The notes under the pieces were generated by a model. That model made no database searches. It was not told the DNA's origin and saw only the letters and a list, made by a program, of their open reading frames with translations. Shown here one piece after another: positions 1-20,664 of a stretch of DNA of 20,664 nucleotides. Numbering within the stretch: the first letter of the stretch is position 1; each line of letters starts with the position of its first letter. Both the position numbers and the translations under genes were made by a program. Source of the stretch: a virus. The stretch is from positions 1-20,664 of the IMG/VR virus record IMGVR_UViG_3300034198_021551; one strand, written 5' to 3'.

Positions 1-2
1 AC

Positions 3-869
3 ATCAAAGAAGATGTGCTGGTTGGGAATCACGATTGCTTCTATCGCGACAGTACGGAGATCAATTCGATTCAGGAACTGTATCGACATGACGACCGACT
101 GACAGTCTATACGCAACCCACCGAGATTGATGTCGATGGGTGCGGCATTCTCATGCTTCCGTGGATCTGTGGCAACAATCGAGACGCGTCCGAGAAAGCG
201 ATTGCGACGTCGTCGTCTACGGTCGTGCTTGGGCATTTAGAACTCTCGGGGTTCCAGATGTATCGCGGTATGCCCAATCATGACGGCATGGATCCAAGTG
301 TCTTTGATCGGTTCTCGCTCGTCATGAGCGGTCACTACCATCACAAGTCACAGAACGGCCCAATTCACTATCTCGGTGCACCGTATGCGATGGTATGGAG
401 TGACTACCGCGACCCCCGTGGTTTCCATCTGTTCGATACGGATACGCAGGAACTGACGTTCATCGAGAATCCGTATACGGCATTTGCGCGTATCGTATAT
501 GATGATCTTGAGCAGCCACACAACTACATTGAGAAGTTGGTGACGTCCATTGTGGCAAAAGATTCACCCTACTACGACTCGTATGTGAAAGTCGTGGTCA
601 AGAACCGAACGCATCCGTACTGGTTCGATATCATGATGGATGCGTTGTCGAAGGTGAACACGCAAGATGTCATGGTTGTAGATGACATTGTGGCAGACCC
701 GAATGCAGATGCCGCAGAAACGGTTTCCACGGACGTCGATACTCTCACCATCATGCGCGATTATGTCGATGGGTTGACCGTCACATGCGACAAGCGAGAC
801 CTGCAAACCTATTTGCAGCAGCTTTATCATGAAGCGGTAACCACCACGCAGTCATCGAGGATGAGTTAA
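3..869 (+). CDS. 47: gp47-like recombination endonuclease subunit (SbcD/Mre11 family), 5'-truncated
   Basis: Nuclease subunit of the phage gp46/gp47 complex, which processes DNA ends for recombination-dependent replication and degrades host DNA. The reading frame is open to the left edge, so the start lies outside the window; 288 residues are visible against about 340 in T4 gp47. Metallophosphoesterase motifs are visible: VGNHD at the very left, VVLGHLE near residue 75, and SGHYHHK near residue 110, which supply the Asn/His/Asp metal ligands of the Mre11 fold. The stop codon overlaps the start of the next gene (TAATG), the usual translational coupling of 47 and 46. The GTG at 15 is in frame but falls just before the GNHD motif and would delete the first metal motifs, so it is not the start. 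Confidence 0.93.
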   Translation: MKEDVLVGNHDCFYRDSTEINSIQELYRHDDRLTVYTQPTEIDVDGCGILMLPWICGNNRDASEKAIATSSSTVVLGHLELSGFQMYRGMPNHDGMDPSVFDRFSLVMSGHYHHKSQNGPIHYLGAPYAMVWSDYRDPRGFHLFDTDTQELTFIENPYTAFARIVYDDLEQPHNYIEKLVTSIVAKDSPYYDSYVKVVVKNRTHPYWFDIMMDALSKVNTQDVMVVDDIVADPNADAAETVSTDVDTLTIMRDYVDGLTVTCDKRDLQTYLQQLYHEAVTTTQSSRMS

Positions 870-2566
870 TGATTACCTTTGAGCGTGTTCGATATCAGAA
901 TTTTCTGGCAACCGGAAACGTCCCGATTGATATCCTCCTCAACAAGCATACTTCGACGTTGATTGTCGGACGCAATGGTGCAGGCAAGTCCACCATGACG
1001 GAAGCGGTCTGCTTTGCGCTCTTCGGACGCGCTTTGCGGAATATCAACAAACCAGCACTGGTAAACTCCGTCAACAAACGAGACGCGCTCGTCGAACTGT
1101 GGTTCACGATTGGAGAAACCCAGTATCTGATTAAACGCGGCATCAAACCGAACGTGTTTGAAATCTATCAGAACGGTGTAGTGATTCCAGCACCTGCCGC
1201 TATTGCGGATTACCAGACTCTGCTGGAGACGCAGATCCTCGGCTTGAACTACAAGAGCTTCATGCAGATTGTGGTACTAGGAAGTGCGTCGTATGTGCCG
1301 TTTATGCGGCTTTCACCTGCGGCACGACGAGAGATCATCGAAGACATTCTCGACATCGAAGTCTTTTCCGCGATGAACACGCTTGCAAAAGATGAACTAA
1401 GCACACTCAAGACCCTAACCGATTCACTCTCGCAGCAGCGTACGTTGTTGGACGAGCAGGTGCGTATGGGTGAATCGTTTACCACACAGATTACCGAACA
1501 GCGAGATGCGCAACGCGCATCCATTCAGGTAGCGATTGATGACGAGACCGCGCAGATTGCGGCACTTCACGTAGCGAAAGCGGATGCGAAAGAACGCGCC
1601 GAACAGTATCGGTCATCACACGAAGTCTATACGCAAGCAAAGGACAAGAAGACGGAATTTGAGACGACATTTCGAGCGATTGTATCACGAGAAAAGAAAC
1701 TGGCAAAAGAGCGCGACTTCTATACTGCTCACGATGAATGCCCGACGTGTACGCAATCGATTACGCAGGAATTCAAGCAGTCTCGGTTTGTCGTGATCGA
1801 TGGCAAAGAACAGAGTGCGCAGAAAGCCAGACAGGAATGTGAACGACTCATCACCAAGTATGACGGTGTGCTGACCAAGACCAGTGCGGATCTGTCTGTA
1901 TTGGAACAGACCGAGCGAGAGATCGCAAAGATCGATATGGAGGTTCCCATTCGTAAAGCACGAATTGTGGAACTCACCAAGCAGTTGACCGCACCAATCG
2001 TGCAACCACCGGCAGTCAATCTGGATGAGATTCGGGAACGGATTGCTGGAATCCACGCCCAGCAAACGGAAACTGCCGCGCGTCGAGCGATTGTTGATAC
2101 CGCGAGTACCTTGCTCAAGGATAGTGGCATCAAGTCACGGATCATCAAGCACTATCTACCAATCATCAATCGTCAGATTAATCACTATCTGACCGCAATG
2201 GATTTCCCAATTCACTTCACGCTCGACGAACAGTTTGAGGAGCATATTCAGTCACGATTCCGTGATGACTTCTGCTATGAGTCTTTCAGTGAAGGTGAGA
2301 AGAAGCGCATCGACCTCGCGCTACTGCTGACATGGCGGGCGATTGCCAGACTCAAGAACAGCGCATCGTGCAACATGCTTGTACTTGATGAGGTGTTTGA
2401 TTCGTCACTGGATGTTGCTGGCACTGAGGAGTTCTTGAAGATTATTCATGCACTGGAAGATGCGAACATCTTCGTTATCTCACATAAGACAGATTCGTTG
2501 ATTGATAAATTTGCACACGTGCTGCATTTTGAGAAGCAGCGTGGATTCTCCACACTTCGAAAGTAG
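869..2566 (+). CDS. 46: gp46-like recombination endonuclease ATPase subunit (SbcC/Rad50 family)
   Basis: ABC-type ATPase partner of gp47; together they resect DNA ends in the infected cell. The 565 residues are close to T4 gp46 (about 560). Seen: Walker A GRNGAGKST at residues 34-42; long charged coiled-coil segments on both sides of a zinc-hook CPTC at 291-294; the ABC signature FSEGEKKR at about 473-480; and Walker B MLVLDEVFD at 503-511 with the catalytic Asp-Glu pair. All motifs are intact, so the ATPase should be active. The start overlaps the gp47 stop by one base, and no separate ribosome site is needed. The following gene starts within 16 bases of the stop, so the three genes may form one operon, although a -10-like box at the junction could give the third gene its own transcript. 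Confidence 0.95.
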   Translation: MITFERVRYQNFLATGNVPIDILLNKHTSTLIVGRNGAGKSTMTEAVCFALFGRALRNINKPALVNSVNKRDALVELWFTIGETQYLIKRGIKPNVFEIYQNGVVIPAPAAIADYQTLLETQILGLNYKSFMQIVVLGSASYVPFMRLSPAARREIIEDILDIEVFSAMNTLAKDELSTLKTLTDSLSQQRTLLDEQVRMGESFTTQITEQRDAQRASIQVAIDDETAQIAALHVAKADAKERAEQYRSSHEVYTQAKDKKTEFETTFRAIVSREKKLAKERDFYTAHDECPTCTQSITQEFKQSRFVVIDGKEQSAQKARQECERLITKYDGVLTKTSADLSVLEQTEREIAKIDMEVPIRKARIVELTKQLTAPIVQPPAVNLDEIRERIAGIHAQQTETAARRAIVDTASTLLKDSGIKSRIIKHYLPIINRQINHYLTAMDFPIHFTLDEQFEEHIQSRFRDDFCYESFSEGEKKRIDLALLLTWRAIARLKNSASCNMLVLDEVFDSSLDVAGTEEFLKIIHALEDANIFVISHKTDSLIDKFAHVLHFEKQRGFSTLRK

Positions 2567-2568
2567 TG

Positions 2569-2574
2569 TATAAT
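2569..2574 (+). promoter_or_regulatory. Perfect TATAAT -10 box, 7 bases before an ATG
   Basis: TATAAT follows the gp46 stop directly, and the second ATG (2582) comes 7 bases after it. A weak TTCTCC lies 17 bases upstream as a possible -35 (three of six consensus bases). The ATG at 2573 overlaps the box. If the box is used, transcription would start at or within a base or so of the ATG at 2582, giving a leaderless mRNA. Inference from spacing only. Confidence 0.4.
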
Positions 2575-2581
2575 GAACACT

Positions 2582-4186
2582 ATGTCTGAATTTGAAATTT
2601 GTCGAGTGCATCCTCTCCTAGAGGACGCCAGAATTAACTGCACGTTTGACGACATTCTTGCAATGAATGATGCCGAGTTTGTCGCTTATGTTGCAGAGAT
2701 GCGGGAGGCATTTCTTCGGTATTGGGATACCGAAGGACTACCACCGCGGCGTGGGTGGACGTATTCCGAGATCGACGAAGAGTTTGGAAAGCTCTCTGGT
2801 TATGATGTGCAGAAGTTCTGGAAACAGGATGAACTGATTGAGAGCCGCCGCGTCATCCAGAATACGTCCACCGACGGCAATGCAGTCAATGCGTGGTTTG
2901 CAAGTTGGATGTACCAGACCCGCATCAATTACAACGAGAAGGACGAAGGGAAGAGCATCTATGACTTTTTCAAACGGGTCGATCTCTTTGAACGATATTT
3001 GCCTTATGCTCGCCGGCATTTTCTTCGTGATAGCTTCTATCTATTCGCGCAAAGTGTTCTAACCGGTAGTGCGCTCCCACATCATCCGGAGATGGTGCCG
3101 CAATCTGGATACGATTACGTTGTTGCATTCGATAAGCACGAGCGTATCTACGGGGAGTACGAACTTCTCATCGAACCAGTACTTGCAGAAAAGAGTGGAG
3201 ACTATTCGGGCTACGGTGGTAAGCTCCAGCAGAACAAACCACTGCGTCTGACGTTCGACGAGTACACGGACATTCGCGATCATCTACTACCGATGAGTGC
3301 GTCACGGAATGTGCAGGAGAAGCATCTCAACGATACGTATGTGTTCCATCTTCGGCAGTACAAGAAAGGTGAGCGACTGTTTCCGGCACTCTTCCGGTCG
3401 TTCCGTATCTCGATGTGTCAGTATGCGGTGAACTTCCCACCACTGACAGCGAAACTGCTCTATGAGACGTTCCTGTCGCACGTGACGACGCCGGTCGTGC
3501 ATATCTACGATCCGTCGTGTGGATGGGGTGGACGCATCTTGGGTGCGATGTCGTACAATCGACAACTCCCCAATGGTCAGATGCAGCACCTCTGCTATTA
3601 CGGCACTGATCCAAATCCTGCCTTCTACAAGAATGGGACAAGTACATATGCCGTTGTTGCAGACCACTACAACGCGGTACGTGTCGGACAATCGTTGTTT
3701 GACGTGCCGCATGAGTACACCGTCTACCAGCTTGGGAGTGAACTGTTTCATACGACAGACGCATTCCAGCGGAATCAAGGGAAGGGCGATCTCGTCTTCA
3801 CATCGCCGCCGTATTTTAACCGAGAAGCGTACAGCGAGGATGAGAATCAGTCCTACAAGAAGTTCAGCAGCTACGATGTGTGGCGTGATGAGTTTCTCCG
3901 TCCGACACTCAAGAACGCCTACGATTTCCTGAACCACGAACGCTATCTGCTCTGGAACATTGCCGACTTGAAGATGGGCAAGAACTACTTGCCGTTGGAA
4001 GAGGACAGCAAGAAGATCGCTCACGACCTCGGATTCGTCTACAAGGAAACGGTGCTGATGGCACTCGCGAGTATGCCAGGTGCGAATCGCGTGAACGAAG
4101 ACGGTACAGCAACGGCAAAAAACTTCTGTAAGGTCAACGGACGCATTCTGAAGTACGAACCGGTTCATGTATTCTGGAAGCCGTAA
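2582..4186 (+). CDS. DNA methyltransferase (TSPPY type, N4-cytosine/N6-adenine class) with a long N-terminal region
   Basis: Probable SAM-dependent DNA methylase acting on the exocyclic amine of cytosine or adenine. Residue numbers are for the 534-residue protein starting at 2582. The SAM-site motif DPSCGWGGR begins at about 310 and the catalytic motif TSPPYF is at about 407-412, with GTDPNPAFY between them, so the methylase domain fills the C-terminal half. The first 300 residues show no motif I recognise and may hold the target-recognition part. An in-frame ATG at 2573 would add three residues; I prefer 2582 because neither start has a Shine-Dalgarno site and a perfect TATAAT lies 7 bases before 2582. 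It follows gp46 closely on the same strand. Likely role: self-modification of phage DNA against host restriction; the specificity cannot be read from the sequence. Confidence 0.85.
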   Translation: MSEFEICRVHPLLEDARINCTFDDILAMNDAEFVAYVAEMREAFLRYWDTEGLPPRRGWTYSEIDEEFGKLSGYDVQKFWKQDELIESRRVIQNTSTDGNAVNAWFASWMYQTRINYNEKDEGKSIYDFFKRVDLFERYLPYARRHFLRDSFYLFAQSVLTGSALPHHPEMVPQSGYDYVVAFDKHERIYGEYELLIEPVLAEKSGDYSGYGGKLQQNKPLRLTFDEYTDIRDHLLPMSASRNVQEKHLNDTYVFHLRQYKKGERLFPALFRSFRISMCQYAVNFPPLTAKLLYETFLSHVTTPVVHIYDPSCGWGGRILGAMSYNRQLPNGQMQHLCYYGTDPNPAFYKNGTSTYAVVADHYNAVRVGQSLFDVPHEYTVYQLGSELFHTTDAFQRNQGKGDLVFTSPPYFNREAYSEDENQSYKKFSSYDVWRDEFLRPTLKNAYDFLNHERYLLWNIADLKMGKNYLPLEEDSKKIAHDLGFVYKETVLMALASMPGANRVNEDGTATAKNFCKVNGRILKYEPVHVFWKP

Positions 4187-4237
4187 ACGTAACACAAATA
4201 TAACACATACGTTACTCGGTTGTAACATACTGCGTAG

Positions 4238-4243
4238 TAAATA
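4238..4243 (+). promoter_or_regulatory. TAAATA box, candidate late promoter of the receptor gene
   Basis: TAAATA followed by C lies 30 bases before the receptor start. With T4-like spacing, transcription would begin near 4249, leaving a leader of about 24 nt that contains the AAGGAG ribosome site at 4262-4267. The rest of the 86-base gap after the methylase holds repeated TAACA-type words and a weak GTAAC/GTTAC inverted repeat, but no gene. Confidence 0.45.
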
Positions 4244-4272
4244 CCTTGCGGACCAGTCTACAAGGAGCAGAT

Positions 4273-7200
4273 ATGTTGAAGTACGTCACACAAGTTTTTC
4301 TTATGTGTATGTTGATGACAACCATCACGTATGCACAGCAGACAGAATCACGAATTATCGGAAAGATTACCGACACTACACGAGCCGTACTGCCTGGTGT
4401 GTCCATCACGGTCACGTCACACCAGACAGGAACGGCTCGTGTTGTTGTATCTGACAGTGTTGGTGTGTATGCTATTACCAATCTATCACCAGGCAAGTAT
4501 GCAGTTGACGCTATGCTTGACGGGTTCGCACCCACACATCGCGATATTGTGCTTGGAGTTGGACAGATTGAGACACTGGATGTGACGTTGAGTGTCGGAT
4601 TGACTGATGTGGTACAAGTAGATGCGAACGTACCTGTACTCGATATATCTTCTGCAAAGATTGGCGTGAATGTGTCGTCAGCAGAGATTGAAAGTCTTCC
4701 CGTCAATGGACGAAACTTCGCGAATCTAATGACGCTGGCTACGGGTGCCACTACAGATGGTAATGGTGGGTGGGCAACGGTTCGTTTCAATGGGAAGTCG
4801 AACCAACAAAACTATCTTAGCTATGACGGTGTTGACGGCACATATGTGTGGGATGCAACACCCAGTTATCTGAACGCAACGGGTTCGCAGTTTCGACTGC
4901 AAACATCAATGGAGGCGGTCGGAGAGTTTCGAGTGAATTCGGGTTTGGCACCGGCTGAGAGTGGATTGGGCTCAGGTGGCAACATTTCAGTTGTGACTAA
5001 AAGTGGGAGCAACCAACGTAGCGGGTCGGTGTTTACGTATCATCGTAATGACAAACTTGACGCGGTGAGTCCTTACGACAACGTGAAGCAACCGATGCGG
5101 CTGAATCAATTTGGAGGTTCTTTTGGTGGCCCACTCAAAGCGAATCGCACCTTTATATTCGGCAGCTATGAGGGATTGCGACAGACCACAGGTCTCTCGT
5201 TCACTGAAGCGGTGCCAAGCGACACGGCGCGCACACTAATTCTATCATCTGCAAATACCCGAACTCTGGCGGTCGCGCCACTGTTGTCTGGATTTCCACG
5301 CGGAACGACCCCCACGTCCAATCCTCTCGTCTCGCTCGCGACGAACTCCACCAATGCAACCCAGCGTGAACATAGCGCCGCATTTCGGTTTGACCAGACA
5401 ATTACGGCAAATCATTCGTTGTATCTGCGGTATCTCCGAAGCGATGGAACGCTCGACACGCCAGACCGCACGGTTACCCCAAGACGTATCCTTGCGCATG
5501 AACACGCGCAGAATGTCGTCGTTAACCTTCAGTCTATCTTTGGTCGGGCGGTCAATGAGTTGAAGCTCGGATACAATGTACCACACACAGATGCGACTGC
5601 GTATGGTCCTAGCGGATATGATGCCGTTGGGGTATCGCTATCGGGGTCATTTACGTCATCGTCTATTGATGCCCGTGGCACAACAGGTATTGCAAGAAGT
5701 GGATTGCTGATTCGCGCATCATCTGCATCATCCACGGTGGGTTCTGTATTTGCGCCGCAGTCGGTATCGTTTGCGGACACACTTACGTGGAATCGCAGTA
5801 ATCATACATTCAAGTTCGGAACCGAGTATCGAGCAATTCGTGGTGATTTCAAGTACCTTGATAGTACCGAGATTGCGTATAACAGCATCAATGATTTCAT
5901 TGCGAATACACCGAATTCGGTTGCGGTCGCACTGGACTCTCCAATGTTCAGTCCACGGCAATACTATCTCATCGGGTTCGCACAAGATTCATGGCGAATC
6001 ACACCACGCATGACCGCAGAACTCGGTTTACGCTACGATTTCTATTCGGTTGTTCGTGAAGCATACGGGCGGGCGCGTCCCTTCTTCGTTGAAGATAATG
6101 CCTTTGCAACAGATGCGAATAACTTCTACGATCCAGACTACAATAACGTCGCACCTCGAACATCTATATCGTATCAAGTGACACCAAAGACGGTTGTGCG
6201 TGGCGGATTTGGCATTTTCTACGGACCTGGCCAGTTTGAAGATCGTATTCAGCCCATCGAAAACTATATTCAGCGTCGAAAGGTCACTGCTGCGGATTTA
6301 CCTGCCGGACAATTAGCATACCCTGTACCCACATCCGCATACAAGGACATTCTTGCAATTCGTGGCTACACCCATCATCGCCCTGACGAATACAACGTCC
6401 AGTATGGAGGAAGTCTTTCGCGAGAGCTGCCCGGGTCAACCAGCCTGACTATTGGTTACACAGGTAGTCGCGGCCGCGACATGTTCTTACGAGGTGTAGG
6501 AAACACACTCGATACGACAACGCTCGTACGACTCGCGCCAAGTGTGGGACAGGTTGACTATAAAACATCTGGATGTCTCAATGGTCTGGTGATTGCGAAA
6601 ACCCCGATATATGGCTGTGGTGTGGCGGCATATGACGCGGTTCAACTCAATGCGACGCGTAGATTCCATCGCGGCGTTACTGCGGCTTTCCAGTATCAGT
6701 TTTCGCGAAATCGAGGCACGACACAAGGGTCAAACGAAGCCGCCACAACACAGAACACATTTGATTTTACGACAGAATACGGCACCAATCCGCAAGACAT
6801 CCCACACACGTTCAACGGGTCATTGGTCTATGACGTACACGGATGGCACATCGGCGCGATGGTGAATGCTCGGAGTGGTGTGCCATTGAATGTGACGATT
6901 AACCGACCCGATAACATCACGGTGAATGGGGTGACGGTTGCCAACATTCCCGGTGGAAATAGTCGAGGCACACAACGTCCTGATTTGATTCCGCATGTGA
7001 ATCCGTATCTCAAGGATGGTGTACGGTGGTTGAATCCTGCGGCGTTTGCTACACCGCAGCCCGGCACGTTTGGGAATCTCCCACGCAACTACCTCCGTGG
7101 TCCTGCGTTTTGGCAAACGGATGTTATGGTAAGCCGTGATATACATCGGATGCAATTTCGCGTAGACGTGTTCAATGTGCTGAATCACTTGAACTATGAG

Positions 7201-7359
7201 AATCCTGCCGTTAATCTGCCGAATGGAATTCCAGGCGTTCCGTTTAACTCGACAACTGCGGGCACATTTGGATACATTATGGGACCGCTTAATCGTACGG
7301 TTGGACTTGGCACCGCACGGCAAGTACAAGGTTCTATTCGCTATTCATTTGGACACTAA
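4273..7359 (+). CDS. Oar-like TonB-dependent outer-membrane receptor with carboxypeptidase-regulatory domain
   Basis: Outer-membrane beta-barrel transporter of 1028 residues. Seen: a signal peptide at residues 1-21 ending TYA before QQ; an immunoglobulin-like carboxypeptidase-regulatory domain at about 27-108 (IIGKITD, LPGVSITV, GVYAITNLSPGKYAV); a plug region from about 111 with SLPVNGRNFANLM; then GGNISVVTKSGSN, RNDKLDA, NQFGGSFGGPL and FIFGSYEGLR, words typical of acidobacterial Oar-like receptors; and a C-terminus ending YSFGH, with the aromatic residue near the end as in barrels recognised by the Bam machinery. No frameshift or stop is seen. The start at ATG 4273 has AAGGAG six bases upstream; an in-frame TTG at 4246 has no such site. 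The gene is flanked by phage recombination genes on the left and by Hsp20, Dps and gp32 on the right, so it is carried by the phage. Its substrate cannot be inferred. Confidence 0.92.
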   Translation: MLKYVTQVFLMCMLMTTITYAQQTESRIIGKITDTTRAVLPGVSITVTSHQTGTARVVVSDSVGVYAITNLSPGKYAVDAMLDGFAPTHRDIVLGVGQIETLDVTLSVGLTDVVQVDANVPVLDISSAKIGVNVSSAEIESLPVNGRNFANLMTLATGATTDGNGGWATVRFNGKSNQQNYLSYDGVDGTYVWDATPSYLNATGSQFRLQTSMEAVGEFRVNSGLAPAESGLGSGGNISVVTKSGSNQRSGSVFTYHRNDKLDAVSPYDNVKQPMRLNQFGGSFGGPLKANRTFIFGSYEGLRQTTGLSFTEAVPSDTARTLILSSANTRTLAVAPLLSGFPRGTTPTSNPLVSLATNSTNATQREHSAAFRFDQTITANHSLYLRYLRSDGTLDTPDRTVTPRRILAHEHAQNVVVNLQSIFGRAVNELKLGYNVPHTDATAYGPSGYDAVGVSLSGSFTSSSIDARGTTGIARSGLLIRASSASSTVGSVFAPQSVSFADTLTWNRSNHTFKFGTEYRAIRGDFKYLDSTEIAYNSINDFIANTPNSVAVALDSPMFSPRQYYLIGFAQDSWRITPRMTAELGLRYDFYSVVREAYGRARPFFVEDNAFATDANNFYDPDYNNVAPRTSISYQVTPKTVVRGGFGIFYGPGQFEDRIQPIENYIQRRKVTAADLPAGQLAYPVPTSAYKDILAIRGYTHHRPDEYNVQYGGSLSRELPGSTSLTIGYTGSRGRDMFLRGVGNTLDTTTLVRLAPSVGQVDYKTSGCLNGLVIAKTPIYGCGVAAYDAVQLNATRRFHRGVTAAFQYQFSRNRGTTQGSNEAATTQNTFDFTTEYGTNPQDIPHTFNGSLVYDVHGWHIGAMVNARSGVPLNVTINRPDNITVNGVTVANIPGGNSRGTQRPDLIPHVNPYLKDGVRWLNPAAFATPQPGTFGNLPRNYLRGPAFWQTDVMVSRDIHRMQFRVDVFNVLNHLNYENPAVNLPNGIPGVPFNSTTAGTFGYIMGPLNRTVGLGTARQVQGSIRYSFGH

Positions 7360-7376
7360 ATAGTAATGTTCAACCG

Positions 7377-7405
7377 CGACGATGATGCCTTCGGGGTCAT
7401 CGTCG
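7377..7405 (+). terminator. Hairpin after the receptor gene, weak intrinsic terminator or leader hairpin
   Basis: A perfect 9-bp stem (CGACGATGA with TCATCGTCG) and an 11-base loop are followed by TTT. A TAAATA box at 7357-7362, overlapping the receptor stop codon, lies just upstream. If that box is a promoter, the hairpin sits in the hsp20 leader instead of ending the receptor transcript. The T-tract is short, so termination would be partial. Confidence 0.55.
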
Positions 7406-7432
7406 TTTAACCGTCGCTCTAAGGAGGACACC

Positions 7433-7906
7433 ATGACTCAGAATTACCTGCCTGCCAGTCTGCTTTCCAACACTTTCTTCCAGACCACTATCGGGTACGA
7501 CCGGATTTTCGGCGAACTTCGAACACTACTGGAAACCACCCCGACGAAGCCATCAAACTACCCGCCGCACAATATCATTCAGGTGGATGACCACGTGTTT
7601 GATATTCATGTCGGTGTTGCAGGATTCGATATCGAGGATCTTGAAGTTTATACTGAAAAGCAGCAATTGGTGATTAAGGGCAAGCGAGAACACCCGACCG
7701 ATGAGAATGCGAAGTATATCCATCGCGGTCTCGCACTGCGCTCGTTCGAGAAGGTGATTCCCATCGCAGACACGATTGAGCTAAAGGGTGCATACATGAA
7801 CAACGGCTTTCTCCGTATCACGGTCGAGAATGTTGTGCCGGAAAAGGATAAGCGCAAGCAAATCGAGATTCGTCACGAATACACCAAAGAACTTCCCACC
7901 GAATAG
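7433..7906 (+). CDS. hsp20: Hsp20/alpha-crystallin family small heat-shock protein
   Basis: ATP-independent chaperone that holds unfolding proteins; phage-borne members are common in T4-like cyanophages. The 157-residue protein has a short N-terminal arm (1-45), an alpha-crystallin domain at about 46-135 (VFDIHVGVAGFDIEDLEV, QQLVIKGKRE, RSFEKVIPIAD) and the A-x-x-x-N-G-x-L signature as AYMNNGFLRI at 120-129, followed by a charged tail. The start ATG has a strong AAGGAGG site eight bases upstream; longer in-frame forms from 7382 would run through the upstream hairpin and are unlikely. It lies between two hairpins, so it is probably a single-gene transcript. The function in infection (folding of phage structural proteins or stress protection) is inference. 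Confidence 0.93.
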   Translation: MTQNYLPASLLSNTFFQTTIGYDRIFGELRTLLETTPTKPSNYPPHNIIQVDDHVFDIHVGVAGFDIEDLEVYTEKQQLVIKGKREHPTDENAKYIHRGLALRSFEKVIPIADTIELKGAYMNNGFLRITVENVVPEKDKRKQIEIRHEYTKELPTE

Positions 7907-7919
7907 TCCTGTCCCACAG

Positions 7920-7947
7920 CACCGGGAAGGTTCTCACCTTCCCGGTG
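7920..7947 (+). terminator. Intrinsic terminator hairpin after hsp20
   Basis: A perfect 11-bp GC-rich stem (CACCGGGAAGG with CCTTCCCGGTG) and a 6-base loop, 13 bases after the hsp20 stop. The following bases are TTCCTAAATA, so the T-tract is weak. Its position between two separately promoted genes supports termination. Confidence 0.7.
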
Positions 7948-7951
7948 TTCC

Positions 7952-7957
7952 TAAATA
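7952..7957 (+). promoter_or_regulatory. TAAATA box, candidate late promoter of the Dps-like gene
   Basis: CTAAATAT begins four bases after the hsp20 terminator stem and 37 bases before the Dps-like start. With T4-like spacing the start of transcription would be near 7963. The leader contains a GAGGA ribosome site at about 7977-7981 and a small TCCTCA/TGAGGA inverted repeat that could mask it. Confidence 0.5.
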
Positions 7958-7987
7958 TCCTCATCACTCTCTTTTTGAGGATCCTTT

Positions 7988-8470
7988 ATGGCAACCAACC
8001 CATCGTCACCAGCAGAAGCCGCACTTATTGCGGCAATGAAAGAACTTCTTGGCAACGTCTACGTCATGTACCTTCGTGCGCATGGTGCGCATTGGAACAT
8101 CGAAGGCCCACTCTTCGCGAGTCTCCACGACTTCTTCGGTGATATTTACGAAGACGTTTTTGGGTCAGCAGATACGATTGCAGAGGGTATTCGACAGCAC
8201 GGCGCGTACGCACCCTTCAATCTAGCGCATCTGGTTAAGCTGTCAACGATTGGGGACGCGACAATTACGTTTGAAGGAGGGGGTGCGCCCTCACCGCTTC
8301 TTCAGGACTTGTACGATGTCAATGAAGCAGTGAGAGCGTCGCTCAAGAAGGCGTATCGTGCTGCGGAGCAGGCGGAGGATTATGGTCTTTCGAACTTCTT
8401 TCAAGACCGTCTAGCCATGCATCAAAAGTGGATGTGGCAGATCAAGTCGCATCTGGGTCTTGGTAAGTAA
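7988..8470 (+). CDS. dps: Dps-like ferritin (DNA-protecting iron-storage protein)
   Basis: Dps proteins form 12-subunit shells that oxidise iron with peroxide and shield DNA. The 160-residue protein shows the family core AHWNIEGPLFASLHDFF and AEGIR, with all four usual ferroxidase ligands in place: His35, His47, Asp62 and Glu66. Length is typical. The start is preceded by GAGGA and by a TAAATA box after a terminator, so the gene looks independently transcribed. Together with the receptor and Hsp20 it forms an auxiliary block that may help the infected cell or the phage DNA cope with iron and oxidative stress (inference). The stop is directly followed by the end of a convergent small gene, with no terminator between. 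Confidence 0.93.
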   Translation: MATNPSSPAEAALIAAMKELLGNVYVMYLRAHGAHWNIEGPLFASLHDFFGDIYEDVFGSADTIAEGIRQHGAYAPFNLAHLVKLSTIGDATITFEGGGAPSPLLQDLYDVNEAVRASLKKAYRAAEQAEDYGLSNFFQDRLAMHQKWMWQIKSHLGLGK

Positions 8471-8641
8471 CTATCGCTTGGATTTCACATCCAGACGTAA
8501 TTCAAATCGTGCAAGTTCTTTATGCAGAGATGCGACTTCGTCACGCAACCATCGAAGCTGTCGCCAATACCACAGTGCGATAAAGACCGCGACAACCGTA
8601 ATGATCAATTGTGAACCGGCAAGGCTAATGACAATATCCAT
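8471..8641 (-). CDS. Small single-pass membrane protein with a basic, helical C-terminus
   Basis: A 56-residue protein, not recognised. One hydrophobic segment at about residues 8-24 (LIITVVAVFIALWYW) is followed by an amphipathic charged helix (RWLRDEVASLHKELARFELRL). The start chosen is ATG 8641, with AGGACAG just upstream, the same kind of site as before gp32. A longer in-frame form from 8686 would begin inside the terminator hairpin and is less likely. It lies downstream of gp32 on the same strand but after a terminator, so expression would need read-through or its own signal. The shape would suit a small lysis or membrane accessory protein, but nothing in the sequence proves a role. Confidence 0.65.
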   Translation of the reverse strand: MDIVISLAGSQLIITVVAVFIALWYWRQLRWLRDEVASLHKELARFELRLDVKSKR

Positions 8642-8657
8642 AACTGTCCTATAGGAA

Positions 8658-8687
8658 AATGCCCCGACGATGGTCTGTCGGGGCATT
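8658..8687 (-). terminator. Intrinsic terminator after gp32
   Basis: A perfect 11-bp stem (AATGCCCCGAC with GTCGGGGCATT) and an 8-base loop, with a TTTT run on the minus strand after the stem. It lies seven bases past the gp32 stop. On the plus strand the tail is TTGTTGTG, so any effect in that direction should be weaker. Confidence 0.8.
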
Positions 8688-8694
8688 GTTGTGT

Positions 8695-9633
8695 TTAGTC
8701 GTCGTTCAGAACGTCAGCGAAGAACTTGCTGACTTCGTCCTCGTCGTCATCCTCGATGACAGACTTCTTTACAGATGCGGTCTTCGGTGCTGCGGTCTTG
8801 AAACTCGGTGCGGGCGTCGGTGCAGGAAGCGCCGCCTGACGCTGAATGATCTGGTCAGCGGTTTCCGGCCGGTCGTCCGCGTCACCACTCAGCGCACGGC
8901 TGAATCGCTTCGCGAGATCATCGAAGTTCTTGAACTGGTCGGGTGCCGTGAATTCCAGCAGTGAGTACTGCTTTTCCCACGTGGCTTCCTTCGATGCGTC
9001 GTCTCCTGCAAACAGTTCAGAGGGATCGACAAACTCCGACTTATCGTAGTTCTGATACCCACCGACCTTCTGTGCCTTCAGCTTGAAATCACAGCCTTCC
9101 CAGAAGTCGAACGGATTCGCCGGCTTCTGGTCAGGAAACTGCGGCTCCAGCAGTTCACCGATCTTGTCGGAAATCTTCTTGCCATACTTGAACAGGAAGA
9201 CCTTCCCGTTGTTCTCGGGATGCGCGGGGTCTTCGAGAATGAGCACATTGCTGATATAGGTCAGCTTGCGCTTACGCTCACGAGCGATGGTCTTGTCGGA
9301 CTCGATACCGCTGTTCCAGAGCTTGTTGTTTTCCTTGCAGACCGGGCACGGACGATTGTCGAGCGTCGTCGGGCAGTTCTCGATGAACCATGACCCTGCG
9401 GGCCCCTGAAACCCGTGTGAGAAGAGCCGCACATACGGAATGTCTTCGTTCTTAGGTGCTGGAAGGAAACGCAGACGAGCAAATCCAATACCCGTCTTCG
9501 CGTCGACGGTGAGCTTCCAGAAGCGGTCGTCTGTACTACCCTTCTGTGGACTGTTTGTCTTCTTGACTTCTTCGGCGAGCTTGGAGATGAGGTCTTTGCG
9601 GGAATTGCGGAGGGAGGTGAAATTTGTAGCCAT
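8695..9633 (-). CDS. 32: gp32-like single-stranded DNA-binding protein
   Basis: Coats single-stranded DNA during replication, recombination and repair and organises the replisome. 312 residues against about 300 in T4. Seen: a basic N-terminal arm (SLRNSRKDLISKL); a zinc site made of His73, Cys87, Cys96 and Cys99 (SHGF, ENCPTT, CPVC), matching the His-Cys-Cys-Cys site of gp32; an aromatic-rich OB core; a low-complexity Ala/Pro linker at about 270-292; and a very acidic C-terminus (EDDDEDEVSKFFADVLNDD) that binds partner proteins. The ribosome site AAAGGACAG lies upstream of the ATG. It follows gp33 and gp59 on the same strand as in T4, with its own promoter region and a terminator behind it. 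Confidence 0.95.
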   Translation of the reverse strand: MATNFTSLRNSRKDLISKLAEEVKKTNSPQKGSTDDRFWKLTVDAKTGIGFARLRFLPAPKNEDIPYVRLFSHGFQGPAGSWFIENCPTTLDNRPCPVCKENNKLWNSGIESDKTIARERKRKLTYISNVLILEDPAHPENNGKVFLFKYGKKISDKIGELLEPQFPDQKPANPFDFWEGCDFKLKAQKVGGYQNYDKSEFVDPSELFAGDDASKEATWEKQYSLLEFTAPDQFKNFDDLAKRFSRALSGDADDRPETADQIIQRQAALPAPTPAPSFKTAAPKTASVKKSVIEDDDEDEVSKFFADVLNDD

Positions 9634-9694
9634 ATGCGTCTGTCCTTTGCCTTAGTATTGGCACGAGTATGAGTGTCGAATAACGAACGAGTCA

Positions 9695-9723
9695 AGTATA
9701 GCACAGATATTTAGCTTACGCAA
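9695..9723 (-). promoter_or_regulatory. gp32 promoter region: extended -10 sigma70-type promoter overlapping a TAAATA box
   Basis: On the minus strand a -35-like TTGCGT (9723-9718), a 17-base spacer and TATACT (9700-9695) preceded by TGC form a good extended -10 promoter. The spacer contains CTAAATAT (9714-9707), the candidate late box. The leader to gp32 is about 55-65 nt. T4 gene 32 is also served by more than one promoter class. Confidence 0.6.
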
Positions 9724-10399
9724 ACAATTGCTGCTCCTGTTCTGCGGGTGCGAGTGATGGTAATTGATACGATGCCCAGAATGACTGCGACAGCTTATAG
9801 GAGAACTGACGCCATGCGGTGCGACGCCAGCGAATAAGCTGATCCGCTTTCCGTAGTCTGGTAATCCACGGACGGATGCCAAAACTGCTATTTGCGGGTT
9901 CGGTTTCTTCATAATGCCGCGACCAGTGGTAACTGAATTCGTCACGCGGAATCAGCAAGAGCAAACACGCAAGGTCAATAGGTAGGTCTTTATTGATCAG
10001 ACTCTGAACGCAACCGGGGAGGACAGAGTCTTCGCTGCCGTACAGCCACTCGTAGAGGTCTTCAGGGCGCACGGACTTCCGAAGGTCGTACAATTCATGT
10101 GCGAACTGTGTCACACCATTCTCGGCACGAGACGCAAAGCGAATACCCGCATCCATATTCTCAGGTGTGCAGACATCCGCAATGTATGCGGTAGGTTTGT
10201 AGAAGTAGCTTACCAAGAACGTGGCATGAATCTGCTCGTCGTTTAGCTTTGTGGAGAGACGATAGTAGAACTGCCGGTCACGTTGCGAGATAAGCGGAGG
10301 AGTCTTGATATGACCACTATACTTCATGAAGTCATAGCTCTCGCTGGCGAAGTACATCCGATAGGACTTCGCGTACATAAACACATGTTCTGCGGTCAT
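9716..10399 (-). CDS. 59: gp59-like loader of the replicative helicase
   Basis: T4 gp59 binds fork DNA and gp32 and loads the gp41 helicase. This 227-residue protein is close to T4 gp59 in length (217). Similar to gp59 as I recall it: an all-helical, basic and aromatic-rich protein with an N-terminal pattern Y-x-x-Y-x-F-x-K-Y (YDFMKYSG), then RDRQFYYRLSTKLNDEQIHA, and FLVSYFYKPTAYIADV, which lines up with the gp59 segment ending in W-I-G-D-I. The identification also rests on position: it overlaps the gp33-like gene by one base (TAATG) and lies directly before gp32, as in T4. The C-terminal segment is rich in Arg and Trp. Confidence 0.85.
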   Translation of the reverse strand: MTAEHVFMYAKSYRMYFASESYDFMKYSGHIKTPPLISQRDRQFYYRLSTKLNDEQIHATFLVSYFYKPTAYIADVCTPENMDAGIRFASRAENGVTQFAHELYDLRKSVRPEDLYEWLYGSEDSVLPGCVQSLINKDLPIDLACLLLLIPRDEFSYHWSRHYEETEPANSSFGIRPWITRLRKADQLIRWRRTAWRQFSYKLSQSFWASYQLPSLAPAEQEQQLFA

Positions 10400-10623
10400 T
10401 AGAATGGCAGTTCGTTGCTTTTCTTGAGGAAGTGGAGACGATGCGCATCGTTCGCGAGTTCAGACTTGATCTTATCACCAAGTAGCGGTGCGATCAACTC
10501 TGGTTCAATCTTTCGCTGCTCACAGAAGTACAGTACGGCATCAAGGTACGTCATGCCCTTGTCCGTCACCAGTGAAAGAATGTGCTGTGCGAGTTTTTCT
10601 GATACGATAGTTTCAACAGGCAT
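10399..10623 (-). CDS. 33: gp33-like late transcription co-activator
   Basis: T4 gp33 bridges RNA polymerase and the sliding clamp and allows the gp55 sigma factor to fire late promoters. This 74-residue protein has the pattern shared by phage gp33 proteins as I recall them: MTYLDAVLYFCEQRKIEPE, then LLGDKIKSELANDAHRLHFL near the end. It overlaps gp59 by one base and keeps the T4 order 33-59-32. No Shine-Dalgarno site is visible before the ATG; the start lies about 20-40 bases after the last hairpin of the tmRNA coding half, so it may be expressed by read-through of that transcript. Its presence implies T4-type late promoters, consistent with the TAAATA boxes seen here. Confidence 0.85.
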   Translation of the reverse strand: MPVETIVSEKLAQHILSLVTDKGMTYLDAVLYFCEQRKIEPELIAPLLGDKIKSELANDAHRLHFLKKSNELPF

Positions 10624-10748
10624 GATGGTCTACACAGATATACACGCAAGATTATGTTGCGTCTATGGATACGCGCAACAATTAAGGTGCTGGTTTCTGT
10701 TGCCGAGAGAGCCAGCGTCTCCGACTGTCCGTAGACAATCAAGTGCGG

Positions 10749-10808
10749 CTACTAGGCCGCGAGTGCGTAACTGTTATCAGTTACTGTGTGTCTCTGTTTA
10801 ACGTCAGC
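10749..10808 (-). other. tmRNA tag reading frame (18 codons, tandem TAG stops)
   Basis: The resume codon is GCT after AAGTC, the same context as AGTC-GCA in E. coli. The frame encodes ADVKQRHTVTDNSYALAA, followed by TAG TAG. The terminal ALAA is the ClpXP/ClpAP recognition end, and NSYALAA resembles the E. coli end (ENYALAA). At 18 codons it is longer than the 10-codon E. coli tag reading frame. The resume codon is inferred by pattern only. Confidence 0.8.
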
Positions 10809-10869
10809 GACTTGACGATTGTCTCCATGTCGTTCTGCCAATACCCCGTCGAAGCCAGATCGCCCCCAT

Positions 10870-10984
10870 CATCAACACACCACATCACCACGCGCTACCC
10901 ACCCCAGTTTCCCCGTACAACGTCCACGTCAGCCGACGAATTAGGTTCTGGGCCTTAGCCTTGTCCGTGTGTGATGTGCTGATG
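10870..10984 (-). repeat. Structured RNA motif, copy 1, joining the two tmRNA halves
   Basis: Between CCA and the mature 5' G lies a stem-loop that continues the acceptor stem. A 14-bp helix (10984-10971 with 10883-10870, two G-U pairs) leads to an A opposite GTGAT, then CACG/CGTG, then conserved single strands (10965-10952 and 10901-10893), then an inner stem CCCAG/CTGGG. The strand at 10882-10901 is identical to 20291-20310, and 10952-10972 matches 20414-20434 with one change. The two copies share strand order but not the flanking stem sequences. Confidence 0.75.
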
Positions 10985-11045
10985 GTGGAGGCGGCGGGAG
11001 TCGAACCCGCGTCCGCGATATCCGTTCAACACTTCATCGACAATA

Positions 11046-11447
11046 TCAATATTTAGTCGGTATCTCGTTCAAATAGTTGATCGCGTTTTGTAATATTGTA
11101 GTGTTAGGAAATGCACCTAACGCTCGATTACATGTGTGACAGAGCCAGCCCCGGAATTCTTTTGTTTCGTGGTCGTGGTCTACCGTCCACGGTGATGTGA
11201 ATCTGTTTCCAGCATTTCTAACTTCGTCTTCTGTCTTTTGGCAGATGGGGCATGTATGATTTTTTGGTGACGGATACTGTTTGCGCAAGGCCTTGCGTTC
11301 GTTTGCCAACATACGTTCACATCGTTTGCACTCGGAACGAAGATAGTTGGCACCGCTGGCCACTGTGTATTCGTGTAATGGTAATTCGTTGCTACATTTA
11401 CTACACTTTTTGGTTTCCTCTGTAGAAGGCCCGAATAAAGTATCCAT
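11046..11447 (-). CDS. Endonuclease VII-like HNH nuclease with zinc ribbons
   Basis: 133 residues. Paired cysteines at 15/18, 40/43, 66/69 and 103/106 form zinc sites, and the catalytic segment VDHDHE (89-94) followed by GWLCHTCNRALG (100-111) is the hallmark of the recombination endonuclease VII family (T4 gp49 type), also found in free-standing homing nucleases. No clear ribosome site precedes the ATG. The base composition is visibly richer in A and T than its neighbours, which hints at later arrival. Its last codons (Thr-Lys-Tyr-stop) contain the CTAAATAT box that probably drives the tmRNA. Holliday-junction resolvase and homing nuclease are both possible; at 133 residues it is shorter than T4 gp49 (157). 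Confidence 0.85.
   Translation of the reverse strand: MDTLFGPSTEETKKCSKCSNELPLHEYTVASGANYLRSECKRCERMLANERKALRKQYPSPKNHTCPICQKTEDEVRNAGNRFTSPWTVDHDHETKEFRGWLCHTCNRALGAFPNTTILQNAINYLNEIPTKY
11049..11056 (-). promoter_or_regulatory. CTAAATAT box, candidate late promoter of the tmRNA
   Basis: The box lies inside the last codons of the HNH gene. With T4 late-promoter spacing (last A of the box at -6) transcription would start at 11044, exactly the first base of the helix-2 strand ATTGTC of the acceptor half. This fit supports both the promoter and the 5' end of the RNA. Confidence 0.55.
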
Positions 11448-11458
11448 ATTTGGGTCAA

Positions 11459-11650
11459 CTACAGGCGGGTATATCTAGAATCAATCGGCGCAATCAGATC
11501 ATCCCCCTCCATCACATGCAAGACCGATGCAATTTTTGCCACCACATCACGAATCGCTTCGTTATTCATGGCAATATTGGCATAGTAAATCTTGCTGACC
11601 ATATCTTCACACCATTCGTGGTACTCGTTGACTGTTTGAAATTTAGCCAT
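11459..11650 (-). CDS. Small protein of unknown function, 63 residues
   Basis: Not recognised. The protein is mixed in charge and mainly helical in appearance (NEYHEWCEDMVSKIYY, NNEAIRDVVAKIASVLHVM). It ends 11 bases before the HNH start on the same strand. The bases around its start (CGCATATGGCTA, then AAATTTC) are nearly the same as around the gp32 start, which supports the chosen ATG and suggests a shared leader. No standard ribosome site is visible. Confidence 0.65.
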   Translation of the reverse strand: MAKFQTVNEYHEWCEDMVSKIYYANIAMNNEAIRDVVAKIASVLHVMEGDDLIAPIDSRYTRL

Positions 11651-11698
11651 ATGCGCATATCCGGCGTGGTTACTTTTTCAATCTACGTGACTCACTGA

Positions 11699-12373
11699 TT
11701 ATAGCACAGGATTGTGATAGTGAGAGTAGTATTCGTCAATCCGTTCGCGTAGCGTGGTGTATTGTTCTGCCGGTTTGGTTTCGAAAATCTGAAACCCGTC
11801 AGGTGAGACGATGGGAAAGATGATCCGTGAGACTTTTTTGCCGGTATGTTCAAAGACACAGAGTGCATAGAAACAGCCTTGTAGATAGTAGTCGCGTACG
11901 TATTCCTCTTTCTTGAGTCTGCGACTTGTCTTGAAATCGACTACCGACAGTTCACCATCGACTGTTGCCAGCAAGTCCATACGACCTGCCACTTTGAGAT
12001 ATGCGGAGTAGGTGTCCTGCTCTTGTGCGTGGATTGTCTGAAGATGATCGTGCATCCACGGCGAGAGCTTCGACCAGTAGTCTCTTACGGTATCGTCCGT
12101 AGTTGAGAGATCGATGGGAAGGTTGTCGAGATATGCTTCGGCGAGCGCATGGAGAGACGTCCCGCGTGACGTAGACTCCTGCGTAATACGCTGCGCTTCC
12201 GCAGTCCCGACGCGCCTCTTCCATGCGTCGAGCGCAGGTTTTGGTTTCGCACCGAGAACACGCGTGATGGAGGGAAACCGCTCACCCGTATCGAGAACTT
12301 CGTAGACCCGACCTTCTGGCAAATTTCTTTGCTGAAGTTTTGGAAAGATGAACGGCTGATGGTAAAAAGTCAT
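11699..12373 (-). CDS. PD-(D/E)XK exonuclease (RecB/Cas4/MGME1-like)
   Basis: A 224-residue nuclease of the RecB-like superfamily, similar in plan to phage proteins often annotated as mitochondrial genome maintenance exonuclease. Seen: SRGTSLHALAEAYL (69-82), which carries the conserved His of the RecB family; GRMDLLA (130-136) with the metal-binding Asp133; VDFKTSRR (145-152) with Asp146 and Lys148 of the D-x-K motif; and YYLQGCFYAL with Gln165 (motif QxxxY-like). All catalytic residues are present. It probably trims DNA ends in replication or recombination. No Shine-Dalgarno site is present, but TATAAT ends seven bases before the ATG (see the separate entry). Confidence 0.88.
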   Translation of the reverse strand: MTFYHQPFIFPKLQQRNLPEGRVYEVLDTGERFPSITRVLGAKPKPALDAWKRRVGTAEAQRITQESTSRGTSLHALAEAYLDNLPIDLSTTDDTVRDYWSKLSPWMHDHLQTIHAQEQDTYSAYLKVAGRMDLLATVDGELSVVDFKTSRRLKKEEYVRDYYLQGCFYALCVFEHTGKKVSRIIFPIVSPDGFQIFETKPAEQYTTLRERIDEYYSHYHNPVL

Positions 12374-12379
12374 GATCAG

Positions 12380-12385
12380 ATTATA
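12380..12385 (-). promoter_or_regulatory. TATAAT -10 box just before the exonuclease start
   Basis: On the minus strand TATAAT (12385-12380) directly follows the TAG of the FmdB-like gene and is followed by six bases and the ATG. Usual -10 to +1 spacing puts the transcription start on the A of the ATG. No convincing -35 is seen, so an activator or another sigma factor may be needed. Confidence 0.4.
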
Positions 12386-12640
12386 CTATACATTGATGGT
12401 CGAACCACGATGTCGTTTCTTGATGTCTTTGAGAATCTCATTGAATCCGCCGGGGGTCTTCAGTCCCCCACGATTGATGCTATAGCTGACACCGGGCGCT
12501 GCGGCAAGACGTTCAATAGTCTCGCTCTTTCCACACTGTGGGCATACTTCCGACAGGGGATTGTCTCGGTCTGCGATAGGGAGTGAAACGTCGGTGACAG
12601 TGAATCCACAGTCTTTACATTGATAATCATACAGCGGCAT
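12386..12640 (-). CDS. FmdB-like zinc-ribbon protein, copy 1
   Basis: 84 residues starting MPLYDYQCKDCG, with Cys8/Cys11 and Cys33/Cys36 forming a single zinc ribbon, as in the FmdB family of putative regulatory proteins that recurs in T4-like phages. After the ribbon come a Gly-rich stretch and a basic tail (LKDIKKRHRG). The start has GGAG ten bases upstream, inside the short gap after the glycosyltransferase-like gene. A second member of the family lies at 16616-16801. The biochemical role of phage members is not established; nucleic-acid or protein binding is likely. Confidence 0.85.
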   Translation of the reverse strand: MPLYDYQCKDCGFTVTDVSLPIADRDNPLSEVCPQCGKSETIERLAAAPGVSYSINRGGLKTPGGFNEILKDIKKRHRGSTINV

Positions 12641-12649
12641 ACGGCTCTC

Positions 12650-13369
12650 CTAGAATCCCATCTTCTTTCCACGAACATCTTCTGCGGTGCCCCAATATGG
12701 GAAAGACTCCGCGGCATTGCTCAAATCATGATAACCATTTGCTGCATTGCGTCCACCAACCGCACTGTAGCGGCGCAGACCATGCGCAGTCTTGAAGCTG
12801 ATGACCGGATTCTCACCCGTCCAACTGTATTCGGCTTTCGACTTGAAGACAATGCCGGGTCGTCCCATGAGATTGTTGAGGAACTGACCCTCGACGTACT
12901 TCTGACCATTCCACGACGCTTGTTCTTCAATCACGGCTTGCAGACGCTGAATCCAATATTCGCGACCGCACATCTGTGCGCCTTCCGAGAAGGGTTTGCG
13001 CCAGAACAATCCTCGATTCCGCTTACTGATCCAACTGTAGAGGAGATACATGTTGGTATAGCGATACGCCACGTCATCACGTTCGGGAGTGAACGTGAAG
13101 TATTCTGGTGGATACAAACAATCGGACTCTGCGGCAATCGCAAACTTAGTCTTTGCCGCCTTGAGACCGATGAGTAATTGCTGAAATGCGGAACCGTCAC
13201 ACCAGTCCTGCTCACCGACGCAGATGTTGGTACCAAAGTTCTCGATGGGTTTCTGCGAAACACTGATGAGCGGGAGGTCACCTATAACCGACAACAGGTG
13301 CGCCCGAATCTTAGATTCAAACGCTTCATCTTCGCGATTTGCCGTATAGTAGATAACCGTAGTATCCAT
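12650..13369 (-). CDS. Glycosyltransferase-like protein (GT-A-like, phage family)
   Basis: 239 residues. The start MDTTVIYYTANREDEAFE looks like the first strand of a nucleotide-sugar-binding fold, and FAIAAESDCLYPPEYF (76-91) has the position and shape of the metal-binding DxD region (here E-S-D). A later WNGQKYVEGQFLNNLM may be the acceptor side. I chose ATG 13369, directly behind the stop of the upstream gene (13371); an in-frame start at 13399 would overlap that gene by 29 bases. It lies among methyltransferase-fold genes and another glycosyltransferase, so it may take part in sugar decoration of DNA or virion. The family assignment is from pattern only and the donor sugar is unknown. Confidence 0.7.
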   Translation of the reverse strand: MDTTVIYYTANREDEAFESKIRAHLLSVIGDLPLISVSQKPIENFGTNICVGEQDWCDGSAFQQLLIGLKAAKTKFAIAAESDCLYPPEYFTFTPERDDVAYRYTNMYLLYSWISKRNRGLFWRKPFSEGAQMCGREYWIQRLQAVIEEQASWNGQKYVEGQFLNNLMGRPGIVFKSKAEYSWTGENPVISFKTAHGLRRYSAVGGRNAANGYHDLSNAAESFPYWGTAEDVRGKKMGF

Positions 13370-13370
13370 G

Positions 13371-13874
13371 CTAGATAACCAGATGACGAACGTCCACAAA
13401 GTTGCTCAGTACCGATGTATGTGGTGACAGTGCGGTAAAGTCGAATCGGTATTTGAAGAGATGGAATATTTCACTGAACTGGTAATAATGCTCGTATTTA
13501 GGGTCGGTGTCATGGATGATGACATACTTCGCGTGATTGGCAAGACGCGCCGCATCAAACTTTCGCCGCACAAGTGGGCCATGATCCACGAATGCAATTT
13601 CCCATGGCTTCTCAATATCCGCGAGGTCGAAATTACGAAGTTCGTGGACTTCATGAAAATCGTTTTCGAATTGTTTTGCAGGTCGCGCCCACTTTCCCCA
13701 ATGGTCGTAGGAGACGAGCTTGCGCCGCGTCGGGGCACACGCGTAATGCAGATACGTGGTGCTGTAGAACCCTGTCCCAAGTTCGAGAATCGGCCCAGTG
13801 GTTTCCCGTACCAGCTTCATTAGCACGGGAAAATGTGTGGCGGGTTCAAAGTAGTAGGGAAGAACTTTTGCCAT
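13371..13874 (-). CDS. Class I methyltransferase-fold protein, paralogue A
   Basis: 167 residues. Motif I is ILELGTGFYST at about 29-39, followed by a strand ending in VSYDH (55-58 region), as in Rossmann-fold methyltransferases that bind SAM; AFVDHGPL and VIIHDTDP are plausible motifs II/III. It is clearly paralogous to the next gene upstream (13893-14390): ETTGxILELGTGxYST, HYAC/HFAC, VSYDH, AKQFExDxH and VLSNxxD are shared in order. The substrate is unknown; similar phage proteins sit beside glycosyltransferases. The start at 13874 follows a long palindrome, so this gene may be transcribed separately or attenuated relative to its paralogue. Confidence 0.75.
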   Translation of the reverse strand: MAKVLPYYFEPATHFPVLMKLVRETTGPILELGTGFYSTTYLHYACAPTRRKLVSYDHWGKWARPAKQFENDFHEVHELRNFDLADIEKPWEIAFVDHGPLVRRKFDAARLANHAKYVIIHDTDPKYEHYYQFSEIFHLFKYRFDFTALSPHTSVLSNFVDVRHLVI

Positions 13875-13889
13875 ATTAGAACGAGAGGG

Positions 13890-13932
13890 TTGTCAGATCG
13901 ATCGATCGATCTGACAAGTTGTCAGATCGATC
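13890..13932. repeat. 28-bp perfect palindrome plus a third half-arm, with six GATC sites
   Basis: 13890-13917 is perfectly self-complementary: arm TTGTCAGATCGATC followed by its reverse complement. One base later the same 14-base arm is repeated (13919-13932), so the second and third arms form another inverted repeat with a one-base spacer. The left part encodes the end of paralogue B; the stop of that gene is inside the palindrome. Six GATC sites fall within about 38 bases. It could act as a terminator-like hairpin in the RNA or as a binding or methylation site in the DNA. Confidence 0.85.
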
Positions 13933-14390
13933 AGATTACTGACCAGAACGGTACGCTTGTTCATGAGACCGTGATACGTGATGCCGTAAAGGAACTTAGC
14001 ATTGATGGCTTTAAGCAGAGCATCATCCACATCGGGAATGACGATATAATTAGCCCACCATGCGAGACGCTTGATTTCCTCGATTCGACGCTCACGCGGT
14101 GAGTGGTCGATGAGTGCGACGTCCCAATGCCGTTGAATGTCGATGTGTGCCCAATTCTCAACCATGTAGATGGCATGGTAGTCAGATTCAAACTGCTTGG
14201 CCGCACGATAGTATTCCGGATCGTGATCATAGGACACGATCTCTCGCTTGTTTGAATAACACGCGAAGTGTATCAGCGGTGTGCTGTACTGTCCTGTACC
14301 AAGTTCGAGAATGCGACCAGTTGTCTCATCGAGAACGCGCATCGTCACCGTGAGGTGACTAGAGTTGTCCGCGTAGTATTTCAGTTCCAT
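13893..14390 (-). CDS. Class I methyltransferase-fold protein, paralogue B
   Basis: 165 residues, tandem paralogue of the gene at 13371-13874. Motif I is RILELGTGQYST (26-37), followed by VSYDHDPEYY (52-61), whose acidic residues would bind the SAM ribose, then WDVALIDHSP and YIVIPDVDD. The last residues (TCQIDRSI) are encoded by the palindromic repeat and extend past where paralogue A ends, so the C-terminal tail appears to be a by-product of the repeat. A weak GG-rich ribosome site precedes the ATG. Likely a modification enzyme of small molecules, sugars or protein; no target can be named. Confidence 0.75.
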   Translation of the reverse strand: MELKYYADNSSHLTVTMRVLDETTGRILELGTGQYSTPLIHFACYSNKREIVSYDHDPEYYRAAKQFESDYHAIYMVENWAHIDIQRHWDVALIDHSPRERRIEEIKRLAWWANYIVIPDVDDALLKAINAKFLYGITYHGLMNKRTVLVSNLIDLTTCQIDRSI

Positions 14391-14398
14391 ATACCACC

Positions 14399-14731
14399 CT
14401 ACGGTTCATTCGGGTCATCTTGCAATGCACCCGTGACAAACTTCATATATCGTTCTTGTGATTCAGCGGTAAGTTGTGTGGTAGTGAGTGATCCAAAGAC
14501 GAGACGCACAAAGATGAGCAAACACACGACACAGATGATCTGTGCGCTCAACGGCAATTGCGGCACGTTTGTGAACATAAACGGAATCACCAGCGCAATC
14601 AAACTACCAGCAGTCTTGAACATCACAGGATAGTTTGTGACCGTTTCATATCGGAGTTCCATATGTTCGCTGATCGCTCGTTCTACCTGCTTCCGCATGG
14701 ACTCTTCCAAATCACGCATGTTGTGTGCCAT
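14399..14731 (-). CDS. Membrane protein with two predicted transmembrane helices
   Basis: 110 residues, not recognised. An N-terminal amphipathic charged helix (MRDLEESMRKQVERAISEHMEL) precedes two hydrophobic segments at about 39-54 (FKTAGSLIALVIPFMF) and 62-80 (SAQIICVVCLLIFVRLVFG), then a polar tail. I chose ATG 14731, whose A is shared with the TGA of the upstream gene; the earlier in-frame GTG at 14743 lies inside that gene. The topology would suit a holin-like or membrane-anchoring protein, but the long N-terminal helix and the position far from any visible endolysin leave this open. Confidence 0.75.
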   Translation of the reverse strand: MAHNMRDLEESMRKQVERAISEHMELRYETVTNYPVMFKTAGSLIALVIPFMFTNVPQLPLSAQIICVVCLLIFVRLVFGSLTTTQLTAESQERYMKFVTGALQDDPNEP

Positions 14732-14916
14732 CAGAATTCCCACTCATCATATTCTTCAAACGCATCCATATCCTGATTGCGCACGGCATGTCGCAACGTT
14801 GTTTCGAGTTCTTGCTTTGACGGATTTTTGATGATCCGTGCGGTGTAGGGATTGGGCTCCTGCTTCCGCTTTGACTTCTTAAACGACGTCTTGGATTCAC
14901 GCTGGAATCGACTCAT
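14731..14916 (-). CDS. Small basic-to-acidic protein of unknown function
   Basis: 61 residues, not recognised. The N-terminal half is strongly basic (KTSFKKSKRKQEP) and the C-terminal half acidic and aromatic (DMDAFEEYDEWEF), a charge split seen in small phage adaptor or nucleic-acid-binding proteins. A GGTGAG sequence lies three bases before the ATG, overlapping the end of the upstream gene (14920). Translationally coupled on both sides (TGATG overlap with the following gene), which supports it as real. Confidence 0.75.
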   Translation of the reverse strand: MSRFQRESKTSFKKSKRKQEPNPYTARIIKNPSKQELETTLRHAVRNQDMDAFEEYDEWEF

Positions 14917-14919
14917 AAC

Positions 14920-15369
14920 TCACCGCACAAGTTTGACGGGGAATGGATTGTTCAAGAGACCGGGATAGGCGGCTTCCACCACAGCTTTCGAGCATTTGTA
15001 CTTGGTGCCAAACTTCTTGTCTTTGACCGCAAGCAGGAGTTCCGCTTCGCTACTATGGAGACGTTCAAGCAGTTGCTGAAACAGTTGCTCACGACGATAC
15101 GGTTTCAGGTTACTCGGTACACCTTCAAGAAACAGGTACATCGTGCGCAGTTCACGATTCAGATTTGACGGAGAGTAGCCAAGCGGCGCCTTATCCGGTG
15201 TATAGGGTGGTGCACCTTCGGGAAGGAGCCACTTCACATCGGAGGAATGTGCGAGACCGAGAAAGTATCGCAGATTCGTGGTATCGTGCTGATGAATGAC
15301 TGCAACTTTGTCTGCGGTCTTGGACAGCGTGGCGATCTGTTCGAAGATTTCTCCAAGTGTCTTCTTCAT
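14920..15369 (-). CDS. Conserved T4-like phage protein (DUF6433-like), 149 residues
   Basis: The segment KWLLPEGAPPYTPDKAPLGYSPSNLNRELRTMY, with EGVPSNLKPYRREQLFQQLLE and SEAELLLAVKDKK further on, matches a family I remember as common in T4-like cyanophages and carried as a domain of unknown function. The C-terminus GLLNNPFPVKL also fits. The start at ATG 15369 overlaps the upstream stop by four bases (ATGA); the longer form from 15405 would lie inside the upstream gene. No catalytic motif is visible. It is part of the tight minus-strand gene train, so co-transcribed with its neighbours. Confidence 0.8.
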   Translation of the reverse strand: MKKTLGEIFEQIATLSKTADKVAVIHQHDTTNLRYFLGLAHSSDVKWLLPEGAPPYTPDKAPLGYSPSNLNRELRTMYLFLEGVPSNLKPYRREQLFQQLLERLHSSEAELLLAVKDKKFGTKYKCSKAVVEAAYPGLLNNPFPVKLVR

Positions 15370-15632
15370 TGTGGTGTCTCTGACGCCGATGCGAGCATTC
15401 GGCAAATAGTTTTCAAACTGCGGACGACCGTGACCATATGCGGCTCACACGCATCTGACCAGCGATTTGTTTTCTTGTAGTAGTCGAGCAGATCGCGACA
15501 TACAATCAACGTATGTTCATTGTAGATTTGGTGCCGCTCTTCGTTCGTGAGCGGCACCTCTTCCTGTGGGATATTCTCTTCGAGACGCGCTCGTCGTGCA
15601 TCTCGCGTTTCAAAGGGATAGATACGTGCCAT
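15366..15632 (-). CDS. Small protein of unknown function, 88 residues
   Basis: Not recognised. Arg-rich N-terminus (RIYPFETRDARRARLEEN), an acidic stretch (EEVPLTNEERHQIYNEH) and a mainly helical second half with several Cys residues (IVCRDLLDYYKK, SLKTICRML). The start at ATG 15632 shares one base with the TAA of the glycosyltransferase (TAATG), and its stop overlaps the next gene by four bases. These couplings on both ends support the gene; a longer form would run back into the glycosyltransferase. Confidence 0.75.
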   Translation of the reverse strand: MARIYPFETRDARRARLEENIPQEEVPLTNEERHQIYNEHTLIVCRDLLDYYKKTNRWSDACEPHMVTVVRSLKTICRMLASASETPQ

Positions 15633-16582
15633 TACTGAATCACCAGTTTCTGTACTGGCTTCCCCTCTGCGACCACCGCTTCCAGTAGACGTCGCCATGG
15701 TTCTACGCGTGACTCGAACGAATAGAACTGCTGATAGTACACACTCTGTACCTTGATGGAGTTCTGCACATGGGGGTCTGCGTAGAAATCCAGCGCCTGC
15801 TTCATGTTGATGTATGTCCGCTGCACCATGACTTCAGGACGCTCGTCATACTGGAACATCCATGCCCATTCGCCGCAGGTTTCAGGGAGGGCCCCATAGC
15901 TGCTTGTGACGCAGAGACATCCTGACATGAGAGCTTCCTGAATAGCAAGACAGGAGGTCTCCGGATACGTCGAAGGATAGACGAACACATGCGTCGCATC
16001 GAGCGCGTCACGCACGACGCTATTCGGCTGCGTCCCATGATAGACGACACAGGGATTCTCCTTCAGCTTATCGTAGAGTGGCTGAAACTGCTTATCCTGT
16101 TCCGTCCATCCGTAGATGTTGAACGATGAGAAGATGTGGAGTTCCCAATCCTGTCGTTCCTGTGCGAGAGCTTCCGCAGCCGCCGCCAGCACGGCAAGAC
16201 CACGATGTGGGGTCGAAGTGTACGCAAAGCGGAGCTTACCGTCCGTCGTCTTGGGGAGCTTCGACTCGCGGTACGGTACGGCGTTCTTCAGCACCACTCC
16301 TTCGCTATACGGAATACCGAGATACTGCGCATACTGCTGCTGCTGCCAGTGTGAGACGAAGACGATCTTGTTGAACTGGGTTCGATATGTCGGATCGCGC
16401 AGCACTGAGGATGCCGGATCTTGTGGAAGATCGTGCAACCACAAAATGCGGGGCTTATCCTCAAGCTCCACCTGTTCCGGCCGAGAGAGAATGATCTGTA
16501 CCTGTTCGCACAGATCGGGTAGCGCGTTCTTGAGATAGGAATACAGTAGCTCGGTGCCACCCTGTGGTTTCACTTCAGACAT
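15632..16582 (-). CDS. GT4-family (GT-B fold) glycosyltransferase
   Basis: A retaining glycosyltransferase of 316 residues. The C-terminal nucleotide-sugar site is clear: VFVYPSTYPETSCLAIQEALMSG with the E-x7-E motif at Glu208 and Glu216, then CLCVTSSYGALPE. Earlier, RILWLHDLPQDP, NKIVFVSHWQ and LRFAYTSTPHRGLAVL are typical of GT4 enzymes. The N-terminal PQGGTELLY near residue 7 fits the glycine-rich acceptor-domain loop, but the protein lacks the usual first beta strand, so it is short for GT4 (often 350-400). GAGG precedes the ATG. It is likely to transfer a sugar to phage DNA, virion or host surface glycans; the cluster with methyltransferases suggests a small glycan-building module. Confidence 0.88.
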   Translation of the reverse strand: MSEVKPQGGTELLYSYLKNALPDLCEQVQIILSRPEQVELEDKPRILWLHDLPQDPASSVLRDPTYRTQFNKIVFVSHWQQQQYAQYLGIPYSEGVVLKNAVPYRESKLPKTTDGKLRFAYTSTPHRGLAVLAAAAEALAQERQDWELHIFSSFNIYGWTEQDKQFQPLYDKLKENPCVVYHGTQPNSVVRDALDATHVFVYPSTYPETSCLAIQEALMSGCLCVTSSYGALPETCGEWAWMFQYDERPEVMVQRTYINMKQALDFYADPHVQNSIKVQSVYYQQFYSFESRVEPWRRLLEAVVAEGKPVQKLVIQ

Positions 16583-16615
16583 ATAACCTCACGAGAAAAT
16601 GTTCTGCTCTACTTA

Positions 16616-16801
16616 TCATCCACGCGAGTACTGATTCTTCGCGTTGAATCCTTTGATCACAAATCCGCCCGCTGCGGGTTTTCGTTCCACCTTCTTTTTA
16701 CAGGTCGGGCATCGTGCTTCATGTTCCGCACGTTCGAGTGACGGAAACATCATCTCCGTGACCGCATCACACTTCTTGCAATAGAATTCCCAAATGGGCA
16801 T
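16616..16801 (-). CDS. FmdB-like zinc-ribbon protein, copy 2
   Basis: 61 residues starting MPIWEFYCKKCD, with Cys8/Cys11 and Cys31/Cys34, the same layout as copy 1 at 12386-12640, followed by basic residues (KKKVERKPAAGG) and a conserved-looking Gly/Phe tail. It starts two bases after the stop of the upstream methyltransferase-fold gene. Both copies lie next to glycosyltransferase or methyltransferase genes. The role is unknown. Confidence 0.83.
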   Translation of the reverse strand: MPIWEFYCKKCDAVTEMMFPSLERAEHEARCPTCKKKVERKPAAGGFVIKGFNAKNQYSRG

Positions 16802-16803
16802 GA

Positions 16804-17376
16804 TTAGCGCCTTTCTGGAACACGAAGTTTCACCATCGTCCCACTGACGGTTTCAAGTGTGTAGAGATTAACCGCCCAATCGTACCAGCTTTCACGATTG
16901 ATGTAGTCGTGCAACAGGACTGCGGTGCCCGGCCGGAGACGGGTCAACATCGACGCCAGCACCGCACCACGTGCAATACCATCGACCAGCACAAGTTGCA
17001 CCGTTGACCAGTCGAAGTTCTTCGTGTCACGCGTCACAAAATTCACGTAGTTGCTGAGACCGAGCGGACATTCTTCTAGTGCGTTTCCATTGGAGACGAC
17101 AGATAGAGAATCTGTTGCGGGAATGTGATGCAGGAAGACCTGTGTATTTGCATTCGGTGGAAGCGACAGCACCGCTTTGCGCGTATCTTCAAACCACTGC
17201 ACATTGTGTTCGATGGAATGCAATTGCTGATCGCGATAAAGCTGTGTGGCAAGATAGTAGGTAGACCCACCCATGCCCCATTCGAGAATCGTTGCGTTAC
17301 TGTCGATCCCCTTTAGCGTGTGCGAGAGCAGACCTACTTCGTTCGGTTGCATTAGCGGTTGTTTTGGAAATGACAT
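16804..17376 (-). CDS. Class I methyltransferase-fold protein, third member
   Basis: 190 residues. ATILEWGMGGSTYYL (28-42) is a motif-I variant (E-W-G-x-G-G-S-T), followed by LHSIEHNVQWFE with the acidic ribose-binding position, VQLVLVDGIARGAVL as the motif IV region, and GTAVLLHDY. It is more distant from the tandem pair at 13371-14390 than they are from each other. AAAGGACAG precedes the ATG, the same ribosome-site word as gp32. It is the first gene of the minus-strand train that runs to 11459, just after the tRNA-Gln, so a promoter should lie near 17380-17480, although I see no strong box. Confidence 0.75.
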   Translation of the reverse strand: MSFPKQPLMQPNEVGLLSHTLKGIDSNATILEWGMGGSTYYLATQLYRDQQLHSIEHNVQWFEDTRKAVLSLPPNANTQVFLHHIPATDSLSVVSNGNALEECPLGLSNYVNFVTRDTKNFDWSTVQLVLVDGIARGAVLASMLTRLRPGTAVLLHDYINRESWYDWAVNLYTLETVSGTMVKLRVPERR

Positions 17377-17403
17377 AATATTTGGCTGTCCTTTACATAC
17401 ATT

Positions 17404-17477
17404 TGGCTGAGATGCTAGGATTCAAACCTAGACCAAGAGGGTCAAAGCCTCGTGTGCTATCATTACACCACATCCCA
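17404..17477 (-). tRNA. tRNA-Gln (anticodon TTG) with encoded CCA
   Basis: 74 nt folding as a cloverleaf: acceptor TGGGATG/CATCTCA with U1-A72, the tRNA-Gln feature; D-stem GTGT/GCAC; anticodon stem CGAGG/CCTCT with one C-U mismatch at the top; loop CTTTGAC giving anticodon TTG; T-arm CTAGG-TTTGAAT-CCTAG; discriminator G and an encoded CCA. The D-loop (AATGATA) has only one G of the usual GG pair. It reads CAA codons and could supplement the host. Confidence 0.9.
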
Positions 17478-17484
17478 ATAATCG

Positions 17485-17510
17485 TGATCAGCACAGGAAT
17501 CGAACCTGCG
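17485..17510 (-). pseudogene. tRNA T-arm and acceptor remnant
   Basis: On the minus strand GCAGG-TTCGATT-CCTGT is a textbook T-arm and is followed by GCTGATC-A as an acceptor strand, but the matching 5' acceptor strand, D-arm and a foldable anticodon arm are not found upstream, where the end of the next gene (stop at 17532) intrudes. No CCA is encoded. It lies eight bases from tRNA-Gln, so it looks like the 3' part of a second tRNA that has decayed or been interrupted. Confidence 0.4.
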
Positions 17511-17531
17511 GTCTATCGTCTAGATGGTCAA

Positions 17532-17951
17532 TTAGCGTGAGGGGCTGGCTGGTGCTAGGGCGACAATACCAGCCGTCACACCTGCTGCACCTGCTGCGGT
17601 GAGCAACCACCATGCCGCAGGAGATCCACAACGAATGGCGATATCGTGGTAGGGTGACTTTCGCACATCAATCGGGCCCTCAGTGCAGATAACCCGACCT
17701 TTCGCGTCGAGTAGCTCCACGAGATACGATGCCGGTTTCACATCCAACCAGATAAATCGACCATCGGTATCCAGAGACTGCCGCTGGATATTCTGTGATG
17801 AGATATCATGCAGTTGCACCGTATAGGACGTATAGGGCTTTGATGCTGTCGGTCGGGCCGACCCTTTAATGTAGGGGGTCTGAATTTGTGCCGACACCGA
17901 TGTGATGCTAAGTGCGACGACCAACAGTGCGCGTGTGAGAGAATATTTCAT
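17532..17951 (-). CDS. Secreted or envelope protein: signal peptide, beta-sandwich-like domain, C-terminal hydrophobic segment
   Basis: 139 residues, family not recognised. The signal peptide is MKYSLTRALLVVALSITSVSA (1-21). The middle (YTVQLHDI, then DGRFIWLDVKPASYLVELLDAKGRVI) resembles the carboxypeptidase-regulatory or Cna-B type beta-sandwich also seen at the front of the phage receptor at 4273, by pattern only. A hydrophobic segment at about 113-133 (WWLLTAAGAAGVTAGIVAL) may anchor the protein. The start at ATG 17951 is chosen for the signal peptide; there is no ribosome site, but TAAATA-N5-ATG fits a leaderless late transcript. The gene may alter the host envelope, perhaps together with the receptor and the 19149 gene (inference). 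Confidence 0.75.
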   Translation of the reverse strand: MKYSLTRALLVVALSITSVSAQIQTPYIKGSARPTASKPYTSYTVQLHDISSQNIQRQSLDTDGRFIWLDVKPASYLVELLDAKGRVICTEGPIDVRKSPYHDIAIRCGSPAAWWLLTAAGAAGVTAGIVALAPASPSR

Positions 17952-17956
17952 GGTTG

Positions 17957-17962
17957 TATTTA
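17957..17962 (-). promoter_or_regulatory. TAAATA box five bases before an ATG (leaderless late promoter candidate)
   Basis: CTAAATACAACCATG on the minus strand. With the last A of the box at -6, transcription would start on the A of the ATG at 17951. The box also contains the stop codon of the upstream gene. The same TAAATAC-N4-ATG arrangement occurs at 20449-20462 on the plus strand. Confidence 0.45.
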
Positions 17963-18226
17963 GCGGCATCCGTAACAGGGTTGACCATCGACCGCGGCCG
18001 ATTCGAATGGAAGATATGGTTGCCATTCTGGGATAAAATATCCGAAGTCTCGCGCTTCAGTCACCGGTTTGACGCGGTGGCATACGTCGCAGGTATTTTC
18101 GTGCAACGTAGACATGTGTGTGAGTGGGCCGCTATACTTACCCTGATGCCATGTTCCGTAGGTATTGCCGCAATCAAAACAGACCCAATCAGGCTGATGC
18201 TGCGCAAATTTGGAGAAAGTCAACAT
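17960..18226 (-). CDS. Small zinc-binding phage protein with three CxxC pairs
   Basis: 88 residues. Cys16/Cys19 (WVCFDCGNTYG), Cys46/Cys49 (NTCDVCHRVKPVTEARDFGY) and Cys84/Cys87 at the very end (PCYGCR). The W-V-C-x-x-C-G-x-x-Y-G start and the T-C-x-x-C with V-T-E-x-R-D-F-G-Y form a family that I recall from other T4-like phages without a known function. The N-terminal MLTFSKF resembles the starts of two nearby genes. No strong ribosome site is visible before ATG 18226. The stop TAA is embedded in the TAAATA box of the next gene. Confidence 0.8.
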   Translation of the reverse strand: MLTFSKFAQHQPDWVCFDCGNTYGTWHQGKYSGPLTHMSTLHENTCDVCHRVKPVTEARDFGYFIPEWQPYLPFESAAVDGQPCYGCR

Positions 18227-18243
18227 GGGAATATTGTCTCACA

Positions 18244-19149
18244 TTAAAAGGTTGCAGTCAATGCAATACCGAGACGATTGATGCGTGTGGTGCCTGTTGT
18301 CCCGACATAAGGAGAGATCCAGATGTTGGTAAAGGGTTGCTTGGGAAGACTGCCAATATTGAAGGATGCAGGGAGCACTCCGATTGAACGTTCGGTACCG
18401 CTAAATGTAATGGCTGGCGACAAGACCGCCCAGCGAGTATCCTCTGGCGCATGGGAAGTACCTCGACGCAACAGCGAGACCGCAATCATTCCTGTGGTGG
18501 TTCGCTGTGTCTGTGATGCAGTCCCGATAGTTGCTGACAAACCCGCTTGCAGTCGTGGAGCGACCGTCCACCGAGGCAGATTGGCTGTCGCGGCAATCGT
18601 AGTGGTTTCCGTGGTCGTGATTGGAATCCGCTGCCCCTGTGGATTGACTTCGTACAGACGGATGAGGTTTGTTGGGATACCCCGCGCATTCTTTCCCACC
18701 GTATTGATGATGGAGAACGTTTGGTGAAGGGTGTACTTTGCGGTGGACCCGTCACTGGTAAAGGTGAGTCGCCAATCTTTGAATGTGAGCGAGACTCGCT
18801 GCGGCGTAGGTGTCGGTGCCGGCGGTGTCGTCTCCACCGTACCACCACCCTGCGACTCATAGTGCGCGACCGAGATAGACAGTTCATCCACGCGCACCTT
18901 CAATGCGGCATTTTCGCGCATCAATGCCGCAATGGTCTGGTTGTCTTCGGGATGCTGAATGTACTGCGTAACGGTCTTCTCCGTAATGACTGGCACAGGA
19001 ACGCGAATCGTGGTCACGCCCGGAGCAGGATTACTGATGACTGGAAGCGGAGGAGTGGTTCGTGGTGCGGCCATATATCCGGCAAAGAAGACCAGCACGA
19101 CACCAACGGCAACGAGCAGCGCACGGACACGGGACAGATAAATAGACAT
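18244..19149 (-). CDS. Membrane-anchored protein: N-terminal TM helix, coiled coil, Pro/Thr linker, beta-rich C-terminal domain
   Basis: 301 residues, not recognised. One TM segment at about 9-28 (RALLVAVGVVLVFFAGYMAAP), a Pro/Val-rich stretch, a heptad-like helix at about 70-97 (TIAALMRENAALKVRVDEL), a Pro/Thr linker (TTPPAPTPTPQ, 107-117) and a beta-rich domain from about 118 with alternating hydrophobic residues, ending RINRLGIALTATF with terminal Phe as in outer-membrane barrels. This could span the periplasm from inner to outer membrane; a spanin or envelope-modifying role is possible but unproven. GGAG lies ten bases before ATG 19149. The gene is divergent from the kinase at 19202, with a palindrome between them. 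Confidence 0.8.
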   Translation of the reverse strand: MSIYLSRVRALLVAVGVVLVFFAGYMAAPRTTPPLPVISNPAPGVTTIRVPVPVITEKTVTQYIQHPEDNQTIAALMRENAALKVRVDELSISVAHYESQGGGTVETTPPAPTPTPQRVSLTFKDWRLTFTSDGSTAKYTLHQTFSIINTVGKNARGIPTNLIRLYEVNPQGQRIPITTTETTTIAATANLPRWTVAPRLQAGLSATIGTASQTQRTTTGMIAVSLLRRGTSHAPEDTRWAVLSPAITFSGTERSIGVLPASFNIGSLPKQPFTNIWISPYVGTTGTTRINRLGIALTATF

Positions 19150-19173
19150 AATCTACTCCAAAACTTGTGGTTC

Positions 19174-19185
19174 ATCCACGTGGAT
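19174..19185. promoter_or_regulatory. 12-bp perfect palindrome in a divergent promoter region
   Basis: ATCCACGTGGAT lies in the 52-base gap between two divergent start codons. The plus-strand continuation is TTATATAGGG, a possible -10-like box about 12 bases before the kinase ATG. The position suits an operator that controls one or both genes, but no protein can be named. Confidence 0.35.
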
Positions 19186-19201
19186 TATATAGGGTACTCG
19201 A

Positions 19202-19948
19202 ATGATCTCATTTCGCGAACATCTTGCTCTTACTGAAGGGGTCGATGACCCCGGCATTCTCAAATGCGTGTTTATGGCCGGTGGGCCCGGTAGTGGAAAA
19301 TCGACGGCCGCAGAGGAACTATTTGGCATCGATCCCAAGATCAAAAGCTCCTTCAGCACCTATGGTCTCAAGGTGGTGAACTCAGACCGAGAGTTTGAAC
19401 GACTGCTCAAACTGCACGGTGTTCCAACAGACTTGGACACGCTCAAAACCACGAATCCCACACAGTATAATTGGGCGATGGAATTGCGCGGTCATGCGAA
19501 AGACACGACGACGAAACTCCGCGCACAATATGAACAGGGTCGTCTGGGGTTGATCATCGATGGTACGGGTCGGGACTATGACGATATTCGTGATCAACGT
19601 GAGCAATCTATGGCGATGGGATACGACTGCTACATGGTGTTTGTTAACACCGAGCTTGATGTGGCACTAGAGCGGAATCGTCGGCGGAGTGTTGCGGGTG
19701 GTCGGACGGTTGGCGAGGACATCGTCAAAGAGTTTTGGGAAGCGTGTCAGCGAAATCTTGGCAAGTTCCAGCGACTCTTTGGGGGGACGAATTTTCTGGT
19801 GGTCGATTCGCGAAACGACAAAGACAAAAATCGGCATATTCTTGAATTGTCGGGTAAAGCTATTCGTCGATGGGTTGCCGAACCGGTGAAGAATCATCGC
19901 GGCGCTCAATGGATTCGACTCATGGGGGGTCGTCACGGTCACCACTAA
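19202..19948 (+). CDS. P-loop kinase (zeta-toxin-like/polynucleotide-kinase-like fold)
   Basis: 248 residues. The Walker A motif is AGGPGSGKST at 26-35, LKVVNSDREFERLL (56-69 region) holds an acidic acceptor-site Asp, GLIIDGTGRDYDDI is a Walker-B-like strand, and LERNRRRSVAGGRTV is the Arg-rich lid. This is the phage kinase family related to zeta toxins and T4-type polynucleotide kinases; similar genes are common in T4-like phages as I recall them. The N-terminus MISFREHLALTEG is unusual: LTE-G at 10-13 fits the T4 prohead protease site (L/I-x-E before A/G), so the first 12 residues may be a capsid-targeting sequence. The phosphorylated substrate is unknown. Confidence 0.87.
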   Translation: MISFREHLALTEGVDDPGILKCVFMAGGPGSGKSTAAEELFGIDPKIKSSFSTYGLKVVNSDREFERLLKLHGVPTDLDTLKTTNPTQYNWAMELRGHAKDTTTKLRAQYEQGRLGLIIDGTGRDYDDIRDQREQSMAMGYDCYMVFVNTELDVALERNRRRSVAGGRTVGEDIVKEFWEACQRNLGKFQRLFGGTNFLVVDSRNDKDKNRHILELSGKAIRRWVAEPVKNHRGAQWIRLMGGRHGHH

Positions 19949-19953
19949 TGAGA

Positions 19954-19979
19954 AACGCCACCTGTTCGCAGGTGGCGTT
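19954..19979. terminator. Bidirectional terminator hairpin between convergent genes
   Basis: A perfect 11-bp stem (AACGCCACCTG with CAGGTGGCGTT) and a stable TTCG loop lie between the kinase stop (19948) and the stop of the convergent gene (19986). The minus strand continues TTTCTC after the stem; the plus side has only a short T pair, so it probably ends the minus transcript better. Confidence 0.75.
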
Positions 19980-19985
19980 CTAGTA

Positions 19986-20261
19986 CTAACGGTTTCGCTT
20001 TCGGCTGGCTTTCGCGAGAGCGTCTTTCTTCCGATTGCGCGTCTTGCGGTTCGCTTTCGTACCATGCGGGTCGCTGATGCGCTGTGCTTTGGTGAGCATC
20101 TTTCGCAGCATCTGCATTTCCTTCAGTGACCGTTCCATCTTCGCAATCGTCTCCGGTGACGGTGCGTTCGGGTCAATGGTCAACCGTGTCGGTGAGTTAT
20201 CGATTGCCAGTGTCTGCCCACCATCGGTCGGTGGAATGATCTCATATTCAACGTGTTCCAT
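19986..20261 (-). CDS. Small protein with a strongly basic C-terminus
   Basis: 91 residues, not recognised. The N-terminal 35 residues are acidic to neutral (MEHVEYEIIPPTDGG), the middle is a predicted helix (PETIAKMERSLKEMQMLRKML), and the last 25 residues are very rich in Lys and Arg (NRKTRNRKKDALAKASRKRNR), which suggests nucleic-acid binding. AAAGGAA lies ten bases before the ATG. Its leader carries copy 2 of the structured RNA motif, so it may be controlled by that RNA. Confidence 0.78.
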   Translation of the reverse strand: MEHVEYEIIPPTDGGQTLAIDNSPTRLTIDPNAPSPETIAKMERSLKEMQMLRKMLTKAQRISDPHGTKANRKTRNRKKDALAKASRKRNR

Positions 20262-20287
20262 ATAGATTCCTTTATCTTAACATCTAA

Positions 20288-20437
20288 ACGACATCACCAC
20301 GCGCTACCCATCCTGATGTGCGCCGCTTGTGGATTCCAACAAACTACTTATGGGTTTTGAAGCTCAGTAACTACAGGACTCGCACCTGCTGGTATCTCCT
20401 TCACCCACATCAAGCCTCAGCCTTGTCCGTGTGTCGT
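20288..20437 (-). ncRNA. Structured RNA motif, copy 2, in the leader of the basic-protein gene
   Basis: The two conserved strands of the tmRNA joining segment recur here in the same order, one of 20 bases identical (20291-20310) and one of 21 bases with a single change (20414-20434). The outer stem is ACGAC/GTCGT (20437-20433 with 20292-20288), where copy 1 has ATCAC/GTGGT, and the inner stem is CTTGATGTG/CACATCAGG (20414-20406 with 20320-20312), where copy 1 has CCCAG/CTGGG. CACG/CGTG and the A opposite GTGAT are kept. The loop is about 85 nt longer than the short inner part of copy 1 would require and contains further hairpins, one resembling a T-arm (20373-20389). It ends 27 bases before the downstream ATG (20261). 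Confidence 0.65.
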
Positions 20438-20448
20438 ATGCTGGTGAA

Positions 20449-20454
20449 TAAATA
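20449..20454 (+). promoter_or_regulatory. TAAATA box five bases before an ATG
   Basis: ATAAATACGTCTATG repeats the arrangement at 17951: the box is followed by C, four bases and ATG, so late initiation would begin on the A of the start codon at 20460. The box overlaps the outer edge of the minus-strand RNA motif. Confidence 0.35.
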
Positions 20455-20459
20455 CGTCT

Positions 20460-20588
20460 ATGCTGACCTTTCGAACATTTCTCATCGAGACGGACATCCG
20501 TGCTGCGAAACCTGCACCGCGACTAGTGGCAAAAACACTTTTGCGCAGTTTGAGTTATGCGGGACATGCCATCAACGAACCTGATTGA
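20460..20588 (+). CDS. Possible 42-residue protein with a MxTFxxF N-terminus
   Basis: Uncertain short gene. It begins MLTFRTFLIETDIRAAKP, an N-terminus similar to MISFREHLALTE of the kinase at 19202 and MLTFSKFAQ of the gene at 18226, then becomes basic (APRLVAKTLLRSL). There is no ribosome site; support comes from the TAAATA box placed for a leaderless transcript. It overlaps another candidate on the opposite strand (20555-20638), and at most one of the two is likely to be important. Confidence 0.35.
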   Translation: MLTFRTFLIETDIRAAKPAPRLVAKTLLRSLSYAGHAINEPD

Positions 20589-20638
20589 TCACAGTCGTTC
20601 CGGCATTCAAATCGTTTCTCTAATCCATAGCGACCCAT
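20555..20638 (-). CDS. Possible 27-residue cysteine-containing protein, maybe a truncated gene
   Basis: ATG 20638 has AAGGA seven bases upstream, a good ribosome site, and encodes MGRYGLEKRFECRNDCDQSG, then SLMACPA and a stop. The Arg/Cys/Asp-rich beginning resembles the start of a longer small phage protein, and the early stop suggests a truncation, or just a short peptide. It ends about 115 bases before the RNA motif copy 2 on the same strand and could be its upstream neighbour. Confidence 0.35.
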   Translation of the reverse strand: MGRYGLEKRFECRNDCDQSGSLMACPA

Positions 20639-20664
20639 TGTGAAGTCCTTGTAAAAATGGTCGG

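Follow-up and report, generated by a model that had tools for sequence, protein, structure and literature searches.

Permuted tmRNA gene in the virus record

The locus analysed here raises the question of whether a phage can carry a working tmRNA gene whose two halves stand in reversed order and, if so, what the segment between the halves represents. The window, which is the whole 20,664-base virus record, contains a circularly permuted tmRNA gene on its minus strand at approximately 11045-10689. The 3′ tRNA-like half with its CCA comes before the 5′ half on the same strand. Such a gene had been proposed in the initial annotation, with covariance models and the permuted mode of ARAGORN on the minus strand named as the check, and two independent programs now bear it out. 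ARAGORN called a permuted tmRNA at c[10661,11075] with the tag DNSYALAA followed by two stops, while the Rfam model RF04321 (tmRNA_permuted) matched over its full length at 11045-10752 on the minus strand with 91 bits (E 1e-16; gathering score 47). The ends that had been given for the pieces were right, as the sequence places the CCA end at 10983 and the start of the 5′ acceptor strand at 10867. The span originally assigned to the gene (10645-11046) holds for about 11045-10689; positions 10645-10688 are not part of the tmRNA because the 3′ end of the mature 5′ piece is probably close to 10689, and they form a separate downstream hairpin. The same locus was recovered again in the IMG/VR contig L392, which matches the window at 99.97% identity across 11.6 kb. 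The features of the gene are as follows.

10983-11045, minus strand: tmRNA 3′ (acceptor) piece, matched by RF04321 and identical at 68/68 positions in phage contig L379, with a putative 5′ end at about 11045; it contains helix-2 strands, the T-arm (11010-10994), the acceptor 3′ strand (10993-10987), the discriminator A and the CCA (10985-10983)
10868-10982, minus strand: intervening sequence (IVS) of 115 nt, folding as a non-coding hairpin that extends the acceptor stem
10689-10867, minus strand: tmRNA 5′ piece, from RF04321 and a nine-gene phage alignment, with a putative 3′ end; it contains the acceptor 5′ strand (10867-10861), the D-loop (10860-10848), helix-2 strands, PK1, the tag frame and the distal pseudoknot
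10749-10778, minus strand: tag reading frame DNSYALAA with resume codon GAU and stops TAG TAG, from ARAGORN
10689-10722, minus strand: distal H-type pseudoknot GGAGA/UCUCU + GCUGG/CCAGC, both stems of which covary in relative L005
10652-10683, minus strand: hairpin TGTTGCG/CGCAACA 3′ of the tmRNA, read from the sequence

The acceptor stem GGGGGCG/CGCCTCC forms seven pairs including G3-U70 and is followed by the discriminator A and CCA, the features of alanine identity. Both the T-arm (GCGGG-TTCGACT-CCCGC) and the D-loop (ATCTGGCTTCGAC) are canonical. Three helix-2 blocks pair across the halves, namely CGGGGTA/TATCGCG, ACAT/GTGT and GACAAT/ATTGTC, and the first of these, which lies nearest the D-loop, has one mismatch. 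The earlier description of intact stems thus stands for the acceptor stem, T-arm and D-loop, and needs this one mismatch added for helix 2. The hairpin at 10652-10683 is a possible processing or weak termination signal, judging from its bases; terminator prediction made no call on it.

Conservation in related phages

Five close IMG/VR relatives of the window (L002-L006) were found through gp32, with identities of 66-80%. Each gave an RF04321 match (88.6-94.3 bits) at the position that the tmRNA has in the window, flanked by the nuclease gene and gp33, and each exceeded the 50-bit cut-off of the alphaproteobacterial model, at 52-82 bits. Taken alone, ARAGORN would have left these relatives without a tmRNA, a reading that was rejected in view of the Rfam matches; the miss is probably due to their noncanonical T-loop, or to the 6-nt loop in L005 and L006.

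In the alignment of nine genes, all of them related, 468 of the 522 helix cells were standard pairs (90%) and 19 base pairs had changed on both sides. These double-sided changes include helix 2, PK1, the hairpin over the tag stop and the distal pseudoknot, whose stems read CGGU/ACCG and GGCGU/ACGCC in L005. The 7-bp hairpin GATTGTC/GACAGTC had a poor pair count because of alignment gaps; by eye the relatives hold a hairpin there, and it was not counted as support. The alignment also placed the tags of the relatives (DYQFALAA, VNQFAYAA and DNQFALAA) in register with DNSYALAA. Since the usual tag start GCA-AAC is absent, the resume codon reads as GAU, GAC or GUG. The kept helices and pseudoknots, the compensatory changes and the in-register tag agree with the earlier view, likewise drawn from sequence, that the gene looks functional.

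T-loop and D-loop types

The T-loop GGCAGTA was found in most of the phage genes, including L002-L004. It was rejected as a phage novelty, being the normal loop of many alphaproteobacterial tmRNAs. The window instead has the T-loop TTCGACT with GG in the D-loop. The match between the two loops was near-perfect (RGCANTA with AG, TTCGA with GG) and resembles tertiary covariation. An RGCANTA-type T-loop occurred with AG in 257 of 258 cases, and only this side is unbiased, because the scans for canonical loops required GG in their pattern; the window, L005 and L045 are the only TTCGA/GG genes found without that constraint. In the permuted gene the T-arm, IVS and D-loop lie side by side, and the nearest whole-locus relatives of the window (L002 and L003) have alpha loops, so the three elements may have been exchanged in one event.

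Gene neighbourhood and promoter motif

PHROGs matches to gp46, gp32, gp59, gp33 and endonuclease VII in the window confirmed the assignment to a T4-like phage. The neighbours of the tmRNA gene are listed below.

11046-11447, minus strand: endonuclease VII-like gene, immediately upstream of the tmRNA (PHROG 2633, E 7.8e-24)
11050-11056, minus strand: CTAAATA motif, likely a phage (late-type) promoter element for the tmRNA, from its over-representation
10399-10623, minus strand: gp33-like late-transcription coactivator, the next gene downstream (PHROG 254, E 1.5e-14)

A permuted tmRNA next to gp33-gp59-gp32 had been thought unusual. This did not hold, because Melnitz and the IMG/VR loci already show two-piece tmRNA genes in the gp33 slot. 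In the Methylophilales phage Melnitz, a two-piece ssrA immediately precedes the gene of the late-transcription coactivator, and in that study two-piece genes made up 53 of 133 unique phage tmRNA structures (PMC9004378). In our own data, the gene order of the Melnitz record MZ577097 (nuclease, ssrA, gp33, gp59, gp32) is that of the window, L002-L006 share the slot, and gp33 lies downstream within 1.5 kb in 77 of 135 viral permuted tmRNA loci in IMG/VR. A phage permuted tmRNA beside gp33 is therefore already known, and as a single gene the window adds one more phage two-piece tmRNA in a slot where such genes are often found.

The T4 late promoter has the core TAAATA. The motif CTAAATA occurs six times in the window against 1.0 expected, a count reached in 0 of 100 shuffles. 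Its positions include 7356, 7951, 9708 and 11050, and it lies upstream of hsp20, dps, gp32 and the tmRNA acceptor piece; the copy upstream of the tmRNA is also kept in the relative L379. By analogy with the T4 late consensus TATAAATA, CTAAATA is a candidate phage promoter motif, and its resemblance to the T4 core makes late expression a reasonable supposition. No SmpB gene was found in the window, in six related viral records or in Melnitz, so the phage would rely on host SmpB.

Several other genes were observed in the window. A full-length TonB-dependent receptor-like gene of 1037 aa (4246-7359, plus strand; PF25183 1-838/838, with a carboxypeptidase regulatory-like domain) is placed between a methyltransferase gene and hsp20 and is present in L392 too; it was not in that slot in L005 or L006, and a search of 14 further records did not find it. 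Receptors of this kind are typically found in Acidobacteriota. At 13371-13874 and 13893-14390 (minus strand) lie two neighbouring small genes that resemble each other and have the look of methyltransferase-type paralogues, both with a TTGxILELGTGxYST stretch. Two small zinc-ribbon proteins (FmdB-like, PF09723) are encoded at 12386-12640 and 16616-16801 (minus strand), and a P-loop kinase-like gene with Zeta toxin/AAA_33 matches at 19202-19948 (plus strand). A tRNA-Gln(UUG) at 17404-17477 (minus strand) was the sole other RNA gene found in the window.

Intervening sequences as exchangeable cassettes

The IVS of the window folds strongly. Together with the acceptor strands (133 nt), it reached -66.5 kcal/mol, with a z of -6.2 against shuffles. 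A search of it for ATG open reading frames (ORFs) gave none; the only frame there, of 36 aa from a GTG, was rejected as it enters the mature 5′ piece and has no Shine-Dalgarno sequence. When compared with phage contig L379, the acceptor piece was identical (68/68) and the 5′ piece 91% identical, whereas the IVS was unrelated, that of L379 being 93 nt long and open in one frame (MITFGICWGILAAVNLYYHG...). The other genes of L379 are 29-69% alike with those of the window.

This swap between the window (or L392) and L379, with kept mature pieces and unrelated IVSs, is one of 56 pairs of viral loci in which near-identical mature pieces enclose unrelated IVSs. The pieces of L125 and L131 are identical over the compared stretches, while one IVS holds a 37-aa membrane-like ORF and the other a PKYL ORF. 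The reverse was also observed, as the IVSs of L131 and L134 are 96% alike on backbones that are only 78% and 63% alike. Many IVS ends pair and lengthen the acceptor stem, which may be what makes the IVSs interchangeable. From these comparisons, the IVS of phage permuted tmRNA genes appears to be an exchangeable cassette, often with a small protein gene, and this looks new.

Small protein genes in viral intervening sequences

The loci were collected with T-arm patterns, near-duplicates included, so the counts given here describe this sample and not all phages. A looser regular expression for permuted tmRNA was discarded in favour of a stricter one after it returned false bacterial matches with IVSs of hundreds of nucleotides. 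The viral IVSs (167 loci) had a median length of about 95 nt and a range of 3-277 nt, and 84 distinct IVSs were at least 60 nt long; the median was 28 nt in the 107 alphaproteobacterial-type loci sampled. The shortest viral case, a 3-nt IVS (CAT), was seen in the permuted tmRNA genes of L094, L101 and L123. After collapsing at 80% identity, 69 long viral IVSs remained, and 18 of these were filled to at least 60% by an ORF with an ATG and a Shine-Dalgarno sequence. The same search in dinucleotide shuffles gave a mean of 0.45 and a maximum of 3, and none of the 107 sampled alphaproteobacterial-type permuted tmRNAs had an IVS ORF preceded by a Shine-Dalgarno sequence. IVS protein genes were seen in L084, L085, L087, L095, L097, L104, L107, L113 and L290, among others, and further ones in L296, L297, L320, L341, L350 and L358, among others.

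The recurring ORF families are mutually unrelated. In family A, of 69-73 aa with one apparent membrane segment, informative pairs gave a pN/pS of 0.07-0.43. The members of family B, apparent membrane proteins of small size, carry WSICAD (0.19-0.67), and those of family C, among them the Melnitz protein, terminate in PKYLxG (0.29-0.65). A pN/pS of 0.19 was obtained for family E. Family F terminates in MGAK, and its stop codon already belongs to the mature 5′ piece (informative pairs, 0.34-0.45). Most informative pairs of families A, B, E and F lie at about 0.07-0.45; ratios this low indicate purifying selection on several IVS ORF families. None of the ten IVS ORF proteins compared with PHROGs gave a match, and families A and B found no counterpart among 50,697 phage genomes. 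The IVS of Melnitz (L142, approximately 4130-4271; MZ577097.1) contains an unannotated ORF (MFKWLSKTRLVVITRDYFRERNRKADAKIPKYLSGTRS...), preceded by a Shine-Dalgarno sequence, that spans the RNase P site. The Melnitz record MZ577097.1 lacks locus tags 87 and 88.

Protein genes within a tmRNA IVS were not mentioned in the tmRNA and phage papers that could be searched in full text. A 2025 tmRNA database paper mentions a tRNA gene in one IVS and a repetitive element in another (PMC11915505).

The spacer of phage permuted tmRNA genes appears to be a hypervariable slot that is often coding, as in the cultured phage Melnitz. A wider reading, which we put forward tentatively and rate at somewhat under an even chance, is that the IVS has evolved as a cargo slot, in which cassettes with paired ends are recombined between backbones and tmRNA processing frees a message for a small protein. 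Of its elements, the exchange of cassettes and the protein-coding character of several ORF families have support from the sequence comparisons. If it is true, IVS proteins are predicted to be often membrane-protein-like, with their expression tied to tmRNA maturation; the cut within an ORF that crosses the RNase P site, as in Melnitz, would yield a non-stop message, and the 115-nt hairpin of the window would be a non-coding cassette of the slot. A permuted gene could be of advantage to a phage with a compact genome, as a discarded spacer becomes usable space, and the IVS location hides small proteins from annotation. It also raises the question of whether tmRNA maturation controls the expression of IVS proteins.

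Proposed function and alternative explanations

We consider it very probable that the locus encodes a functional two-piece tmRNA of a T4-like phage, belonging to a gp33-slot lineage with a freely exchanged IVS and acting in host-dependent ribosome rescue. Gene order, structure, tag, conservation, slot and cassette exchange are read from the sequences, and from them we infer how transcription, processing, charging, SmpB use and rescue would proceed. Transcription would start from the CTAAATA element and give a precursor predicted to run from the acceptor piece through the IVS to the tag-bearing piece. Host RNase P would cut at 10867 and host 3′ processing would act at 10983, with the IVS discarded, and the two pieces are expected to re-pair through helix 2 and the acceptor stem. 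Charging by host alanyl-tRNA synthetase would follow from G3-U70. Host SmpB would then bring the tmRNA to ribosomes stalled on broken mRNA during infection, where it would append DNSYALAA and supply a stop codon. A role in ribosome rescue on host transcripts cleaved during infection, as suggested earlier, is plausible.

The main rivals are a relic or decoy and an integration-site copy, and both are disfavoured by the conserved mRNA-like half and the slot. A captured tmRNA that performs no protein tagging, or that mainly titrates host SmpB, has a precedent in mycobacteriophage DS6A, whose tmRNA consists only of the tRNA-like domain and inhibits host tmRNA (PMC11915505, PMC4131195), and it would fit phage records in which the search found no SmpB. 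Since a decoy would need neither a tag frame nor an mRNA-like part, the retention of the tag frame and stop in relatives and the structural constraint on the entire mRNA-like part, pseudoknots included, make this explanation unlikely.

tmRNA genes are common attachment sites. Phages can carry ssrA copies that restore the host gene after prophage insertion (PMC11590407), yet here the phage is T4-like, no integrase was noticed among the ORFs of the window, and the gene is complete, internal, set beside replication and late-transcription genes and found in the same slot in many relatives, so that such an origin is very improbable. We give equally little credence to the idea that the locus serves to make the long IVS hairpin as a regulatory RNA, with the tmRNA halves mainly as its carriers. 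The fold, far better than shuffles (z -6.2 with the acceptor), and the varied, often coding IVS content of the relatives speak for it; the mature halves are nevertheless the conserved part, the IVS is replaced between near-identical genes, and it measures merely 3-11 nt in some relatives.

Comparison with known systems

The closest known counterpart of this functional two-piece tmRNA is that of Melnitz, which is also phage-encoded and permuted, has a long IVS (142 nt) and shares the slot, with a PD-(D/E)XK nuclease gene in front of it and gp33, gp59 and gp32 behind. Melnitz differs in its alpha-type T-loop GGCAGTA and its unannotated IVS ORF with a Shine-Dalgarno sequence, whereas the window has the canonical T-loop TTCGACT, an 8-codon tag from GAU and a non-coding IVS. 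The alphaproteobacterial two-piece tmRNA (RF01849, alpha_tmRNA, merged in RF04321) shares the permutation, the helix-2 layout and a distal pseudoknot containing GGCAACAGAA; in contrast, the window was not listed by that model at gathering, falling below its cut-off of 50 bits, and the sampled bacterial IVSs are short, with 0/107 holding an ORF preceded by a Shine-Dalgarno sequence. Canonical T- and D-loops are shared with the betaproteobacterial type (RF01850, beta_tmRNA), and the ARAGORN tag list gives Herminiimonas and relatives as tag matches. The window scores 61.8 bits with that model, under the cut-off of 84, and its body is homologous to the alpha-type phage genes of L002-L004. One-piece phage tmRNAs (RF00023, for example in L018 and L053) are likewise phage-encoded on T4-like contigs, but have the standard order and no IVS.

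Follow-up and report, generated by a model that had tools for sequence, protein, structure and literature searches.

The window, by which we mean the whole analysed stretch of viral DNA (20,664 nucleotides), carries two copies of a previously uncatalogued family that is strongly supported as a structured RNA, and probably represents a phage gene for a small RNA of about 65-180 nt. The explanation that we tentatively favour, at close to even confidence, is that the element is a separate RNA gene of the phage, freed by tRNA processing or transcribed from a promoter of its own, which would act in trans through a core that binds a conserved partner. It is not part of the tmRNA: the permuted tmRNA in the window simply hosts it. 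The core is kept across unrelated phages, with Streptomyces, Arthrobacter, cyanobacterial and uncultured hosts, and has never been annotated. Such conservation suggests either that the core contacts some universal feature of bacterial cells or that the RNA is a new catalytic one, and the presence of the element in dozens of cultivable phages makes both ideas directly testable.

The two copies in the window

A permuted tmRNA is encoded on the minus strand of the window, as called by ARAGORN and by a match to Rfam RF04321 (91 bits). With its CCA end at 10983 and the start of its 5' half at 10867, the tmRNA spacer runs from 10868 to 10982, within 2-3 nt of the limits given in the sequence-only reading that preceded this analysis. 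One copy of the RNA fills this spacer entirely, is folded by RNAfold into a single long closed hairpin, and lies, like the second copy, on the strand of the tmRNA. The relevant features are listed below; for copy 2, the two core strands and both arms of P2 were placed from the sequence.

10752-10867, minus strand: 5' half of the tmRNA, with tag DNSYALAA (ARAGORN and Rfam; outer limit from the Rfam model)
10983-11045, minus strand: 3' (acceptor) half of the tmRNA (ARAGORN and Rfam; outer limit from the Rfam model)
10868-10982, minus strand: copy 1 of the RNA, the whole tmRNA spacer (match to model R1 at 10870-10983, 48.8 bits, E ~4e-11)
10967-10982, minus strand: copy 1, 5' arm of P1 (family-wide P1 covariation)
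10952-10968, minus strand: copy 1, 5' core strand ACGGACAAGGCTAAGGC (near-invariant among all relatives)
10948-10952, minus strand: copy 1, 5' arm of P2, CCCAG (partner 10903-10907; family-wide P2 covariation)
10903-10907, minus strand: copy 1, 3' arm of P2, CTGGG (family-wide P2 covariation)
10887-10902, minus strand: copy 1, 3' core strand GTGGGTAGCGCGTGGT (near-invariant among all relatives)
10868-10888, minus strand: copy 1, 3' arm of P1 with a bulged A (P1 covariation; bulge of the GAU class)
20285-20439, minus strand: copy 2 of the RNA, in the 5' leader of a 91-aa ORF at 19986-20261 (model R1, 33.1 bits, E ~1e-6)
20414-20430, minus strand: copy 2, 5' core strand
20406-20414, minus strand: copy 2, 5' arm of P2, CTTGATGTG (partner 20312-20320; family P2 covariation)
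20312-20320, minus strand: copy 2, 3' arm of P2, CACATCAGG
20296-20311, minus strand: copy 2, 3' core strand

On the minus strand, ACACACGGACAAGGCTRAGGC and GGGTAGCGCGTGGTGATGT are common to 10868-10982 and 20285-20439. In plus-strand coordinates the shared strands comprise 20 identical nucleotides (10882-10901 and 20291-20310) and 21 nucleotides with one change (10952-10972 and 20414-20434), exactly as had been reported from the letters of the window. The inner stems also pair as claimed there (CCCAG with CTGGG in copy 1, CTTGATGTG with CACATCAGG in copy 2), and the outer stems do pair, but they are longer than had been described and contain a bulged A. This two-strand similarity is not a chance resemblance, since the pattern recurs in more than 100 viral contigs, the model matches both copies, and the covariation exceeds that of every shuffle.

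Structure, covariation and circular permutation

From its ends inwards, the element consists of a closing helix (P1), a two-strand core, a second helix (P2) and a variable tip (P3). Between P1 and P2 lies an internal loop of about 14+14 nt, made up of two near-invariant strands that read ACGGACAAGGCUNNGG and RUGGGNAGCGHGUGGU. The sequence of P1, which joins the two ends of the element over a median of 13 bp, is arbitrary, and its 3' arm usually carries a bulge near the core, which may be a single A, ACCA or something similar. Within the ten positions that immediately follow the A-C/G-U pairs, an average of 9.35 are paired, and the P1 pairing score of 14.3 falls to -2.6 when 3' flanks are swapped among sequences. 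Covariation across P1 and P2 reaches 0.684 in a MAFFT alignment of 23 copies, in which G-U pairs are few, against 0.141 after shuffling, and no shuffle scored as high. For 77 model-aligned copies the value is 0.830 against 0.162, with both sides changing in 17 of the 18 pairs; because this larger alignment was fitted to the model, the 23-copy figure is the stricter of the two. The sequence-only reading had staked its proposal, that the conserved strands and covarying stems mark a functional RNA with structure, on the existence of homologues and on covariation of their stems. Both were found, the homologues in more than 100 viral contigs and the covariation far above every shuffle, so that this proposal is now strongly supported.

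A search of Rfam 15 (E values up to 5 for the window and small sets, the gathering score for others) returned no match at the element in the window or its relatives, the only matches being to tRNA, tmRNA and, at a distance, two pistol ribozymes. The open-access papers searched likewise contain no description of the RNA, and its core strings retrieve nothing relevant there; an earlier description elsewhere is possible. We call the RNA new in the sense that it matches no catalogued family, although its function may still place it within a known kind.

Scans for the two strands in reverse order gave matches in 13 contigs, four of which hold circular permutants (L342, L339, L363 and L364), with a hairpin closing P1 and with P2 as the open stem. 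These were recognised by features lying outside the search pattern, namely TGGG before AGCG, present in 4/4 permutants and 0/9 other reverse-order matches, together with pairing on both sides. L342 has a P2 of 21 pairs. L339, flanked by tRNA-Arg and tRNA-Ser, has a closed P1 that retains the bulged A; L364 keeps the order P2, internal loop, P3, with U-A replacing C-G; and L363 is followed, about 160 nt downstream, by a permuted tmRNA. In L339, L363 and L364, P2 taken alone is not significant against shuffles, and their status as permutants rests on the combined features. Seven reverse-order matches with a 4-nt gap represent one homologous sequence lacking both TGGG and P2, and were rejected as chance. 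Natural circular permutation has otherwise been reported in hammerhead and twister ribozymes, 5S rRNA and group II introns (PMC10085705).

Distribution and genomic setting

Gapped two-strand patterns identified 51, 52 and 20 viral contigs, all of them genome fragments, for three gap ranges; the comparison set of 108 distinct copies was collected before the third of these scans. Among cultured phages, the RNA is present in more than 70 records of Stanwilliamsviridae (Streptomyces), in the Arthrobacter phages Racecar, Mimi and Atuin, and in Microcystis phage Mwe-JY13; only rarely is there an annotated feature beneath it. It is a single copy in 34 of the 35 whole records with a match, which range up to 251 kb; two copies were seen in the window and in G002. 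Prokaryote genomes almost lack the element (9 matches in 85,000 species for one gap range, four of them confirmed by the model). One copy lies on a Nomurabacteria (CPR) MAG contig (L285, region 6753-7758, plus strand) between an smpB-like ORF and ssrA, with infC-, rplT- and truB-like ORFs on the same contig, these gene names being read from the sequences and not from a family search; a second bacterial MAG also has the element near smpB and ssrA. Wide presence in CPR bacteria was considered and rejected, as only 1 of 380 genomes sampled with stricter filters contained it. A strong copy (79.9 bits) at L288 1276-1371 (minus strand) comes from a MAG contig of Armatimonadota whose ORFs include peptidase- and glycosidase-like ones. 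It has TATATAAT before it, close to the base of P1, and may be a lone copy carried by a cellular genome.

The element is closely associated with stable-RNA genes. Where a tRNA or tmRNA lies within 1 kb, the nearest is on the same strand as the element in 52 of 52 copies, and tRNA density is 5.6 per 10 kb around the element but 0.10 per 10 kb in other phage contigs (57 times; Fisher p = 5e-16 for tRNA presence), the latter being a convenience set unmatched for genome size. Within tRNA arrays, 183 tRNAs lie upstream and 179 downstream, and the element occupies the start of only 6 of 38 arrays; given this symmetric position, it behaves like a member of the array and not like the leader of an operon. 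P1 often fills the gap between adjacent tRNA ends almost exactly. At about half of the loci there is no tRNA in the stretch examined, and the element there sits between protein genes. A tmRNA adjoins the element or lies near it in the window, in L174, L208, L217, L218, L228, L244, L156 and L363, and in Loccivirinae phages of Streptomyces; the element is inside a permuted tmRNA in the window, L174 and L208, and directly upstream of one, whose own spacer differs, in L217 and L218. At most of the roughly 115 loci no tmRNA was found in the stretch examined; the tmRNA counts are lower bounds, since L217 and L218 escaped the regular expression used for tmRNA 5' ends.

Several descriptions of the element were tried and set aside. 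In Streptomyces phages, TTGACA lies 40-51 nt before the core in 10 of the 10 examined (nine at 40-44 nt), most of them also having a -10-like hexamer. Promoters just upstream are not enriched in the metagenome set, and a universal promoter-proximal element was therefore rejected. T-tracts after P1 are no commoner than background (4/108), which argues against both a simple terminated sRNA and a terminator hairpin. No protein family is common to more than 5 of 111 loci among the neighbouring genes, so that a cis role for one gene is disfavoured, and with it the possibility that the element is the leader of one gene family. Occurrence only as the spacer of a permuted tmRNA was also rejected, in view of more than 100 loci elsewhere and the position outside the permuted tmRNA in L217 and L218.

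Some further observations concern neighbouring genes. In L208 (5750-6030), the second phage in which the element lies inside a permuted tmRNA, the tag-like frame reads DNSLS without an Ala-rich end, and this tmRNA may therefore be odd or degenerate. Pistol ribozymes above the Rfam gathering score occur at L156 12393-12452 and L240 11486-11545 (both minus strand), in tRNA arrays that also carry the new RNA. In the window, an endonuclease VII-like HNH gene (11046-11447, minus strand) ends one base from the permuted tmRNA, and HNH or endonuclease VII genes are also found near the element in Braelyn, Persimmon and TunaTartare.

Candidate roles and relation to known RNAs

In the model that we favour, the element would be a discrete RNA that travels with stable-RNA genes. 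Between tRNAs or tmRNA halves, host RNase P and 3'-end nucleases could free the hairpin closed by P1, and the tmRNA spacer of the window would be one more niche between two tRNA ends in which the element is housed; in Streptomyces phages it would instead start near the base of P1 from its own putative promoter. The free RNA may then act in trans, its core binding a partner that bacteria generally conserve, such as RNA polymerase, the ribosome or an RNase. Release would be less simple at the half or so of loci where the element lies between protein genes, because another step is needed there, and natural circular permutation, known mostly from ribozymes, also counts against this model. The core strands have no unusual complementarity to rRNA. 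Mimicry of rRNA was rejected: although the 5' strand is similar to part of E. coli 23S domain III (ACGGAGAAGGCT), the LSU model shows no conservation of that part, and its pairing in the rRNA is quite unlike that of the element.

The main rival, though on balance unlikely, is that the RNA is a new class of small self-cleaving ribozyme whose internal loop is the catalytic core, and whose cuts would separate tRNAs, tmRNA halves or mRNA segments in polycistronic phage transcripts. A ribozyme was one of the two possibilities named in the sequence-only reading; the circular permutants make it possible without demonstrating it. The large conserved core between variable, covarying helices and the four permutants, all with TGGG, are consistent with this, as is the company that ribozymes keep with phage tRNAs: theta ribozymes occur at phage tRNA 3' ends (PMC10879173), and the pistol ribozymes described above share arrays with the element. 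However, the RNA has no assigned cleavage site or catalytic residue and no Rfam ribozyme match, and there is essentially one copy per genome. Moreover, because P1 reaches as far as the tRNA ends, cleavage within the core would yield tRNAs with long tails and not with mature ends. Two-helix internal-loop motifs can generally be closed on either side, and 0 of 10 non-hammerhead candidate motifs cleaved when tested (PMC10085705). We regard as rather unlikely the broader statement that a new class of naturally circularly permuted, putative catalytic RNA has spread through large phages and processes their tRNA and tmRNA transcripts.

The remaining explanations fare worse. A cis-acting RNA that modifies its own transcribing RNA polymerase, as HK022 put does, might prevent termination in long untranslated tRNA or tmRNA transcripts, and would suit the position directly after the promoter in Streptomyces phages and upstream of the permuted tmRNAs in L217 and L218, the unrelated hosts and the constant agreement in strand with the neighbouring stable RNA. 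We consider it improbable, because array starts are not preferred; HK022 put also has no match to the model. The sequence-only reading had proposed an element that processes or caps the two-piece tmRNA, and a tmRNA-specific role in processing or protection draws on the copies inside, upstream of or near tmRNAs and on that between smpB and ssrA in the CPR MAG. Most copies, however, occupy other settings (among tRNAs or protein genes, behind promoters, or alongside a tmRNA and not inside one), leaving such a role unsupported and, in our judgement, very improbable. Least probable of all is a DNA element (an origin, packaging or recombination site) whose pairing acts as a DNA hairpin: a single copy per genome and the scarcity of G-U pairs would suit it, whereas the strand agreement with neighbouring tRNAs, the long, unpaired conserved strands and the array-internal sites occupied in place of RNA genes do not.

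Comparison with known RNAs places the family beside several others without joining it to any. Theta (HDV-like) ribozymes of gut phages are likewise small structured RNAs beside phage tRNAs, and were found by motif search in viral contigs. They abut the tRNA 3' end, the cleavage site, at which the 5' strand of their P1 starts, and form a nested double pseudoknot, whereas the core of the new RNA begins 6-20 nt after the tRNA with the outer helix between, P1 is an ordinary closing helix and the tRNA spacer is variable; HDV-family covariance models found no match in the window or its relatives (cmscan). Hammerhead and twister ribozymes share a conserved core between variable helices and natural circular permutants, but their covariance models give no match to the element. 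Phage T4 rnaC and rnaD are small stable RNAs in a phage tRNA cluster; they were rejected as relatives, having no model match, and the best T4 score (11.7 bits) lies outside rnaC/rnaD and lacks the core. The HK022 putL/putR antiterminator RNA (PMC9378689) resembles some copies of the new RNA in being a phage RNA, about 70 nt long, that lies close to a promoter, but it has two stem-loops and a different sequence, and was rejected since the putL/putR region gives no model match to the core. GOLLD and ROOL (PMC12286853), too, are structured RNAs found in bacteria and in bacteriophages whose role is not settled; they are large and form multimers, whereas the new RNA is about 100 nt and unrelated to them by Rfam search.

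Elsewhere in the window, a gene at 4246-7359 (plus strand) encodes an outer membrane barrel of 1037 aa that resembles TonB-dependent receptors and includes a carboxypeptidase-regulatory-like domain (Pfam PF25183, PF13620). Hsp20 and ferritin-like (Dps-type) genes follow it, an unusual cargo of host type for a phage contig.

Follow-up and report, generated by a model that had tools for sequence, protein, structure and literature searches.

The window analysed here is a stretch of 20,664 nt, positions 1 to 20,664 of the IMG/VR virus record IMGVR_UViG_3300034198_021551, and it carries two copies of one structured RNA motif on its minus strand (Table 1). Copy 1 sits inside the precursor of a permuted two-piece tmRNA, while copy 2 sits in the leader of a gene for a small basic protein of 91 amino acids. 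ARAGORN also calls the tmRNA (tmRNA* at 10661-11075, tag DNSYALAA), and both its match to RF04321 and the order of its pieces, with a CCA-bearing 3' half (CCA end at 10985-10983, minus strand) standing before copy 1 and the 5' half, place it among the permuted tmRNAs. Copy 2 occupies a gap of about 200 nt, bounded on one side by the minus-strand 91-aa ORF and on the other by a possible small ORF on the plus strand that begins at about 20460 (MLTFRTFLIETD...) and would make the gap a divergent one. The assignment of copy 2 to the 91-aa gene's leader, already made in an initial annotation of this DNA, is correct: the element's end lies close to AAAGGAA and 26 nt upstream of the ATG at 20261. Neither a sigma-70 promoter nor a terminator was found close to copy 2, the 91-aa ORF matched no family of Pfam or PHROG, and BLAST of the window segment against phages gave no match.

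Table 1 Features of the two motif copies and of their neighbourhood in the window
Feature	Position	Strand	Remarks
Copy 2, whole element	20288-20437	minus	Type P1 (P1 open, P2 hairpin closed); both arms and covarying P1
Copy 2, P1 5' strand ACGACAC	20431-20437	minus	Pairs with 20288-20295
Copy 2, left conserved strand ACGGACAAGGCTGAGGC	20414-20430	minus	Same as copy 1 over 12+ nt; no variation within the family
Copy 2, variable P2 arm	20312-20414	minus	Fold; enlarged interior includes T-arm-like hairpin 20373-20389
Copy 2, P2 basal helix CTTGATGTG with CACATCAGG	20414-20406 with 20320-20312	minus	Fold
Copy 2, right conserved strand ATGGGTAGCGCGTGGT	20296-20311	minus	Same as copy 1 from TGGG on; family-conserved
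Copy 2, P1 3' strand GATGTCGT, bulged A	20288-20295	minus	Fold
91-aa basic ORF 3' of copy 2	19986-20261	minus	AAAGGAA ribosome site at 20273-20267
Copy 1, whole element	10866-10982	minus	Fills the segment between the permuted tmRNA 3' half and 5' half
Copy 1, left conserved strand ACGGACAAGGCTAAGGC	10952-10968	minus	
Copy 1, right conserved strand GTGGGTAGCGCGTGGT	10887-10902	minus	
Permuted two-piece tmRNA, copy 1 between its halves	10752-11045	minus	Rfam RF04321, 91 bits, E 1e-16

That the two copies share a motif was an early proposal, and both arms bear it out. The left arm ACACACGGACAAGGCTNAGGC lies at 20434-20414 and 10972-10952 on the minus strand, with 16 nt identical between the copies, and the right arm GGGTAGCGCGTGGTGATGT is the same in both (20309-20291 and 10900-10882; 19 nt), where the chance expectation of the right arm in the window is 0.01 with three mismatches allowed. 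P1 of copy 2 is formed by ACGACA/UGUCGU together with C-G, A-U and C-G pairs around a bulged A, and P2 pairs as CUUGAUGUG/CACAUCAGG. Forcing copy 2 into the family consensus gave -47.1 against a free minimum of -47.3, a cost of 0.2 kcal/mol. The folding energy was unusual for copy 1 (z = -4.1) and ordinary for copy 2 (z = -0.12), and because fold energy alone carries no signal for copy 2, the case for the motif rests on comparison. With the covariance model R1, copy 1 was recovered at E 7e-12, but a 102-nt insert in the P2 arm limited the match in copy 2 to its left half (E 6e-4). The P2 interior of copy 2 differs between members, and it is in this variable part that the T-arm-like hairpin GCAGGUGCGAGUCCUGU lies; the hairpin is present in copy 2 as first described, but it was not seen in other members with a long P2 and does not define the motif.

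Scanning IMG/VR with the left arm alone (ACGGACAAGGCTNAGGC) listed at least 120 stretches, and in about 100 of 120 of those listed a second arm (GGGNNGCGNGUGGU) followed 11-150 nt downstream. When the right arm was used for the scan instead, almost every two-arm locus showed ACGGACAAGGCT of the left arm without a mismatch, followed by two variable bases; scanning in both directions tests how conserved each arm is without a bias from the pattern used to find it. After removal of duplicates the family set held at least 107 distinct instances, all counts being lower bounds, and R1, though not trained on them, detected copies in named phages with E-values of 2e-11 to 1e-8 and better. Left-arm matches in bacterial genomes were mostly chance, with 8 of 10 lacking the right arm at its usual position; one of the eight is the permuted copy L159 (below). 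Copy 2 belongs to a new, widespread structured-RNA family of tailed phages.

The consensus of this family runs from P1, ending N-A-C / G-U-N', through the left core and P2 to the right core, with the two core strands, GGACAAGGCUNNGG on the left and RUGGGNNGCGNGUG on the right, facing each other between P1 and P2. The core is near-invariant, with about 24 near-invariant positions, and is about 45 nt in the shortest members. The P2 hairpin, free in sequence, measures between 11 and about 145 nt, and a bulged A or ACCA is frequent on the 3' side of P1. The P1 pair that closes onto the core was A-U in 62 instances, G-C in 36 and C-G in 9, without exception among the 107. The P1 helix scored 8.57, compared with 2.11 for shuffled partners (highest shuffle 2.45), and the P2 helix 3.95, compared with 1.73. 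In the UGACCA subtype 199 of 210 P1 pairs were standard, with at least four standard pair types at every position, and in the Streptomyces phages the A-U pair at the core edge is replaced by G-C, changed on both sides.

Either helix, P1 or P2, can be the open end. Four members are circularly permuted (L143, L147, L159 and L174), with the right core first, P1 closed by a loop and P2 open; in each of them the closing pair of P1 is of the Watson-Crick type, and two of the four (L159 and L174) lie between tRNAs. Since the strands occur in either order, that order is immaterial and what counts is only the core with its two helices. A conserved core, covarying sequence-free helices and tolerance of circular permutation are features that the family shares with self-cleaving ribozymes. 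The permuted copy of L147 (minus strand, about 7690-7830) has an outer P2 helix of about 20 bp, with an apparent TAG stop on its 5' side and an ATG immediately after its 3' side. In L143, ARAGORN alone calls a tmRNA* at 11495-11868, about 180 nt downstream of the permuted copy.

The genomic placement of the motif was far from random. The core began within 20 nt of the 3' end of a same-strand tRNA in 37 cases, compared with 0.59 expected at random, a theta-like location directly 3' of tRNAs and on the sense strand, and a second tRNA often flanked the element. Twice the element stood just before a tmRNA (L026 and, by eye, L046). Wherever a locus had a tRNA or tmRNA, the nearest one lay on the element's strand (62/62); the initial annotation had held that a motif confined to the opposite strand in other genomes would speak against its reading, and this is not the case, since the copies that precede genes in other phages share the strand of the closest tRNA throughout. 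The annotation's view that one structured motif occurs on the sense strand of both a tmRNA precursor and an mRNA leader also stands, and the parallel it drew with the tmRNA copy proved correct and fruitful; a reading of copy 1 as special to tmRNA is too narrow.

Copies without a tRNA lay mostly between same-strand genes, often 9-40 nt after the upstream ORF. The ORFs that follow them, as taken from a simple ORF listing, were unrelated and comprised an HNH nuclease, a RecE-like exonuclease, Sak4-like and Erf-like annealing proteins, and unknowns. In a set of related phages (L038, L064, L070 and L130) the motif stands about 110-120 nt before the same large protein, MSFNxRDFKGFTFRSGP... The motif is common in phage contigs, and its named carriers include the Streptomyces phages Mildred21, Jay2Jay, TunaTartare and many relatives (Stanwilliamsviridae), the Arthrobacter phages Atuin and Racecar, and the Microcystis phage Mwe-JY13, with hosts that span Actinobacteria and Cyanobacteria. 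None of the records examined for Streptomyces, Arthrobacter and Microcystis phages annotates the element. GOLLD RNAs were present in the same tRNA clusters as the motif at L022:1007-1413 and L014:8345-8750.

Searches of Rfam 15 with both window copies, L159 and L085 gave no relevant match up to E 10, the negatives including hammerhead, HDV, twister, twister-sister, pistol, hatchet and hairpin ribozymes; for the window copies, all that came up within that limit was the tmRNA itself and weak chance matches far below threshold. Across 140 kb of motif-bearing loci, the best 150 of 201 Rfam matches were tRNA, tmRNA and GOLLD only, with no known ribozyme at equivalent tRNA spacers. We found no record of the motif in Rfam 15 or among the open papers covered, and non-open papers or preprints could describe it. 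For the core sequence itself, none of the 15 papers listed out of 157 chance-type hits was relevant.

Theta ribozymes are HDV-like RNAs of gut phages that follow tRNA genes and have been proposed to process tRNA 3' trailers (PMC10879173). The motif resembles them in being a sense-strand element of tailed phages that stands behind tRNA genes and is also found elsewhere (PMC10879173). Unlike theta ribozymes, which have an HDV fold with a nested pseudoknot and are known from gut phages (PMC10879173), it consists of two helices around a symmetrical conserved core without HDV-like sequence, it is permutable, and its carriers are environmental, Streptomyces, Arthrobacter and Microcystis phages. Membership of the theta/HDV-like group was rejected, as no Rfam family of the HDV clan matched and the core is unrelated to drz-Mtgn-1 (PMC10879173). 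With the twister-sister and 'lantern' ribozymes the motif shares two helices, a conserved internal loop, permutations and CAAGG on one strand, but their loop has 5 + 6 nt and a C-A cleavage step, whereas that of the motif has 14 + 14 nt and another sequence (PMC11620745, PMC5660989). Kinship with twister-sister, considered from GGUGCGAGUCC in copy 2 and the core CAAGG, was also rejected, with no Rfam match and with differing loop sizes, and the GGUGCGAGUCC hairpin was not seen in other motif members. The permuted tmRNAs of Melnitz and HTVC008M (RF04321) have the same order of 3' and then 5' half and a helix across the intervening segment, but that segment is closed by a plain helix (L215, Melnitz-3; L216, HTVC008M, AAACCACTTC/GAAGTGGTTT), whereas the helix in the window carries the motif. 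The motif is therefore an addition, unneeded for a two-piece tmRNA.

A sense-strand fold with a near-invariant core, placed where transcripts must be separated, is the established part of this picture. Judged from sequence, the motif is a candidate self-cleaving ribozyme, with about an even chance of being one, and we prefer this mechanism because it needs no host protein, which suits carriers across Actinobacteria and Cyanobacteria, and because theta ribozymes give it a direct precedent (PMC10879173). The core would cut its own transcript at a site within itself, and the cut would set a tRNA, a tmRNA half or a preceding message free from the RNA behind it, with short tails left to be dealt with by exonucleases and RNase P; at copy 2 the leader stretch that immediately precedes the ribosome site of the 91-aa gene would be removed or exposed. 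Given the permutability, the cut of such a ribozyme would most likely fall within the core, as in the hammerhead, twister and hairpin ribozymes, which also occur circularly permuted (PMC11620745), and not 5' of P1 as in the HDV type. The broader proposal, that the motif may represent a new structural class of self-cleaving ribozyme in two permutations, acting as a host-independent scissor between tRNAs, tmRNA halves and genes in phages of several phyla, has in our judgement slightly short of an even chance. Against a ribozyme, the roughly 24 near-invariant core positions, more than most small ribozymes are known to have, would also suit a protein- or ligand-binding RNA, the permuted copies are few (n = 4), the two-piece tmRNAs of Melnitz and HTVC008M do without the motif, and a tRNA tail ending in the 2',3'-cyclic phosphate that ribozymes usually leave would have to be repaired or trimmed.

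The main rival, which we consider rather unlikely, takes the core as a recognition hairpin for a phage or host nuclease that separates tRNAs, tmRNA halves and cistrons. Such a nuclease would explain the same positional data as a ribozyme, the strong conservation of the core could be the footprint of a protein, and permutation is compatible with a protein that binds an internal loop; however, phages of unrelated hosts would all need that nuclease, and so conserved a loop is unneeded for cutting of the RNase III type. Another model for a host-independent element comes from the put RNAs of phage HK022, cis-acting structured antiterminators that work without a phage protein and consist of two adjacent hairpins near early promoters; to our knowledge they have no link to tRNAs. 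The motif is like them in being a cis-acting structured phage RNA. An antitermination or anti-pausing RNA of this kind, acting on RNA polymerase and keeping tRNA and gene arrays transcribed, would accord with the sense orientation, the intergenic position and the host-independent spread, but it would not require tight placement after tRNA 3' ends or a location within a tmRNA precursor, and we regard it as improbable.

Very improbable is the suggestion, closest to the initial annotation, that copy 2 is a riboswitch-like leader controlling the 91-aa gene. Its short distance to the ATG speaks for this, as does the fact that other tRNA-less copies precede ORFs too, but the downstream genes are without a common function or consistent class, many copies lie between or beside tRNAs and not in leaders, and for the copies next to a tRNA or inside a tmRNA there is no gene to control. 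We also found no relatives of the 91-aa protein in IMG/VR and no Rfam riboswitch match up to E 10. Of the two alternatives first offered, a riboswitch-like or a processing element, general processing fits best, and what has the weakest support in the earlier interpretation is the control of a single gene. Least probable of all is a small insertion-type selfish repeat without a processing role: scattered locations and the plain-helix alternatives at the equivalent place in related permuted tmRNAs would suit it, but in the tRNA-His/tRNA-Arg spacer of related phages the core is kept while the P2 arm changes completely, helix changes are compensatory, and the strand is the same in 62 of 62 loci. 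Copy 2 is therefore an intergenic member of a probable general RNA-processing element, and control of a single gene is too narrow a description. Should the motif prove self-cleaving, it would add a further class of natural ribozymes and a second, independent phage answer to tRNA 3'-trailer processing. As a molecular marker, the motif also bears on why tRNA and tmRNA arrays are retained in phages.

Two further regions of the window bear mention. At 19202-19948 (plus strand) lies an ORF for a P-loop kinase, which matches Zeta_toxin and AAA_33 in Pfam and, weakly, polynucleotide kinase in PHROG and whose relatives occur in Pelagibacter phage HTVC008M and Methylophilales phage Melnitz; this kinase might repair RNA ends, a putative link to cleavage. 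The motif was absent from the 25 records of this phage's relatives found via the kinase gene, and its copies therefore come and go. At 4246-8470 (plus strand) the phage carries bacterial-looking genes for a 1037-aa outer-membrane beta-barrel protein with a carboxypeptidase-regulatory domain, an Hsp20 and a Dps-like ferritin.
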